Positions 1 through 64,000 are shown, counted from the first letter of the stretch. The stretch: DNA of 64,000 bases from Balneola sp. (GCA_002696035.1 NZQV01000004.1:1-64000), one strand, 5' to 3'. Notes: generated from the letters alone by a model not told the origin. Translations and numbers: made by a program.

Positions 1-183
1 ACGCTAGATAGTATTGCCTAAGCATATACTTCTAATTGGAAACCAAATATAAATATTTGATTCACATTTTACTTGTTATTCATAACAGTACCTTTTTTTC
101 GGGAAAAGTTTTTCTTTGATGTTGTTGACAAGATGTGCTTTTTTAGGCACTGTAATACGTAACTCACTCCTCAATAACTCACT

Positions 184-1284
184 ATGTCTAATCAATTTTC
201 CCGAAAAGATTTTTTAAAAACGGCCGGTAGTCTCATCGCTGGTTCTTCTCTGGCGGTTGGATTTCCATCTATCCTCATCCCAAAAAAGAATGAAAAAATA
301 GGGGTGGCTTTGGTTGGGCTTGGTCGTTATGCAGGTGGACAGTTAGCCCCGGGACTTCAGCAAACCGAGCATTGTGAACTTCGTGGTATTGTGACCGGAA
401 CGCCTTCAAAAATTCCACAATGGCAGCAACGGTATGATATCCCTGATGGCAATGTCTACAACTACGAAAACATGCATGAAGTGGCCAATAACGATGATAT
501 AGATGTAATATATGTTGTTACTCCGCCGGGACTTCATGCCAAACATTCCATTATTGGATTGGAAGCCGGCAAGCATGTGTGGTGCGAAAAACCGATGGCT
601 ATGGACGAAAGAGAATGTCAGGCCATGATCGATGCTGCTAATAAAAACAAAGTTCAGCTTACCGTGGGATATCGCATGCAGCATGAACCGAATATGCGCA
701 CCATTATGAAGTATGGTAGGGAAGAAACGTATGGAGCAATTACTGGCATCAAAACAGGGGCGGGATATAGTGGGGGACATTCCGAAGGAGACTGGCGAGC
801 CGATGCCGAATTAGGAGGCGGTGCATTGTATGATATGGGCGTATACCCGATCAATGGGGCGCGACATGCTATGGGCAAAGAGCCGATCAGGGTGAGGGGC
901 CGGCAATGGTCGGAGCGCAAGAAAATGTACAGCGAAGTGGATGAATTCACGGAATTTGAAATGGAATTCCCCGACGGAATTTTAGCTGACGGTGAAACAA
1001 GTTTTGGTAAATCTACCAACTATCTTGATGTGGAGGCTTCTGAAGGATGGTACCGCTTGCGCCCCATGCAAACCTACTCCGGCGTTCAAGGCGAGACGAG
1101 TGACGGAACCAAATTATCTCCAAATCCCAACGACCAGCAAGCCCGCCAGATGGATAACGACGCATTGGCCATCAAAGAAAATAAAGCTCCGATTGTGCCC
1201 GGCGCGGATGGCCTGCAAGATATTCGCATTGTGAAAGCGATCATGGAATCTTCCCAGAAAGATGGAAAATGGATCGAGTTGTAG
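184..1284 (+). CDS. Gfo/Idh/MocA family oxidoreductase with Tat-type leader
   Basis: NAD(P)-dependent sugar/polyol dehydrogenase family. Residues 1-30 form a twin-arginine-like leader (SRKDFLK at 6-12, with Arg-Lys in place of Arg-Arg, then a hydrophobic stretch), so export to the periplasm is likely. A Rossmann dinucleotide site lies near residues 41-52 (VALVGLGRYAGG), and the family EKP motif, holding the catalytic lysine, is at 135-137. The C-terminal half has the GGGALYDMGVYPIN motif of the glucose-fructose-oxidoreductase-like domain. The length, 366 aa, is normal for secreted members. The substrate cannot be read from sequence. The 183 bases upstream are AT-rich without an obvious gene. 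Confidence 0.9.
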   Translation: MSNQFSRKDFLKTAGSLIAGSSLAVGFPSILIPKKNEKIGVALVGLGRYAGGQLAPGLQQTEHCELRGIVTGTPSKIPQWQQRYDIPDGNVYNYENMHEVANNDDIDVIYVVTPPGLHAKHSIIGLEAGKHVWCEKPMAMDERECQAMIDAANKNKVQLTVGYRMQHEPNMRTIMKYGREETYGAITGIKTGAGYSGGHSEGDWRADAELGGGALYDMGVYPINGARHAMGKEPIRVRGRQWSERKKMYSEVDEFTEFEMEFPDGILADGETSFGKSTNYLDVEASEGWYRLRPMQTYSGVQGETSDGTKLSPNPNDQQARQMDNDALAIKENKAPIVPGADGLQDIRIVKAIMESSQKDGKWIEL

Positions 1285-1292
1285 CGATGAAT

Positions 1293-1775
1293 TTAAGAAT
1301 CAGAAGCTAAAAACTGTTCTACAAATTTATCCCGGCCCTTAACCTCTATGTGAAACTCATCAGAGAGTTTTTCAGAAAGGAAATCACGGGCTTTCTTATA
1401 GTTTTGGTGGAGATCCCCAAAGCTGATGGTTTCGAGGATACCTTCGCCGTGTACTTCAACCCCTCCATTCCGAATAACCACTTTATCGATCTCGCTATAT
1501 TCAATTTCCCTGTTCATGAATCCGTGTTTGCTTATTCGGTCATCTGAGACAACGATCTGATGCCGATGTTGTGTGAAAATCGTAAACAGTGCAGCTACAA
1601 TACCTATCACACTCACGCCAATTAGCAGATACTGTATAAAGGTGGGATCCGCGTTTTCATTAAAAAGTACTTGATTGATGATATAGGCGAAAAGGAATAG
1701 CCCGCAAACCGATGCAATGTAGTTACTGATTCTGAACCATTTTTTTGGTCGTAAAAGTATAGATGTATTACTCAT
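1293..1775 (-). CDS. Small membrane protein with two TM helices and a PH-like domain
   Basis: 160 aa. Two hydrophobic segments (about residues 16-36 and 46-66) are followed by a soluble domain with alternating beta strands (HQIVVSDDRISKHGF, EIDKVVIRNGGVEVHG, ETISFGDLHQN), resembling bacterial PH (bPH) domains. No catalytic motif is visible. A second protein with the same architecture is encoded at 29858-30355 on the same strand; both share a Tyr/Ile-acidic 'Y-D/S-(D/E)-I-(D/E)' segment followed by an Asn/Gly turn, so they may be distant paralogues. It runs convergent with the oxidoreductase, 8 bp from its stop. Function unknown. Confidence 0.75.
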   Translation of the reverse strand: MSNTSILLRPKKWFRISNYIASVCGLFLFAYIINQVLFNENADPTFIQYLLIGVSVIGIVAALFTIFTQHRHQIVVSDDRISKHGFMNREIEYSEIDKVVIRNGGVEVHGEGILETISFGDLHQNYKKARDFLSEKLSDEFHIEVKGRDKFVEQFLASDS

Positions 1776-2093
1776 TTTTTGTACCCGAATTTTTAAATCA
1801 ATTTTTATAGGTGATAATCTGGTAAAGATTTATCAGAATGCCAAACTCATGCTGCACAACTAAAGGGTTTTTGGGATGTGATCTTATATATATCATTTTT
1901 TTAAAAGGCAAAAACGTATTCCTGTACCTCTCATTTCCTTGACAGCATTTACTCAAAGCTCTTATTAAATAATTTCAATCTTATAAGAGATCCGTAAAGG
2001 GCTAAATCATACTACAAAGGAAGGTAATTTTTAGTAGATTAGCGTGGTTATACGGAGCGAATATGCTAAATATTATCAAAGCAAATTAATGCT
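1776..2093. other. Divergent intergenic region with a possible promoter
   Basis: AT-rich, no gene seen. A TTGACA hexamer at 1939-1944 is followed after 18 bases by TATTAA (1963-1968) and could drive the rightward cupredoxin-cyclase-porin genes, leaving a leader of about 120 bases. Organisms of this group often use a different -33/-7 promoter, so this is weak. Nothing else is recognisable. Confidence 0.3.
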
Positions 2094-2786
2094 ATGGATG
2101 TATTAAAGGGGACCTTGATCACACTGTGTATCGGATTATGCTGTTTCTACCCATTTAATTTTTCTTTGGGGCAATCCGTATCTGTAGAAGGAAGAGTTGA
2201 AGGTACTGTGCTATTGGCACCAAAGGAAAATCCTGTAAGAGTTGGGGGAAGGTATGGACGGCCAACGCGTTCAGATGCATCATCTGAGCCTTCAACAAAT
2301 CACGCACTGATATGGCTTGAAAGTTCTTCTGTTTCCAATTCAGGAAACCCTGAGGATCCGGTGATACTGGATCAAAAAGACCTGACTTTTGAACCCTCGA
2401 TATTAGCAGTTCGTCAGCATGGTGAAGTCCGTATTGTCAACTCCGATCCGGTGTATCACAATGTATTCAGCCTTTCACCCCCCAAACGCTTTGATGTTGG
2501 ACGTAGGCCGAAGGGTGAATATTTGGATGTGAGCTTTGATAAACCCGGAGTTGTTGATGTATTCTGTGATATACACTCAAATATGCGGGCAACGATTTAC
2601 GTAATGACTCCAAATGTATTGACCTGGATGAAAGTAAAAAGTGGAGAATCCTTTAGTTTTGAAAATATAGATCCTGGATATTATCAGCTAAAAGTATATG
2701 CTTTAGGCTATCAGGAAAACACTGTTTCAATAGAAGTCACCGAGGGAGAAGCAACTGATATTGGAACCTTAACGCTCAATTTTTAA
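2094..2786 (+). CDS. Secreted cupredoxin with C-terminal carboxypeptidase-regulatory-like domain
   Basis: 230 aa with a signal peptide (hydrophobic core about residues 5-25). The central cupredoxin domain carries a complete type 1 copper site: His122 (YHNVFS), Cys158, His161 and Met164 in FCDIHSNM. The C-x2-H-x2-M spacing is that of amicyanin-like proteins. Residues 172-230 look like a small beta-sandwich of the carboxypeptidase-regulatory or CNA-B type (DPGYYQLKVYALGYQ). Such proteins are often annotated 'methylamine utilization protein', but no methylamine dehydrogenase genes are present here. It lies 3 bp upstream of a membrane adenylate cyclase and is almost certainly co-transcribed with it. 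A role as a periplasmic copper- or redox-responsive partner of the cyclase is inference. Confidence 0.85.
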   Translation: MDVLKGTLITLCIGLCCFYPFNFSLGQSVSVEGRVEGTVLLAPKENPVRVGGRYGRPTRSDASSEPSTNHALIWLESSSVSNSGNPEDPVILDQKDLTFEPSILAVRQHGEVRIVNSDPVYHNVFSLSPPKRFDVGRRPKGEYLDVSFDKPGVVDVFCDIHSNMRATIYVMTPNVLTWMKVKSGESFSFENIDPGYYQLKVYALGYQENTVSIEVTEGEATDIGTLTLNF

Positions 2787-2789
2787 GCT

Positions 2790-4574
2790 ATGACAAACCG
2801 ATTCTTCAGTCTGAGGTGGAAGTTACTGGCAGGTTTTGTTGGTTTGGTACTTACTACAGTATTGATCTTACTGTTTAGTGCCAGCCAGATTTTAGAATCA
2901 CGTATTCGTCAAGATATTGATACTAACTTTCGTGAAGCCGGACGTGTTTTTGAACGCATACAGGATATCCGTTTTCGGCAGTTGCGCCAAACAGCAATTT
3001 TACTGGCGGATATTCCAAGCCTGAAAGCGGCAATTTCAACGGGAGATACAACTACGGTGAATCATGTGCTTCGGGAAGACCTGCTTTACCTGCTCGATTT
3101 TGATCCCATCATCCCGGATTCGTTGGTTCCCAGTCAATTTTATATGAATCCTGATTCCGCAGGACTTTTAATGATCTGTGACAGTGAAGGAAAGCCACTC
3201 GGGCAGATGTCATCTGAGCCGCTTCCAAGATATTCGATCGCAGACCGGGCAGGTATCAGTTCAGCATTACAGGGAGAAATGCCCACTCAAAGCTATATCT
3301 GGAAAGAAGGTGAACGCTATTTTAATGTGATCACTATTCCGGTTTGGTCGGGCAACCAATTGGGGGGAACCCTTTCTTACGGTTTCCCGATCAGGCAGCT
3401 TGAAACGGAACAGTTGTCCAGAGATATGGGACTTGAAGTGTTGTATTATGCAGACAATCAGTTACTGACAGGCTCATTCGATGATATATCGATATCGAAT
3501 AAGAATACCCTTTCCAAAAGTATCCATGCAGCCACCTTTGAAGTATTGAAAAACGGAGAAGCAACCTCAACTGAAGTAGCACTCGGATCAGAGAACTGGT
3601 TGGTATATATCGCGCCTATGTTCGAAAAACCGGGTACTGTTCAGGGTATCGACGGATATTATGCAGTCGCCAAGTCTTTGACGAAGGAACTTGAACCACT
3701 GAAAAATCTACAATTGTTGGTGTTTGGGATAGGTGTTTTTGCCATTGCCGGAGCATTCATTATTAGTATTTGGATAACAAAGCGTATAACAAAACCAATA
3801 TACTTATTACTGGATGGGGTTAAACGGGTAGAGAAAGAAGATTTCAGTGAAAAAGTCCCGATCACCAGCCGCGATGAGATCGGTGAACTGACCCGGGCTT
3901 TTAATGAATTGGTAGAGGGGCTTCGTGAGCGCCTGCTGATGCTCAAATTCGTATCCGAAGCTACCCTGGATGCTATTAAGAAAAACTTGTCTCGTATTGA
4001 ACCGGGTGGAGAGCGGCGGGATGTAGCCGTGTTATTTTCTGACATTCGCGGATTTACAGCATGGAGTGAGAATCATACTCCCGAGGAAGTCATTGATATG
4101 GTGAATAACTTGTTGAGTTATCAGGCAGACCTGGTACATAAGTTTGGCGGTGATGTTGATAAATTTGTCGGCGACGAATTGGTTGCTGTTTTCCAGGGAG
4201 AGGACAAAGAACAAAGGGCAGTAAATGCGGCGGTACAAATTCAAAAGAAATTGAAGTCGCTGTTACAGAAAGAACAGAAAGATCTGGCGGTGGGAATTGG
4301 TATAAATAGCGGAGATGTGATCATGGGAGCAATGGGAAGTGAAAACCGAATGGATTTTACGGTGTTAGGCAGCACTGTTAACCTTGGGGCTCGTTTGTGT
4401 TCAGCCGCCAAAAAACATCAGATCCTGATCTCAGAAAAGGTATTTCTTAACCTGGAACGAAAGATCCCGATCAATGAACTTGAAACTATTAAGGTGATGG
4501 GAGTCGAAAAATCCGTTCAAATTTACGAGATCGAATGGGAGACAGAGCAGCTAATTTCAACTCCAAAGAATTAG
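2790..4574 (+). CDS. Membrane-bound class III adenylate cyclase (periplasmic sensor, HAMP, cyclase)
   Basis: 594 aa. TM1 is about residues 10-32, then a periplasmic sensor region of about 270 residues, TM2 about 303-325, a HAMP linker (TKRITKPIYLL... to about 380), a short helix and the catalytic domain 412-585. The catalytic residues look complete: metal ligands Asp418 (FSDIRGF) and Asp462 (KFVGDE), base-selecting pair Lys458 and Asp522 (the ATP-type combination), and transition-state Asn531 and Arg535 (STVNLGAR). It should therefore make cAMP rather than cGMP. Signals sensed in the periplasm, possibly through the cupredoxin encoded just upstream, would be passed through HAMP. The downstream porin gene follows after 11 bp. 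Confidence 0.92.
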   Translation: MTNRFFSLRWKLLAGFVGLVLTTVLILLFSASQILESRIRQDIDTNFREAGRVFERIQDIRFRQLRQTAILLADIPSLKAAISTGDTTTVNHVLREDLLYLLDFDPIIPDSLVPSQFYMNPDSAGLLMICDSEGKPLGQMSSEPLPRYSIADRAGISSALQGEMPTQSYIWKEGERYFNVITIPVWSGNQLGGTLSYGFPIRQLETEQLSRDMGLEVLYYADNQLLTGSFDDISISNKNTLSKSIHAATFEVLKNGEATSTEVALGSENWLVYIAPMFEKPGTVQGIDGYYAVAKSLTKELEPLKNLQLLVFGIGVFAIAGAFIISIWITKRITKPIYLLLDGVKRVEKEDFSEKVPITSRDEIGELTRAFNELVEGLRERLLMLKFVSEATLDAIKKNLSRIEPGGERRDVAVLFSDIRGFTAWSENHTPEEVIDMVNNLLSYQADLVHKFGGDVDKFVGDELVAVFQGEDKEQRAVNAAVQIQKKLKSLLQKEQKDLAVGIGINSGDVIMGAMGSENRMDFTVLGSTVNLGARLCSAAKKHQILISEKVFLNLERKIPINELETIKVMGVEKSVQIYEIEWETEQLISTPKN

Positions 4575-4585
4575 GGAGGCATGCT

Positions 4586-5785
4586 ATGCAGTATAAAACA
4601 CTGTATATATTTATAGTTATGATGGAACTTTTATTCTATGCTTCGCCAGCCAAAGCACAGGTGCAAATTGGAGGATTGGCTGATTTCGAAATTCGAAAAG
4701 CAGGCAGTGATTCATCTCCGTATGTAAACCAAACCCCAAACGGAAACTGGTCGATTTATACGCCATACCTCAGGCTTTTTGTAAATGGAAATATCTCAGA
4801 AAAATGGTTTGTTTCAGCCGCACTTCAGTCCGATCATTATGAGGGAAACCATCTGAGCCCGCTCTTTTTTTCAGTGATGAATATAAACTACATGCCTTTT
4901 GAAACTTCAAGTTTCATGGTAACAGCCGGGCGATTTGTAACTCCTTACGGTGCATATTCCAATCGCGTACTCTCATCAGAAAACCCCTTTGTTCACTTGC
5001 CTCTCAGTCATGCATCAGGACTTCCAATAAGTAAAAAGCACGGTACATTATACAATGACGTAGAATATGGAGATGATGTTCAAGGGCTGACCATGATCTA
5101 TCAAAGGATGTATACGCAGGGTATTTTATTGAAGGATCGCCTGGGAGATAATGAGTGGCTTCAGTATCAAATGGCAGCAACGCTTTCCGCTGCTTCCAGT
5201 CATTTTGAGTATGGAGAACATCCAATTCCTGCTCTTACCGGCAGAGTCGTTTTTCAACCTGTGGTTTGGGGAGGGTTAGGATTTTCTTTTAGCTCAGGAC
5301 CTTTTATGAAACGTGATGACGCGAATATCTCATTGACAGATGATCAACTAAAAAAATATACGCAAACACTTTTTGGTGCAGACCTTCAGCTTTCTTATCA
5401 CTACTTCACTTTCGTTGCTTCCTATAACTGGAGTAATTGGGAAGCTCCTTATTTTGATCCGCAGACCAGTCCGCGGGAATATCTTTGGGATGATGAGGTA
5501 AATGCTCAGCACCTGAGTGCAGAACTTGTAACTGATTTTGCTTTTCTACCCGGCGCTTATGCCGGAATCCGTTTAGAGCGATTAATTACCGGAGACCTGA
5601 CTAGCTCTGCTGATTTTGCATATTGGACTCGATCCTGGTCATACGACAGGGACCGGATCGAATTTACGACCGGCATTAAACTTCAGCGAAATGTAATACT
5701 GAAAGCCTCATACCTTTATGCCACCGACGATGGTCCGGATTTAGATGACAATGTATTTGCTATTCAACTCAGTGCGGGGTTTTAA
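4586..5785 (+). CDS. Outer-membrane beta-barrel protein, porin-like
   Basis: About 399 aa. I chose the ATG at 4586, preceded by AGGGAGG (4573-4579), rather than an upstream in-frame ATG at 4535 that overlaps the cyclase, because the former gives a clean signal peptide ending ...ASPAKA-QVQ. The mature part alternates aromatic and polar residues in amphipathic strands (YTPYLRLFVNG, WFVSAALQSDHY, FMVTAGRFVTPYG) and ends with a barrel-type C-terminal strand finishing in Phe. It is the third gene of the cupredoxin-cyclase unit. Substrate unknown. Confidence 0.8.
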   Translation: MQYKTLYIFIVMMELLFYASPAKAQVQIGGLADFEIRKAGSDSSPYVNQTPNGNWSIYTPYLRLFVNGNISEKWFVSAALQSDHYEGNHLSPLFFSVMNINYMPFETSSFMVTAGRFVTPYGAYSNRVLSSENPFVHLPLSHASGLPISKKHGTLYNDVEYGDDVQGLTMIYQRMYTQGILLKDRLGDNEWLQYQMAATLSAASSHFEYGEHPIPALTGRVVFQPVVWGGLGFSFSSGPFMKRDDANISLTDDQLKKYTQTLFGADLQLSYHYFTFVASYNWSNWEAPYFDPQTSPREYLWDDEVNAQHLSAELVTDFAFLPGAYAGIRLERLITGDLTSSADFAYWTRSWSYDRDRIEFTTGIKLQRNVILKASYLYATDDGPDLDDNVFAIQLSAGF

Positions 5786-5802
5786 ATAACCTGGAAAATC
5801 AA

Positions 5803-7473
5803 TCATTCCTTAAACAGCGGTGGATGTTTTTCATGATGATCGGTTGCCCCCTGATACGCCTTGGCTACAGAGAGCAAGGTGGCTTCATCAAAAAGATCTC
5901 CCACAAAAGTGATGCTTGTAGGCTGGCCGCTTTCGGTAAATCCATTGGGCAGAACCACGCTTGGATGCCCCGTTAAGTTAGTGATCAGTAAATTTCCTCC
6001 CCCAAACGATGGAGATATATACACATCCACTTGTTGCATTACGGAATCCATTTGCTGTATGAGCTGATACCGTGCCCGGTTGGCATTGATATACTCCGTA
6101 GCCGGTATAAAATGCGCTGCGCGAAAAGTGTTAGGCCAGGCATTCGGTTCCTGCCACTCCATGAGGTCGTCCTGATCTGTAAGAGAGAGCTGATCAAAAG
6201 CAGCAGCCCCTTCTGCTGTTAAAATGATTCGGAGTGGGCCAGCATCAAACTCGGGAAGTTCAACAGGGATGAGTTCGATTCCCATATCGCGAAAATTCTG
6301 TAGTACCAGGCTATCGCGCTCTTTATTCCAGTAATCCTGCTCAAAAGCCGATTTCAGATAACCGATCTTTAGGGTTGAAATATCCAGATCTGCACGGTAA
6401 TTGAAGGGAACCTGAACCAGGGTCTGATCAATGCCATCGGGACCGTATATGGTGTTGAATACAATAGCAGCATCTTCTACGCTGCGGGTGATGGGGCCGA
6501 TCTTATCCATCGTCCAGCTTAAAGCCATGGCTCCGGTTCGGCTCACCCGACCATAGGTAGGTCGTAATCCGGTAGTTCCATTCCGGGTAGAGGGAGATAC
6601 AATAGAACCCAGGGTTTCAGTACCGATCGCAAAAGGAAATAAACCGGCTGCTGTTCCGGCAGAAGACCCGGCCGAAGAACCGCTTGAACCTTGCTCCAAA
6701 TTCCAGGGATTGTTGGTTCGTCCGCCAAACCAGATATCACCATAAGCCAAAGCGCCGAGTGTTGTTTTCGCGATCAGAACGGCACCGGCTTCATCCAGTT
6801 TCTTGATAACCGTTGCTGTTTCATCAATCTCCTGATCTTTAAAAGGCATAGCTCCCCAGGTGGTTTTGTAGCCCTCTACGGCCAGCAGGTCTTTGGCTCC
6901 GTACGGAATGCCATGCAGCGGACCGCGATAGACCCCTTGTTCCAGTTCTACGTCCATTTGCTCGGCTTGCTGAAGCGCCCGCTCCCGCGTTACGGTGATC
7001 ACAGCTTCCAGTTTGTCATCGTGCTTTTCAATGCGATCCAGAAAAAACTTTGTCAATTCTACCGACGTGATTTTCCGGTCTTTAATGAGTGAAGCCAGTT
7101 CGCCAATGGTGTAGAAAGCCAATTCCTCTTTGTTTTCAGGGAGTTCCACATTTTCGGGCAGGTCCCAGCGCTGAGATCGCTGCTGAAAATCAAACTGTTT
7201 GCCGGCGGGTATTGGGTTGAAGTTGAGCGCAGGCGGAACAGAGTTTTTGAGCTTAAAGTCGCGAATGGCCTGAAGGTCTTCCCGTGTATCCTCCAGCGCT
7301 TCGATCATGGTATCACGTTCAGTTTCAGTGAAATTGAGCCCGATGATGGAAGCAGCATCCTGTATCATTTCGGAAGTAATGGGGCGGTCTTCGTTTTGGA
7401 TGAGCGTGAAGGCTAAAATGAATCCTAGAAATATGCCCCCGGCAAAGAGCATGATTTTATTAAACTTTTTCAT
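5803..7473 (-). CDS. Amidase (amidase signature family), membrane-anchored or secreted
   Basis: About 556 aa from ATG 7473 (MKKFNKIMLFAGG); an in-frame ATG at 7506 adds 11 residues with no improvement. A hydrophobic N-terminal segment suggests a signal anchor. The amidase-signature Ser-cisSer-Lys triad is visible: Lys in GAKDLLAVEGYKT and the Ser/Gly-rich GSSGSSAGSSAGTAAG loop. An acidic coiled region of about 100 residues precedes the catalytic domain. The family hydrolyses carboxamides, but this gene lies alone, so it is unlikely to be the GatA of a transamidosome, which would be cytoplasmic. It runs convergent with the porin gene. Confidence 0.88.
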   Translation of the reverse strand: MKKFNKIMLFAGGIFLGFILAFTLIQNEDRPITSEMIQDAASIIGLNFTETERDTMIEALEDTREDLQAIRDFKLKNSVPPALNFNPIPAGKQFDFQQRSQRWDLPENVELPENKEELAFYTIGELASLIKDRKITSVELTKFFLDRIEKHDDKLEAVITVTRERALQQAEQMDVELEQGVYRGPLHGIPYGAKDLLAVEGYKTTWGAMPFKDQEIDETATVIKKLDEAGAVLIAKTTLGALAYGDIWFGGRTNNPWNLEQGSSGSSAGSSAGTAAGLFPFAIGTETLGSIVSPSTRNGTTGLRPTYGRVSRTGAMALSWTMDKIGPITRSVEDAAIVFNTIYGPDGIDQTLVQVPFNYRADLDISTLKIGYLKSAFEQDYWNKERDSLVLQNFRDMGIELIPVELPEFDAGPLRIILTAEGAAAFDQLSLTDQDDLMEWQEPNAWPNTFRAAHFIPATEYINANRARYQLIQQMDSVMQQVDVYISPSFGGGNLLITNLTGHPSVVLPNGFTESGQPTSITFVGDLFDEATLLSVAKAYQGATDHHEKHPPLFKE

Positions 7474-7688
7474 GTTTTGAACTGCTTTAGAATGGAGATT
7501 GAACAAAGGTGATCCTGACTCAGATAATTGGCAGAATAAGGGACTAAATCAATGTTAAAGGGTTTTCGTATTGCATAGTCTTTTTTCAGGATAAAATACG
7601 TGGCATCAAAATTTTCATTCCACAGATCGTCCCGTTAGTTTATAAGGAGCTAAGTTCAGTTAAAATAATAGCGGGTACAATTCATATC

Positions 7689-8996
7689 ATGAAGTTAAGC
7701 AGTTCTTTTTACAATACGACCAAGCTAAATTTGATCACACTTTCTTTTTCTTTTCTGCTGTTGGTGATTCCCGGCGGGGAAATTGCAAAGGAACAAGCCG
7801 ATCAGGATACAACCATTCAATACGGTTATCAGGGTACAGAGGAAGATAATTCTCCAACCTTGTGGCAACAGTTAGGCTTTCGTTTTGAGTTGGATGGGAG
7901 TTATTTCGCACGGATCATTGATTACAGAACAAATTGGGCCAATAAAAATGCGATCACTGCAAATGAAAGAGAATCAGTAGACCAACCGGTTGAGTACAGC
8001 AGCAAAGTAATGAGTGTCGGTGATCTTGCCTTTTCAATAGGAATGTTCGACCGTCCGCTTTTCGATTTCGAATATCAAAGTTCTATTCCCCGAAACGAGT
8101 TTCAGGAACGGGCTCTGAGTTATCAGGAAAATGTGACAGAGGGACTGGAGAAATATACCTTTGGTATCAATACAGCTCCGTTATGGTTGTTTATTTTACC
8201 TGATGATACACCATGGTATGTGAGAAATATGCTCTCCATTCGGTTTCGAACATTCCGCGAGTATTCTGAATCTAGCCTGACTTTAACCGAACCCGGATAC
8301 AGGATCACTGAAAACACTCAGGCGGATCCCCAGGATCCACAAACTCAGGATTTTGAAGGGGTGTCACCGGGCAATTCCTACTCCTTTCAAACCCGGTATA
8401 ATTATTCGGAGATCGCTATTCCATTGATTGATTATACAGGAGATATGGGCGGCGGAATGGATGGCAAAGGGGAGACGGTAGGCACATTCTGGATGTGGCT
8501 AAGTGTTGGCGGGGCCAAGTGGAGTTTTGATCGCCCTTATGCTACACAGTTCTCCCGCTATAATAACGATGTAGTTGTATACAGCATCAATCAGGAGACT
8601 ATGGGGCCTACCGTAGATTTTAGTATGGATATTTGGTTTGATGATCCTCTGGGAGGCGTGAAACTAAGTTCCATTGAGTCGTATGTCAGAGCCGGATGGG
8701 GAATGTATAACGAGGTGCATAGTGATGAGGTCAACCTTGATCGCTTATTTCTGGAAAATGGAGAACTGGACCTGATGAACACGTACTTTGAAGCAGATCT
8801 CTACGTGGGATTCAAGCTTTTCACCGGTTCCAATAATTTTGCCATGGATCTTAAACCGGGATTGCGGTTCTTTACCTTCAGCACGTACATCTCCAACTTT
8901 GAGGATATTCCTGCAGATTTCGACAATTATGAGAAAACAGATTTTGTCGTTTATCCATCTCTGCAACTGAGTTTTTCCTATCGTGCAATTAGATAG
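7689..8996 (+). CDS. Hypothetical secreted / outer-membrane protein
   Basis: 435 aa. The N-terminal hydrophobic stretch (about residues 14-30) acts as a signal peptide. The rest is rich in aromatic amphipathic strands (WYVRNMLSIRFRTFREY, FEADLYVGFKLFTG, FVVYPSLQLSFSYRA), consistent with an outer-membrane barrel. I do not recognise a family. It is divergent from the amidase with 215 bp between the starts and stands alone. Confidence 0.65.
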   Translation: MKLSSSFYNTTKLNLITLSFSFLLLVIPGGEIAKEQADQDTTIQYGYQGTEEDNSPTLWQQLGFRFELDGSYFARIIDYRTNWANKNAITANERESVDQPVEYSSKVMSVGDLAFSIGMFDRPLFDFEYQSSIPRNEFQERALSYQENVTEGLEKYTFGINTAPLWLFILPDDTPWYVRNMLSIRFRTFREYSESSLTLTEPGYRITENTQADPQDPQTQDFEGVSPGNSYSFQTRYNYSEIAIPLIDYTGDMGGGMDGKGETVGTFWMWLSVGGAKWSFDRPYATQFSRYNNDVVVYSINQETMGPTVDFSMDIWFDDPLGGVKLSSIESYVRAGWGMYNEVHSDEVNLDRLFLENGELDLMNTYFEADLYVGFKLFTGSNNFAMDLKPGLRFFTFSTYISNFEDIPADFDNYEKTDFVVYPSLQLSFSYRAIR

Positions 8997-9040
8997 CGTT
9001 ATTTCTCAACCCAAAAAAGAAGTGAACTGCTCATATCGAA

Positions 9041-10876
9041 TTACATAAACCGATTATGAGCACCCTTTACATCTTGGCGGGTAAACGTAAAATTGAATTC
9101 AGTTCCATCCTCAGTTAAGATCTCTTTCTCGGCATTCAGCTGCCTGATAAGAGTTTCAACGATGGTCATGCCCATAGAGGGTTTATCATTGTTCAAAACG
9201 CTATCCGGTATACCAATTCCATTATCTTTTACAGAGGCTCGAAGCTTCTCACCATCTTCTTTAAACTTAACCCAGATCGCTCCTTCTCTATTATCCGGAA
9301 ACGCATGGCCGATAGCGTTAGATATGATCTCATTAAGAGCTAAGGCACAGGGAACCGCCTGATTTACATTTAGCTTGGTATTATCACAATCTATGTTGAT
9401 GGTGATATTTTCGGCATAATTATGTGATTTCCTGATCGACTCGATCAGCTCTTCGATATATTCTTTGAAGTTAAGATGACTAAGGGAGTGGGAGCGGTAT
9501 AATTTTTCATGGATCAGCGCCATCGATTTTATTCGGGAGACGCTGTTGCCCAGGATCTTGTTGAGGTGCTCGTTATCAGAATCAAATTGCTGAATTTGGA
9601 GTAGTCCCGAAATAATAGCCAGGTTATTTTTTACCCGGTGATGTACTTCCTGAAGAAGTACATCTTTCTCATCAAGGGCCTTATTCAGTTCATCCTCATA
9701 TTTCTTACGGGTAGAAATATCGCGGGTGTTGGTCTGAATCTCGACAATGGAGTTGTCTTCAGGGTTTACGGAAGAATGGCTTACGGATTCAACCCATTTA
9801 TATTCCCCCGATTTTGTTCTTTTACGGAAGATCGAGGTTACCGTATCGGTATTAACAGGACCTTCGTGCAGCACTTTATGTTCTTCATCAACTCTTTCAA
9901 CATCATCCGGGTGCATAAATTCAAATGCATTTCTGCCCATAAGTTCTTCGGACGTATACCCCATCAATTGTTTACAGGATGGTGTGATATATAAATAAGT
10001 GCCGTCGAGGGTATGCCGCGATATCATATCAGCAGAATTCTCTGTGACCAGTCGGAGGAGATTTTTCTCTTCTTTTAACTCTTTTTGAGTTTCAATGAGC
10101 TCGGTTACATCGTTTTGGATGCCGATAAAATGAGAAACTTTGCCATCCGTGTCTTCTACAGGTGCAATGGACAGTTCATTCCAAAACGGAGTACCGTCTT
10201 TCTTGTAATTGCGCAAGATCGACCGTCCTTTTTCGCCATTTCGGATAAGCTGACCTACCTCATCTACAGCATCTTGATCCCGATCATCATCCTGCAGAAA
10301 ACGGCAATTTTGTCCCAATATCTCATCCCGGGAATATCCGGTTAATTCTATAAAACCATCATTTGCAAAAATAAGGGGTTCATCCTCTGCCTGTGCATCT
10401 GAAATCACTATTCCTACATCCGTTGAGTTGACCGCTTTTTCGAGAATTCGAAGTTTCTCATTCTGCCGGGCAATTTTAAGGGAATTTTTCCGGCTGCGTA
10501 ACTGATTTTTGATACGCATGTTCAACATCTTGATGGGTACCGGAACTTCAATTACGTCGTCTACTTCATCCCATATTTTCGGGTCGTGTTTAAGTATTTT
10601 GCTGTTTTCTACCAGCAATACTATAGGCAGAAAGACCGGTAAGTCTCGTTTTTTGACATCAACTAATTCCTGCCGGTTGGCTTTATAGGAGTTCAGATCT
10701 GTGATACACAGGTCATATTTGAATTGGCTAAACGATGACGCTGTGTCATCAATTACATTAAAATGCGCAGGTATATTTTTCCTGATGAGCCTTCGGTCAG
10801 AAGCTCTTGACATAGAAAGCAAGATGGTAGGATTGCTACCGACAGCTTTTTGATCTATGTATATATATTCTAGCAT
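9041..10876 (-). CDS. LOV-PAS histidine kinase with N-terminal receiver-like domain (HisKA_2 type)
   Basis: 611 aa, no membrane segments. Residues 1-120 resemble a receiver domain with a possible Asp60 (CITDLNS), but the Lys-Pro end is lost (EVPVPI), so it looks like a pseudo-receiver. Residues about 142-262 are a LOV domain: GQNCRFLQ with the flavin-adduct Cys191, plus the FMN contacts Asn223, Asn233 (FWNELSI) and Gln254 (FIGIQND). A second PAS lies at about 275-390. The kinase core follows: EVHHRVKNNLAIISGLLQIQ (His412/413), the HisKA_2 family phosphoacceptor, then N-box EIISNAIGHAFP and G-box VKDNGIGIP. Blue light is the predicted input. It lies 28 bp downstream of the KaiC-like gene on the same strand. 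No response regulator is adjacent. Confidence 0.93.
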   Translation of the reverse strand: MLEYIYIDQKAVGSNPTILLSMSRASDRRLIRKNIPAHFNVIDDTASSFSQFKYDLCITDLNSYKANRQELVDVKKRDLPVFLPIVLLVENSKILKHDPKIWDEVDDVIEVPVPIKMLNMRIKNQLRSRKNSLKIARQNEKLRILEKAVNSTDVGIVISDAQAEDEPLIFANDGFIELTGYSRDEILGQNCRFLQDDDRDQDAVDEVGQLIRNGEKGRSILRNYKKDGTPFWNELSIAPVEDTDGKVSHFIGIQNDVTELIETQKELKEEKNLLRLVTENSADMISRHTLDGTYLYITPSCKQLMGYTSEELMGRNAFEFMHPDDVERVDEEHKVLHEGPVNTDTVTSIFRKRTKSGEYKWVESVSHSSVNPEDNSIVEIQTNTRDISTRKKYEDELNKALDEKDVLLQEVHHRVKNNLAIISGLLQIQQFDSDNEHLNKILGNSVSRIKSMALIHEKLYRSHSLSHLNFKEYIEELIESIRKSHNYAENITINIDCDNTKLNVNQAVPCALALNEIISNAIGHAFPDNREGAIWVKFKEDGEKLRASVKDNGIGIPDSVLNNDKPSMGMTIVETLIRQLNAEKEILTEDGTEFNFTFTRQDVKGAHNRFM

Positions 10877-10904
10877 TTATTGAGTTAAGATCTGTGTATA
10901 CAAA

Positions 10905-12338
10905 TTAAATTGACTGAGGATTGTTACTTAGAATTCCTTTGATTCCGGATAGTTGTTCTCCTACCTGAATCCCGTTTTTGGTGATATGATATCGGCGAAT
11001 GGATTTTTCAAAATCACTGAGTCTTTTTTTCAATACGCCGATCGCTTTTTGCAATTCTCCTCCCATTTCATAATACCGAAGGAAGATGATATTGTCGGCC
11101 AGGTAGCTGGCATGCATACTGGTGGCTTCCAGTGTTCCTGTGATACTTTTGGTTTCGTTGATCAGGAATGTGGTAACGCCCATATTTTGCAGATATACCG
11201 TTAAAGAATGCAATCGTTCCAGCGTGTTCTCTTCACGAACCGCCATTCCGTATCCTCCGATTGAGTCGATCATCACAAATTTGGTGTCGTTATTCTCCAC
11301 ATCGTTACGCACCATTTTTGAGAATTCATCCGGCGAATAGGAGAGCGGCTCTATGGATTCTATCTTTAGAAATCCCTTATCGATCATGTTTCTTATGGGC
11401 ACATTGATAGATTCTGAGCGCTTTAAGATCAACTCTTTTGATTCCTCAAAGGTATAGATGGCAGAGCGTTCCCCCCGGGAGGCAGCCTCTTTTATGAACT
11501 GCACACAAAGGTTGGTTTTACCTACTCCTGTAGGACCCGTAACCATAGTTGTGGTGCCTTTTTCAATTCCACCATGTAACAATTCGTCCAATTCGTTCAC
11601 TCCTGATGAAACAGCGCTGCTTATAAAATGTCTGCTGTATTTATTTGGGCGAAGGGCCGGGAATACTGAAAATCCTTCCCCGCTAATTTTAAATGCGTGA
11701 TTACCTGAACTGAAATCAGAACCCCTGTATTTTATGACCTTCAATGTTCTCCACGATTGTGAAAACTCAAGATTCACGATCCCATCAACCCAAAAGGTAG
11801 CTTCCTTTTCGGTAGACTTTTGAGACAGCTCAGAAGTCATAAGTAGAGTAGCTCCGCTATTGCAGATATACTTTATGAAAGAAAGCGCCATGTTTCGGGT
11901 TTGAAAGGGATCCTGATTCAAAAACTGGAACATCGTAATGGAATCGAGGAACACCCGCTTGGGCTTATATTTATCGACCGCTTCAATAATAGGTTGAAAG
12001 ATCGAAGAAGTTTCAACTTCTGATGTTGCAAAAACAGAATACGGTTCAAAACCCTCGGTAATATTCGTTTCCGGGTTCAGATCCAGGAAATGAACATCTT
12101 CCAGCGATATTCCCAGCTTATTCGCGTTGTTATTGACGTTGTCACTGCTTTCCCCAAAAGAAATATAAAGCGATGATTCCCCTTCCTTAACCCCTTGTTC
12201 CAGAAAATGATATCCAATAGTGGATTTTCCGGTTCCGGGGCCGCCTTGGATCAGATAAGATTGTTCGGTTATAAGTCCGCCATCTAATATTTCATCCAAG
12301 CCTGAGATGCCTGTCGAAATTTTTTGTCCTTCTTTCAT
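10905..12338 (-). CDS. KaiC-like double-domain RecA ATPase
   Basis: 477 aa with the two-domain CI-CII layout of KaiC. CI has Walker A GGPGTGKST (32-40) and Walker B VFLDS; the catalytic glutamate pair is reduced to Gly62-Glu63. CII has GPTGVGKT (268-275), a complete Glu298-Glu299 pair, and the C-terminal segment that aligns with the KaiC phosphorylation loop. By that alignment the Ser431 equivalent is Ser411, Thr432 is replaced by Tyr412, and Thr426 is kept as Thr406. No kaiA or kaiB is present. It is probably a KaiC2/3-type signalling ATPase co-transcribed with the LOV kinase; whether it autophosphorylates or keeps time is unknown. Confidence 0.92.
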   Translation of the reverse strand: MKEGQKISTGISGLDEILDGGLITEQSYLIQGGPGTGKSTIGYHFLEQGVKEGESSLYISFGESSDNVNNNANKLGISLEDVHFLDLNPETNITEGFEPYSVFATSEVETSSIFQPIIEAVDKYKPKRVFLDSITMFQFLNQDPFQTRNMALSFIKYICNSGATLLMTSELSQKSTEKEATFWVDGIVNLEFSQSWRTLKVIKYRGSDFSSGNHAFKISGEGFSVFPALRPNKYSRHFISSAVSSGVNELDELLHGGIEKGTTTMVTGPTGVGKTNLCVQFIKEAASRGERSAIYTFEESKELILKRSESINVPIRNMIDKGFLKIESIEPLSYSPDEFSKMVRNDVENNDTKFVMIDSIGGYGMAVREENTLERLHSLTVYLQNMGVTTFLINETKSITGTLEATSMHASYLADNIIFLRYYEMGGELQKAIGVLKKRLSDFEKSIRRYHITKNGIQVGEQLSGIKGILSNNPQSI

Positions 12339-12714
12339 AATGTGTACCGTATTTTATCGCACCTCATAGGTAATTGTTTGTGCGATCTCGTTTTGTCTTC
12401 AGTTAAAGATACCCTAAGTGCCTCTCATTCTAAATCGTATTAAACACCTAATTTTAAAGTAGGTATTTTCACCTATGCTTGATAGTTTAATGCATGTTGA
12501 AGCGATTTTGAGGGGATTTCAGCAATCTTGTTGTTTTAGACGAATTATGCGCCTGTGCATAAATGTGTATCAAAATCCAAGATTTATATAACAGAAGCAG
12601 GTTGCATGTATTCATAAAAGGCTCTGAAATATTGGTACATCAAAAGAGCCGGGATCCGGAAATCAGAAATTCTTCATTTGAATTATTCCTGAATGTGTTT
12701 ACTTTCGAAGTGAT
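12339..12714. other. Intergenic region upstream of the KaiC-like gene and the riboswitch
   Basis: AT-rich and without a gene. A GGCTCT...AGAGCC hairpin is present near 12622-12653. It must hold the leftward kaiC-like promoter and the rightward riboswitch promoter, but I cannot place either with confidence. Confidence 0.4.
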
Positions 12715-12915
12715 TTAATGATGGTCTCGGGCAGACGTAAAATCGCCCAGAGTTAAAAGGGAATCTCGTGAAAACCGAGAGCTGTTCCCGCAACTGTAAT
12801 CCGAGTTCGTTCCATTAAGCGGAACAAATCACTTGCAGCCTCACCTTTGCCACTGTTCTGAATGGAACGGGAAGGCGCTGCCAACGGAGAAGCCAGGAGA
12901 CCTGCCATCATTTAA
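12715..12915 (+). promoter_or_regulatory. Cobalamin (AdoCbl) riboswitch
   Basis: The conserved cobalamin riboswitch blocks occur in order: AAAAGGGAAT (about 12756), GAGCTGTTCCCGCAACTGTAA (12779-12798 region), GCCACTG (12849-12855), GGGAAGGC (12869-12876) and the B12-box AGCCAGGAGACCTGCC (12891-12906). A variable arm with paired GTTCCATT/AATGGAAC flanks lies in the middle. It ends about 50 bases before the BtuB-like start codon, so it probably represses translation or elongation of the B12-uptake genes when cobalamin is plentiful. Confidence 0.95.
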
Positions 12916-12960
12916 CCATCGCAAATTCTTCGGGTAAAAGAAGTTGCTGATAAAAATGAC

Positions 12961-14886
12961 ATGCGTTTTCTCCCTTTTATACTTTTTATATCTACCGTAT
13001 GGTATACCCATGCTTCAGCTCAGCAGCCAGCTGATACCCTCGATCTGGGTGAACTTCAGGTTCAGGCCTCGCGCATCTATGTTGCCGAGCGCTATCAGCC
13101 GGTCAGTATTTCCATGATCGATTCCAGCCGGATCCGGATCCATGCTGCAGGAAATCTCTCGGAGCTGCTGGCTAGCTTTGCACCGGTTCATGTTCGTGCA
13201 AACGGACCCGGCGGACTTGCAACCCTGTCGCAACGTGGCTATTCGCCTTCTCAAACGCAGGTGTTGTGGAATGGATTTCAGCTAAATCATGCCATGCTTG
13301 GACTGATGGACCTTTCGCTGATACCCTCTTTTGCTATTGAACAGATGAGCGTGGCTTCCGGGAATGGCAATACTTCTTTTGGGGATAAAGGAGGTGGTAC
13401 GGTTGCCATTCAGCTTCGCAAGCCCAGGAATGAGATCGGGTTTTCGCAAACCATCGGCGCTTTTGGGCAATCTATTTCAGAATCGTATGCAGGGGTGGAA
13501 TTCGGGAGCTGGGCGGTTGGCTTGGTCACAGGCATCGAAAGCTCGGAAAATGATTTTACCTATAGCCGACGGGAATTCAGCAACGAGGCCGGCGGCTTTG
13601 TGGAAGTTGACAAAAGACGCGCCAACAACGAAATGAAAGCCAAAACCGGCATCCTCTCCGTGAACTGGAATCAGGGAAGGAAGGAATTTTCGACCATGTT
13701 GTGGGCTCATGATATGGAGAATGAAGTCCCGGGAAGTATAAACGGGCTCACTCCGCAAGCTTATCAGGAAGACGCCTATTTGCGCTGGATGAGTCGCTAT
13801 TCCACCCATATCCAAGATCAAAAGATCACCACAAAATTGTATTTGAACCGGCAGCAACTCGATTTCATCAACCCGGCTGCAAACATCAATAGCCTGAGTA
13901 CAAGTTCTGCTCTTATTGGAGATGTTGAGTTACGGAGTTCCTTTTCCAGGAGTTTTCAGCTTATTTCGGCTTTGCAGTTTGGGCAGAATTGGGTAGAGGC
14001 CTCGGACTATTCCGGTTCCCCGCAAAGATCTCAGATCACCGCACAGCTCAATCCTGTCTGGCGGGTCCTGGATCCGGTGCACCTCTATGGTGGGCTCCGG
14101 CTGGATTATTACTCCGATTTTGGAGACGCCTATTCAACAAATGTTGGAATGAATGTTGAACTGTTGAGAGATCATCTGTTTCTGAAGGGACAGTTTAGCC
14201 GGAATTTTGTAGCACCGACGTTCAATGACCTATACTGGCCAGACCTGGGAAATCCGGACTTAGATCCCGAAACCAACCTGAAGTTTGAAGCCGGAATTCT
14301 ATTTGAGGAAAGAATAGAATCCATCCAAAATCAATTTGAGGTGACTTATTATGATGGCTGGGTAAAAGATGGCATTAGATGGCTGCCGGGCAATGATGGA
14401 CGTTCGAGGCCTGTGAACCTGGAAGAACTCCGGTTGCAGGGATTTGAGATCAGGGAAGAATTCCGCGTAGAATTGGGACAGTTACACCTTGATCTGCAGG
14501 GCATGTTATTTCATTCGCTGGCTGAGATCACGATGCCCCGATTTGAGGGCGATCGCGCTGTAGGCAAACAACTTCGTTACACGCCCAAGTGGCAACTCAA
14601 GAGCTCCGCCATTTTTGGATGGAAGGGGTTGAATTCCATGTTTACCTACAATTTTACGGATGAACGCTTTTCCACGGCCGACCATAGCAGTCCTTTTGAT
14701 CCGCTGCCATCCTACCAAACATCAAGCTGGAGTGGATCCTATCAATTCCGGTTAAATCAATTTCGGTTCACCCCACAATTTACTGTTCGAAACCTTTTTG
14801 ACGAATCCTATTCCGTGATAAGAGACTATCCCATGCCCGGACGTTCCTGGCAAGCAAGAATAACCATTCAATATAAATTCAACTGA
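12961..14886 (+). CDS. btuB: TonB-dependent receptor, BtuB-like (cobalamin uptake)
   Basis: 641 aa with a signal peptide (cleavage after THASA). The plug domain spans about residues 30-150 (LGELQVQASRI TonB-box region; LSELLASFAPVHVRANGPGG; FGDKGGGTVAIQLRKP), followed by a 22-strand-type barrel ending FTVRNLFDESYSVIRDYPMPGR...IQYKFN. The gene sits directly behind a cobalamin riboswitch and is followed after 4 bp by a BtuG-like surface propeller, so the substrate is most likely B12 or another corrinoid. The family assignment is firm; the ligand is inferred from context. Confidence 0.93.
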   Translation: MRFLPFILFISTVWYTHASAQQPADTLDLGELQVQASRIYVAERYQPVSISMIDSSRIRIHAAGNLSELLASFAPVHVRANGPGGLATLSQRGYSPSQTQVLWNGFQLNHAMLGLMDLSLIPSFAIEQMSVASGNGNTSFGDKGGGTVAIQLRKPRNEIGFSQTIGAFGQSISESYAGVEFGSWAVGLVTGIESSENDFTYSRREFSNEAGGFVEVDKRRANNEMKAKTGILSVNWNQGRKEFSTMLWAHDMENEVPGSINGLTPQAYQEDAYLRWMSRYSTHIQDQKITTKLYLNRQQLDFINPAANINSLSTSSALIGDVELRSSFSRSFQLISALQFGQNWVEASDYSGSPQRSQITAQLNPVWRVLDPVHLYGGLRLDYYSDFGDAYSTNVGMNVELLRDHLFLKGQFSRNFVAPTFNDLYWPDLGNPDLDPETNLKFEAGILFEERIESIQNQFEVTYYDGWVKDGIRWLPGNDGRSRPVNLEELRLQGFEIREEFRVELGQLHLDLQGMLFHSLAEITMPRFEGDRAVGKQLRYTPKWQLKSSAIFGWKGLNSMFTYNFTDERFSTADHSSPFDPLPSYQTSSWSGSYQFRLNQFRFTPQFTVRNLFDESYSVIRDYPMPGRSWQARITIQYKFN

Positions 14887-14890
14887 TACC

Positions 14891-16237
14891 ATGCAAAAAA
14901 TCCGATACATACTAATTCTATTCATCCTTTTTACCTCCTTCGACGGAGTTTCACAAGACAGAAACCTGGTCCAGGTGATCGTTGGAAATGAAGGCAACTT
15001 CGGCTCCGGAAACGCTACACTCACCAATTACCTGGTAGAAAATAATTCTGCAAATGATGGAGTTTTCCTTGAAGCCAACGGAACCGGAATCGGGGATGTG
15101 GTTCAAAGCCTGAGCTGGATAAATGGCAGCATTTATGTGGTTGTTAACAACTCCCAGAAGATTGTGGTTCTGGATCCCGAAACCTTTCAACAAACCGGAC
15201 AGATCTCATTGGGCGAGAATGCAAGTCCGCAACAAATTATGCAGGTTTCAGAATCTAAGGCTTATGTAACCGACCTGTACGCCAGCCTTGCTTATGTTGT
15301 CAATCTGGAAGATCATTCCGTGTCAGAAACCACCATCCCCGCAGGAGTAAATCCTGACCGCATGGCTCAATTTGAAGAGTACGCATATATTGCCAACAGC
15401 GGTTTTGGTGCAGACAGCACTATTTTTAAAGTAGATATCGCCACCGATGCCGTGGTAGATACTTTTGAAGTCAGTCGCGGTCCTTCGGGAATGAGAATAG
15501 ATGCAGATGGAATCCTTTGGGTTGTGAGTACCGGCTACTCCGGTGATTATGACGATGAGTTCAATTTAGTCCCCGGAACATCTCGTCCGGGTGGAGTACA
15601 TGGAATTGATCTGGAAACGGGAGAGGAGGTTGCTTTTGCCGAGCTACCTTCTGCCGGAAGCGACCTTGCTTTCAACCCAAACGACAACAAGCTGTATGTA
15701 AACACCGGTGGAGTTCGCGCTTTTGATATAGTTGAAGAAACCTTTTCAGCGGATACTTTATATAAGGGTAGTTTTTATGGGATGGGGTATGATGATGTTT
15801 CCGGGAATTTTTATCTGGCCAACGCCCGTGATTTTTCCTCAGCCGGGGAAGTGATCATATATAATGAAGCAACGGCAGAAGCGGATTCATTTGATACCGG
15901 CGTTAACCCGGGGAGTTTTCTATTTCTGTATGAAGATATGCTGGGAACTTCGACGGAAGAAACGGAGCTGGCAAGCGGATTTGAGCTATCACAAAATTAT
16001 CCGAATCCATTTAACCCGACTACCAACATTGAGTATTCCACTGAACGGGCGGGACAGGTTAAACTGGAAGTATATAACATCACCGGGCAGAAGGTTGCTG
16101 AGTTGGTAAATGCCCGTCAGTCGGCCGGAGTGAAATCCGTTCAGTTTGATGCATCCCATTTATCTTCGGGACTTTATATCTACCGAATTATTACTCCATC
16201 CGGAATGCTTTCACGAAAGTTGACGCTCATCAAATAA
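14891..16237 (+). CDS. BtuG-like beta-propeller surface protein with type IX secretion sorting domain
   Basis: 448 aa. A signal peptide covers residues 1-22. Residues about 27-350 are a beta-propeller of the YncE/DUF5074 kind, opening with VIVGNEGNFGSGNATLTNY and IGDVVQSLSWINGSIYVVVN, which resemble the start of Bacteroides BtuG, a B12-binding partner of BtuB. Residues about 363-448 are a T9SS C-terminal sorting domain (LSQNYPNPFNPTTNIEYS, YNITGQKVAELV, GLYIYRI). Bacteroides BtuG is a surface lipoprotein, whereas this one would be exported and attached by the Por machinery. It is the second gene under the cobalamin riboswitch. A direct corrinoid-binding role is inferred. Confidence 0.88.
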   Translation: MQKIRYILILFILFTSFDGVSQDRNLVQVIVGNEGNFGSGNATLTNYLVENNSANDGVFLEANGTGIGDVVQSLSWINGSIYVVVNNSQKIVVLDPETFQQTGQISLGENASPQQIMQVSESKAYVTDLYASLAYVVNLEDHSVSETTIPAGVNPDRMAQFEEYAYIANSGFGADSTIFKVDIATDAVVDTFEVSRGPSGMRIDADGILWVVSTGYSGDYDDEFNLVPGTSRPGGVHGIDLETGEEVAFAELPSAGSDLAFNPNDNKLYVNTGGVRAFDIVEETFSADTLYKGSFYGMGYDDVSGNFYLANARDFSSAGEVIIYNEATAEADSFDTGVNPGSFLFLYEDMLGTSTEETELASGFELSQNYPNPFNPTTNIEYSTERAGQVKLEVYNITGQKVAELVNARQSAGVKSVQFDASHLSSGLYIYRIITPSGMLSRKLTLIK

Positions 16238-16269
16238 ATGCTCTTTTCGTTTGCAAATACAGATGTTAA

Positions 16270-16300
16270 AAAAGGCTCCGTTTGGGGCCTTTTCTTTTTT
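16270..16300 (+). terminator. Rho-independent terminator of the B12-uptake operon
   Basis: A 10-bp stem, AAAAGGCTCC / GGGGCCTTTT with one G-U pair and a 4-base loop, is followed by CTTTTTT. It lies 32 bp after the propeller stop codon. Confidence 0.85.
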
Positions 16301-16549
16301 AAGAAATCTCTGAAATTAAATACCGGTATCTCGCACAAATTCTATTTTGTAAAGCCTGATTTTGGGTGAAATTGATACCGGTCTCTTCCACTTTTGGGTT
16401 CACTTGTGCGAAGCTCAAATTAAGTTCACAATTAAGTAAATAAATTGAAAATTTCCCTTCAGAGAGGTTCAGGCAAAGTTTGTGTCGTGCGAATAAAATA
16501 AGGAATAAAAATTTTCGATTATTGAATTAATTCAATTCATAAAATTATA

Positions 16550-16606
16550 CTAAAATATATAGTTTAAACGATGTGATAATATTGTAAAAAACACTTGATA
16601 TAGGAT
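16550..16606 (+). promoter_or_regulatory. Two candidate NrdR boxes upstream of nrdJ
   Basis: Two 16-mers, 16550-16565 and 16591-16606, each match about 12 of 16 positions of the NrdR consensus acaCwATATATwGtgt as I know it. Their centres are 41 bp apart, close to four helical turns. Tandem NrdR boxes in phase are the normal arrangement at ribonucleotide reductase genes, usually about 31-32 bp apart. The region is very AT-rich, which raises the chance of a false match. No nrdR gene lies in the window. Confidence 0.4.
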
Positions 16607-16621
16607 TGCGTTAAAATTGAA

Positions 16622-16831
16622 TGTGGATAACTATGGAGTACAGTGTAGAGGTAAAATACTTTCAAAAAAGGCCTTTATGAGTTTTTGGGCCTGATCATTG
16701 AATGCTGTTAAGATTGAGGCCATGGAATATTATTTTATTGTATAATAAAAAAGGCATTTTAATTTTTGATATACAGGTACTGAGGAATTAGAATTTCTCT
16801 AATGTGGATAAGTGTCCGATTTTGTGGAAAA
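16622..16831 (+). promoter_or_regulatory. DnaA-box cluster upstream of nrdJ
   Basis: Two perfect copies of TGTGGATAA, the reverse complement of the DnaA box TTATCCACA, lie at 16622-16630 and 16803-16811. A near-match, TGTGGAAAA, is at 16823-16831. The surrounding 16301-16973 stretch holds no gene and is very AT-rich. DnaA control of nrd genes is established in E. coli, so regulation of nrdJ is the most economical reading. Confidence 0.5.
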
Positions 16832-16973
16832 GTATTTGATTTTTTCCTTGCTGAATCATCTTCTCTCGTATATATTAGTTCGTACTTCTTTAGGAGATAA
16901 CTCTGAAATCGGGTCACAATTTGTCTCTCATCTATGAAGGTTATTACAATTCTAATTCAAACGAAGTACGCCA

Positions 16974-19900
16974 ATGAAATTTTCTCGCTTCTACACCAAA
17001 TCAGAATGGAAAACACCATTCGACAAAATCGAATTTGCAACGCGCACCTCTGAGATCAAAAACCCTGACGGTTCCCAGGTATTCCACATGGAAAACGTGG
17101 TGGTTCCTGAAGACTGGAGTCAGGTTTCTACAGATGTAATTGCACAAAAATATTTTCGCAAAGCCGGGGTTCCTGCGAAACTTAAAAAGGTCAAAGAGAA
17201 AGGCGTACCGAAATGGTTACAGCGTTCTGTGCCTGATGAAAAAGCACTGAAGGAATTACCAGAAGAAGAGCGTTATTCTCATGAAATTGATAGCAAGCAA
17301 GTCTTTCACCGATTGGCGGGTTGTTGGACTTACTGGGGCTGGAAGCATGACTATTTTGACAGCGAGGATGATGCAAAAGTTTTTTACTCTGAATTAGCAT
17401 ATATGCTGGCTACACAGATGGCCGCACCAAACAGCCCGCAGTGGTTTAACACGGGGCTACATTGGGCCTATGGGATCAATGGTCCGTCGCAGGGACATTA
17501 TTATGTAGACGGCAAAACCGGAGAATTGAAGCGATCCGAAGATGCTTATACGCATCCGCAGCCACACGCCTGCTTCATCCAGAGTGTGGATGACGACCTT
17601 GTGAATGAAGGCGGTATCATGGATCTGTGGACTCGTGAAGCCCGGCTCTTTAAATACGGATCTGGAACCGGAAGTAATTTCTCCAAGATCCGCGGATCTA
17701 ATGAACCACTAAGCGGTGGAGGAAGAAGTTCCGGCCTGATGAGCTTTCTTAAAATTGGTGACCGGGCAGCCGGCGCCATAAAATCAGGTGGAACTACCCG
17801 GAGAGCTGCCAAGATGGTAACTCTTGATCTGGATCATCCTGATATTGAAGAATACATCAACTGGAAAGTCCGCGAAGAGCAGAAAGTAGCGGCATTGGTA
17901 GCCGGATCAAAAACGGTTCAGAAACGACTGAAGAACATCATTCAGTTATGCCATACACCGGTTGAAATTGAAGGTCGTACTTTTAACGGAGCGATGAGTC
18001 GGGATCCGCTTAAAAATAAAAAGCTGGCTGAAGAGATCCGTAAGGCAAAAAGAGATTCAGTGCCCCTTAATTACATAGAGCGTGTTATTCAGCTTGCAGC
18101 CCAGGGATTCACCGATCTGGAATTTGATGCCTATGACACTGACTGGAATTCCGAAGCCTACGCAACAGTAAGCGGTCAGAATTCGAACAACTCTGTTCGC
18201 GTTCCGAATTCCTTTATGAAAGCAGTGAAGGAAGACAGTGACTGGCATCTGTATGGCCGGGTTGAGAAGAAAAAAGCGGCAAAAGAAGGCCGCGAACCCA
18301 AGCCCATGGAATCTATGAAAGCCCGTGATCTGTGGGATGACATTGCTTATGCAGCATGGTCGTGTGCAGATCCCGGAACACAGTATCATGACACCATCAA
18401 CGAGTGGCATACTTGCCCTGAAGATGGTCCGATCAACGCAAGTAACCCTTGCTCTGAGTACATGTTCCTCGACAACACGGCTTGTAACCTTGCTTCCCTG
18501 AATCTGATGAAGTACTTCAAAGGGAATGGGGATTACAAGAAGTTTGATATCGAATCTCTGGAGTATGCTTCCCGGATCTGGACGGTGGTTCTTGAGATCT
18601 CCGTTCTGATGGCACAGTTCCCTTCAAAAGAAATTGCAGATCTTTCCTACAAATTCAGAACGCTGGGGCTTGGCTATGCCAACATCGGTGCTGCGCTAAT
18701 GGTGCAGGGACTTCCTTACGACAGCGAAGAAGGAGCAAGTGTGGCCGGAGCCATTACCGCAACGATGCATATGACCTCTTATGCCACATCTGCTGAAATG
18801 GCCAAAGAACTCGGAACCTTTGAAGGGTACGAGCGCAATCAGGAACATATGCTGAAGGTGATCCGAAACCACCGACGAGCAGCTTATAATGCTGATCCTG
18901 AGGAGTACGAAGGACTGACTGTGAAGCCGATGGGAATCGATGCTTCTATCTGTCCGGATTATCTGGTGAAAGCAGCCCAAAAAGCATCAGACAAAGCACT
19001 TAAAAAAGGCGAAAAACACGGATACCGAAATGCACAGGTAACTGTACTTGCCCCGACCGGAACCATTGGTTTGGTGATGGATTGCGATACTACCGGAATT
19101 GAGCCTGATTTTGCGCTGGTGAAATTCAAGAAATTAGCTGGTGGCGGATACTTCAAGATCATTAATCAAGCAGTACCTAAAGCGCTGAAGAACCTCGGTT
19201 ATTCCAAGAAGGAATCTCAGGAGATCATCGATTACGCTAAAGGAACAGGCTCGCTGGAAGGTTGTCCACACATCAACCCGGAAGTTCTGATGGAAAAAGG
19301 CTTCACCAAAGAAAAAATTGAAGCAGTAAACCAGGCACTGCCCGGAAGCTTCGATATCAAGTTTGCTTTCAATCAGTGGACGCTTGGTGAGGATTTTTGC
19401 AAGGATGTGCTGGAGATCTCCGAAGAGCAGCTCAACGACATGAATTTCGACATGCTGCGATTCCTTGGATTCAGTAATGAGCAGATTCAGGAAGCCAATG
19501 ATTACGTTTGTGGAACAATGACGGTGGAAGGCGCTCCGCACCTGAAAGAAGAAGATTACGCCGTATTTGATTGTGCCAGCCGTTGCGGACGAATTGGAAC
19601 ACGTTTCATTTCGGCCAAAGGACACATTCGCATGATGGCCGCTGCACAGCCGTTCTTGTCCGGCGCGATCTCCAAAACCATCAACCTCCCTAACGAAGCG
19701 ACTATCGAAGACATGAAAGACGCTTACATGGATTCATGGGAGATGATGTTGAAAGCCAACGCTCTCTATCGTGATGGTTCCAAATTGAGTCAGCCGCTGA
19801 ATTCCATGGCTGATGTACTGGAAGAGATCGTGGATGAGGAAGATGAAGAATCTGTTGATGCAGAAACGTCACAAGCACAGGATAAAGTGCTTGAAGTGGC

Positions 19901-20645
19901 TGAGCGCATCATTCATAAATATGTAGCACGACGTCAGCGACTACCATTCCGTCGCGAAGGATATACGCAAAAAGTGAAGATAGGTGGACAGAGTGTCTAT
20001 CTCAGAACGGGTGAATATGAAAACGGTCAGCTGGGTGAGATCTTTATTGATATGCACCGCGAAGGCGCCGCTTTCCGAAGCCTTTTGAACTGCTTTGCGA
20101 TCTCAATTTCACTTGGGTTGCAGCATGGCGTTCCACTGGAAGAATTTGTGGATGCCTTTACCTTCACCAAGTTTGAGCCAAGCGGCATGGTAAACGGAAA
20201 CCCACATGTGAAAATGAGTACATCTGTTATCGATTACATCTTCCGCGAGCTGGCGGTGACCTACCTCGGAAGAGAAGACCTGGCACATGTGCCGGCAGAT
20301 CAGATCGAATCTCGTAATTTACGTCCTACAGCAGATGCTAACCCGGATGTAGACAGCGAGGAATTTAACACAGATGCAAGAAGCACTTCGGCGAATGCAA
20401 CACCAGACACAGCAGAGTCTGAAGTAGCACCTTCGATGGCAGATCCATCACAGACGGCCGCCGAAAACCCAACAGCTACCCAACAAAAAGCGGTGAAGTC
20501 AGACAGTTACGAAAGTGACTACGACAAAGCCAAGCAAATGGGCTACACCGGCGAAGCCTGCCCCGAATGCGGCAGCATGACCATGGTGAGAAATGGAACA
20601 TGCATGAAGTGCATTACCTGCGGCTCTACTACAGGATGTAGTTAA
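16974..20645 (+). CDS. nrdJ: Adenosylcobalamin-dependent (class II) ribonucleoside-diphosphate reductase
   Basis: 1223 aa, the long NrdJ form. It reduces ribonucleotides to deoxyribonucleotides using a radical generated from AdoCbl, without oxygen dependence. Visible signatures include [11 protein letters not shown], the [20 protein letters not shown] active-site segment (the Cys and Glu of the N-x-C-x-E motif), [16 protein letters not shown], and a C-terminal zinc-ribbon-like tail with CPECG and [13 protein letters not shown] that probably shuttles reducing equivalents. An unconserved acidic/Thr-rich linker (about 1110-1190) precedes the tail. It lies directly downstream of the B12-uptake operon but after its own terminator and a 670-bp regulatory region. 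Confidence 0.97.
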
Positions 20646-20742
20646 TGGTGTATTGGTCAATTGTTGATTGGTTAATAGGGTTATGAATAACCAAAAACCA
20701 ATCTCCAATAACCAAAACAGATCTTTCATGGAGAAAGAATTA

Positions 20743-20777
20743 AACCCTGATCGGTGAGTAACCGGTCGGGGTTTTTT
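20743..20777 (+). terminator. Rho-independent terminator of nrdJ
   Basis: A 13-bp stem, AACCCTGATCGGT / ACCGGTCGGGGTT with two G-U pairs and a 5-base loop, ends in TTTTTT. Confidence 0.88.
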
Positions 20778-21294
20778 GCGTCAAATCTTTTCGAGCTCAG
20801 GCTCGTTCCCAACCACCCAGTTGGGAATGCATGCCGGGACCACCGGTCCCAGTTGTCAGATAACAAGCTTTCATGGAGAAAGGATAAAAACAAGGATCTC
20901 TTAAGTTTTGAACGAGCCCAAATATTCAAAAAGGTTAGCCAAATTCTTTCGAGCGGTGACTTAAGAGTTTATCGCCAATGTATCGTGCTTATTCAAGTCT
21001 GAAGACTTGACCTGCTATTACTTTTCAGTCTCCACTTCGTTCAAGACTGAAAAGATCCGCGGAGACGCTCGTAGGTTCTATTTATTGCCATCCAAGTTCT
21101 CCAGGCTGGTGACTGGTGATATACGGTCTGCGTTGCCACCAATCCACCACGACGCAGAGCGTACGAAGCGAGACTAAATTCACCTGCACTTCAACATTCA
21201 TTAATCAATGTTCGAGATTCAATGTTCAAAACAAAGCATCTCTCCGGCAATACTTTTACCTTTGGGCTGAATCTCAATCACTCACAATTTTATC
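20778..21294. repeat. Gene-free intergenic region rich in small palindromes
   Basis: No credible gene. It holds a series of perfect small hairpins: TTCCCAAC...GTTGGGAA (about 20806-20827), GGGACCaccGGTCCC (about 20835-20850), TCAAGTCTGAAGACTTGA (20992-21009) and CTTTTCAGTC...GACTGAAAAG (21021-21054). A core like AAGTCT...AGACTT recurs at about 33507-33525. They look like decayed REP-type repeats rather than terminators because none has a T-run. Confidence 0.5.
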
Positions 21295-21912
21295 ATGCCA
21301 AATTTTCCTAATCCTTTCTTTCGCTGGAGACCTCATCCGTGGCACGGACTTGAGGTTGGCTCGGATCAACCCAAAACAGTAAATGCGTTTATTGAACTCA
21401 CACCCTTCGATACCATCAAATACGAAGTGGACAAGAAAACCGGGTATATGCGGGTAGATCGTCCGCAAAGGAGTTCGTCGTTGCCCCCTTCTTTATATGG
21501 ATTTATCCCAAGAACTTACTGTGGAGATAAAGTTGGAGCACTTTCTAAACAGGATGTAAAAGGTGATGCTGATCCGCTTGATATTTGCGTACTTAGCGAG
21601 CGTCCCATTGACCGAAACGAGGTTATTTTAAGTGCCCGGGTTATTGGCGGACTTCATATGGTTGATAAGGGTGAAGCCGATGATAAGATCATTTCTGTGC
21701 TCGAAAATGACACCTATTACAAAGACATCCACAGCGTGAATGACTTGCCTCCAGTACTTCTGGAGCGACTTCGTCATTATTTTGGTACCTACAAGCTCAT
21801 CCCGGGAAAAGAATCCAATGATGTATATGTAGATGGCATCTTTGATGAAGATCATGCTTACAAAGTGATACAGGCTTCGATAGAGGATTACGAAACCATG
21901 TATGGGGAGTAA
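21295..21912 (+). CDS. ppa: Inorganic pyrophosphatase, family I
   Basis: 205 aa, cytoplasmic. It hydrolyses PPi to phosphate and pulls biosynthetic reactions forward. Family I landmarks are the [16 protein letters not shown] strand (substrate lysine and arginine), [12 protein letters not shown], and the metal-binding signature [12 protein letters not shown]. It is somewhat longer than the bacterial 175-residue norm because of N- and C-terminal extensions, as in many Bacteroidota-type enzymes. It stands alone, 41 bp before the efflux gene. Confidence 0.94.
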
Positions 21913-21953
21913 GGATTGAACACTGAACTACCGAATATTTTCTGGCAGAAAGT

Positions 21954-22943
21954 ATGACAAAGGGTAAAGAAAATATCCGGGTTCAGAAGTTCATTGTAGT
22001 TGTAGCAGTAGTTCTTTTTGCTCTTAAGATGGGCGCCTGGTATTTAACAGGTTCAGTTGCTGTTTTAACCGATGGACTGGAAAGTATTGTTAACGTTATT
22101 TCCGGATTCATTGGACTCTACAGCCTGATCCTTTCCGCTAAACCCAAAGATGCCAACCATCCATATGGTCACGGCAAAGTTGAGTTTATTTCAGCGGGCA
22201 TTGAGGGGACGCTGATCACCATTGCTGCTTTATATATTATTTATGAAGCATGCCTCAGTTTCATCTACCCGCAGCCATTGCGTTCGCTCGACCTCGGGAT
22301 CCTTTTGATCGGGATCTCAGCTGTCATTAATTATGGATTTGGATGGTGGGCGTACAAAACAGGAGTAGAAAATGAGTCGCTGGCATTGCAGGCAAGTGGC
22401 CGTCATCTGCAAACCGATACTTACACCACCGTTGGTATCATCGGAGGTCTGATCCTGATCCGGTTCACCAACATTCTCTGGCTTGATGGAGCCGTTGCAA
22501 TACTCTTTGCCCTGTTCATAATGAAAACCGGCTATCGGATATTACGGCAAGCTGTGGCAGGCATCATGGACGAAACCGATGAAGATCTGCTGGAGGAACT
22601 CATCAGCTTTTTACAGGAAAACCGCGATCCCAAATGGATCGACCTGCATAATCTGCGCATCATTAAATATGGCCGGATCTTACACGTAGATTGTCATCTT
22701 ACGCTGCCCTGGTATCTTACCGTAAGAGAAGCACATAACGAATTGGATAAGATCGAAGCCCTGATCGCAGATAAATTTGGAGACCGCATCGAGATCTTCA
22801 TTCACACCGATTACTGTATGGAGTTTTCCTGCAGACTGTGTCAGGTCAAAAATTGTGAAGTTCGACAGCATCCATTTGAAGAAGAGATCACCTGGACGGT
22901 AGAGAATGTAGCCTCAGATGGAAAACATAGGGTAAACTCGTGA
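21954..22943 (+). CDS. Cation diffusion facilitator (CDF) family transporter
   Basis: 329 aa with about six TM helices (residues 10-200) and a cytoplasmic C-terminal domain. The TM2 metal site is LTDGLESIVN, followed by the family HPYGHGKVEF loop and, in TM5, RHLQTDTYTT (H-x3-D). This exports divalent metal (Zn, Fe, Co or Mn) against H+. The C-terminus has a Cys/His cluster, HTDYCMEFSCRLCQVKNC, not universal in the family, which might sense metal. Specificity cannot be fixed by eye. Confidence 0.93.
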   Translation: MTKGKENIRVQKFIVVVAVVLFALKMGAWYLTGSVAVLTDGLESIVNVISGFIGLYSLILSAKPKDANHPYGHGKVEFISAGIEGTLITIAALYIIYEACLSFIYPQPLRSLDLGILLIGISAVINYGFGWWAYKTGVENESLALQASGRHLQTDTYTTVGIIGGLILIRFTNILWLDGAVAILFALFIMKTGYRILRQAVAGIMDETDEDLLEELISFLQENRDPKWIDLHNLRIIKYGRILHVDCHLTLPWYLTVREAHNELDKIEALIADKFGDRIEIFIHTDYCMEFSCRLCQVKNCEVRQHPFEEEITWTVENVASDGKHRVNS

Positions 22944-22990
22944 TCTAAAAATCATATTTAACTTTAGTTCAAGGTGAATAATAGCATGAG

Positions 22991-23141
22991 TTGTCACTCT
23001 GAGCACCTTGGTAGTTATATAACATCTAAGGGGAAAGCGAAGAGTCTCAAAGTCTGAATTATATCCTAAATATTAGAGGCTTTGAGATCCTTCGCGTTCA
23101 ACAATTTTATTCATTGTATTTTTAAGCGCTCAGGATGACAA
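22991..23141. repeat. Nested 151-bp inverted repeat between convergent genes
   Basis: Outer arms 22991-23004 and 23128-23141 (TTGTCACTCTGAGC / GCTCAGGATGACAA) match at 12 of 14 positions. Inner arms 23037-23052 and 23080-23095 (GCGAAGAGTCTCAAAG / CTTTGAGATCCTTCGC) match at 14 of 16. It resembles intergenic 'GTCATTCTGAGC...' repeats of related genomes and may be a non-autonomous element or an mRNA 3' stabiliser. Confidence 0.7.
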
Positions 23142-23210
23142 TTTCTAAATACTCATGTCGAACTCGTGTTATTCATCCAACTAACTGTTGAAAATGATAC
23201 GGGCGAACAA

Positions 23211-24362
23211 TTAGATATAATCACTCAAATCGATGTCGAGTTCCTCGGAATACCGCCTTAATAACTCCACTTTATAGTCAGGAACCAGCTCAGCCTCTCC
23301 GGCTATGATTTCCTTCGCCAGCCTGTTGGGGAGAATAAAAGACTTTGCGTTTGTGCCAAACTCAGATGCAATTTTATCCTGAATGGGCTGCATTAACGTA
23401 TGTTTTAAATGGCTGATACGGCTTTGATTCTGCCGCATTTCCCGATACTCCTCTCCGGTCATAGTGTGTGTAGCTTTTTGGGAAGTGGAAATGCTTTGAT
23501 CCTCTGCTTCATCAACAGCCTGTTTGATAATATCGGCTAATTGATCTTTAAACTCATCGTTCTTCAACCTTCCATAAATGCCTTTTTGTTGGTTCCACTG
23601 CTGCACTTTCTTTGGATCTTTTGCCAGCGAAGCAATCACTTTTTTACTGACCAAATGATAAATGGGTTTGTTATAAGACTTGGCAACTTCATCAAAAAAG
23701 GCCATGAGCTTTTTATAGACATGCCACTCAAACATGCTCAGGTCGTTCTTGTCCTTTTCTTTTATAAGGTTGTTATGATCCTCATCGCTGTAATCAAGCT
23801 GATCGAAAACAGCATTTTCCTGTTCTATCCAATCCGTTAAACCATGTTTTTCGGCTTCTGCTTTCAACGCTTTTTTAAAATCCAGCAGATACAATACATC
23901 ATCGGCAGCATAATGTTTCTGATCTTCAGAAAGCGGCCTTGCAAACCAATTACTTTGCTGAGAAGAGCTATTTACTTCAATATCCAACACTTCCTTGATC
24001 AGATTCGTGAGTGAGGCGGGCTTGAAGTTCAGCAAGCTGGTAGCCACATCCAGATCATATAGATTCTTCGGAAAACAGTCCAGCGAATGGAAAAGACGCA
24101 AATCTTCCCCGAAAGCAAAAACAACTTTCTGGATATCCGGATCTTCAATAGGAGGAAAGACGGTGGTGATATCCAGGTCAGAACTCAGCGGATCAACCAG
24201 GTAACAATCGGTACCATCATAAATTTGCATCAGGCAAATATTGAAACCATAGCGATATCGGTTTCGGTCAAACTCCAGGTCGATGGCAAACTCTTCAGCT
24301 TGCTGCAACTTTTCAGTGAGTTGTTGAAGTTTGCTTTGGTCAGCGATGTAATGAATAGCCAT
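23211..24362 (-). CDS. rnd: Ribonuclease D (3'-5' exonuclease, DEDD + HRDC)
   Basis: 383 aa. The N-terminal DEDDy exonuclease domain (residues 1-170) has EFAIDLEFDRNRYRYG (metal Asp and Glu), AFGEDLRLF and HYAADDVLYLLDFK (final Tyr/Asp). An HRDC-like helical domain follows (about 215-290), then a basic C-terminal helical region. RNase D trims tRNA and other stable RNA 3' ends. Length and order are normal for the family. It runs leftward, divergent from the membrane-protein/XRE pair. Confidence 0.92.
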   Translation of the reverse strand: MAIHYIADQSKLQQLTEKLQQAEEFAIDLEFDRNRYRYGFNICLMQIYDGTDCYLVDPLSSDLDITTVFPPIEDPDIQKVVFAFGEDLRLFHSLDCFPKNLYDLDVATSLLNFKPASLTNLIKEVLDIEVNSSSQQSNWFARPLSEDQKHYAADDVLYLLDFKKALKAEAEKHGLTDWIEQENAVFDQLDYSDEDHNNLIKEKDKNDLSMFEWHVYKKLMAFFDEVAKSYNKPIYHLVSKKVIASLAKDPKKVQQWNQQKGIYGRLKNDEFKDQLADIIKQAVDEAEDQSISTSQKATHTMTGEEYREMRQNQSRISHLKHTLMQPIQDKIASEFGTNAKSFILPNRLAKEIIAGEAELVPDYKVELLRRYSEELDIDLSDYI

Positions 24363-24451
24363 GTATAAAAGTAGATTCAGTTTTAGCTTGTCAATGTATC
24401 AAAGTTGAAGCGGAATTGCCGAGAAAGGGGACTCTAATTATAGTTGTCATT

Positions 24452-24471
24452 ATGTAAACTATAATTTACAT
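24452..24471 (+). promoter_or_regulatory. Palindromic operator over the promoter of the membrane protein/XRE pair
   Basis: ATGTAAA-CTATAA-TTTACAT is a 7-bp inverted repeat with a 6-bp centre. It lies between a TTGTCA -35 (24444-24449) and a TACATT -10 (24467-24472), 17 bp apart. This is the usual position for a repressor, probably the XRE protein encoded at 24952. The implied transcript start near 24479 favours the downstream ATG of the first gene. Confidence 0.55.
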
Positions 24472-24503
24472 TACCGATGATTTCAAAACTTCAAAACAAT
24501 ACT

Positions 24504-24959
24504 ATGTCGTTTCAATTTTTACCAAACTACTTTAAGAAAGTCGGGTTATTCATTTTCATCGTTTCGGGAATTCCTTCCTTTAGTAAAGGATTGGTTGATG
24601 GTCGGAATGCAGCTGATGGAATTCCTACTCCTGAAGCATTTGAAGCGTTTACGTTTTTGGGCATTCACTTCACAGAGTCGCTTTATGATACTCTGGTATT
24701 CGTAGGAATCATCGGACTTTTCTTATATCTGTTCTCGAAAGATAAGATCATGGATGAGTTTCTATTACGGATCCGGCATGAAGCGATTCAGCTCACGTTT
24801 TTAGCAACGGTAGTCTTTGTATTTTTGATGCTGATCATCAACCCAAACTGGAGAATAGGAGGCATGGCGTTGATTGAATACCAGGTTGTTCTATTCCTGA
24901 TTATAAACAAAGCCAAGAAATTCTGGTCATCACCTGGGAAAGGAGCTGAGAATGAATAA
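24504..24959 (+). CDS. Four-TM membrane protein of an XRE-regulated pair
   Basis: About 151 aa. The ATG at 24504 (MSFQFLPNYFKKVG) is preferred over 24477 because the promoter would place the transcript start right at the latter. Hydrophobic segments at about 10-30, 60-80, 95-115 and 120-140 suggest four TM helices. There are no catalytic motifs. It overlaps the next gene by 8 bp. Small membrane proteins paired with a YozG-like XRE regulator are common; their role is not known to me. Confidence 0.75.
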   Translation: MSFQFLPNYFKKVGLFIFIVSGIPSFSKGLVDGRNAADGIPTPEAFEAFTFLGIHFTESLYDTLVFVGIIGLFLYLFSKDKIMDEFLLRIRHEAIQLTFLATVVFVFLMLIINPNWRIGGMALIEYQVVLFLIINKAKKFWSSPGKGAENE

Positions 24960-25158
24960 TACCATTAAAGTAGAGCGAGCCCGCAACAATTTGTCCCAGT
25001 CTGATTTAGCAGAAAAAGCTGGTGTGACCCGACAAACCATTTACGCCATCGAAACTAAGCGGTTCATCCCATCCACTGTCCTGGCATTCAAACTTGCGCA
25101 AATCTTAAAAGTGGAAGTGACTGAATTATTTGAGCTGGAAGAAAGCGATTGGGAATAA
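24952..25158 (+). CDS. Small XRE-family HTH regulator (YozG-like)
   Basis: 68 aa, a single Cro/CI helix-turn-helix: VERARNNLSQSDLAEKAGVT is the first half and RQTIYAIETKRFIPSTVLAF the recognition part. It ends in an acidic tail, with no sensor domain. It is translationally coupled to the membrane protein (ATG inside the end of its gene). The palindrome at 24452-24471 is the best candidate operator. Confidence 0.92.
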   Translation: MNNTIKVERARNNLSQSDLAEKAGVTRQTIYAIETKRFIPSTVLAFKLAQILKVEVTELFELEESDWE

Positions 25159-25159
25159 G

Positions 25160-25732
25160 CTACTGTATTTCCACGATCATCTCAGGATCTGCGTGATCGC
25201 TTAGCCGCTGAAGTTCTTCTTCGATGCGTTCTTTCCACTTAAGTTGCTCCCGGTAATCCATGGAAAAGTTGGTAGCTTTATCATATTCATTCTGGGCATT
25301 TTTGAGGTCGGCCATCACCGATTCATGCAAAGCTTTAAATTCAGAAGTAGTTAACCGTCCCGCGCGTATTACTTCCAAAACTTGTTTTCGGAATTTCCGT
25401 GCATGGATCTCGGCAAGATCAAAATGACCTTGTTCATGCATGAGCAAAAGGGCAGTCCACGTTTTAGACCAGGACTCGTCCTTCTCAAAATATGTTCTTA
25501 TGGAAACGCGGTATTCACTGTCAGAGAAATCCATCCGGCTTTCTAAACCTACAACCGAGAATGCTGCATGCTCGCTGTATCTTTCGGCCAGTCCATCAAA
25601 ATCGGTCCATACCAATTTCTGATCTTTACTCCAGTAAATGAAATTTTCCTGGGCAGGAGGGACCGTATCCTGTTGTCCCATCAATGAAAATGGGGAAAGA
25701 ATAAATGCGATTAAAAGGAAGGAATAATTCAT
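25160..25732 (-). CDS. Secreted DUF922-type putative zinc protease
   Basis: About 190 aa from ATG 25732, which begins directly with a signal peptide (MNYSFLLIAFILSPFSLMGQ); an upstream ATG at 25759 spoils it. The central LLLMHEQGHFDLAEIHARKF contains HEQGH, an HExxH zinc site, with further His and Glu nearby, as in DUF922 'predicted secreted Zn-dependent proteases'. The C-terminal part is a charged helix. Its stop lies next to the XRE gene stop (convergent, 1 bp). Substrate unknown. Confidence 0.82.
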   Translation of the reverse strand: MNYSFLLIAFILSPFSLMGQQDTVPPAQENFIYWSKDQKLVWTDFDGLAERYSEHAAFSVVGLESRMDFSDSEYRVSIRTYFEKDESWSKTWTALLLMHEQGHFDLAEIHARKFRKQVLEVIRAGRLTTSEFKALHESVMADLKNAQNEYDKATNFSMDYREQLKWKERIEEELQRLSDHADPEMIVEIQ

Positions 25733-25800
25733 GATCTCAGGTTTGTGAGAATATAGCATCCAACCTGCATTTCACAAATCACATTCCTTTAAAATAGAAT

Positions 25801-26688
25801 TTACCGGTGCTTACTGTAAGTATTTGCGGAGAGTATGTTTCCCAGGTTTGCAATTTCTTCTTCGGAAAGATTGATAGCATTTGCCTCTGTAAGTTCCTGA
25901 AGCTGTTCTTCGGTACGCATACCAGCTACCACGGAAGCCACCGCCGGATGTTGCTGAACATACTTTATAGCTCCGGCCAACGGATGTCCGGTCTTATCCA
26001 AAGCTGCTTTCATTTGTTGAATCTGATCAGCAGAATATCCTAAGTAATCCTCTGCAGATTTATCGATCAGCATTCCTTTTGCTAAGGTTCCGCGGGTGAT
26101 CACGCTGATCCCATTTTCATGCAAAAGATCTAATGCTTCTTCTTCGGGGCGACGATCAAGCAGACTGTATTGCATCATAACGCAATCCATATCGGAGCGC
26201 TTTATCCATTCCCGGATGGTATTTGGCCGGATAGATGAAATGCCATACGCCCGGATCTTGCCTTGTTTTTTGAGCTGATCAAAAGCTTCAATAGCTTCAT
26301 CAATCGGATCTTCAATAGTTCCGCCATGCAGCATGTACAAGTCGATGTGATCTGTTTGGAGGCGACGCAGACTTTCATTCACCCCGGTTAGAATGTGCTC
26401 TTTAGAGGGATTCCAATCCCAGCCGGAACCATCCTCACGCCATTCGTTTCCCACCTTAGTGGAGATCAGTACTTCATCCCGAAACGGTTTGAGGGCTTTT
26501 CCAACTACTGCTTCATTAAAGCCTTTATCATATAAGTCGGCAGTGTCAAAAAAGTTGATCCGAGCCTCGTATGCTTTCCGGAGCAGGTCAATAATCTGAT
26601 CCTGTCCCTGATCAACCTCCAGCGACATACAGCCAAAGCTAAGTTCACTTACTTCCAGATCTGAGTTTCCAATTTTTTCGTACTTCAT
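25801..26688 (-). CDS. Aldo/keto reductase
   Basis: 295 aa, a TIM-barrel NADPH-dependent oxidoreductase. The catalytic tetrad can be placed: Asp and Tyr in FFDTADLYDKG, Lys in VLISTKVG, His in LYMLHGG. The YakC/Tas-like subgroup is suggested by ELSFGCMSLEVD and ILSANTYSKHR. Substrate unknown. Monocistronic by appearance. Confidence 0.93.
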   Translation of the reverse strand: MKYEKIGNSDLEVSELSFGCMSLEVDQGQDQIIDLLRKAYEARINFFDTADLYDKGFNEAVVGKALKPFRDEVLISTKVGNEWREDGSGWDWNPSKEHILTGVNESLRRLQTDHIDLYMLHGGTIEDPIDEAIEAFDQLKKQGKIRAYGISSIRPNTIREWIKRSDMDCVMMQYSLLDRRPEEEALDLLHENGISVITRGTLAKGMLIDKSAEDYLGYSADQIQQMKAALDKTGHPLAGAIKYVQQHPAVASVVAGMRTEEQLQELTEANAINLSEEEIANLGNILSANTYSKHR

Positions 26689-26841
26689 AAGTCCGTGTTT
26701 TTTTGATTGGGATTAGTATAAGGGAAAGAAATTCTCAATGATTCCATGATCTGCCCAAATCCTCTCGCGATTTCCATTTGATTCATTCCTCCAAATACCG
26801 CATACTAAGCCGGAAATCAAATCAACGGAGGTCAAAACGCC

Positions 26842-27102
26842 ATGTCGGAACGGGACTTAAAAGGATATTGGAAAAAGAATTTAAGCTATCTGGGGATACT
26901 GCTCAGTATCTGGTTCGTAGTTTCATACGGTTTTGGGATTTTGCTGGCACCGGTACTGAATGAAATTCAGATGGCTGGATTCAAACTCGGTTTCTGGTTT
27001 GCACAACAAGGCTCCATATACACATTTGTGATCCTCATTTTCGTGTACGTGTATTTGATGAATAATCTTGACAAGGAATTTAACGTACGGGAGGACGACT
27101 GA
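26842..27102 (+). CDS. DUF4212 small subunit of a sodium/solute symporter
   Basis: 86 aa with two TM helices (about 15-38 and 55-77) and a charged end. A GGAGG at about 26829 serves as ribosome binding site. DUF4212 proteins always precede the large symporter subunit, as here (2 bp apart), and are thought to be an accessory membrane subunit. Confidence 0.93.
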   Translation: MSERDLKGYWKKNLSYLGILLSIWFVVSYGFGILLAPVLNEIQMAGFKLGFWFAQQGSIYTFVILIFVYVYLMNNLDKEFNVREDD

Positions 27103-27104
27103 TC

Positions 27105-28871
27105 ATGGACGTTCAAATTTGGACCTATATTTTAGTTGGTGTCACTTTTGCCATTTATATCGGAATTGCGATCTGGGCGAAAGCCGCAACTACAAGTGAT
27201 TTTTATATTGCAGGTGCGCATGTGAGTCCTCTGACCAACGGCATGGCCACCGCTGCTGACTGGATGTCGGCCGCTTCCTTTCTTTCCATGGCCGGACTCA
27301 TTTCCTTCATGGGTTACGACGGCTCCGTGTACCTGATGGGCTGGACTGGCGGATATGTATTGCTTGCGCTTTTACTGGCTCCATATCTTCGAAAGTTCGG
27401 TAAATTCACCATTCCTGATTTCATTGGCGACCGTTACTATTCAAATTTCGCCCGAACTATTGCCGTTATTTGTGCGGTGATTGTTTCCTTCACTTATGTA
27501 GCGGGACAGATGCGTGGTGTTGGCCTCGTATTCTCTAAATTCCTGGAAGTGAATATTGATATTGGAGTACTTATTGGGATGGCGATCGTTTTTTTCTATG
27601 CTGTTTTAGGTGGAATGAAAGGGATCACTTATACGCAGGTGGCTCAATATTGCGTGCTGATCTTTGCCTTTATGGTGCCGGCCTTTTTTATCTCGTTCCA
27701 GCTCACCGGAAATCCTATTCCCCAGCTTGGCTTTGGCTCTACACTATCGGACGGCTCCGGACAATATCTTCTTGAAAAACTGGATGAACTCCATACTGAA
27801 CTTGGTTTTGCTGCTTATACCAGCGGGACCAAAAGCATGCAGGATGTCTTCTTCATAACGGCTGCTTTAATGATCGGAACCGCCGGACTTCCTCACGTGA
27901 TCGTTCGCTTTTTTACGGTACCGAAAGTGCGGGATGCCCGAATTTCTGTTGGCTATGCGCTGATATTCATCGCCATCTTGTACACCACAGCACCCGCCAT
28001 TGCAGCATTCGCAAAATACAACATGATGGAAACCGTCAACGAAGAGGAATACACGGAAATGCCGGCATGGTTTGGCACCTGGGAGGAAACAGGACTGCTC
28101 ACCTGGGTGGATAAGAATGATGACGGAATTATAACGTACGCTCCCGGTGAGGCTATAAGCGGACTCCCTGACATTCAGCGAAATGCTGAGGGAGAAATTG
28201 TCCGTGGTGCTTTTGGCGAAGTGAAAGTGAATAATACACTGGCGGAAGGGCCCAATGAATTATATGTGGATCGGGATATCATGGTACTGGCCAATCCCGA
28301 GATCGCGAATTTGCCGGCCTGGGTAGCGGGCTTGGTGGCTGCCGGTGGACTTGCTGCCGCCCTCTCAACCGCTGCGGGTTTGTTACTGGTGATCTCCACA
28401 GCGGTTTCGCACGATCTCATCAAGAAACAGATCAAAACCGATATTTCTGATAAAGCCGAGTTGTTATGGGCACGTATTGCGGCTGCGGGAGCTGTGTTGG
28501 TTGCCGGATACTTTGGGATTAATCCGCCCGGATTTGTGGCAGAGGTGGTGGCTATTGCCTTTGGGCTTGCCGCGGCTTCATTCTTCCCGGCCATTATTCT
28601 CGGGATCTTCTACAAGAAGATGAACCGTCAGGGAGCCATCGCCGGAATGATTGCCGGATTGTTGTTTACTCTGGCTTACGTGATCTTCTTCAAGATCGCT
28701 TTCCCCGAATACAATTCACCTGAATACTGGTGGTTTGGAATTTCGCCGGAAGGAATCGGAACGCTGGGAATGCTGTTGAATCTGGCGGTTTCATATGCGG
28801 TGGGGATGATCTTCCCTGAACCACCGAAAGAAGTACAGCAGCTGGTAGAAAGCATTCGGTATCCGCAATGA
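27105..28871 (+). CDS. Sodium:solute symporter large subunit (ActP-like, VC_2705 type)
   Basis: 588 aa, about 13 TM helices, SSS family. Core motifs are FYIAGAHVSPLTNGMATAAD near the N-terminus, RFFTVPKVRDARIS, and AAGGLAAALSTAAGLLLVIS. The substrate is probably acetate or another short carboxylate. A soluble insert of about 90 residues (about 305-395) holds an EF-hand-like loop, VDKNDDGIITYAPGE, with D-x-N-x-D-G spacing that may bind Ca2+. Paired with the DUF4212 subunit upstream. Confidence 0.93.
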   Translation: MDVQIWTYILVGVTFAIYIGIAIWAKAATTSDFYIAGAHVSPLTNGMATAADWMSAASFLSMAGLISFMGYDGSVYLMGWTGGYVLLALLLAPYLRKFGKFTIPDFIGDRYYSNFARTIAVICAVIVSFTYVAGQMRGVGLVFSKFLEVNIDIGVLIGMAIVFFYAVLGGMKGITYTQVAQYCVLIFAFMVPAFFISFQLTGNPIPQLGFGSTLSDGSGQYLLEKLDELHTELGFAAYTSGTKSMQDVFFITAALMIGTAGLPHVIVRFFTVPKVRDARISVGYALIFIAILYTTAPAIAAFAKYNMMETVNEEEYTEMPAWFGTWEETGLLTWVDKNDDGIITYAPGEAISGLPDIQRNAEGEIVRGAFGEVKVNNTLAEGPNELYVDRDIMVLANPEIANLPAWVAGLVAAGGLAAALSTAAGLLLVISTAVSHDLIKKQIKTDISDKAELLWARIAAAGAVLVAGYFGINPPGFVAEVVAIAFGLAAASFFPAIILGIFYKKMNRQGAIAGMIAGLLFTLAYVIFFKIAFPEYNSPEYWWFGISPEGIGTLGMLLNLAVSYAVGMIFPEPPKEVQQLVESIRYPQ

Positions 28872-28892
28872 TAGACAATGAGGAGAAGGGAG

Positions 28893-29750
28893 CTACTGAA
28901 GTACCCTCTCCTCAAAAACTATATCGAAACCGGGAGGGGGAGGGATTATCTGAACCCAGCTTTCATAACTCAAAGCAATGGATGGGCACCCGTTACTTGT
29001 ATGGTCTTCATCCTTCCACCAGCTGTAAATGATCTGTTTATTCTGGCTTTCAATTGAGATCTGTTTATCAAAGCCATTCAGACACCCATTTCCGGTAACT
29101 TTTTTACCGATGATGGTACCTCTCGAAAAATCGAAATTCTCCATAGAGCAGGTCCTTCCGTCATAGCTCGAATACAATTTATTTGCACTCATGCTTACTC
29201 TGGTATTCACAGATAGTGGTTTTTTGAATTCAACAGCTCCGGTTGAGGGATGAATGCTTAGCACATTTTCGTAGTGAATTTTACCTGCAGTCGTATAAGG
29301 ATCATCCTCATAATAAATTGATAAGCTGTCATCATAAATATAGAAAGGAATACTATTGACCCGATAGAGTTCTCCCTGATAGGTTATGCGAAATGGTCTG
29401 GCGCGTGCATAAATAACGATATCCTCAGGACCAATTTCATGATCCCCATTCGTATCCAATGGTTGATAAGACAGTTGATAGGGTTCTGGATTATCACCTG
29501 CCACGAAGTATTCATATTCTCCCTGAGGGGCATAATCTCTTCGAAGCTTTTCGTAATCACTGTTGCTTGATATAGCCATTTGGAAACCGATTCCGCCATG
29601 GGAAAGGCAAGGCGGGAAGGACTCTTCCGGTAATTCAACAAAATGAATGACTTTATTGAGACGAGGATTTAATGAGACTTCTTTGTCACACCCGCTAATA
29701 GTTAGCATAAAGGACATAAATAAAACGAAGGGAAGCAGGCCGGTCTTCAT
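28893..29750 (-). CDS. Hypothetical lipoprotein
   Basis: 285 aa. The signal peptide ends in a lipobox (TISGC, Cys at about residue 21). The mature part has no family I recognise. It contains an acidic segment, DTNGDHEIGPEDIVIYA, with calcium-loop spacing, and several cysteines (CLSHGG, CSMENF, CLNGF, CPSIAL) that may form disulfides. A 36-base hairpin (TGAGGAGAAGGG / CCCTCTCCTCA) at 28879-28914 covers its last codons and stop and may protect or end transcripts from both sides. Confidence 0.7.
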   Translation of the reverse strand: MKTGLLPFVLFMSFMLTISGCDKEVSLNPRLNKVIHFVELPEESFPPCLSHGGIGFQMAISSNSDYEKLRRDYAPQGEYEYFVAGDNPEPYQLSYQPLDTNGDHEIGPEDIVIYARARPFRITYQGELYRVNSIPFYIYDDSLSIYYEDDPYTTAGKIHYENVLSIHPSTGAVEFKKPLSVNTRVSMSANKLYSSYDGRTCSMENFDFSRGTIIGKKVTGNGCLNGFDKQISIESQNKQIIYSWWKDEDHTSNGCPSIALSYESWVQIIPPPPGFDIVFEERVLQ

Positions 29751-29857
29751 GTGTTCAATTTATCGATAAAATAAAAAGATCCTGAATTAAATCAGGTTCA
29801 AGTTTCTAAATAGCTGATCACCAACTTGATGAATGCAAAAGGGATTGAACCGCTACT

Positions 29858-30355
29858 CTAATCTTCTACAGCTCCAGGAAAAAATTTCTTAATGCGCTTT
29901 TTTTTGCCGGTGAAACTGATGTCAGACCTTCCTTCGATCTTATTTTCAACCAAGCTAAAAATTTCGCCGAAGTTGGTGTATAAACTTCCAAGGGAAACAG
30001 CTTTCCCATCGGACTTAAAACTGACAATGCCCTTATCGCAGAAAACCTCCTCGATATCATCATAATGCAAGCTGAAAGAACCGAATACCCCTTTTTTCCG
30101 AAAGCCGGATTCTGTCACTTCTATCTCATAGAAGAAGCTGTAAACCATAGAAAAGACGGATCCAATAATTGCAAGACCAAGTACAATAACCGGCCAGGTA
30201 TTGTTTCGCTCCACGGCAGGTTCAAAGATCAGATTTATGCCAAAAAGGATATCAACCACAACATCCAGGCAAACAACAAAGATGAATAAAGCAGACAAGT
30301 TGAGAATCGCTTTCCAGAGTGGTTTGAGCGAAGTAGTGTAAAGTATATCATTCAT
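29858..30355 (-). CDS. Small membrane protein with two TM helices and a PH-like domain
   Basis: 165 aa from ATG 30355 (MNDILYTTSLKPLWK); the reading frame runs open 34 codons further upstream, but that part looks like leader sequence. TM helices lie at about 14-38 and 55-77. A PH-like domain follows (YEIEVTESGFRKKGVFG, LHYDDIEEVFCDKGIVSFKS) and a basic C-terminus. It shares its layout with the protein at 1293-1775. Function unknown. Confidence 0.72.
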   Translation of the reverse strand: MNDILYTTSLKPLWKAILNLSALFIFVVCLDVVVDILFGINLIFEPAVERNNTWPVIVLGLAIIGSVFSMVYSFFYEIEVTESGFRKKGVFGSFSLHYDDIEEVFCDKGIVSFKSDGKAVSLGSLYTNFGEIFSLVENKIEGRSDISFTGKKKRIKKFFPGAVED

Positions 30356-30420
30356 TGTAAAACCCCATTTTTCTTTGAATGAAGTAAGAGAAAATGGGGG
30401 GTTAATGCAAACGGTACCTT

Positions 30421-30861
30421 TTAGAACCAGCCAGATCCAAGTCCGCGGAAGGGCCATGGGATGGAAGCGATCATGATCAGTAACCCAATTCCGTATGTGA
30501 TTGCTACTCTTTTATGTTTGGCGATTGAGTCTTCCATTCTCTTGGCTGTGCTGAAGCCAAAGGTGATAAGGGCAATCGCGATGAGCATCATAAGGCTATG
30601 TTCCACCGTAAAAAATCGCAAGATCTGACTTTCCATCACGCCCGATTCAAAAGAAACTTTGGGACTTGTAAAGTATAAACCAAGACCTATCATAAGCTGA
30701 ATGTGGGTAAAGATAAGTGCCAGCAAAGCCGCGATCCGGTCACCTTTCTGGTATTCTTTCTTGCCGGTCCAGCCGGAAACTGCTTTAATGATCGCCCAAA
30801 CAATAAGTGCCAATGCGATCCATCGAAGTCCTGAGTGTGCGTGAAGTAAACCGTTGTACAT
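30421..30861 (-). CDS. Four-TM 'cytochrome b-like' membrane protein
   Basis: 146 aa with four TM helices. Histidines occur near or in the helices: LHAHSGLRW, FTHIQLMIGL and FTVEHSLMMLIAI. The family is usually annotated as cytochrome B in Bacteroidota, but haem binding is not demonstrated to my knowledge. It ends in a conserved-looking IPWPFRGLGSGWF. Alone on its strand with 65 bp to the PH-like gene. Confidence 0.8.
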   Translation of the reverse strand: MYNGLLHAHSGLRWIALALIVWAIIKAVSGWTGKKEYQKGDRIAALLALIFTHIQLMIGLGLYFTSPKVSFESGVMESQILRFFTVEHSLMMLIAIALITFGFSTAKRMEDSIAKHKRVAITYGIGLLIMIASIPWPFRGLGSGWF

Positions 30862-30991
30862 AGCTTTGAAAGTTAATTTGAAAATTGTGCTTTGAATATA
30901 GGAAAATTGGGCTGGTTAATGGAAAAATAGTTAATGGTTATTTGCACAGGATATAAATTTTGGAGTGTCCATATAACCATTAAACCAATAC

Positions 30992-31345
30992 TTAAATCCT
31001 TGATCCTAATTTCCTGAAAATGCGGTTCACTCGTCGCTTATTAACGCCCAGATCATAAGCTCCAAGCCGACTGGCACTACGGATGAAAATGGTCGTTTGT
31101 CCATCAGCTTCTTCCAGTATCACATCCACATCATCCTTAAAACCAAAAACGGGAATCCGATAAATGGCATGAATTTCAATTCGCTTGGGGTCGAGGACTT
31201 CATAAGAGTGAGCTTCCTTCTCAAAGATCTGTGACAGAGCCCCGAATAATTTGTCCATGCCCACGTCAAAGTTACGGGATGTTCGGACACAATTAGGTGT
31301 AACAGGACAGGGAGGAAGCGGGTTGTTAGGAATATTCTGAGCCAT
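30992..31345 (-). CDS. DUF1499 family protein
   Basis: 117 aa. DUF1499 hallmarks are PCPVTPNCVRTSR near the N-terminus, IEIHAIYRIPVFGFKDDVDV, and IFIRSASRLGAYDLGVNKRRVNRI at the C-terminus. The family is widespread and of unknown function. There is no signal peptide. It follows the LOG gene on the same strand at 43 bp. Confidence 0.88.
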   Translation of the reverse strand: MAQNIPNNPLPPCPVTPNCVRTSRNFDVGMDKLFGALSQIFEKEAHSYEVLDPKRIEIHAIYRIPVFGFKDDVDVILEEADGQTTIFIRSASRLGAYDLGVNKRRVNRIFRKLGSRI

Positions 31346-31388
31346 AGAGGATCACATCTTTTTATTCATCGTGATGGTGGGAACCAAA

Positions 31389-31940
31389 TCAATCCAGCTC
31401 AAAGAATCGTTCCAGCTGTTGAAAGCAAGATTCCAGGTCTTCACATACATGAAAGAGAGAAAGGCTTTCTTTATGGATGAATTCGTGTTTCACCGCATTT
31501 TCGGTGTATTGAACCAGTCCATCAAAATAGCCTTCACTATTCAAAAGGAAAATGGGTTTGTTGTGAAGGCCGAGCTGCCGCCACGTCAGGATCTCAAAAA
31601 ATTCATCGAGGGTTCCGAAGCCGCCGGGGAGTACAAGAAAAGCATCCGACAACGATTCCATCAATGCTTTTCGGGTGTGCATGTCCTGTGTTTCATGGAG
31701 GTCGGTGAGTCCTTTATGAGCAACTTCCCGGTCTTTCAGGTGGGTGGGAATCACACCGACCACCTCACCGCCTTCTGTAAGCGCGGCATTCGCGAGTTCA
31801 CCCATCATTCCAATTTTACCACCGCCATAAACAACTCCCCAATCCCGGTGGGCAATTTCTCGCCCGGCTTGTTTTGCTAATTCAGGAAATTTGGGATTAT
31901 TACCTTTTCGTGAACCACAATACACACAAATATTTTTCAT
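31389..31940 (-). CDS. LOG family nucleotide 5'-monophosphate phosphoribohydrolase
   Basis: 183 aa. The lysine-decarboxylase-like 'LOG' fold carries GGGKIGMMGELANAAL and the catalytic PGGFGTLDEFFEILTWRQLG motif (PGGxGTxxE). It hydrolyses N-glycosidic bonds of nucleoside or cytokinin monophosphates. Its ATG overlaps the stop of the cysteine desulfurase gene by one base, so the two are coupled. Confidence 0.93.
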   Translation of the reverse strand: MKNICVYCGSRKGNNPKFPELAKQAGREIAHRDWGVVYGGGKIGMMGELANAALTEGGEVVGVIPTHLKDREVAHKGLTDLHETQDMHTRKALMESLSDAFLVLPGGFGTLDEFFEILTWRQLGLHNKPIFLLNSEGYFDGLVQYTENAVKHEFIHKESLSLFHVCEDLESCFQQLERFFELD

Positions 31941-33100
31941 TAAGCTACGGTAAACAGTCGATTCAAAATTTTATCCAGTTTCTCTACAAAATAATGGATG
32001 TCTTCTTCGGTATTCTGTTTCCCAAAACTAAGCCGGATACTGGAGTTGGCAAGATCGGGATCCATCCCAATTCCGTTTAAGACATGCGAGGGCTCCATCG
32101 CTCCGGATGTGCAAGCTGAGCCATTCGAAACACAGATTCCTTCAATATCAAGGTTTTGAAGGAGCATTTCGCCACTTATAAAATTCCCGTCATTATCACT
32201 AAAAGACAGGTTTACAATGTGAGGTGCGCCTTTATCCTGCGGGCCGTTTACCCGCACATTCACGGATAATTTTTGCTTGAGCTGAGTAAGTAAGGTTTCC
32301 CGAAGGTTCTTGTAGTGCCTGGTATTTTCATCCATCTCCTGAACCGAAAGTTCCAGCGCCTTAGCGAAACCTACAATTCCGGGCACATTCAGTGTTCCGC
32401 CACGACGACGTCGTTCCTGTGAACCGCCGATCATCCATGGGATCCATCGTGCTCCATTTCGTACATACATGATGCCCACACCTTTAGGACCATAAATTTT
32501 GTGTCCGCTGCCGCTCAGGAAATCCAGGCCTAATTCCTCCACATTTACGGGGATCTTACCCAGGCTTTGAACGGTATCGGAGTGAAGGGGAACGTCAAAT
32601 TCTTTGCACACCTCAGCTATTTCTGAAAGTGGATTGATGGTGCCGATCTCGTTATTGACATGCATGAGTGTAACCAAGGCAGTGTTTTCTGTGATCACTT
32701 CCCGGACGGCATCTGCTGTGATGGTCCCACAATTCCGGGGTTCTGCGAAAACGGGTTTGATGTCGTGCATTTTCTCCATCTCCACCGTATGCAGTACGGC
32801 GTGATGTTCCAGCTCAGAAGTAACTACTTCATTTTTACCCTCCGAAACCGCCAACACTCCTTTGATTACCGCATTATCACTTTCAGTGCCCCCGCTGGTG
32901 AAAACGACCTCAGTTGGTTTAGCACCAATGAGTTTAGCTACTTTCTCGCGGGCTTCCTCAACAACGGATTTAGATTTCTGGCCCAGGTGATGCGCAGAAT
33001 TGGCATTTCCATAACTTTCCTTCAGATAAGGCATCATCGCCTCTAAAACCCGCTCATCGAGGGGGGTGGTGGCAGCATGATCAAAGTAAACCGTTTTCAT
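31940..33100 (-). CDS. Cysteine desulfurase (IscS/NifS type)
   Basis: 386 aa from ATG 33100 (MKTVYFDHAATTPLDERV), preceded by GGGA; an in-frame start 72 bp upstream adds an unconserved tail. The PLP lysine is in SGSGHKIYGPKG and the persulfide cysteine in NGSACTSGAMEPSHVL, the short-loop, group I type. It supplies sulfur for Fe-S clusters and thiolated tRNA. No iscU or mnmA lies nearby. Confidence 0.94.
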   Translation of the reverse strand: MKTVYFDHAATTPLDERVLEAMMPYLKESYGNANSAHHLGQKSKSVVEEAREKVAKLIGAKPTEVVFTSGGTESDNAVIKGVLAVSEGKNEVVTSELEHHAVLHTVEMEKMHDIKPVFAEPRNCGTITADAVREVITENTALVTLMHVNNEIGTINPLSEIAEVCKEFDVPLHSDTVQSLGKIPVNVEELGLDFLSGSGHKIYGPKGVGIMYVRNGARWIPWMIGGSQERRRRGGTLNVPGIVGFAKALELSVQEMDENTRHYKNLRETLLTQLKQKLSVNVRVNGPQDKGAPHIVNLSFSDNDGNFISGEMLLQNLDIEGICVSNGSACTSGAMEPSHVLNGIGMDPDLANSSIRLSFGKQNTEEDIHYFVEKLDKILNRLFTVA

Positions 33101-33172
33101 CAATTCCCAATTGTTTTGTGTTGAATTTGACGGACTAAAAATATCCATAATCCCAATGAAAAGCAGACGCAA

Positions 33173-33628
33173 AAGGCCACCTAAAATCAGGCTTGGAAAG
33201 TAGGTTTGGGATAGTCTTTCAGTGTATTACGCGACTAAGCTTTTCAGAAGGCATGGACCTGATTTTAGGCTGTGGTAGCGCGTCTCTCCAGAGTCGCGTG
33301 TTTGTATCCTTTAAGACAATGGGCACTATTTCTTTGAGATCAAATTCTCATTCAAATGTACGTTCTTTGTTTTTTTACTATCGACTCTGGAGAGTCGATG
33401 TACGTACCCCAATAGAAGTTTTATATATAAGAAACCATGTTTTTTTGATCGAACTGAGGTTCAAAGAAACTTCATCTACAATTAATACTGCGAAACTCTG
33501 CGAGTAATAAAATAAGTCTTCAGACTTGAAGAGCATAGATCAATCTCCAACCATTCATCAAAACTTCATTTCGTGATGAGAACTTGGTACCTTCAAGTCG
33601 ACTTTCAATCACAAATCATTGTACACTC
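33173..33628. repeat. Gene-free region with a pair of CTCTCCAGAG-type palindromes
   Basis: No gene seen. A palindrome CGCG-TCTCTCCAGAGT-CGCG at 33279-33298 and a related TCGACTCTGGAGAGTCGA at 33381-33398 lie in opposite orientation about 80 bp apart, like a REP pair. A related decayed copy (CGCGACTCTCCGGATTCGC) is at about 61929. An AAGTCTTCAGACTT hairpin is at about 33510. Confidence 0.55.
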
Positions 33629-34822
33629 ATGGCAAAACTCACTCTCAACGACGTCGAAGTAAAAGACAAAAAAGTGCTGATGCGCGTAGATTTCAACGTG
33701 CCCATCAAAGATGGGACTATCACCGATGACAACCGCATTGTGCAGGCATTGCCTTCCATAAAGCATGTAATTGAAAATGGCGGGTTGCTGATCCTGACCA
33801 GTCACCTTGGAAGACCTGCCGGAGAATTCGATCCGGAATTTTCACTCAAACCGGCTGCAGATCATCTGGCTACTTTGGTAGATGCGAATGTTCACTTTGC
33901 CATAGACTGCATTGGTGAAAAAGCAGAATCAGTGATCGAGAAAGCTGACTTCGGAGATATTGTGGTATTGGAGAACGTACGCTTTCACCCCGAAGAGAAA
34001 AAGAATGATGAGGAATTCAGCAAGAAATTAGCAGCTCACGGAGATCTGTTTGTGAACGATGCTTTTGGAAGTTCACACCGTGCTCATGCCTCGGTAGCCG
34101 GAGTGACGAGATACCTGCAGCCGGCCGTTTCCGGTTTTCTGCTGGAGAAAGAGATCAAGTATCTGGAGGAAACCATCAACGAACCCGAGCATCCATTTGT
34201 GGCTATTTTGGGTGGAGCCAAGGTGTCGGATAAAATTGGGGTGATCGAGAACCTGCTGGATAAAGTCGATACCATCATCGTGGGTGGCGGCATGACATAC
34301 ACCTTCTACAAAGCCAAAGGCTGGCCGGTCGGGAATTCCCTGGTAGAAGAGGATAAAGTGGATCTGGCCAAGGAATTACTGGAGAAAGCTGAAGAAGCAG
34401 GAGTTAAATTTCTGCTTCCCATGGATTCCGTAGTTGCTAAAGAATTCAAAAATGATGCAGAGCACAAAGTCGTAGACGAGGAAGGCATCGAAGACGGATG
34501 GATGGGACTGGATATTGGTCCTGAATCGTCGTTGGCATTCAGCAACCAGATCAAATCTGCGAAAACAGTGCTATGGAATGGTCCTATGGGCGTTTTCGAA
34601 ATGGAAAATTTTGCAGACGGAACCTTTGCCGTAGCCGAAGCGCTGGCCGAAGCCACGAAGTTTGGAGCCACGACTATCATTGGCGGGGGCGATTCTGCTT
34701 CAGCCATAAAAGCAGCCGGATTGATGGATAAGGTTTCCCATGTATCCACCGGTGGCGGCGCCAGCCTGGAATACCTGGAAGGCAAAGAACTCCCGGGCGT
34801 TTCTTCGCTGACGGATAAGTAA
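33629..34822 (+). CDS. pgk: Phosphoglycerate kinase
   Basis: 397 aa from ATG 33629 ([16 protein letters not shown]), the family-standard start and length; upstream in-frame ATG 33584 is rejected. It makes ATP from 1,3-bisphosphoglycerate in glycolysis. Signatures are [39 protein letters not shown], and the C-terminal nucleotide site [13 protein letters not shown] and [13 protein letters not shown]. Monocistronic, ended by a REP-type hairpin. Confidence 0.97.
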
Positions 34823-34880
34823 TTCGATTCATCACAATCTGATGTTTGTGGCATGATTGTGCGGAATTTTGAAAAACATA

Positions 34881-34907
34881 GGCCGGGCAGCTTGCCCGAC
34901 CTTTTTT
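34881..34907 (+). terminator. Terminator of pgk formed by a REP palindrome
   Basis: The hairpin GGCCGGGCAGCTTGCCCGACC, followed by TTTTTT, contains the same GGGCAGCTTGCCCGAC core as the repeats flanking the broken transposase at 36395. A mobile REP appears to serve as the intrinsic terminator. Confidence 0.8.
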
Positions 34908-35051
34908 GTTTTATCCCAAAATGCAGTAGATTCGGAAAGTTCCTTTTCACAAAATCCTTCATATCGCAAAACAGCTACAGAATTAAACCATAAACTGAAT
35001 TACTAAAAAGGAATCCAATTCCGGTAATTCTATTCTGTAACTACTATTGAT

Positions 35052-36239
35052 ATGAAAATGTTGATTGCTCTTCTTTTTGTTTTATTTGGGGTGAATAACT
35101 TGGTGTTTGCGCAGCTACCAATTACTTCTTTTCCATTCGCTTCACGAAATTTTGATGTAAAAAGCCTCTCTTTAGGAAGTGCTACGGTTTCTTTACCAGA
35201 TCAAAATGGAAACACTCGGATAAATCCTGCTGGGTTTGGAGAGAAAGGAGTCTTACAGGTTTCTCCGGATTGGTCAATATTAGTGGTACCTCAAATTGAT
35301 TCCTTTAGAGAATACAGAATGAATGCAAATTATGATTTCGGTAATTCGGCAATAGCTTTTCGGGTTCAAAGAATGGAAACAGGAGAGCAGAAACCTGCCT
35401 TTTTTTATCCTACTGCTTTTGGCCAAAAATTTAATACTAATGATATGTTCACGAGTTTAAGCTACTCTCATTCATTTAAAAATAATTTCAGAATAGGTGC
35501 TTCATTAAACTATTTGTATGGTGGAGAATCAACTGGAAGTAGTATTTCAGCACGTAAAACAGAAGCTGTGGATACCTGGAGTGTGGATCTGGGCTTTCAA
35601 TATGAGTTTTCTAAGAGAATGGATAATCTAACACTGCGACCTAACTTTGGAATGTCGCTGACTAATTTCGGGCAACCCGTAGAATACTTTGATCCTGGTA
35701 GTTCGGATCCTCTGCCTACAAAGTTACAAGCAGGAGTAGGTATTACGATAAGTTCCATCAACAAAGTATTCGACAGGAAGCAGTTCGAGCTAACTCTTTT
35801 GCAAAATGCATCAAAAATTATGGCTCGTACTGAATTAAAAGGCTCCGATTCAAACATGCAGTTTTCGGCTATGAATCCCTTCAAAGCATTAATAAGATCC
35901 TGGGATAGTTACAGATATTTTGACGGGCATAACACTATTACCGTTGCTCTGATCGAACAGATTTGGTGGCATTCAGGAGTTGAAATAAAGTGGATAGAGA
36001 CGCTTTCAATAAGGATGGGCCTCGAGCAAGCGGGCAAATGGGAAGAACGTCTTTCATATTGGTCGGTGGGAGCAGGCTTAGATTTATATTACTTGGTTTT
36101 TGATTACGCTTACTTATCTGATACATATGCCGCCGATGATTACGGTGATTACTTTAGTGGCTCACATTGGCAACTAACCGGCCGTATTCCTTTAGATGGA
36201 AACAAACCTGAAACGATTTTAAGTGAATTTTTTAAATGA
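35052..36239 (+). CDS. PorV/PorQ-like outer-membrane barrel protein
   Basis: 395 aa with a clear signal peptide (cut after LVFA). The mature sequence opens with a 'SFPFASRNFDVKSLSLGSATVSLPDQNGNTRINPAGFG' type region, characteristic of FadL-related PorV/PorQ proteins, and continues as an amphipathic barrel. In this group such proteins carry T9SS cargo or form the attachment complex. An actual T9SS role is only suggested; it is not next to other por genes. Confidence 0.72.
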   Translation: MKMLIALLFVLFGVNNLVFAQLPITSFPFASRNFDVKSLSLGSATVSLPDQNGNTRINPAGFGEKGVLQVSPDWSILVVPQIDSFREYRMNANYDFGNSAIAFRVQRMETGEQKPAFFYPTAFGQKFNTNDMFTSLSYSHSFKNNFRIGASLNYLYGGESTGSSISARKTEAVDTWSVDLGFQYEFSKRMDNLTLRPNFGMSLTNFGQPVEYFDPGSSDPLPTKLQAGVGITISSINKVFDRKQFELTLLQNASKIMARTELKGSDSNMQFSAMNPFKALIRSWDSYRYFDGHNTITVALIEQIWWHSGVEIKWIETLSIRMGLEQAGKWEERLSYWSVGAGLDLYYLVFDYAYLSDTYAADDYGDYFSGSHWQLTGRIPLDGNKPETILSEFFK

Positions 36240-36241
36240 AG

Positions 36242-36325
36242 CGTAGCAAGGGCAGCTTGCCCGACTATGTTTACTTCAAATCCGTTGAGTTATTTATAAC
36301 GGACGGGCAAGCTGCCCGTCCTACG
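36242..36325. repeat. REP pair (BIME), upstream of the broken transposase
   Basis: An 84-bp unit bounded by CGTAG...CTACG, with GGGCAGCTTGCCCGAC at 36250-36265 and CGGGCAAGCTGCCCG at 36304-36318 in opposite orientation. It is about 82% identical by eye to the unit at 37063-37146. Confidence 0.88.
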
Positions 36326-36394
36326 TGTTCTGTTGAAATCCATAAAATTATAACCGATAATAAGGATCAAGAACAGGGTGTAAAACATAAAAAG

Positions 36395-37054
36395 ATGAAT
36401 TTCTATCGCCGAAATCTTCCGCATTGGCAACCGCATGGGGCTGAGTACTTCGTTACATTTCGGTTAGCAGGTTCACTTCCTAAGGAAGCAATAGTGAAAT
36501 TGAAAAGAGAAAGGGACCTGCTGATTCAAAAGCTTAGCACTGGTTTATCAGGATCGGGCAAGCTGCCCGATCTACGGGCTAAAATTCATAAGCATATTTT
36601 TAAGAAGTATGAAGAATTCTTGGATGAAGGTTTAACAGGTCCAACGTGGTTAGCTCAAACTGAAGTTGCTGAGGTTGTATAAGAAGCAATTCATTTTAGG
36701 GATGGTAAGGAATATGAGCTTTATGCTTACAGTATGATGCCCAATCATGTTCATTTAGTTTTTAAACTACCGGATCCAAAAAGTATGAATCCAGAGGAAA
36801 ATGAAGACTTTCCAGTGACGAAATTGCTGCATTCACTAAAATCATACACGCCCAATGAAGCTAATAGAGCTTTATCGAGGACAGGAAATCCATTTTGGCA
36901 ATCGGAGAGTTACGACTATGTGGTTAGGGACAGCAATGAATTAGAAAGGGTTATTTATTATACGCTTAATAATCCGGTAAAAGCTGAATTAGTGAAAGAA
37001 TGGAGAAAGTGGAAGTACTCTTATTGCAAACCAGAATTTCTTAGTGAGTTTTGA
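36395..37054 (+). pseudogene. REP-associated tyrosine transposase (RAYT), interrupted by a stop codon
   Basis: A single frame of about 219 codons from ATG 36395 (MNFYRRNLPHWQPHG) broken by TAA at 36680-36682; the frame continues without shift (EAIHFRDGKEYELYAY). The HUH motif MMPNHVHLVF and the nickase-tyrosine region (SYDYVVRDSNELERVIYYTLNNPVKAELV) both follow the stop, so the first product alone cannot be active. A REP palindrome also lies inside the coding part. It is flanked by two copies of the same 84-bp REP pair. Confidence 0.88.
36555..36569. repeat. REP palindrome inside the RAYT coding sequence
   Basis: CGGGCAAGCTGCCCG, followed by GATCTACG exactly as in the outer repeats, lies in frame and encodes SGKLPDL. 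It is probably an insertion of the element's own repeat. Confidence 0.85.
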
Positions 37055-37062
37055 AAGCACCA

Positions 37063-37146
37063 CGTAGGTCGGACAGCTTGCCCGACCATGGTTAATTCAG
37101 AACGGTTGAATTATTTACAACGAACGGGCAAGCTGCCCGATCTACG
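37063..37146. repeat. REP pair (BIME), downstream of the broken transposase
   Basis: Same 84-bp length, borders and orientation as 36242-36325, with ACAGCTTGCCCGAC at about 37073 and CGGGCAAGCTGCCCG at about 37125. Confidence 0.88.
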
Positions 37147-37233
37147 TTTTTGGAACAATTGCTTGGCTAAATCCCTATTAATAATTAGGAAAAATTCCGT
37201 CACAAGTTGTATCCTTAACAGCAAAAATACTCC

Positions 37234-38325
37234 ATGCAACAGTATCCGCTTTTAGTACGCAGTACCATACGGTTGGCATTTCTGTTCTTGCTGGTGGCTG
37301 CATTGATCCTGACAAGAACACTGTTGGTTCCGCTTTTCTTAAGTGTAATGCTGGCTTATCTGCTGCTTCCTTATGCATCGTGGCTTGAGAAAAAAAATGT
37401 GAACAGGATCCTCACTAATTTTATAGTGATACTAGGTTTCATGGCTTTTGTAGGCTGTATCGTGTATGCCCTGATCGCATTGTCAGCCGCCTTTACCGAA
37501 AATTTATCTGAAATTAAAGAACAGGTTGAGAGTAATGTGCGGGCTATTCGGGATTCGCTGGCGGCTTTTACAGGGTTATCCAATGAATCCATTGAGTCTT
37601 GGATCGAAAGTATTGGTCAAACCGGAGAGTATGTGGCCCAGGCGTTTACAGCCACTACAAATACGGTGCTCAGTATCGGCTTACTTCCGGTTTACACTTT
37701 TCTGTTGCTGTTCTATCGGGATAAATTCCGCGACTTCATTTCCATGCTCATTCCTTCTGAGCAGGAAAAAGTAGCTCAGGATATCATTGATCAGGCTTCG
37801 GAAGTGGTGCCAAAGTATTTGAAAGGACTGGTCATCGTCTGTTTTATTTTGTTTGGGCTGAATTCCCTTGGCTTCTACCTGATCGGCGTAAAATATGCTC
37901 TTTTATTTGGGTTGATAGCCGCTCTCTTCAACCTTATTCCATATCTGGGAACTATACTTGGTTATGGAGTGGTAATGATCATTGTTCTGGGAACCCAAAG
38001 TCCTACTTTAGCCTTTGCCGTTTTGATCCAATTCTTCATCGTTCAGTTCCTTGAAAACAATATCCTTACCCCAAATATCACCGGTTCCTACGTTGAAATA
38101 AATCCATTGGTGATCATCTTTTCCCTGATTGCCTCAAGTATGATTTGGGGTCTTCCCGGCATGCTGATCATTATTCCGTACCTGGGACTCTTCAAGATCA
38201 TCTGCGAAAATGTGGAAAGCCTGAAGCCGGTCGGGTTTTTATTAGGAACCCGCGGCACGGAACGACATTCCATTACCATAAAATCGCTGCAACGAAGATT
38301 CGGCTGGCTAGAAGATGAGGACTGA
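37234..38325 (+). CDS. AI-2E family transporter (PerM/YdiK-like permease)
   Basis: 363 aa, about eight TM helices. The family pattern is an N-terminal pair of helices, a soluble coiled stretch (about 85-140, SEIKEQVESNVRAIRD...), then GLIAALFNLIPYLGTILGYG and a C-terminal block with ENNILTPNITGSYVEINPLVI. Members export varied small molecules or Na+/H+; the AI-2 role holds for only a few. Probably monocistronic. Confidence 0.9.
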   Translation: MQQYPLLVRSTIRLAFLFLLVAALILTRTLLVPLFLSVMLAYLLLPYASWLEKKNVNRILTNFIVILGFMAFVGCIVYALIALSAAFTENLSEIKEQVESNVRAIRDSLAAFTGLSNESIESWIESIGQTGEYVAQAFTATTNTVLSIGLLPVYTFLLLFYRDKFRDFISMLIPSEQEKVAQDIIDQASEVVPKYLKGLVIVCFILFGLNSLGFYLIGVKYALLFGLIAALFNLIPYLGTILGYGVVMIIVLGTQSPTLAFAVLIQFFIVQFLENNILTPNITGSYVEINPLVIIFSLIASSMIWGLPGMLIIIPYLGLFKIICENVESLKPVGFLLGTRGTERHSITIKSLQRRFGWLEDED

Positions 38326-38396
38326 CGACCCTCTGACAAATTGAATTATTTTTGATCTTAATTGTGTTTTGCAGATAGAAGAAAGGTTAAAAATAT

Positions 38397-39854
38397 GTGA
38401 GCCAACGCGTTATGCTGGAGACATTTTTTGAAGGAAATTACTGGTTTAGTCGTTTTCTACTTCAACGTTCACTGGGTGCTATCTACCTGATCGCTTTTCT
38501 GAATGCCCTCACTCAGTTCCGCCCGCTGATGGGAGAGAAGGGCCTAATGCCAGCACCACATTTGTTAAAACGAATTTCATTCAAAAGAAAACCAAGTATC
38601 TTTCACTGGTATTACTCCGATCAATTTTTTGGCATAATAGCGTGGATCGGCGTTGCATTATCAATTATCGCTTTGTTCGGGATTTCGGAGAGTGGGCCCA
38701 TTTGGTTCTCTATGCTGGTGTGGTTCACGCTTTGGCTGCTTTATCAATCCATTGTGAATATTGGGTATCCGTTTTACGGCTTTGGCTGGGAGTCGATGTT
38801 ATTGGAAGCTGGATTTTTCGCTATTTTTCTCGGGCCCTTTGATATGGCAGTTCCGGTACTTGTCATCTGGATGTTTTGCTGGATGCTGTTTCGGGTTGAA
38901 TTTGGAGCCGGTCTCATCAAGATGAGGGGTGACCAATGCTGGAGAGAGCTAACCTGCCTCAATTATCATCATGAGACTCAACCGTTGCCCAACCCCTTAA
39001 GCAGATTTTTTCATTTGATGCCCGAATCTTACCACAAGATGGAAACTGGTTTTAACCACTTCGTACAGTTGGTTGTAGTATGGGGATTATTCTTTCCACA
39101 ACCGGTAGCTTCTATTGCAGCCGGGGTTATTATACTATCACAGTTTTACCTCATAATAAGTGGAAATTATGCCTGGTTGAATTGGTTGACGCTCTCACTT
39201 GGTTTCAGTGCGCTAAGCGACGGTGTGATCACGCAGCTAACAGGATTAGCACCTCCTGAAACAGCTTCAATTCCTCTTGTATATAATGGTATTGTGGTCC
39301 TCCTGGCCGTGATTGTGTTGATCATGAGCATTAAACCAACGCAAAATATGTTGTCTAAAAATCAGAAAATGAATTTCAATTACAATCCCCTTCACCTTGT
39401 TAATACCTATGGTGCATTTGGCAGCGTTACCAAAACACGAAATGAGATCATCATTGAAGGCACAACTGATGAAAACATTTCAGAGGACACAGAATGGAGA
39501 TCGTACGAATTTAAAGGTAAACCGGGTGACCCATCGCAAAGACCTCCACAAGTTTCTCCCGGCCACTACCGGTTAGACTGGCAAATGTGGTTTGCGGCCA
39601 TGGGCTCCTATCAAAATAATCCATGGTTTATTACGCTGCTCCGGAAATTGCTTGAAAATGATGAAGCCACACTCAAACTCCTGAAAAACGATCCCTTTTC
39701 AGGGACTTCTCCAAAGTATATTCGTTCGCGTCTGTATCAATATGAGTTTACTTCAAGAGAGGAATACAAGAAAACAGGCAATTGGTGGAAGCGCAGATTA
39801 GTTGAAGAATACACGCGCCCAGTGTCACGAAAAGATCTTGGAACCCGAAATTAG
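38397..39854 (+). CDS. Lipase maturation factor family protein (LMF1-like)
   Basis: 485 aa with seven or more TM helices in the first 320 residues and a soluble C-terminal domain. LMF landmarks are GVEFGAGLIKMRGDQCWRELTCLNYHHETQPLPNP-type text (short form: KMRGDQCW, LNYHHETQPLPNP), LVNTYGAFGSVT and the RLDWQMWFAAMG segment. In vertebrates LMF1 matures lipases in the ER; the bacterial role is unknown. The GTG at 38397 follows AAAGG; ATG 38412 is an alternative start. Confidence 0.88.
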   Translation: MSQRVMLETFFEGNYWFSRFLLQRSLGAIYLIAFLNALTQFRPLMGEKGLMPAPHLLKRISFKRKPSIFHWYYSDQFFGIIAWIGVALSIIALFGISESGPIWFSMLVWFTLWLLYQSIVNIGYPFYGFGWESMLLEAGFFAIFLGPFDMAVPVLVIWMFCWMLFRVEFGAGLIKMRGDQCWRELTCLNYHHETQPLPNPLSRFFHLMPESYHKMETGFNHFVQLVVVWGLFFPQPVASIAAGVIILSQFYLIISGNYAWLNWLTLSLGFSALSDGVITQLTGLAPPETASIPLVYNGIVVLLAVIVLIMSIKPTQNMLSKNQKMNFNYNPLHLVNTYGAFGSVTKTRNEIIIEGTTDENISEDTEWRSYEFKGKPGDPSQRPPQVSPGHYRLDWQMWFAAMGSYQNNPWFITLLRKLLENDEATLKLLKNDPFSGTSPKYIRSRLYQYEFTSREEYKKTGNWWKRRLVEEYTRPVSRKDLGTRN

Positions 39855-39929
39855 TTATAGCAGAAACCATTATTCAATTTCCGGGATACAATCACTACTT
39901 TGCGGTACTCACTCATTTAATAGCATACT

Positions 39930-41075
39930 ATGACAGACCATTTAGATTCCATCCGCAAAAAGCTGGATGAGATAGACCGGAACATCCTGAAAGCCCTTGC
40001 CCAGCGGCAAGATCTGGTAAAAGAAGTTTCGGAACTGAAGTTGAAGAATGAAAAGGGAATTCGAGACCTGGAGCGGGAGGAACAGCTGTTGAACCGTATC
40101 CGGGACCTGGCTCATGAGGTTGGGCTAGATCGCTATTTTGCGGAGCATCTTTTCCGGGAGATCATCACTAATTCGGTTCGCTTTCAAACCCATTCCCTGG
40201 TTGATCATCAAAATGAAAGATCGAATGGAGATGCGATCCGGGTTTCCTATCAGGGAACAGATGGAGCGTATAGTCAGCAGGCAGCCATTCGTCACTTTAG
40301 CGAGCGCTATGCCAAGGTAGATGCCATTGGTTTCGATACTTTCCAACAGGCCGCGCAGGCGCTTATGGACGAGAAAGTGGATTATGCTATTCTTCCCATC
40401 GAAAATACCACGGCGGGCTCCATCAACGATACCTACGATATTGTTGGAAATGAAAATGTACATATTGTAGGCGAGGAGATCCTGAAAGTGGTGCATTGTC
40501 TGATGGCGGTAGAACAGGTAGATGTCACCAAGATCCGCAGAATACTTTCTCACCCGCAGGCTATTGCGCAATGCTCAAGCTTCCTCTCCAGGCTTCCCCG
40601 CTGTAAAGTGGAATCGTACCTAGATACGGCGATGTCGGCAAAAAAAGTACTGGAAGATGGAGACATCACCCAGGCAGCCATTGCCGGAGCCCATGCCGCT
40701 GATCTTTATGGATTGCATGTAATTGAACATGACATCGCCAACCAGAGTGAAAATTATACGCGCTTTGTGGTGGCTTCCAAAACACCGGTAAGTGTTGACC
40801 TGCAGATACCCGCCAAGATCTCCCTGATGATGGTGACTTCGAACGACGAAGGTTCTCTGATCGAATGCCTGAATGTGTTACATAAGCACAAGATCAATAT
40901 GAGTAAGCTGGAATCACGTCCCCGCATGAATGAGCCCTGGAAATACTCTTTTTATCTGGATATACATGGCAATACGGAAGACCCGGAAGTAGCGGCCGGA
41001 CTGGAAGAACTACAGGAAAAAGCAGAGGAGTTGAAGGTACTTGGGTGTTACCCCAAGGAAGAGGCATCTTCTTGA
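39930..41075 (+). CDS. pheA: Bifunctional chorismate mutase / prephenate dehydratase (P-protein)
   Basis: 381 aa. Residues 1-90 are an AroQ chorismate mutase (LDSIRKKLDEIDRNILKAL, RQDLVKEVSELK). Residues about 105-285 are prephenate dehydratase (VSYQGTDGAYSQQAAIRHF, PIENTTAGSINDTYDI, ENYTRFVVASK with the catalytic TRF). An ACT domain at about 295-370 (SLIECLNVLHKHKINMSKLESRP, ESRP motif) should give phenylalanine feedback. It makes phenylpyruvate for phenylalanine synthesis. Confidence 0.96.
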   Translation: MTDHLDSIRKKLDEIDRNILKALAQRQDLVKEVSELKLKNEKGIRDLEREEQLLNRIRDLAHEVGLDRYFAEHLFREIITNSVRFQTHSLVDHQNERSNGDAIRVSYQGTDGAYSQQAAIRHFSERYAKVDAIGFDTFQQAAQALMDEKVDYAILPIENTTAGSINDTYDIVGNENVHIVGEEILKVVHCLMAVEQVDVTKIRRILSHPQAIAQCSSFLSRLPRCKVESYLDTAMSAKKVLEDGDITQAAIAGAHAADLYGLHVIEHDIANQSENYTRFVVASKTPVSVDLQIPAKISLMMVTSNDEGSLIECLNVLHKHKINMSKLESRPRMNEPWKYSFYLDIHGNTEDPEVAAGLEELQEKAEELKVLGCYPKEEASS

Positions 41076-41426
41076 GAGAGGCAAGACGGAGCCGAAATGT
41101 AATTTTCTTTTAGTAGTCAACAGGTGAATTTGTGGTGATAATTAGATTCCCGCTTGCGCGGGAATGTCTTTTCTATTGGTGGTTTTGAGATCGAGAGTTG
41201 CTCCGCCGAACGCTGCGAGGAACATTCGTACGCTCGCAGGTTCTTTATTAGTGTGCTTTCGGGTAAGCGTTTTTTTGGAACGGGTAGCTTGAAGCCAGCT
41301 CAAAAGCCTCCACAATTCCGTCATCCCCGCGAAGTCGGAGATCTGAATGTGGCCAACGTTTTCAAGCATAAAAAAAGCGGAAACCTTAAGCTAAGGCTCC
41401 GCTTTTCATTTCAGAAAATAAATTTC
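41076..41426. repeat. Intergenic region with two perfect hairpins
   Basis: No gene seen. ATTCCCGC-TTGC-GCGGGAAT at 41146-41165 is a perfect 8-bp hairpin, and CTGCGAG...CTCGCAG at 41213-41239 a 7-bp one. Both look like REP-type sequences; a CGTCATCCCCGCG fragment at about 41319 resembles a degraded third. Confidence 0.5.
41373..41406 (-). terminator. Terminator of the leftward porin gene, possibly bidirectional
   Basis: Stem AAAAGCGGA / TCCGCTTTT with an inner CCTTA/TAAGG stem. On the minus strand it is followed by a run of seven T, 20 bp past the porin stop. Confidence 0.85.
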
Positions 41427-42494
41427 TTAGAACTTATAGGTTGCTCTGGCAAATGCGTTGTAGTTAGTATCAACAAAGTCGTAACGGGAGTCACGAATTC
41501 TATATCGGAAATCGATATTAAATTTCTTAGAGAAGAAGTAGCGGTAACGGATTTCCATCTCATCTGCATTGGGGGCATATACGTTGGCAGTTTGCCACTC
41601 GGCTCCAATTTTTGTGAACTCGATCATGATCTCATGCTGATCTGCAAAATTGTTGACTCCAAAAGAGAGGTTGAGAATAGTACCATCACCAAATTCTGCT
41701 GCATTTACATTCTGTCCTGCTTCGGCTGCAATTCGGAAACTTCCGCCTTGAAAAGATTCAACGGGAGTATCGTGTACCAGTTGTGCTAACAATCCGGCAT
41801 AAGTGGAATATCCATCCGGTTTCAGGAAAGCATCAGGAGCTACAAAAAGACCGAATCCTTTCTGAATGAAACCATTATCATCCCGAGTATGATTTTGTGC
41901 TCCTATATATGCAGCTACATTGTGCTCATTATTTCCAAAATTGAGAAGACTTCTGTAAGTATAGGAGGTGTTTCCGCGGTTCTGATATTCACCAACAACT
42001 TCCCCAAACCATTCGTCGTTAAGGTATTTTTTGGCATGAAAACCATCACTCCAGTGATTGTTCACATTGTTACTTTGGAACCGGAAAATGCTTCTGCCGG
42101 CATTACTTTTCACGGCTGAATTGTACTGGAAACGCCCAACTTTCACATCCCATTCTTCGTTTTTGTATCGATAGTAGAAGTTATCGATGGCGATGGTTCC
42201 GTTATCAATACCTCCTCCTTCCGGGGCAATTGCAAAATCAACGGCAGGAAAATCATTTGATTGAGTGGTAGCCAGTCGGGCAGTAAAGCTGCTGTTTTCA
42301 TTAAAAGTATAATTGCCACCTACGCGAACGCGCAAAAAGGAGTTTCCATCAAAAAGGTCGCCCGGCTCAGAACTTGAACCGAGATAAGCAAAGCGTGCAT
42401 CTCCGCTGAAGGACAGGTTTTCATTGGATTGGGCGTTTGTTTCCCATCCTATTAAAAGGGTGATCAATAAAAATAGTAGAGATCTGAATTTCAT
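41427..42494 (-). CDS. Outer-membrane porin-like beta-barrel protein
   Basis: 355 aa with a signal peptide (cut after WETNA). The mature part is a series of amphipathic strands (LSFSGDARFAYLG, SFLRVRVGGNYTF, EEWDVKVGRFQYNS, FNIDFRYRIRDSRYDF) ending in the C-terminal Phe typical of outer-membrane barrels. It resembles alginate-export/phosphate-type porins of Bacteroidota only in general form. Substrate unknown. Confidence 0.82.
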   Translation of the reverse strand: MKFRSLLFLLITLLIGWETNAQSNENLSFSGDARFAYLGSSSEPGDLFDGNSFLRVRVGGNYTFNENSSFTARLATTQSNDFPAVDFAIAPEGGGIDNGTIAIDNFYYRYKNEEWDVKVGRFQYNSAVKSNAGRSIFRFQSNNVNNHWSDGFHAKKYLNDEWFGEVVGEYQNRGNTSYTYRSLLNFGNNEHNVAAYIGAQNHTRDDNGFIQKGFGLFVAPDAFLKPDGYSTYAGLLAQLVHDTPVESFQGGSFRIAAEAGQNVNAAEFGDGTILNLSFGVNNFADQHEIMIEFTKIGAEWQTANVYAPNADEMEIRYRYFFSKKFNIDFRYRIRDSRYDFVDTNYNAFARATYKF

Positions 42495-42618
42495 AATTGG
42501 GTTTATATTGAAGATTAAGTTTCCTGGAACAGACTAGTTATCGGCCATACGAGGGTAGAGCTTAAATAATTCCAGGCTCAAAGTTATGGACTATGCTGCA
42601 CGGCTACTAAAATAGTTT

Positions 42619-43428
42619 TCAGTAAAATGAGCGATGGTGTGGGGCATCATACAGGTTGTGGACTTCCGGATACATCTCGTTAAGATCTAAAGTGCCGATC
42701 AGTTCCTCGATCTGTGTTTCATTCATCAAGCGATGCGACAGAAATTCACCGTCAAGGAAAATACCCAGGGTACCGTAGGGTGAACCCGACTGGCGGGCAT
42801 CAGAAATGGATTCAAGCTTCCTCATCTTGACCTGAAACCCAAGCCGTTCGAACTCCATTTTCATCCGGTAGAGATAGTATAGGATGAATTCACTTTGGTC
42901 GGCATAGGAAATGATGACATCGTGTGATTTATCGTGCGAATATTCGTAAACAGATAGTGCAAAAGTTGGGACTTTAGCCGATTCTATGAACTTTTTGCCC
43001 ATAAGCACAAAGCCGGGAAGGTGAGCTATTTCACTGAAACCATGCATTTCATAAAAAGGAGCAAGCGTCTCAATATTAGTATGATCCAGTACGGTCAACA
43101 TTCCGTTGGTATCCTTACTGTCTTGTTCACTGCATCGCAGGAGCTCAGACTTCAACTGGTGATCGGCATCATCCTCTTCCACAAATAAGTGATGAATAAA
43201 GGTATATCCGGGAGCTAAAATCCCGCGCCAGGAAGACTCTGCGGGTACATATTCTATAAAAGAAGTAGTGGGTGTATCCAGCATTTTAATAGTCAAACCT
43301 TCCTTAAATCGCGCCATGATCCAATTCTTGTTGTACTGGAAATATTTACCATTGGTCGGATTTTGAAGATCAACGCAGGGAATAGGATTCAGATCAAAAT
43401 TTTGAGCGGTAACAGTATAAAGACACAT
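42619..43428 (-). CDS. GNAT-like acetyltransferase with YoaP-type C-terminal domain
   Basis: 269 aa. The start at 43428 (MCLYTVTAQNFDLN) is fixed by a perfect AGGAGG (complement at 43432-43437); an open frame continues upstream into the oxidase gene and is rejected. Residues about 1-150 resemble the GNAT half of B. subtilis YoaP (MARFKEGLTIKML, SFIEYVPAESSWRGI, GYTFIHHLFVEE); the remainder matches a YoaP-like domain. The acceptor substrate is unknown. It lies 100 bp downstream of the D-amino-acid oxidase on the same strand. Confidence 0.75.
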   Translation of the reverse strand: MCLYTVTAQNFDLNPIPCVDLQNPTNGKYFQYNKNWIMARFKEGLTIKMLDTPTTSFIEYVPAESSWRGILAPGYTFIHHLFVEEDDADHQLKSELLRCSEQDSKDTNGMLTVLDHTNIETLAPFYEMHGFSEIAHLPGFVLMGKKFIESAKVPTFALSVYEYSHDKSHDVIISYADQSEFILYYLYRMKMEFERLGFQVKMRKLESISDARQSGSPYGTLGIFLDGEFLSHRLMNETQIEELIGTLDLNEMYPEVHNLYDAPHHRSFY

Positions 43429-43528
43429 AATTCCTCCTGATTTCTCAGGAGAATAGAATGCCCAGATAAAGAATTGATGAAGACTAAAGTTTTTTCCTGC
43501 ACCTTTGTGGTTTAATTGAGGATCAAAT

Positions 43529-44494
43529 CTATCCAAGATCGTTTTGCAAGATGTTAAGTACTTCATGAGCGCATCCCCAGGAAACCGTATAGCCCGCGCC
43601 GCCATGCCCGTAATTGTGGATCACCGGCAAATGGGGATCTTTTTCAACCCGAATTTCTGACCGGCCGGGCCGTAATCCAACGGTCGTTTCCAGTACGTTT
43701 AATCCTTCAATTTTGGGTTGAAATGAGGCGCAGTACTTAATGATCCTCTCTGTGAGTTCTTCGTCCGGGGTCATGGTGAATTCGTGTTTTCTTGCAGACC
43801 CGCCTAACACAATACAATCCCGCCGGGGAATGATATACGCCATTTCATCTCCGTGCTCTCCCATGGGGTATTCGGTTGATATCCCCGAGATGTCAGCATC
43901 CGGCTCAACCTTCAACACCTGCCCCTGAATAGGGAAAACATGCTTGTCATCAAAGAGGTAGCGTGCTCCAAGTCCCGTACAGTTTATGATGAGTTGATCC
44001 GAATTCAATTCGGCGAGCCTGTTGATCTCTTTTTGGGACACGTCACCTCCTGCAATCAGAAAACGCCGTAACAGATATTTCAGGTAGATCGGTGTTTCCA
44101 TCAGCGGGACATTCATCTTATATCCACGGTGATGTTCATTGACTGGACTTTTTTCCCAATCATTTAAAAGGTGAGATTCGGGCAAAGCCTCCAGCCACCA
44201 CGGTTTCTCAAACGTATCGAGATAAGCCGTAAAAAGGATGAAAGAAACGCCACTCTCCGAAATCTTAGCAAGTTGCTCGAAAACCTGAAAACTCTCGCTG
44301 CTCCACCTGGAAACCTTGTCTTCGGGATAGGCTTCATAGGGAAACCATATAGCAGCGGCTACCGCCGAGGTTGTTTCGTGGGGAAGGTCTTTGGTGATGA
44401 TCTGAACATCATATCCGTTTTCAGCCAGAACAATTCCTGTGGTGAGACCGGAAACACCGGCGCCTAAAACAGTGATCGAAGTATTAGTTTTCAT
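43529..44494 (-). CDS. FAD-dependent D-amino-acid oxidase
   Basis: 321 aa from ATG 44494, with AAGG 8 bp upstream. The N-terminal FAD site is ITVLGAGVSGLTTGIVLAENG. Family-specific features are TTSAVAAAIWFPYEA, IINCTGLGARYLFDD, TVGLRPGRSEIRVEKD (the substrate-carboxylate Arg) and the C-terminal IHNYGHGGAGYTVSWGCAHE. It deaminates D-amino acids to keto acids with H2O2 release. Overlaps the end of xseA by 11 bp, so it is co-transcribed with it. Confidence 0.9.
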   Translation of the reverse strand: MKTNTSITVLGAGVSGLTTGIVLAENGYDVQIITKDLPHETTSAVAAAIWFPYEAYPEDKVSRWSSESFQVFEQLAKISESGVSFILFTAYLDTFEKPWWLEALPESHLLNDWEKSPVNEHHRGYKMNVPLMETPIYLKYLLRRFLIAGGDVSQKEINRLAELNSDQLIINCTGLGARYLFDDKHVFPIQGQVLKVEPDADISGISTEYPMGEHGDEMAYIIPRRDCIVLGGSARKHEFTMTPDEELTERIIKYCASFQPKIEGLNVLETTVGLRPGRSEIRVEKDPHLPVIHNYGHGGAGYTVSWGCAHEVLNILQNDLG

Positions 44495-45683
44495 AAGAAA
44501 CCTTATCATCTTTCCATTCTATGTCAAATCCGGAAGCGTTGTCGAATTCCTTTGTTGACCGGATCCATTTCTCTCCCTGCCATATTCTTGCAAATCCTTT
44601 TTCGAGCGGTTCATTGGGGTTTTTCATATCCAGGATGTGATTCAGCTCGGTAAGTCGGTCTTTGTGATTTCGGATCAGGGTGGTGGTGCGATGTCCCAGC
44701 GTTTGCTGCAAACGATTCACTTTGGAATGAGCCGATTCGATCTTCTGCTTCACAACCTGAAGCGCATGAGATTTGGCGAGGTTCGATACTTTATCCTTAT
44801 ACAATTCTATGGCTCCCGAAGTATGCTGCTCCAGTTTTCGCGTATGATCTTCCACCAGAAAACGGATCTCGTTGATATCAGGAACGGCCATCACGGCGGC
44901 CTGTGTGGGTGTTGCGGCCCGACCATCGGCTACAAAATCAGAGATGGAATAATCGACTTCGTGTCCCACCGCACTGATGATGGGAACTTCACTGGCAAAA
45001 ACAGCCCGAGCCACAGCTTCTTCGTTGAATGGCCACAGGTCTTCCAGCGAACCACCGCCCCGACCAATGATCAGCACATCTACATTTTTGTTGGAGGAAA
45101 AATATTCGATGCCTTTTACGATCTCCGGCGCGGCATTCACGCCCTGTACAGAAGCATGATATAATTTCACATCTGCCAGTGGCCATCGTTTTTCAAGGGT
45201 TGAACGGATATCCTGAAAAGCAGCTCCGGTAGCGGAAGTCACCACTCCAATATTCTCCGGGAATTTTGGAAGGGGCTTTTTGTGGTGATCTTCAAAAAGG
45301 CCTTCTGCTTTTAGCTTGGCCTTCAGCTTTTCAAAGGCCTGCTGCAGCTTTCCGATGCCCGCCTGCTGTACCAAACTCACGATCATCTGATACCGGCCAT
45401 GCGGTGCATACACCTGAAGATCTCCCCCCACCACAATTTGCTGTCCGTCGGTGAGATTGATATCAAGTCGTTGCGCCGTACTGCGCCAGATTACGCAAGG
45501 GAGTGATGCATCGGCATCCTTCAACGTAAAATAATAATGACCGTTCCTGCTTTGGTTTACATTGCTGGTTTCTCCTTCCACCAGTATATCCACAAAATTC
45601 TGCTCCAGGATGTTCTTGATCTTATCCGTGAGCTGCGATACGGAGGGAATATCAAACAAAAAAGGAATTTGGCTGTCGGACAT
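44484..45683 (-). CDS. xseA: Exodeoxyribonuclease VII large subunit
   Basis: 399 aa. The N-terminal OB-fold (residues 1-100; FVDILVEGETSNVNQSRNGHYYFTLKD) binds ssDNA. The catalytic domain has GVVTSATGAAFQDIRSTLEKRWP, DVLIIGRGGGSLEDLWPFN and SAVGHEVDYSISDFVADGRAATPTQAA. A coiled-coil follows at about 290-350. The small subunit xseB, often adjacent, is absent here. Confidence 0.96.
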   Translation of the reverse strand: MSDSQIPFLFDIPSVSQLTDKIKNILEQNFVDILVEGETSNVNQSRNGHYYFTLKDADASLPCVIWRSTAQRLDINLTDGQQIVVGGDLQVYAPHGRYQMIVSLVQQAGIGKLQQAFEKLKAKLKAEGLFEDHHKKPLPKFPENIGVVTSATGAAFQDIRSTLEKRWPLADVKLYHASVQGVNAAPEIVKGIEYFSSNKNVDVLIIGRGGGSLEDLWPFNEEAVARAVFASEVPIISAVGHEVDYSISDFVADGRAATPTQAAVMAVPDINEIRFLVEDHTRKLEQHTSGAIELYKDKVSNLAKSHALQVVKQKIESAHSKVNRLQQTLGHRTTTLIRNHKDRLTELNHILDMKNPNEPLEKGFARIWQGEKWIRSTKEFDNASGFDIEWKDDKVSYEN

Positions 45684-45777
45684 GCTATGTGTTGAGGTCG
45701 GAATTAAAATTCATATCAAAGGTAAGAAGGATTGAAATTCAATGATATAAAAGATCCATTGCATTCGTGTGCAAATG

Positions 45778-45797
45778 GTGTGTATATTTATACACAC
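45778..45797 (+). promoter_or_regulatory. Palindromic operator upstream of the merC-like/RHH operon
   Basis: GTGTGTATA-TT-TATACACAC is a perfect 9-bp inverted repeat. It covers a possible -10 (TATATT, 45783-45788) located 18 bp after TTGCAT (45759-45764), which is a repressor position. The regulator may be the ribbon-helix-helix protein encoded at 46266. Confidence 0.6.
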
Positions 45798-45823
45798 TAA
45801 AATTCACACCACACTTTAATAAT

Positions 45824-46279
45824 TTGTCAGAGAAAAATATTTCGATTTCAGTTATATGGGATAAACTGGGATTGAGCTTATCTGCCCTTTGTGCCATTCA
45901 TTGCTTGTTTGTGCCAGTAGTGATTGCCGTGCTGCCTTTGAGTCCTGCCGCATTAGCTGTGGAACATTGGCTTCACCCCATTTTTGCGATATTGATCGCG
46001 CCAACTATTTTTTATGCCGTCCGTCGCAGTCATTTTAACAAGCGAATTGTTTGGTTCTTATCGTCCGGATTTGCTCTTATAATTGCCGGATGGCTGATCG
46101 GTGATTATGTGTTGGGAGAGGTTTTTGAGACGGTTGCCACTCTTGTTGGGAGCATACTTTTGATTGCCGGACACTGGTACAATTATCGTCATCACCAAAC
46201 GTGCAGCAACGATACTCATCACCATCATCCACTCGAAGAAACCTATTTCAAGAAGGAGGGAGCGCATGAAACGACTTAA
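45824..46279 (+). CDS. MerC-domain membrane protein
   Basis: About 151 aa from TTG 45824. The open frame reaches a GTG at 45767, but that would make the operator part of the coding sequence, and no ATG is available. Four TM helices. The MerC metal-binding dicysteine is in SALCAIHCLFVP, and the C-terminus is His/Cys-rich (HHQTCSNDTHHHH). MerC proteins carry Hg2+ or other soft metals; without merA here another metal is likelier. Overlaps the next gene by 14 bp. Confidence 0.78.
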   Translation: MSEKNISISVIWDKLGLSLSALCAIHCLFVPVVIAVLPLSPAALAVEHWLHPIFAILIAPTIFYAVRRSHFNKRIVWFLSSGFALIIAGWLIGDYVLGEVFETVATLVGSILLIAGHWYNYRHHQTCSNDTHHHHPLEETYFKKEGAHETT

Positions 46280-46595
46280 TTTCACCCTTGACAACGGAAC
46301 GGTAGAATTGCTGAATAAGCTTGCCGAAAAATTCTATGAGGGTAACAAATCCCAAACAGTACGCGCTGCTCTCGAAAGTCTGGCCGCCCATCAGGGACAC
46401 GATGGCTGGGTGATCACCGGATACACGATGGCCCGAACCGACCACAATGTAAATTGTCATTCCTGTGGAAATGAGAATGAGGAAGGGAATATCGTATTCA
46501 AACCGGTGTTTGAAAAAGGGAACAGTCCGGCAGCCATAGCACACATTCCCAAAGAAGAATGGGTGGAATGCTCTGATTGTGTAGAAAGCAGGTAA
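46266..46595 (+). CDS. Ribbon-helix-helix regulator with Cys-rich C-terminal domain
   Basis: 109 aa from ATG 46266, with a strong GGAGG at 46255. Residues 1-45 form an RHH fold (MKRLNFTLDNGTVELLNKLA, NKSQTVRAALESLAAH). The C-terminal part has two Cys pairs, CHSCGNENEE and ECSDCVES, which could bind a metal in the manner of a sensor. With the MerC-like gene it makes a compact transport-plus-regulator operon. The ligand is unknown. Confidence 0.82.
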   Translation: MKRLNFTLDNGTVELLNKLAEKFYEGNKSQTVRAALESLAAHQGHDGWVITGYTMARTDHNVNCHSCGNENEEGNIVFKPVFEKGNSPAAIAHIPKEEWVECSDCVESR

Positions 46596-46608
46596 GTTGG
46601 CATTTGCT

Positions 46609-47052
46609 ATGACGAAAACTGAGATCGAAGAATACCTCTACAAACATATTCCCATCACTAAAGCGTTGGGCGTGGAGGTCGTGGAGTTTTCGAAGGAAGG
46701 AGTGCAATTCAAGGCGCCGTTGACAAATAACATTAACCATCGGTCCACGGCCTTTGGAGGAAGTATCAGCAGTTTATTGATCACCACCGGGTGGTCGTAT
46801 TTGCGGTTGTTGTTTGATGAAACGGACCCGATTCCCCGCATCGTTATTGGTAAAAGCTCTACCAACTATTTGAAACCGGTTACCTCTGATTTTACCTCCG
46901 AACTCATCATCCCCGAAAAAGAAAAACTACAGCAATTCCGGGAAATGTTCGCTCGGTTTGGCAAGGCCCGCATCACGCTGAAAGCACAGATCAAACACAA
47001 AGAAGAACTCCAGGCTGAATTCGAAGGCGATTATATTGCGATTAAGAACTAA
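46609..47052 (+). CDS. YiiD-C-type hot-dog thioesterase
   Basis: 147 aa from ATG 46609; an upstream in-frame TTG is less likely. A hot-dog fold of the thioesterase/YiiD C-terminal family is indicated by GVEVVEFSKEGVQFKAPL, NINHRSTAFGGSISSLLITTGW (catalytic Asn/His helix) and the VIGKSSTNYLKPV strand. The substrate is likely an acyl-CoA or acyl-ACP. It follows the RHH gene at 13 bp and may be in the same transcript without functional relation. Confidence 0.85.
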   Translation: MTKTEIEEYLYKHIPITKALGVEVVEFSKEGVQFKAPLTNNINHRSTAFGGSISSLLITTGWSYLRLLFDETDPIPRIVIGKSSTNYLKPVTSDFTSELIIPEKEKLQQFREMFARFGKARITLKAQIKHKEELQAEFEGDYIAIKN

Positions 47053-47066
47053 GACGAAGTCAACCT

Positions 47067-47088
47067 TTTGAGAAATTCATTTCTCAAA
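47067..47088. other. Perfect 10-bp hairpin after the thioesterase gene
   Basis: TTTGAGAAAT-TC-ATTTCTCAAA, 15 bp past the stop. There is no T-run on either strand, so it is not a classical terminator; it may define the 3' end of the mRNA. Confidence 0.55.
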
Positions 47089-47195
47089 GAAAATCACAGT
47101 ACATCCCAATCATCAAAACCATCACAGTCCTTTTGTGGTTTATTGGATAAAGGCGGTATATTTGCGGGCGAACGTAAACGCTCAAAACTACATCC

Positions 47196-48476
47196 ATGCT
47201 CCTCAAAAATGTAAAGCCCGTAAGCAACTCTCACAAAGGTAAAGACACTGTTGATATCCGCATTGAGGAGGGCGTTATTAAAGAAATTGGCTCCGGATTG
47301 AAAGCTGGCAAAGACGAAGAAACCCACGATTTCAAAGGAGCTTATGCTTCGCCCGGCTGGATGGATATGCACATTCATTTGCGTGAACCCGGTTTTGAGC
47401 ATAAAGAAACCATTAAAACCGGTTGTGAAGCAGCTGCTTTCGGAGGCTTCACCGCTGTGGCTTGTATGCCCAACACCAAGCCGGCCATTCACACCCGTGA
47501 TGTGGTAGAATTCATTATCAAAAAAGCGCAGGACCTGCCGGTAGATGTTCACCCGATCGCTTGTGTAACCAAAGAGCGTAAAGGTGAATCCATTGCTGAA
47601 ATGGCCGACCTGAAAGAAGGTGGTGCGGTGGCATTCAGTGATGACGGTGATCCCGTGTACAATTCACAAGTTATGCGTGTGGCGTTGGAGTACTCTTCTA
47701 TGTTGGGGCTGCCGGTTATCAATCATGAGGAGGACCTGGAGCTTTCACGGCCCGGACACATGAACGAAGGCAAAGTAGCCACTCGCCTGGGGCTGGATGG
47801 AACGCCCGGAATTGCCGAAGAAGTGATGATCGCTCGCGATATCATGCTGGCGGAATACACCGGAGGACATATTCATGTAGCGCATATCAGTACCAAAAAC
47901 GCGGTCGATTTAGTGCGTCGGGCAAAGAAAAAAGGAATTAACGTGACCACGGAAGTTTGTGCTCATCACTTTGACCTGACCGATGAGGAGATCGAGAAGC
48001 AACACTTTGATACGAATTTCAAAATGCATCCACCGCTTAGAACGCAGGAAGATGTGGATGCTATGGTAGAAGGGTTGGTGGATGGAACCATCGATGCCAT
48101 TTGTACCGACCACGCCCCGCATGCCATTGAAGAAAAAGAAGTGGAATTCATTTACGCTCCCAATGGAATCATCGGACTGGAGACGGCCTGGTCCATCACC
48201 AACAAGCGACTCTTTCAGACCAAAAAACTGGATCTGCAACAGCTTATGGACAAGCTGGTATACAAACCAAGAGAGATCCTGAACCTGGATATTCCTGAAC
48301 TGAAAGAAGGAGCCAAAGCCAACCTCACTTTTTTCAATACCGATGAAGAATGGACCTTCACTCCGAAAAACGTGCGTTCAAAATCGAAAAACTCTCCTTA
48401 CCTGGATACGAAGCTGAAAGGCCGCGCCGTTGGTATCTTCAATAAAGGACAATTAGTGCTTAATGAGCTCCGATAA
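47196..48476 (+). CDS. pyrC: Dihydroorotase, class I
   Basis: 426 aa, an amidohydrolase TIM barrel that cyclises carbamoyl aspartate in pyrimidine synthesis. Metal motifs are MDMHIHLREPGFEHKE, VINHEEDLELS, GHIHVAHIS and ICTDHAPHAIEEKE. Class I length and DGLGTPGIAEE-type spacing (LDGTPGIAEEVMIARD) favour an active enzyme rather than a PyrX relative. Start ATG 47196. Confidence 0.95.
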   Translation: MLLKNVKPVSNSHKGKDTVDIRIEEGVIKEIGSGLKAGKDEETHDFKGAYASPGWMDMHIHLREPGFEHKETIKTGCEAAAFGGFTAVACMPNTKPAIHTRDVVEFIIKKAQDLPVDVHPIACVTKERKGESIAEMADLKEGGAVAFSDDGDPVYNSQVMRVALEYSSMLGLPVINHEEDLELSRPGHMNEGKVATRLGLDGTPGIAEEVMIARDIMLAEYTGGHIHVAHISTKNAVDLVRRAKKKGINVTTEVCAHHFDLTDEEIEKQHFDTNFKMHPPLRTQEDVDAMVEGLVDGTIDAICTDHAPHAIEEKEVEFIYAPNGIIGLETAWSITNKRLFQTKKLDLQQLMDKLVYKPREILNLDIPELKEGAKANLTFFNTDEEWTFTPKNVRSKSKNSPYLDTKLKGRAVGIFNKGQLVLNELR

Positions 48477-48530
48477 GTCACCTCGGGGTTGACTGCGTAA
48501 AATTTTTACTTAATTCTTACTTCATTTCTT

Positions 48531-50045
48531 ATGAAAAAACTCTTTTTGATCGTTTCTTGCCTGCTGTATTCAATCCTGTCTTTTGCTCAGGATACTACAT
48601 CTGACACCTATACACTGGTCACCTACAATGTCGAAAATCTGTTTGATGCAGATGGGGTCGCTATCTATGACGATTACCGGCCAACCGATGAAGATGGAAA
48701 TCCGCATTATACCAAAGAAGATATCCTAACGAAGATCCAGAATGCCGTTCGGGTTTTGAAGCAGTACAACGAGGGTAAAGGACCTGATGTGCTTGCCATG
48801 GTGGAGATAGAAAGTGATTTTACGCAGGGGGATGAACAATCTGCAGAGGATTTCCTCGAGAAATATGAGTCCACAACACTTGAGAACATGCTGGGGGAAG
48901 ATTTCAATGAAAAGATCGCTGATCTGCCTTCTGAATTATTGCTACTCAAAGGCATGACAGAAGAAGGAATGTGGAACTACGAGATGTCGGCTGGAAAGAG
49001 CAGGATCGGAAAAGATGGTGAGCCTGAGACGGTTCAAAAAACAGTGACGTATTCACGGTTCCCGATCGCTCATGAGAAAACAAAGATCCATCACCTGGTT
49101 CGTGCCCGACCAATTCTTGAGACCTGGATCAATGTACAAGGACATGAGCTGGTGGTGTTCAACAATCACTGGAAATCTGGCGCAGGATCGTGGGAGATGG
49201 AGCAGGTTCGTCACCAAAATGCAGAAGTGTTGCGTGCCCGACTTGATGAACTTTTAGCGGAAGATCCCGATCTTGATATCGTACTGGCCGGAGATTTTAA
49301 CAGTGATTACAACCAAAGTCACCGGTATGATTTTGAGAAAACTGCAGTAAATGACATCCTGAGGTCTACCGGAGATGAAGAACGGGTAGCAGATGGGAAC
49401 ACAGAATATGTGTACAATCTTTGGTATGATTTTCCGATCGGGGAGCGCGGCTCGGATACCTACCGTGGCAAATGGGGCACGTTGATGCAGATGATGATCA
49501 CCTCAGGAATGTACGATGATGAAGGACTTCAGTATGTGGACAATTCTTTCTCTCGTGGAGATTTTGGCTTTAACACCTTCAGCACTTCAGGAGAGCCAAA
49601 ACGGTGGAGCTCTACATTTTCAGGCAGCGGCTATTCAGATCACTTACCCATCTCCTTGAAATTTCGAGTAGCAGATGATGAAGTAGCATACACCAATTTC
49701 TCAGTAAACGATGACGAAAACTGGAAGCCGATAGAGGTCGCTTATTCTTTGCCCAAAGATTTTATTACGGAGGAAGAATTTACTGCCGAAGACCCACGCA
49801 GTAATCCCGCTTTTTATGATGAATATGTCCGAGCCACCGCAACCGTTACTTCTGATTACGATTTTGTGGTAGATGGCATAACCTACGATGTATACGCTCC
49901 GGCTTTTCGTCTCAATAATGTGCTTTCTGATATAGCCGGAACTGAGCAAACTATTCAGTTTTACGGGCGCTTTGCTCAGTATCGTGGAAACTGGCAGTTT
50001 GTGGTGGAGAGTCCGGATTTTATTACAGTGAACAGCGAAGATTGA
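48531..50045 (+). CDS. Secreted endonuclease/exonuclease/phosphatase-family protein
   Basis: 504 aa with a signal peptide (cut after SFA). The EEP fold has TLVTYNVENLFDADG, LAMVEIESD (catalytic Glu), VVFNNHWKSGAG, DIVLAGDFNSDYN and the GYSDHLPISLKF end. An extra C-terminal domain of about 110 residues (from about 390, YDEYVRATATVTSDYDFVV) looks like an OB-type beta domain. Likely a periplasmic or extracellular nuclease or phosphodiesterase. Confidence 0.9.
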   Translation: MKKLFLIVSCLLYSILSFAQDTTSDTYTLVTYNVENLFDADGVAIYDDYRPTDEDGNPHYTKEDILTKIQNAVRVLKQYNEGKGPDVLAMVEIESDFTQGDEQSAEDFLEKYESTTLENMLGEDFNEKIADLPSELLLLKGMTEEGMWNYEMSAGKSRIGKDGEPETVQKTVTYSRFPIAHEKTKIHHLVRARPILETWINVQGHELVVFNNHWKSGAGSWEMEQVRHQNAEVLRARLDELLAEDPDLDIVLAGDFNSDYNQSHRYDFEKTAVNDILRSTGDEERVADGNTEYVYNLWYDFPIGERGSDTYRGKWGTLMQMMITSGMYDDEGLQYVDNSFSRGDFGFNTFSTSGEPKRWSSTFSGSGYSDHLPISLKFRVADDEVAYTNFSVNDDENWKPIEVAYSLPKDFITEEEFTAEDPRSNPAFYDEYVRATATVTSDYDFVVDGITYDVYAPAFRLNNVLSDIAGTEQTIQFYGRFAQYRGNWQFVVESPDFITVNSED

Positions 50046-50057
50046 TCAGGGTTACCC

Positions 50058-50720
50058 ATGATTTTAGCAATTGAGACATCCACCAATATTTGTTCGATTT
50101 CATTTCAGGATGCCAAAGGAGCGATCTTTGAGAAGCGGACCGAGCGAAAAGGTTCTCATTCGGAATTGCTGTTTCTGTTCATCCGTGAATTGATGGAAGA
50201 ACAAAATTTCAAGATGGAAGACCTGGATACTTTGCTGGTGAGTTCAGGTCCCGGTTCTTACACCGGGTTACGAATTGCCGCCAGTGCAGTTAAGGGAATG
50301 TTGTTTGGGTTGAAGGTGGATATTTATGCCGGAAATACGCTGGCTGGATTTGCGCAATCAGCTGAGGAAGGTACGGTTCATGCCGTGATCAATGCTCGCC
50401 GAAAACATCTCTATCATCAGCAATTTGAGAAAGGAGATCGGCTCACCCCAATAACAAAACCGGAGATCCTGGAACTGGTTGAGATCAATGATTTATTGAA
50501 GGATGGAGATCAGATCATAGGAACGGGAATTGATAGACTGGATGAAGAAAAGCGAGCCGGCCTTACCATTATAGAGGAACAACAAATTTCGGCCACCAAC
50601 TTAATATCTCTTTTTAACAGCTCTTCCGGAGATGATTTTTTTCAACAGACCACCGCTGAGGAACTCGAATCTAATTACCTGAGCAGCAGTCAGGTTAATA
50701 ATACAAAAGTGAAAAAGTAG
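50058..50720 (+). CDS. tsaB: tRNA threonylcarbamoyladenosine biosynthesis protein TsaB
   Basis: 220 aa. The ASKHA fold of TsaB opens with MILAIETSTNICSISFQDA, then HSELLFLFIRELMEE and VSSGPGSYTGLRIAASAVKG. TsaB partners TsaD and TsaE for t6A37 of tRNA; it has no catalytic metal site of its own. It starts 12 bp after the EEP gene, so the two may share a transcript. Confidence 0.94.
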   Translation: MILAIETSTNICSISFQDAKGAIFEKRTERKGSHSELLFLFIRELMEEQNFKMEDLDTLLVSSGPGSYTGLRIAASAVKGMLFGLKVDIYAGNTLAGFAQSAEEGTVHAVINARRKHLYHQQFEKGDRLTPITKPEILELVEINDLLKDGDQIIGTGIDRLDEEKRAGLTIIEEQQISATNLISLFNSSSGDDFFQQTTAEELESNYLSSSQVNNTKVKK

Positions 50721-51028
50721 TTGAATTCAATCCAATCTTAAACCCATCGGACCTCCCTTACCCAACACTAGCCCAGTACTAGCGCAAGCGTCCGCTTGTG
50801 CGATGTTGAATGATGGCAAATATGTTGAATTCCACCGAGTTCCAAGTGGACGCTTGAACCAGGTCATTAAATATTTGGAACCATTGGTTCTATTGGGCAT
50901 TCCGAACGAGCCGTTCGGAACGAGTACGACGATGCGATGATTCAACAGCAAAACCTGCTAAAAACAGATTCAGAATTAACTGCATTAATCTTTATTTTGC
51001 AGGTCTGAAAATTCACAAAACAAAGTCT
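50721..51028. repeat. Intergenic repeat region upstream of accD
   Basis: No gene seen. Palindromes are GCGCAAGCGTCCGCTTGTGCG (50782-50802), GGAACCATTGGTTC (about 50877-50890) and TTCCGAAC-gagcc-GTTCGGAA (50900-50920). A related GGTTCC...GGAACC pair occurs upstream of obg at about 54125-54149. They look like REP-type repeats of another family. Confidence 0.5.
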
Positions 51029-51874
51029 ATGTCCTGGTTTAAAAGAAAAGACGAAAATATCCAAACTGATACCAAAAAAGAGATGCCGGAAGGTGTTTGG
51101 ATCAAAGTTCCAACTACCGGCGAAACCATCCATAAGCGCGAGCTGGAGGATAATCTTTGGGTTGACCCACTGAGTGGCTATCATTTCAGAATTGGAAGTG
51201 AGAAGTATTTCGAGATCATTTTTGATAATGGGAAATTCAAGGAATTGGGGCAGGAAATTCAGCCTACTGATCCGCTGGAGTTTGAGGACCGTAAAAAGTA
51301 CGCAGACCGATTAGACGAATATCAGAATAAAACAGGATTAAGTGATGCCGCCCGTGTTGGAGTTGGTAAAATGAATAAGCTTGATCTGGTTGTGGCTTGT
51401 ATGGATTTTTCGTTCATCGGAGGAAGTATGGGTTCAGTAGTAGGTGAGCGACTTGGAGTAGCCATCGATCATGCCCGTGAAAACAAAATTCCGCTGATCA
51501 TCATCTCCCAAACCGGGGGAGCTCGTATGATGGAAAGTGTGCTCAGCCTTATGCAGATGGCTAAAACATCCGCCAAACTGGCTCAGCTCGAAAAGGCTAA
51601 GGTGCCTTACATCTCATACATGACCGACCCAACAACCGGAGGTGTGACCGCAAGTTATGCCATGCTGGGTGACTTCAATATTGCAGAACCCGGCGCTTTG
51701 ATCGGGTTTGCAGGTCCGCGTGTAATACGTCAGACCATTGGCCGGGACCTGCCCGAAGGATTCCAGACAGCAGAATATTTACTGGAGCACGGTTTCCTGG
51801 ATTTCATTGTGCCACGAACCATGATGAAATCTAAACTCACCAAGTTATTGAAGCTGGTTCTCCATAAGAACTGA
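51029..51874 (+). CDS. accD: Acetyl-CoA carboxylase carboxyltransferase beta subunit, zinc cysteines lost
   Basis: 281 aa. The crotonase-like carboxyltransferase fold and family motifs are clear ([63 protein letters not shown]). The N-terminus keeps the shape MSWFKRKD...[14 protein letters not shown]...GYHFRIG, but the four zinc-ribbon cysteines, at residues 27, 30, 46 and 49 in E. coli AccD, are Val, Thr, Asp and Ser here. With AccA (not in the window) it transfers CO2 from biotin to acetyl-CoA for fatty-acid synthesis. Confidence 0.95.
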
Positions 51875-51893
51875 TCTGAACTTCTCATCTCTG

Positions 51894-51926
51894 AAAAGAA
51901 TGCCAAAGGGCATTCTTTTCTTGTTT
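51894..51926 (+). terminator. Rho-independent terminator of accD
   Basis: A perfect 11-bp stem, AAAAGAATGCC / GGGCATTCTTTT, with a 3-base loop, then CTTGTTTT. Confidence 0.92.
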
Positions 51927-51946
51927 TAACCCCAAATTAAATCGTC

Positions 51947-54118
51947 ATGAAAGCATTAAAGCTATCTGTTCTTTTTCTGGTTGCATGTTCTTTAACCGCA
52001 GTAGCCCAGGATAAAAAACCGATCGAATTTGAACATCTTTTTGACGGGACTTTTGCACCGGAGAATATAGAGAATGTACGCTGGATGAACGATGGTAACT
52101 ACTACACGGCTACCGCTGAAAACCGGATCATTCGCTACAATATTGTAAATGGAAATGAGCGTTTGTTGTTTGATGGTAACCAATTTACCGATGCAGAAGG
52201 CGACACCATTCGCATACAGGGTTATCAGTTTTCTGCGGATGAATCCAAGATCCTTCTGAAAACTGATGTGGAGCAGATCTGGCGGCGGAGCACCCGCGAG
52301 AATTACTATGTGTATGATCGCGATTCGGATGAACTTACCAAACTCACTCAATCCGAAGAAAAGCAACAGTATGCAGAATTATCGCCGGCAGGAGACCGGG
52401 CAGCCTTTGTTCGGGAAAACAATTTGTTTTGGGTAGATCTGAGTACGGGACAGGAAACGCAGATCACCAGTGATGGTGAGTTCAATAAGATCATCAACGG
52501 TGCAGCAGACTGGGTGTATGAAGAAGAATTTGGCTTTGCAAAAGCGTGGTTTTGGTCGCCGGAAGGGGATCGCATCGCCTTCTATAAATTCAATGAAGAG
52601 CGGGTAAAAGAGTTTTTTATGACGGAATGGGGCGAGTTGTATCCGGAGCCGATCAGGTTCAAATATCCCAAAGCAGGCGAGCAGAATTCCGTTGTTTCCA
52701 TTCATGTGTATCACCTGGAGTCCGAAGAGGCAAAGACCATGGATGTGGGCGAGGAGACGGATCAGTATATCCCACGCATTAACTGGACGAGAGATAATGA
52801 CGTGCTGGCTATCCGAAGAATGAATCGCCTTCAAAATAAACAAGACCTGATGCTCGCGAATGTAGTGACCGGTTCAACCCGTACTATCCTCACCGAAGAA
52901 AGTGATACCTGGATTGATGTGCATGATAACCTGATCTTTCTGAGCAATGGCGAGCAGTTTATTACCACCAGTGAGAAGGATGGATACAATCACGTATATC
53001 TGTATAACCTGGAGGGAGAGGAAATTCAGCAGGTCACCAATGGAGAATGGGACGTTACGGAACTGATCGGGCACGACGACAGAGAATATCGGGTGTTTTA
53101 TGTGAGCGCGGAAGAATCTCCTTTACAGCGACATCTATACAGCGTTCGGGTAGATGGAAAACGAAAGAAGAAACTTACCACTAAAGCCGGCTGGAACTCT
53201 ATAAACATGAGCCGGGACTTTAAATATTATATCAATTCCTGGTCTGATTTTTATTCTGCTCCTGAAGTTACCTTACACCGAAAGAATGGACGAGAAGTTA
53301 GGACCATTGAGGACAACAAGGCTTTGCAGGAACGGATAACGGAGTACAACTACATCGAGAAGGAATTCACGACTTTTGATGTAAATGGAACTACCCTAAA
53401 CGCATTTGTCCTGAAACCCACCGACTTCGATTCTGCCAAAAAATATCCTGTTCTGATGTATGTGTATGGCGGGCCGGGAAGTCAAACCGTGACAAGAAAT
53501 TTTGAAAGCCGGGACCGGGCTATCTGGCATCATTATCTTGCCAATCAGGGCTATATGGTTGTCTCTGTGGATAACCGGGGAACCGGCGCACGTGGACGCC
53601 AATTCAAAAACCAAACCTACAAGCAGCTTGGAGTATTGGAAACGCAAGATCAAATTGCGGTAGCTAAGCAGATGGCTGAAATGGAGCATGTGGATGCAGA
53701 CCGCATTGGGATCTGGGGATGGAGTTATGGCGGCTATATGTCTACATTGTCTCTGGCTGAAGGAAATGATGTTTTTTCTACCGCAATTGCCGTTGCTCCG
53801 GTTACCGACTGGCGTTTTTACGATACCATTTACACCGAGCGATTTATGCAAACCCCGCAACTCAATCCAGAAGGGTATAACGCCGGATCGCCTTTAAAGA
53901 AAGCCGGGCAGATCATGGGGAACTACCTGATCGTTCATGGAACCGGAGATGACAATGTGCATTTCCAAAACACCATTGAAATGATAGATGCCATGGTTGC
54001 CGAGGATGTGGATTTTGAAACCATGATCTACCCAAACCGGAATCACGGTATCTACGGCGGCAACACCAAAAAGCATCTTTATCAGTTAATGACGGATTTT
54101 ATTTTAGAAAATCTGTAA
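51947..54118 (+). CDS. Secreted dipeptidyl peptidase IV (S9 family)
   Basis: 723 aa with a signal peptide (cut after TAVA). Residues about 40-470 form an eight-bladed propeller (DPPIV_N); the alpha/beta-hydrolase follows. The triad is Ser593 (GWSYGG), Asp668 (GTGDDNVH) and His700 (NRNHGIYGG). A double-Glu motif, DWVYEEEFGF, which anchors the peptide N-terminus, is present in the propeller. It removes X-Pro/X-Ala dipeptides from peptides in the periplasm, fitting a protein-degrading life style. Confidence 0.96.
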   Translation: MKALKLSVLFLVACSLTAVAQDKKPIEFEHLFDGTFAPENIENVRWMNDGNYYTATAENRIIRYNIVNGNERLLFDGNQFTDAEGDTIRIQGYQFSADESKILLKTDVEQIWRRSTRENYYVYDRDSDELTKLTQSEEKQQYAELSPAGDRAAFVRENNLFWVDLSTGQETQITSDGEFNKIINGAADWVYEEEFGFAKAWFWSPEGDRIAFYKFNEERVKEFFMTEWGELYPEPIRFKYPKAGEQNSVVSIHVYHLESEEAKTMDVGEETDQYIPRINWTRDNDVLAIRRMNRLQNKQDLMLANVVTGSTRTILTEESDTWIDVHDNLIFLSNGEQFITTSEKDGYNHVYLYNLEGEEIQQVTNGEWDVTELIGHDDREYRVFYVSAEESPLQRHLYSVRVDGKRKKKLTTKAGWNSINMSRDFKYYINSWSDFYSAPEVTLHRKNGREVRTIEDNKALQERITEYNYIEKEFTTFDVNGTTLNAFVLKPTDFDSAKKYPVLMYVYGGPGSQTVTRNFESRDRAIWHHYLANQGYMVVSVDNRGTGARGRQFKNQTYKQLGVLETQDQIAVAKQMAEMEHVDADRIGIWGWSYGGYMSTLSLAEGNDVFSTAIAVAPVTDWRFYDTIYTERFMQTPQLNPEGYNAGSPLKKAGQIMGNYLIVHGTGDDNVHFQNTIEMIDAMVAEDVDFETMIYPNRNHGIYGGNTKKHLYQLMTDFILENL

Positions 54119-54186
54119 AACATTGGTTCCAGCGCGGGCGTTTGGAACCATTCATAAATCATCATTCATCAATAAAAAATCCTACA

Positions 54187-55185
54187 ATGCGCTTTGCTGA
54201 TTACGCTAAAATTTATGTAACTGCTGGAAAAGGAGGCGATGGAGCCTCTCATTTCAGAAGGGAAAAATACGTGCCTAAAGGAGGTCCTGATGGTGGTGAT
54301 GGTGGTAAAGGCGGTGATGTGGTCTTGGTTGGAAATGAACAACTGAACACAATCCTCGATCTTCGCTATCGCAAATACATTAAAGCAGGTCACGGAGAAA
54401 ATGGATCGAAACAGCGTAGTTCCGGTTCTGACGGCAAGGATGAGATCCTGGAAGTGCCACTTGGGACGGTTATTTTTGATGCCGATACCAAGGAGCGTTT
54501 GGGAGAGATCACCGAACACGAAGAAAAAATGGTGATAGCTAAGGGGGGCAAAGGTGGACTTGGAAACTGGCACTTTCGCAGCTCCACAAACCAAACCCCA
54601 CAGCATGCTCAGGAAGGTAAACCCGGAGAAGAACGGGTTGTTGAGCTGGAATTGAAACTGATCGCCGAAGTGGGACTGGTTGGTTTTCCAAATGCCGGAA
54701 AAAGTACGCTGCTTTCTGCGCTCTCTCATGCCAAACCGAAAATTGCTGATTATCCGTTTACCACGCTGGAGCCCAACCTGGGAGTGGTTAAATTCGAGGA
54801 TTACCGAAGCTTTGTGATGGCCGATATTCCCGGAATTATAGAAGAAGCACACGAAGGCAAAGGACTTGGAATTCAATTCCTCCGCCATATTGAACGCAAT
54901 AATGTGTTGCTGTTCATGGTGAGTTGTATGACCGATATTGAGTATGAATACAATGCGTTGCTGAATGAGCTGAAGTCGTACCGAAAAGATCTGCTGGACA
55001 AACCCCGGGTGCTTGCTATCACCAAGATGGATTTAAAACAAGGGTTTGAGCTGGAAGAAGAACTTCACTTTGATGATGAAATTCCCGTTATTCCTATTTC
55101 GTCAGCCACTGGTCATGGTGTTGACGAGCTTAAGGAAAAATTATGGGAGTACATTCAGGATGCAAAACAACAGGAAGAAACTTAG
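54187..55185 (+). CDS. obg: GTPase Obg/CgtA
   Basis: 332 aa from ATG 54187 (MRFADYAKIYVTAGKGGDGA); an upstream TTG at 54142 is rejected. The Gly-rich Obg domain covers residues 1-158. The G domain has GFPNAGKST (G1), TTLEPNLG (G2), DIPGI (G3) and ITKMD (G4). It acts in late 50S ribosome assembly and stress signalling. No long C-terminal extension. dprA starts 26 bp before its end. Confidence 0.96.
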   Translation: MRFADYAKIYVTAGKGGDGASHFRREKYVPKGGPDGGDGGKGGDVVLVGNEQLNTILDLRYRKYIKAGHGENGSKQRSSGSDGKDEILEVPLGTVIFDADTKERLGEITEHEEKMVIAKGGKGGLGNWHFRSSTNQTPQHAQEGKPGEERVVELELKLIAEVGLVGFPNAGKSTLLSALSHAKPKIADYPFTTLEPNLGVVKFEDYRSFVMADIPGIIEEAHEGKGLGIQFLRHIERNNVLLFMVSCMTDIEYEYNALLNELKSYRKDLLDKPRVLAITKMDLKQGFELEEELHFDDEIPVIPISSATGHGVDELKEKLWEYIQDAKQQEET

Positions 55186-56281
55186 GGTACTTGTAGCGCT
55201 TTCAATTATACCGGGATTTGGGTGCCGGCGTGTTTTCAATCTTATCAGGCACGTTGATGAACCGGAAAAAATATTCAGCCTGAGCAAAAGAGAGCTCAGG
55301 GCGGTAGAAGGAATCGGAGAGGCATCCGCATTGTCTTTGCTTTCTTTTGATGATTGGGATAAAGTGGATGAGATCATCACGCAGACGGAGAAGAATGGAT
55401 CTGAGATCATCACCCTGGTCGATCCTGAATATCCCCCACTGCTAAAGCAGATCTACGACCCGCCGGTTTTATTTTGGATGAAGGGGAATCCGGAGTCTTT
55501 GTCCAAACCGGGAATGGCCGTGGTGGGAACCCGAAATACATCTCCCTATGGACGTAATATGGCCAAAAAATTAACAGGCGAATTAGCTGAAGAAGGACTT
55601 TGTATTTTCAGCGGACTGGCATATGGTATTGATGCCATTGCTCATAAAACAGCGCTGGAACATAATGCCCCAACCGTTGCGGTATTGGGATCAGGGATCG
55701 ATAACCTCTATCCCCAAAAGAATGCGGACCTGGCCAATCAGATCGTGAAATCGGGAGGGGCTGTGATCACCGAGTTTCCGTTGGGCGCCAAACCTGATGC
55801 AGGTAATTTCCCGGTCAGAAATCGCATTGTTAGTGGAATGAGTCTCGGAGTGTTGGTGGTAGAATCGGGACTAAAGGGAGGTAGTATGATCACCGCTGAC
55901 CTCGGTCTGGATCAAAACCGGGAAGTATTTGCCGTGCCTCATCCGCTTACCAATGCATCGGGTACGGGGTGCAATTACCTGATCAAGCGGGGAGCTGCAA
56001 AATTGGTTCAAACCGTGGATGATATCTTTGAGGAACTGCCCGTAGCGTATTCTGATGAAGTCCATGAGGAGTCGGCCAGTAATAAACCAAACTGGAGAGA
56101 CGAAGAGCTCGATGAAATGTCGGTAAAGATCTGCGAGATCCTCGAAGAAAAAGCCCGTCAGGTCGATGACCTTGCCGAGGAAGTGGGGCTCAACACGAGT
56201 CAGCTTTTGGTAAAATTACTTCAGCTGGAGATGGAAGATCTGGTATTGCAGAGAGCCGGAAAGATCTTTGAGCTGAAGTAA
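55160..56281 (+). CDS. dprA: DNA processing protein DprA
   Basis: 373 aa from ATG 55160 (MQNNRKKLRVLVALSIIPG). An N-terminal helix-hairpin-helix/SAM-like part (residues 1-75) is followed by the Rossmann-like ssDNA-binding domain (GMAVVGTRNTSPYG, IFSGLAYGIDAIAHKTAL, VAVLGSGIDNLYP, FPVRNRIVSGMS) and a winged-helix C-terminus. It loads RecA on incoming ssDNA in natural transformation. Overlaps obg by 26 bp, so translationally coupled. Confidence 0.95.
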   Translation: MQNNRKKLRVLVALSIIPGFGCRRVFNLIRHVDEPEKIFSLSKRELRAVEGIGEASALSLLSFDDWDKVDEIITQTEKNGSEIITLVDPEYPPLLKQIYDPPVLFWMKGNPESLSKPGMAVVGTRNTSPYGRNMAKKLTGELAEEGLCIFSGLAYGIDAIAHKTALEHNAPTVAVLGSGIDNLYPQKNADLANQIVKSGGAVITEFPLGAKPDAGNFPVRNRIVSGMSLGVLVVESGLKGGSMITADLGLDQNREVFAVPHPLTNASGTGCNYLIKRGAAKLVQTVDDIFEELPVAYSDEVHEESASNKPNWRDEELDEMSVKICEILEEKARQVDDLAEEVGLNTSQLLVKLLQLEMEDLVLQRAGKIFELK

Positions 56282-56382
56282 AGCAGACGCAAGATTCAGT
56301 ACGGATTCCATACCTGCTCGTTTACCATACCTATAGCTACATGATATTATATAGAATGAGGGGAGAGTAAATGCGTTGCTTA

Positions 56383-56404
56383 AATATTAAAATATTTTAA
56401 TATT
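56383..56404 (+). promoter_or_regulatory. 22-bp perfect AT palindrome upstream of the GAF kinase
   Basis: AATATTAAAAT-ATTTTAATATT, two perfect 11-bp arms without a loop, ending 35 bp before the start codon at 56440. It could be an operator or a strongly bent promoter element. Confidence 0.5.
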
Positions 56405-56439
56405 AATACTCTTTAAAAATAAAATACGTGAGGCGCATT

Positions 56440-57660
56440 ATGGAAACCAGTGTACTCAACCCTATTCCCGAGAAAGAATTTGAGAGAGTTTTAGAGTTAT
56501 CTGAACTAGACCTTGATTACTCAAGTCTGGATGAACATTTCAGTGATCTGACAAAACTGGCTGCAAAAGTAGCCGGTACCGATATTTCATTAATCAATCT
56601 TATCGACTCTTTTACACAGTGGTCAATAGCCAATTATGGGTTGCCGGTAGATCAAACACCCAGAGAGGAATCGGTTTGCCAGTATACAATCGTGGGCGAT
56701 GAACCTTTGGAAATTAAAGATCTGAGCAGGGATAATCGCTTCAAAGAAAAAGACTACGTCCGAAAGGATCCCAAACTAAGGTTTTACTATGGAATTCCTT
56801 TAAAGACTGACGATGGAAATAATATTGGAACTCTTTGTGTGTTGGACGATGACTCCAAGCATTTGACTCCTGAAAAGGTAGAGATGCTTAAGATAATTGC
56901 TGATGAGATTGTAAATCGGCTGTTTGATCTGAAGGTAATGAGTGATATGAAAAAGGAGATCACAGAGGCTAATGAATCCAAGAGAAAACTGAGCCACGAT
57001 CTTCGAGGTCCAATTGGCGGTATAATCGGACTAGCTCAGATCATTGAAGACCAAGGCGACGATAACAAGATGAAAGAGATTTTGGAGCTTGCTGAATTGA
57101 TTCGAAAAGGAGGCGAATCGGTATTAGAACTTGCTGATGAAATTCTGAGTAAAAATAAAGAGGAACAAGAACGGATCCCTTCTGAGAACGAATTCAATTT
57201 AAACACCCTGAAAGAGAAGCTGGAACAGCTATATACTCCTCAGGCTGCCTCTAAAGATATTGACCTGACTATAGCAAATCATTCAGAAAATGAAGGTATT
57301 CCATTTCCCAAAAATAAGATACTGCAGATCGTCGGAAACCTGATCTCAAATGCAATCAAGTTTACCCCAAAAGGGGGGATGGTGATGGTTCGTCAGGAAT
57401 TCGCTAAAAATGACCAAGGGGCTTCTCATTTACTTTTTGTAGTCAAAGACACTGGAAAGGGTATTTCAGAGAAGAAGATCAACGATATACTTGAGGGAGA
57501 GGCAAAAAGCAGCAACGGAACTGATGGAGAAGTAGGCTATGGTTTTGGACTTTCTTTAGTGAAGCACTTGGTGGATAAAATGGAAGGTAAGATCGAAGTT
57601 ACTTCAGATGAGGGTAAGGGATGTAAATTCGATATCACCTTGCCTGTAAAAAGGAAATAA
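56440..57660 (+). CDS. Cytoplasmic GAF-domain histidine kinase
   Basis: About 406 aa from ATG 56440; a GTG at 56428 is the alternative. A GAF domain covers about residues 25-165 (KVAGTDISLINLIDSFTQW, ESVCQYTIV, FYYGIPLKTDDGNNIGTLCVLD). A HisKA follows (KLSHDLRGPIGGIIGLAQII), then a HATPase with N-box IVGNLISNAIKFTPKGG, G1 DTGKGIS and G2 GFGLSLVK. No TM segment or receiver. The GAF ligand is unknown, and no response regulator is adjacent. Confidence 0.92.
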   Translation: METSVLNPIPEKEFERVLELSELDLDYSSLDEHFSDLTKLAAKVAGTDISLINLIDSFTQWSIANYGLPVDQTPREESVCQYTIVGDEPLEIKDLSRDNRFKEKDYVRKDPKLRFYYGIPLKTDDGNNIGTLCVLDDDSKHLTPEKVEMLKIIADEIVNRLFDLKVMSDMKKEITEANESKRKLSHDLRGPIGGIIGLAQIIEDQGDDNKMKEILELAELIRKGGESVLELADEILSKNKEEQERIPSENEFNLNTLKEKLEQLYTPQAASKDIDLTIANHSENEGIPFPKNKILQIVGNLISNAIKFTPKGGMVMVRQEFAKNDQGASHLLFVVKDTGKGISEKKINDILEGEAKSSNGTDGEVGYGFGLSLVKHLVDKMEGKIEVTSDEGKGCKFDITLPVKRK

Positions 57661-57663
57661 AGA

Positions 57664-57742
57664 AAAACCGGTTCCGGCAGGCTTTGATTTGATCAGTTTT
57701 GATCTTCTTAAAGTCTTGGTTTCTCCGGAACCGGATTTTTTA
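57664..57742. terminator. Bidirectional terminator between the GAF kinase and the BaeRF gene
   Basis: Arms CCGGTTCCGG (57668-57677) and CCGGAACCGG (57725-57734) with a 47-base loop. It is flanked by T-runs on both strands and lies between convergent genes. Confidence 0.7.
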
Positions 57743-57747
57743 TTGTT

Positions 57748-58893
57748 TTAAGATTTATAGCGGTAAATAGCAGCTAACCCAGAGTTTTTGGGAACCTCAG
57801 ATTGCTGAAGTCCATATAGCGTGCTTCCGGTGCGTAATGCTGAAACAGCGGCAAAATTGATCAGGTCAACGGTTTGTCCGTTTAGTTTATCCGATATTTC
57901 AACCCGATTTTCTTCAGGGTCAAAAGCACCAAACTGCCGGAAACCCATCGGTACAAACAAGGTGTCTACTTTTCCGAAATAGGCACTGCTTACGATCTCC
58001 GCAATATCTGTTGAGATTAGTTCGCTCTGTTGCAGGTTGTTGAATCGCTCAATATCACTATCAATATCCTGCCGGAAATACTCCTGAGCGATCTCCCAGG
58101 CCTCATCTTCAATATCCTTCACTGATTTAGCGTCAGCATTACCAGTGAGGGCTTCATCCAGGAGGTTTGAATATTTGTTCGCCTTGCGATAGTAGGCTAC
58201 CAGTTTATCCGGGCCTGCAAGTATAAGAGGGCCATTTTCCTTCTTCAGGTATTTAGTCACTTTGTTCTCAATGTGCTTTAAGAACAACTCCAATTCTTTG
58301 TTATTCTCATCATCTTCGCCCCCTTGTCCATGAAATACGGCTCCACCGCCACTCGCGCCACTATGCTGCTGAACCGAACGCTCATGCACATGATACTTAA
58401 GGTGCTCTTCCATACTGGTGGGTACACTCTCAAATTCTACTTTTAAAGTCTCATCCGGAGCAATTTTGAACATCTTGGTTTCGCTCTGGCTAAGTACCAA
58501 TACGTGATAAATTCCGTGATGATTTTGAAGTTCCAGCAACGGGGTGATCAAAAAGTTTTCAGCGATATAATAATTCTCTTCCGGGCTGACCGGGATCTTG
58601 AAGAAATCGAAATAATCTTCATTCACATACAAGGCTAACCCTTTGTCTTGATGCAGCCAAAACTGGTTTTCTTCGGTTTTGGCATATACATCCTTAAAAA
58701 GTTCTTCTACTCGGTTTTCTTTCCATCCCAGATTCTGAAGCTCACTTTTCACTTTCTGTATGATATTCTTAAGGCGGATAGAATCCTGTTTTCCTTCTTC
58801 ACCCTTTTTATGCGTCGGTATAAAAATGGAGATATTTACATCCTTAGTTTTGCTTACCAGTTGTTCAATTATTTCTCTTTTTACGACACTCAT
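57748..58893 (-). CDS. BaeRF7-like bacterial release-factor-related protein (AOC03_06830-type ribosome hibernation factor)
   Basis: 381 aa, cytoplasmic. Its three-part layout is like archaeo-eukaryotic eRF1/Pelota relatives: an N-terminal domain (1-130), a middle domain with a Gly-rich loop (HSGASGGGAVFHGQGGEDDE), and a C-terminal domain (from about 250, IAEIVSSAYFGKVDTLFVP). The loop resembles but does not equal the GGQ tip. Recent naming links this family to ribosome hibernation. A GGAG lies upstream of the ATG. I am sure of the family, less of the function. Confidence 0.8.
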   Translation of the reverse strand: MSVVKREIIEQLVSKTKDVNISIFIPTHKKGEEGKQDSIRLKNIIQKVKSELQNLGWKENRVEELFKDVYAKTEENQFWLHQDKGLALYVNEDYFDFFKIPVSPEENYYIAENFLITPLLELQNHHGIYHVLVLSQSETKMFKIAPDETLKVEFESVPTSMEEHLKYHVHERSVQQHSGASGGGAVFHGQGGEDDENNKELELFLKHIENKVTKYLKKENGPLILAGPDKLVAYYRKANKYSNLLDEALTGNADAKSVKDIEDEAWEIAQEYFRQDIDSDIERFNNLQQSELISTDIAEIVSSAYFGKVDTLFVPMGFRQFGAFDPEENRVEISDKLNGQTVDLINFAAVSALRTGSTLYGLQQSEVPKNSGLAAIYRYKS

Positions 58894-59062
58894 TTATAAC
58901 TCCTTCATTTTTTCAGATGAATATGTACCTATAAAAACATTTTAAGGAACTCTGTGTTCCATTAAATGATGTTTTTTACAACTCCAATTAATAATGTTTT
59001 GATATGAAAGTAAAGAAGGGAGGGACAGTATTTTTTTGAAGAATGCTGATTATGCCAAATAC

Positions 59063-59259
59063 GAGTTTTAAGCAGGAGCTTCCATGGCTACGCTCCAAAA
59101 CCGGAGCTTGGGAGCGAGACGCACTCATGCATGTTTGACATCTTCACATTCAAAAACTCGTACCCAAATCCCCAACTATCTCCTCCCCAATTACACCCCG
59201 ATCTCGTACCCAAGCTCCTGCTTGGGTACGCCCATTCTGAAGCTCCTGCTTCATACTTA
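59063..59259. repeat. BIME-like repeat cluster, left of the intact RAYT
   Basis: A 197-bp unit starting AAGCAGGAGCTTCC and ending GAAGCTCCTGCTTCATACT, so its ends are inverted repeats. Inside are CCGGAGCTTGGGAGCG and TACCCAAGCTCCTGCTTGGGTA. It is about 90% identical by eye, in direct orientation, to 59853-60047. The preceding 58894-59062 holds nothing recognisable. Confidence 0.9.
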
Positions 59260-59310
59260 AAAATATCTGTAAGGAATACCATTCTCATCGCTCTAACTAA
59301 GAAAAAGAAG

Positions 59311-59847
59311 ATGGGAAGAAGCAGATACAGAATACACGAAGAGCATAATCCATATTTTATAACCTCAAGTGTGATCAATCAAATAGCGCTGTTCAAGAAT
59401 CCGAAGCTGGTCAAGATCATATTAGATGGTTTGATATTCCTTCAGGAAGAACGAAATATTGAACTGAATGCCTATGTAGTAATGGAGAATCATATCCATA
59501 TTATTGCTAAAGGAACCAATCTGGGAGAGCATATAAGAAACTTCAAATCATTCAGTGCTCATCAAATTATAAAAGCACTTAAAAAGAAAAAAGATCATCT
59601 GAGTTTGAATAAACTAAAGCAGGCAAAAAAGTCTCATAAGATAGAAAGTGAGCATCAGGTATGGGAAGAAAGCTATCATCCAAAGCAGTTATTTACATAC
59701 AAAATGGTAGCTCAGAAAATGGATTATATACATTTCAATCCTGTTAAAAGAGGATATGTTGACGAGCCGAGCCATTGGAGATATTCTTCGGCGAGGAATT
59801 ATGACGGGAGGGCTGGGTTGATTCCGATCACTATGTTTTCCGGGTAA
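59311..59847 (+). CDS. REP-associated tyrosine transposase (RAYT), intact
   Basis: 178 aa from ATG 59311 (MGRSRYRIHEEHNPYF). An IS200-like HUH nickase: the HUH motif is VVMENHIHIIAKG and the catalytic-tyrosine region is YKMVAQKMDYIHFNPVKRGY, ending HWRYSSARNYDG. No stop or frameshift. It lies between two direct copies of a 196-bp REP cluster. Its repeats differ from those of the broken RAYT at 36395, so the two belong to different families. Confidence 0.92.
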   Translation: MGRSRYRIHEEHNPYFITSSVINQIALFKNPKLVKIILDGLIFLQEERNIELNAYVVMENHIHIIAKGTNLGEHIRNFKSFSAHQIIKALKKKKDHLSLNKLKQAKKSHKIESEHQVWEESYHPKQLFTYKMVAQKMDYIHFNPVKRGYVDEPSHWRYSSARNYDGRAGLIPITMFSG

Positions 59848-59852
59848 TACTT

Positions 59853-60047
59853 GAGTTTGAAGCAGGAGCTTCCATGGTTACGCTCCCAAGCCGGAGCTTG
59901 GGAGCGAGGCAGACTCATGCATGTGTGACTCTTCACATTCAAAAACTAGTACCCAAATCCCCAATTATCTCCTACCCAATTACACCCTGATCTCGTACCC
60001 AAGCTCCTGCTTGGGTACGCCAGTTCGAAGCTCCTGCTTCATACTTC
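59853..60047. repeat. BIME-like repeat cluster, right of the intact RAYT
   Basis: 195 bp, the second direct copy of 59063-59259 with the same borders, starting 6 bp after the RAYT stop codon. Confidence 0.9.
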
Positions 60048-60065
60048 AAGAAGCTATGATCTGAT

Positions 60066-61802
60066 CTACTTAGAAAGAGCCTCTATCATAGCGTCGATCT
60101 TTTTATCCATTGTAGCGGCGGCCGGACCATAATCCTCGGCGCTCATCAGATTGGTATTTACGCTGCAGTAGAACTTGATCTTAGGTTCGGTTCCGGATGG
60201 ACGCACGGATACAATACTGCCATCTTCAGTAATAAACTGCAATACATTCGATTTCGGAAGGTCGATATCAGAAACTTCACCATTGGCAATATTCTTTTCC
60301 TTGGAGGTCTGATAATCCTTAACGGTAACCACCTGAGAGCCACCCAGTTTCTTGGGAGGCGTGGCACGGAAATTCATCATCATCTTTTGAATTTCTTCAG
60401 CCCCGGATTTCCCTTTTTTGTACACCGATTTCAGGTTCTCACGGAACAAGCCATGCTCCACATACATATCCAGAAGAGCTTCATACAAGCTGCTTCCCTG
60501 ATCTTTATAGAAGGCAGCCATCTCCGCAATAATTGCACAGGAAACCACCGCATCTTTGTCACGCACATGCTCGCCGATCAGGTAGCCATAGCTTTCCTCA
60601 CCGCCGGCAATGAAGGTTTTTTCGCCTTCCAGCTCAGTCATAAGCTCGCCAATGTATTTGAACCCGGTGAGTGTGTTGAAGCACTCCACATCTTTGGCTT
60701 CAGCAATACGATCGATCAGGTACGAAGTCACCACCGTCTTTACGATATACTCATTTCCGGTGAGTTTGCCCGCATTATCCCAGGTATTCAGCATGTAGTT
60801 GATGATGAGCGATCCGGTTTGATTACCGTTCAGCAGCACCATTTTTCCACTAAGGTCCCGAACAGCAATTCCAACACGATCGGCATCGGGATCGGTGGCC
60901 ATTACGAGGTCGGCATCGGTTTGCTCAGCTTTTTCGAGGGCCATGGTGAGCGCTTCTTTTTCCTCGGGATTGGGATATTCAACCGTAGGGAAATCGCCAT
61001 CCGGAGTCATCTGCTCCTCAACCAGTATCACATTTTCAAAACCGTAGCGCTTCAGTACTTCAGGTACCAGTTCTCTTGAGGTTCCGTGAATAGGTGAAAA
61101 CACGATCTTCATATCCTTTTGTCGCGCTATCGCATCCTTTGATACGGAAAGAGCCACAAGTTCATCCAGGTATTTTTCATCCATTTCTTGCCCGATCACT
61201 TCGATCAGATCATCATTTCCATCAAACTTGACATCATCCACAGATGCAATATTCTGCACTTCCTGCATCACCATCTTGTCGAAAGGAGCCACCAGCTGTC
61301 CGCCATCGGCGCCGTATGCTTTATAGCCATTGTATTCCTTTGGATTGTGAGAGGCAGTGAGCATTACTCCACTTTGGCAACCGAGCTCGCGAATGGCATA
61401 GGAAAGTTCAGGAGTTGGGCGAAGGGCATCAAAATAGAACACCTTGATGCCATTGGCGGTAAATACATCGGCGACCACTTTAGAAAGGGTGTCGGAGTTA
61501 TTTCGGCAATCATGGGCGATCACAACTTTAAGTTCTTCATCGGGATATTGCTTTTTCAGGAAGTTGGAAAGTCCCTGTGTAGCCATTCCAAAAGTATATT
61601 TATTTACCCGGTTTGAGCCGATACCCATGATGCCGCGCAGGCCGCCGGTCCCAAACTCCAGATCTTTATAGAACGCATCCGTCAGCTCATCATACTTTTC
61701 ATCATCCAGTTTTTGTTGGATGGCTGTCTTGGTGTCTTCATCGTAATTCCCGTTTAGCCATTGGTCGATCTTCTTTTGTACGGCTGAATCTAATGCGTTC
61801 AT
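60066..61802 (-). CDS. Phospho-sugar mutase (phosphoglucomutase/phosphomannomutase, PGM2 type)
   Basis: 578 aa. It interconverts hexose 1- and 6-phosphates. The phosphoserine is in MLTASHNPKEYNGYKAY, the metal loop is ATDPDADRVGIAVR, the sugar loop is GGEESYGYLIGEHVRDKD and the phosphate site is VRPSGTEPKIKFY. The length and the N-terminal NGNYDEDTKTAI region fit the PGM2/PgcA group. Monocistronic. Confidence 0.95.
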   Translation of the reverse strand: MNALDSAVQKKIDQWLNGNYDEDTKTAIQQKLDDEKYDELTDAFYKDLEFGTGGLRGIMGIGSNRVNKYTFGMATQGLSNFLKKQYPDEELKVVIAHDCRNNSDTLSKVVADVFTANGIKVFYFDALRPTPELSYAIRELGCQSGVMLTASHNPKEYNGYKAYGADGGQLVAPFDKMVMQEVQNIASVDDVKFDGNDDLIEVIGQEMDEKYLDELVALSVSKDAIARQKDMKIVFSPIHGTSRELVPEVLKRYGFENVILVEEQMTPDGDFPTVEYPNPEEKEALTMALEKAEQTDADLVMATDPDADRVGIAVRDLSGKMVLLNGNQTGSLIINYMLNTWDNAGKLTGNEYIVKTVVTSYLIDRIAEAKDVECFNTLTGFKYIGELMTELEGEKTFIAGGEESYGYLIGEHVRDKDAVVSCAIIAEMAAFYKDQGSSLYEALLDMYVEHGLFRENLKSVYKKGKSGAEEIQKMMMNFRATPPKKLGGSQVVTVKDYQTSKEKNIANGEVSDIDLPKSNVLQFITEDGSIVSVRPSGTEPKIKFYCSVNTNLMSAEDYGPAAATMDKKIDAMIEALSK

Positions 61803-62099
61803 TATTATCTGTGATTTAAGTTGATGAATACCTGATTTCTATGGCCTAAATATAGGTAACCTCAAATCCATATAGCAATTGGATTATGAGATTGGATCCC
61901 GATGATTGGGAATGTGCAGAAACGTACCGCGACTCTCCGGATTCGCTTGTGATCCAAAACAGCTAAGAACGTACAGCGGCCTCGCCGAGCCGCTCCCTGT
62001 TTGATTCGAGCAAAAGCATGAAGCAGGAGCTTCGAGTAACACGTTCACCAAGCTGGAGCTTGGGAACGAGTAAAATCTATCTCCTTACTTCGCTAAACC
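61803..62099. repeat. Intergenic region with solo REP copies
   Basis: A GAAGCAGGAGCTTC...AGCTGGAGCTTGGGAACGAG block at 62019-62070 belongs to the same family as the clusters around the RAYT 2 kb away. AGCGGC-ctcgccga-GCCGCT (about 61976-61995) is another hairpin. Confidence 0.75.
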
Positions 62100-64000
62100 T
62101 CACAAACTATATTTCACTCCGCCCAGGATCCATCTGCCAGGCATAGGGGCTCCGAGGATCTCCTGATACTGGGTATCGGTCAGATTTAACACTTCCGCAT
62201 ACATCTGGAAATTCTGCCCAAATGGCTTATAACCCAGTTTCAGGTTGGTGAGGAAATACTGATCCGGGACCTCAGCATTGATCAATTCATTGGCTTCCTC
62301 CGAACGGACATTAAACTCCGAAAGCGACTCCACAGAAAAATCCCCTTTAGTCAGCGAGAGATTCAGATCCAGCTGATGAGAAGGGTGATTGGCAATATAC
62401 CGAGACACCGTATTTTGGTCGCTCGTGGTTTTGATGTAAGTGTATCCCGCCTCAGTCCGCAATGTGACACTGGATGGAAGCTTGCTGTTCACAGCCGAAA
62501 TAAATTCAACCCCAAATACGTCACTTTCAGAGATATTGGAAGCGTAGAAATATTCTGCATCCGCCTGAAGATTATCGGCATTGTTGATATTGTTGGAATT
62601 GACGACCGCATAGTCGATCAGGTTTTGGGAGCTTCGGTAGAACACCGTAGGGGAGATCCTCAGGTTGTTGGCGGGCGTCCAGTCGAGGCCAAGATCGTAG
62701 GTAGTGGATTCTTCCGGCATCAGGTTAGGATTGCCCAGATTTCGTCCCGGAGTCAGGTTTGGGATCTCGTGTGAGATATATCGTTCCGTAAAGTCTCCCT
62801 CGCGAATGGCACGACCAATGGACGTTCGCAACACCAGATTTCCAAGATCATAAGCAGCACTGATCTGGGGTAAAAAGGAAAGATCGCTTACCGGGTTGAA
62901 CTGAAGCCGCAGGCTGGAAGTGACGCTCAGCCCAAAATCATAATTCATGGTGTGAATACCGTAAACGCCCCATGAGGTGTTCTCATGATCGCCCCGGTCC
63001 GTACTTTCGATCTGCTTGTTGAGCAACTGTCCGCCCACCATAATTCGCATGTAATTCAGGGAAGAGGTGATCGAAGTCAGCTGCTCCGAATTCAGTTCAT
63101 ACTGATGAGACCCATTCAAAAACAACAGATCGGTGTTGTGAACATTAGCCGGAGAAATGGCTGAGTTGAAATCAAACACGTCATTCACATCGCGGTAGGA
63201 GGCATTGATCTCCGAACGATGGTTGCCATTTTCGTAAGTCAAAGCCGAAAGTGCCCACTTGCTGTCGATCTGTTCAACCGATTCATCATAGATGCTGCGG
63301 GTGTAAAAATATCGGGCATTGAAATCACGATTCTCGAGTCCAGAGCGTACATACCAGCTCCAGTTTTCAGCAAAGTTCACTGAAAGTGCCGCCGAAAGGT
63401 TCATGAGATCAAAATAGGAATTGTAGGTTTCTGATGATGAAACGCCTTCGTCAAAGCCGGGATTTCTGAACTGTTCACCATCCGAAGTAGCAGTGCGGAA
63501 GGAGGTGCTGAAACGAATGTTCTTTTTAGAAACTCCGGCCGTGGCATCAATGATGCGAAGGTCGTTTTGACCGGCAGAGATATCGAGATTAGTTCGGGTT
63601 TGAATTTCATCGGAGGCCTGAACTTCCTTCATCATGTACGCTTTGGTTTTGATGTGGATCACCCCGCCAACCGCATCGGCACCGAAAGACGTACTTGCTG
63701 GTCCGCGGATCAATTCGATCTGAGCAATTTCAGAAAGCGCCACCGGAATGTTGGTGTTGAAGTGTGCCGTGAGTGGATCGTTCAGGGGGGTGTTATCCAG
63801 CAGGAACATCACCTGTGAAAAGGTACTTCCCCGGACGCCCACATCCGACTGAACGCCAAAACCGGCCCGGGCATTGATGTTGATTCCGGGCAGACTTCGA
63901 AGCAATTCATCTACCGAAGAAACCGGCATATCCTGAATATCTGACTGCGTGATCACGGAAACATTCTTCCCACTTTCAGAAATAGAAGTAGTGATACGTG
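62100..64000 (-). CDS. TonB-dependent receptor, partial (5' end beyond window)
   Basis: At least 633 aa. The frame stays open to the window edge: the codons before the GTG at 63956 read RITTSISESGKNVS, the normal lead into a plug domain (VITQSDIQDMPVSSVDELLRSLPG), so the true start and signal peptide lie outside. The plug has VRGSTFSQVMFLLDNTPLND and IELIRGPASTSFGADAVGGVIHI; the barrel ends LNLTDTQYQEILGAPMPGRWILGGVKYSL. A BtuB/iron-complex type receptor; the ligand is not evident. Confidence 0.93.
   Translation of the reverse strand, partial: RITTSISESGKNVSVITQSDIQDMPVSSVDELLRSLPGININARAGFGVQSDVGVRGSTFSQVMFLLDNTPLNDPLTAHFNTNIPVALSEIAQIELIRGPASTSFGADAVGGVIHIKTKAYMMKEVQASDEIQTRTNLDISAGQNDLRIIDATAGVSKKNIRFSTSFRTATSDGEQFRNPGFDEGVSSSETYNSYFDLMNLSAALSVNFAENWSWYVRSGLENRDFNARYFYTRSIYDESVEQIDSKWALSALTYENGNHRSEINASYRDVNDVFDFNSAISPANVHNTDLLFLNGSHQYELNSEQLTSITSSLNYMRIMVGGQLLNKQIESTDRGDHENTSWGVYGIHTMNYDFGLSVTSSLRLQFNPVSDLSFLPQISAAYDLGNLVLRTSIGRAIREGDFTERYISHEIPNLTPGRNLGNPNLMPEESTTYDLGLDWTPANNLRISPTVFYRSSQNLIDYAVVNSNNINNADNLQADAEYFYASNISESDVFGVEFISAVNSKLPSSVTLRTEAGYTYIKTTSDQNTVSRYIANHPSHQLDLNLSLTKGDFSVESLSEFNVRSEEANELINAEVPDQYFLTNLKLGYKPFGQNFQMYAEVLNLTDTQYQEILGAPMPGRWILGGVKYSL

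Follow-up and report, generated by a model that had tools for sequence, protein, structure and literature searches.

A kaiC-like gene and a LOV histidine kinase gene lie side by side

We analyzed a stretch of 64,000 nucleotides of DNA from Balneola sp. (GCA_002696035.1 NZQV01000004.1:1-64000), here called the window. It carries a kaiC-like gene followed by a gene for a soluble histidine kinase (Table 1). The earlier note had reported two adjacent genes on one strand, 28 bp apart, and both open reading frames are confirmed. The 28-bp gap contains no terminator-like site, and co-transcription of kaiC and the kinase gene is therefore likely, judging from the layout of the locus. The host genome is 3.97 Mb in size and 97% complete. 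Its family-level relatives include contigs labeled Balneolaceae and Aliifodinibius.

Table 1. Genes, domains, and key residues of the kaiC-kinase locus (positions counted from the first letter of the window).
Feature	Position	Strand	Description
kaiC-like double ATPase gene	10905..12338	-	477 aa; S-Y (ASYLADNI) KaiC subfamily
CI domain	11655..12320	-	Intact Walker A (G33-K38-S39); G62/E63 in place of the catalytic Glu pair
CII domain	10953..11612	-	Walker A K274, E298/E299; T406/S411/Y412 correspond to KaiC T426/S431/T432; no KaiA-binding tail past the A-loop equivalent
Spacer, kaiC stop to kinase start	10877..10904	-	28 bp
Soluble histidine kinase gene	9041..10876	-	611 aa; pseudo-receiver, LOV, PAS, HisKA_2, HATPase
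N-terminal pseudo-receiver, residues 1-145	10442..10876	-	Receiver fold without the acidic pair and Lys but with Asp60; terminal long helix into LOV
LOV domain, residues 145-262	10091..10444	-	C191, N223, N233, Q254
Second PAS domain, ~residues 275-390	9707..10054	-	Without the LOV cysteine (GRNAFEF)
HisKA_2 dimerization/phospho-acceptor domain, residues 410-484	9425..9649	-	H413 aligns with the single His of EL346 EVQHRVKNH
HATPase catalytic domain, ~residues 507-600	9077..9358	-	DNGIGIP G-box

The ATPase belongs to a distinct KaiC subfamily

A domain search finds two PF06745 domains in the 477-aa product, and its closest matches in the PDB are all KaiC proteins (E = 5e-64), in keeping with the double KaiC-type ATPase described before. 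Its identity to clock KaiC is 30-32%. The Walker A lysines are present in both domains (K38 in CI and K274 in CII). Alignment also bears out the finer points of the earlier reading: CII retains its Glu pair (E298/E299) and Ser411, Tyr412 stands in place of Thr432, and the CI pair is weakened to G62/E63 where KaiC has EE. The chain ends 5-9 residues past the ILSG of the A-loop equivalent, and the C-terminal KaiA-binding tail seen in clock KaiC is absent from the window protein.

These substitutions are widely shared. The first CI Glu is lost in 11/11 Balneolaceae proteins and in most of a wider set of relatives, while E63 is kept in all. Tyr occupies the T432 position in 11/11 Balneolaceae proteins and 70/73 wider relatives, and Ser occupies the 431 position in 11/11 and 72/73, respectively. 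G62 and Y412 are near-fixed traits of this KaiC subfamily, not quirks of the window protein. In a phylogenetic tree, a long, fully supported branch parts the subfamily from clock KaiC, with the Balneolaceae proteins forming one clade (the program flagged long branches).

The kinase carries a complete LOV domain

The LOV region (~residues 145-278) is matched by PAS_9 and by the NCBIfam blue-light-kinase and YtvA models, the latter two scoring below their whole-protein cut-offs because the kinase architecture differs. Top PDB matches of this region are LOV proteins, and EL346 (4r3a) is the best match for the kinase (E = 8e-44). The adduct motif G188-Q-N-C191-R-F-L-Q195, together with N223, N233, and Q254, makes up the full diagnostic LOV set, with the residue numbers given in the earlier note. 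A codon pattern for GxNCRFLQ occurs once genome-wide, inside this kinase; a reversed control pattern does not occur. The kinase core is of the HisKA_2 kind, with a phospho-acceptor His and an ATP-binding domain.

Between the window kinase and distant members, identity is 53% across LOV, 24-36% across the pseudo-receiver, and 18-47% across the second PAS domain. LOV is thus better conserved than its neighboring domains, as expected if its photochemistry is under selection. Judged by its residues, the LOV domain should be functional, and no other sensor domain in the kinase is as well conserved. The N-terminal pseudo-receiver of ~140 aa and the second PAS domain had both been missed earlier.

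The kaiC-kinase pair is conserved

At a KaiC threshold of E < 1e-30, 13 of the 129 genomes of the order have a match. Twelve of these 13, the window genome included, carry orthologs with 55-80% identity. In all 12 Balneolaceae kaiC ortholog loci, a PAS-HisKA_2 kinase gene follows on the same strand after 2-28 bp. The earlier note had named a lack of conserved linkage as grounds for refutation; the linkage is conserved in every ortholog. Most Balneolaceae lack both genes. The pair is thus patchy in the family, yet its members are retained or lost jointly, with two exceptions. One genome from the genus of the window genome (G028) has an intact LOV kinase, 69% identical, beside an in-frame 127-codon kaiC remnant of three pieces, and a second relative (G046) lacks kaiC but encodes a pseudo-receiver kinase. 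Given these exceptions, the kinase may also act independently of KaiC. Sampling 394 genomes across the phylum added just one further, distant KaiC, with no such kinase adjoining.

An alignment-query scan, unlike a single-protein-query scan, which gave no matches, recovered 75 wider loci from other phyla (cyanobacteria, Chloroflexota, deltaproteobacteria, and archaea) with KaiC proteins 46-52% identical. We find a pseudo-receiver protein directly downstream of kaiC, or one small gene away, at 71/75 of these loci, a figure that describes this KaiC subfamily and not all KaiC because the loci were picked by similarity to Balneolaceae KaiC. The two genes are directly adjacent at 31 loci, and at 37 an extra stand-alone ORF of ~120 aa lies between them. 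Most of these intervening ORFs are receiver-like; the one at locus L047 is dubious and unlike a receiver. The outputs that follow the pseudo-receiver are HisKA (45 loci) and GGDEF and/or HD-GYP (12 loci), the remainder having no motif assignment. Bacteroidota, cyanobacteria, Chloroflexota, and archaea thus share the arrangement, with varying outputs.

Given linkage at 12/12 Balneolaceae and 71/75 wider loci, we reject a chance neighborhood of kaiC and kinase. The two neighbors could be functionally independent all the same, that is, an ordinary blue-light HisKA_2 kinase next to a KaiC with another role, in a neighborhood that was simply inherited. The intact LOV kinase beside a decayed kaiC and the pseudo-receiver kinase without kaiC are consistent with such independence, as are unlinked LOV-HisKA_2 kinases of ~355 aa in five relatives. 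We nevertheless regard it as unlikely, since the arrangement is kept across such distant phyla despite changing outputs, most Balneolaceae lack the two genes together, and the spacing is no more than 2-28 bp.

A pseudo-receiver is the constant partner

The N-terminal ~140 residues of this kinase have no Pfam match and are conserved in 12/12 Balneolaceae kinases. An AlphaFold2 model of this N-terminal domain shows an alternating alpha/beta fold (pLDDT 85.8, pTM 0.80) whose long end helix enters LOV. The top Foldseek matches of the model are receivers (DctD, RR468, KdpE, and others). A KaiB/SasA-like (thioredoxin-type) domain, as hinted in PMC3164672, is unsupported, the matches being essentially all receivers. 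Across 83 sequences, hydrophobic residues replace the acidic pair, the Lys is kept in ~17%, and an Asp at position 60 in 84%. A receiver fold that has lost its Mg-binding acidic pair and mostly its Lys, and has largely kept its Asp, identifies the domain as a pseudo-receiver.

A profile of this domain gives 14 strong matches (E < 1e-38) among the 129 genomes of the order. Twelve adjoin kaiC, one is a second copy in the same locus, and one adjoins the kaiC remnant. The constant partner of this KaiC subfamily is the pseudo-receiver domain, not LOV.

The domain could in principle be a target of phosphorylation instead of an anchor. Here, the kinase (or KaiC) would phosphorylate Asp60 in a hybrid phosphorelay with KaiC as the downstream effector. 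All 12 Balneolaceae kinases have Asp60, which agrees with this proposal, as does the frequency of this Asp in the wider set. However, the acidic pair and Lys needed for receiver chemistry are gone in most members, and the Asp itself is missing in 16% of sequences, making a phosphorylated receiver highly improbable.

LOV is a variable part of the pair

The strict LOV motif is present in 8/12 KaiC-linked Balneolaceae kinases, as well as in the kinase beside the decayed kaiC. Four partner kinases (G009, G012, G019, and G037) lack the LOV Cys, and their pseudo-receivers lead straight into other PAS domains. None of the 71 pseudo-receiver partners outside Balneolaceae has the motif. We therefore reject LOV as the essence of the pair. 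Light sensing joined to a KaiC relative, as the earlier note proposed, holds to the extent that the pair is conserved and its LOV domain intact; LOV is not the element that binds the two genes together, since the pseudo-receiver is constant and LOV is not.

Across the order, we detected 18 LOV motif sites, spread over 17 genomes; this kinase accounts for half of the sites. The motif occurs in 9/12 genomes with a kaiC ortholog versus 8/117 others (Fisher test, P = 2e-7), a comparison uncorrected for phylogeny, in which the linked copies drive the difference. In a tree of the nine KaiC-linked sites and seven of the nine unlinked sites (those that could be aligned), the KaiC-linked LOVs cluster apart from the unlinked ones (support 78/89; 82% of bootstraps). 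LOV probably entered the Balneolaceae kinase once and was later lost in some lineages, which is the economical history. That LOV was lost repeatedly while the remainder was kept indicates that light input is modular.

KaiA and KaiB are absent, and a timer is poorly supported

We found no match to KaiA (PF07688) or KaiB (PF07689) in the 97%-complete window genome, as the earlier note had supposed from the window; the Synechococcus elongatus control was positive for both and was the only positive for KaiA. KaiB was also absent from all 12 genomes that carry the module. Among the 129 genomes of the order, KaiB occurs only in three (G050, G057, and G093), none of which has the kaiC-kinase module. 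The first of these encodes another type of KaiC, with an S-S site and 28% identity to the window KaiC, adjoining kaiB genes and without an adjacent kinase. Its gene is of the KaiB2/KaiC2 type reported in Bacteroidetes (PMC5520375). The window system resembles the KaiB2-KaiC2 systems of Bacteroidota in having a KaiC-like protein in the same phylum, but it differs in lacking kaiB, in having an S-Y rather than an SS-type KaiC, and in its adjacent kinase.

These results bear on whether the pair could be a light-set timer, in which KaiC acts as a slow ATPase/phosphorylation hourglass or an oscillator without KaiA and KaiB, with the LOV kinase both setting the phase of KaiC and serving as its readout. 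Several features are compatible with timing: the homology to KaiC, the conserved Ser at position 431, the intact CII Glu pair, and the direct coupling to a photoreceptor. An hourglass has been suggested for the Ramlibacter pair, which likewise lacks kaiAB (PMC3164672), and a lone Ser431 site is reportedly enough for a temperature-compensated period in cyanobacterial KaiC (as cited in PMC11832031). Set against these are the missing KaiA and KaiB, the replacement of T432 by Tyr, the loss of the first CI catalytic Glu throughout Balneolaceae and most of the wider family, and the absent KaiA-binding tail. In addition, a light sensor is missing from most relatives of the module, and some Balneolaceae keep kaiC without LOV. 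We thus think a timer of this kind quite improbable. One form of it, a KaiA- and KaiB-independent KaiC timer both set and read by one docked LOV kinase, which would make a minimal two-protein, light-set hourglass or clock in non-phototrophic Balneolaceae, seems very doubtful. A clock in the Kai sense is unsupported, there being no KaiA or KaiB, an S-Y site, and no tail. Light entrainment, which the earlier note put forward alongside light gating, implies a timer and accordingly finds no supporting evidence, and the S-Y site, the lost CI Glu, and the missing tail speak against it.

A model for the pair

On balance, the pair probably forms a sensor-kinase module with KaiC as its scaffold and blue light as one interchangeable input. 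The KaiC-like nucleotide-binding sites are intact in both rings, which supports this reading at the level of sequence. We propose, from genomic co-occurrence, that the pseudo-receiver would dock the soluble kinase on the KaiC ring, where the nucleotide or phosphorylation state of KaiC (S411, possibly T406) could bias the kinase. Blue light would form an adduct between C191 and flavin and alter kinase activity through the helical linkers. The output would then be phosphotransfer, with H413 as the donor and, as the acceptor, a response regulator whose gene lies elsewhere in the window genome. Such a module would combine light with an energy or metabolic state that KaiC senses. None of the evidence calls for an ability to keep time.

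HisKA_2 LOV kinases, EL346 among them, include both light-activated and dark-activated examples (PMC10359499), and the sign of the light effect is therefore not predictable. No cognate response regulator is encoded adjoining the pair in the window genome. A candidate output in six relatives is an atypical NarL-type regulator, encoded upstream of kaiC and on its strand. No close copy of this regulator exists in the window genome, where the best match is an ordinary receiver adjoining another kinase.

Relation to known systems

A kaiC-plus-kinase pair without kaiA or kaiB is already known (PMC3164672); what is new here is the light sensor built into the kinase. That 2011 study described kaiC genes with SY, TY, or SF sites that lack kaiA and kaiB and systematically precede the gene of a specific kinase. 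These kinases share a conserved, receiver-like domain at the N terminus, which the study proposed as a KaiC-interacting module. The same study described a group in which kaiC is followed by a receiver gene. In Ramlibacter tataouinensis, co-transcription of kaiC and kinase was shown by RT-PCR (PMC3164672), and the blue-light kinase is a separate gene. The window pair shares with this kaiC-Nt_HK pair (the "dark-blue" kaiC context of PMC3164672) the absence of kaiA and kaiB, the SY-type phosphosite, the kinase immediately downstream, and the receiver-like N-terminal domain; the likeness to the Ramlibacter Rta_04340 kinase rests on the published description. It differs in having a built-in LOV and a HisKA_2 rather than a HisKA core. 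In addition, PMC3164672 compared the N-terminal domain both with a receiver and with SasA/KaiB, whereas our model has a receiver fold, with no KaiB or SasA among the matches listed. Since the testable defining features are present save for the HisKA_2 core and built-in LOV, we consider the window pair a variant of that module. The literature searched, which lacked most subscription papers, contains no description of a LOV-bearing KaiC-linked kinase or of a LOV/HisKA_2 version.

The LOV HWE/HisKA_2 kinases EL346, LovK, and Brucella LOV-HK (PMC10359499) likewise have an NCRFLQ LOV feeding a HisKA_2 core. They lack an N-terminal pseudo-receiver and a kaiC partner, whereas the window LOV sits between a pseudo-receiver and a second PAS domain.

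With the cyanobacterial KaiABC system and its kinases SasA and CikA, the window pair shares a double-domain KaiC ATPase and, presumably, a KaiC-coupled kinase. It differs in its low identity (30-32%), in the lack of KaiA and KaiB, in S-Y for S-T, in CI GE for EE, and in the missing tail. CikA and KaiA also carry pseudo-receivers (PMC12632262), although that of CikA binds KaiB, which is absent from the window genome. KaiC hubs have also been described in archaea (Makarova 2017, as relayed by PMC5847659). The constancy of the pseudo-receiver as a partner, in parallel with those of KaiA and CikA, suggests that the use of dead receivers to couple KaiC-based ATPases to signaling predates the cyanobacterial clock and extends beyond it.

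The NarL/LuxR-type response regulators encoded upstream of kaiC, the KaiC-like double ATPase gene, in six relatives are orthologous, with 47-80% identity. Their receivers are missing the acidic pair (IAVHH, IAIEY, IAEHH, and IAVYY). Judged by sequence, this is an atypical regulator, and it is a candidate output of the kaiC-kinase pair in these relatives. A further small receiver-like ORF lies 5' of kaiC in three of the six loci.

Different outputs are found in some other phyla, where the KaiC-linked pseudo-receiver (a degenerate receiver domain) is fused to HD-GYP and/or GGDEF rather than to a kinase (loci L058, L059, and L060). These fusions tie this KaiC subfamily to cyclic-di-GMP signalling. 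Additional kinases also occur. One, a HisKA_2 kinase with a propeller, is encoded immediately after the LOV kinase in genome G025, and there is no such kinase at the corresponding place in the window genome. At the G012 locus, another shares the locus with the kaiC-linked pseudo-receiver kinase, which suggests duplication or partner exchange.

In the kaiC remnant of G028, residues 1-41 are joined to a CII P-loop fragment and to the last 67 residues of the protein, and the adjoining LOV kinase is intact. The remnant probably reflects decay, although it may instead be an assembly error.

Features at kaiC loci and in the window
Feature	Locus	Position	Strand	Remark
NarL/LuxR-type regulator	L020	5454-6098		upstream of kaiC
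NarL/LuxR-type regulator	L021	5487-6119		upstream of kaiC
NarL/LuxR-type regulator	L022	8742-9380		upstream of kaiC
NarL/LuxR-type regulator	L024	5630-6274		upstream of kaiC
NarL/LuxR-type regulator	L025	8755-9393		upstream of kaiC
NarL/LuxR-type regulator	L026	5092-5730		upstream of kaiC
Second HisKA_2 kinase	L019	1804-4875		G025; Reg_prop/Y_Y_Y propeller
Second pseudo-receiver kinase	L025	214-3201		G012; 995 aa
kaiC remnant	L111	10092-10514		G028, same genus as window genome; 127 codons, in frame
Cobalamin riboswitch	window	12705-12923	+	Rfam RF00174, 106.5 bits
BtuB-like TonB receptor gene	window	12961-14886	+	
Class II ribonucleotide reductase gene	window	16974-20645		B12-dependent
MerC-like mercury resistance protein gene	window	45767-46279	+	

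In the window, the cobalamin riboswitch lies immediately 5' of the BtuB-like receptor gene; both are divergent from kaiC and are followed by the ribonucleotide reductase gene. Elsewhere in the window, the MerC-like gene overlaps a gene for a conserved 143-aa protein of no known function, and several relatives carry homologues of these two genes flanking their kaiC locus.
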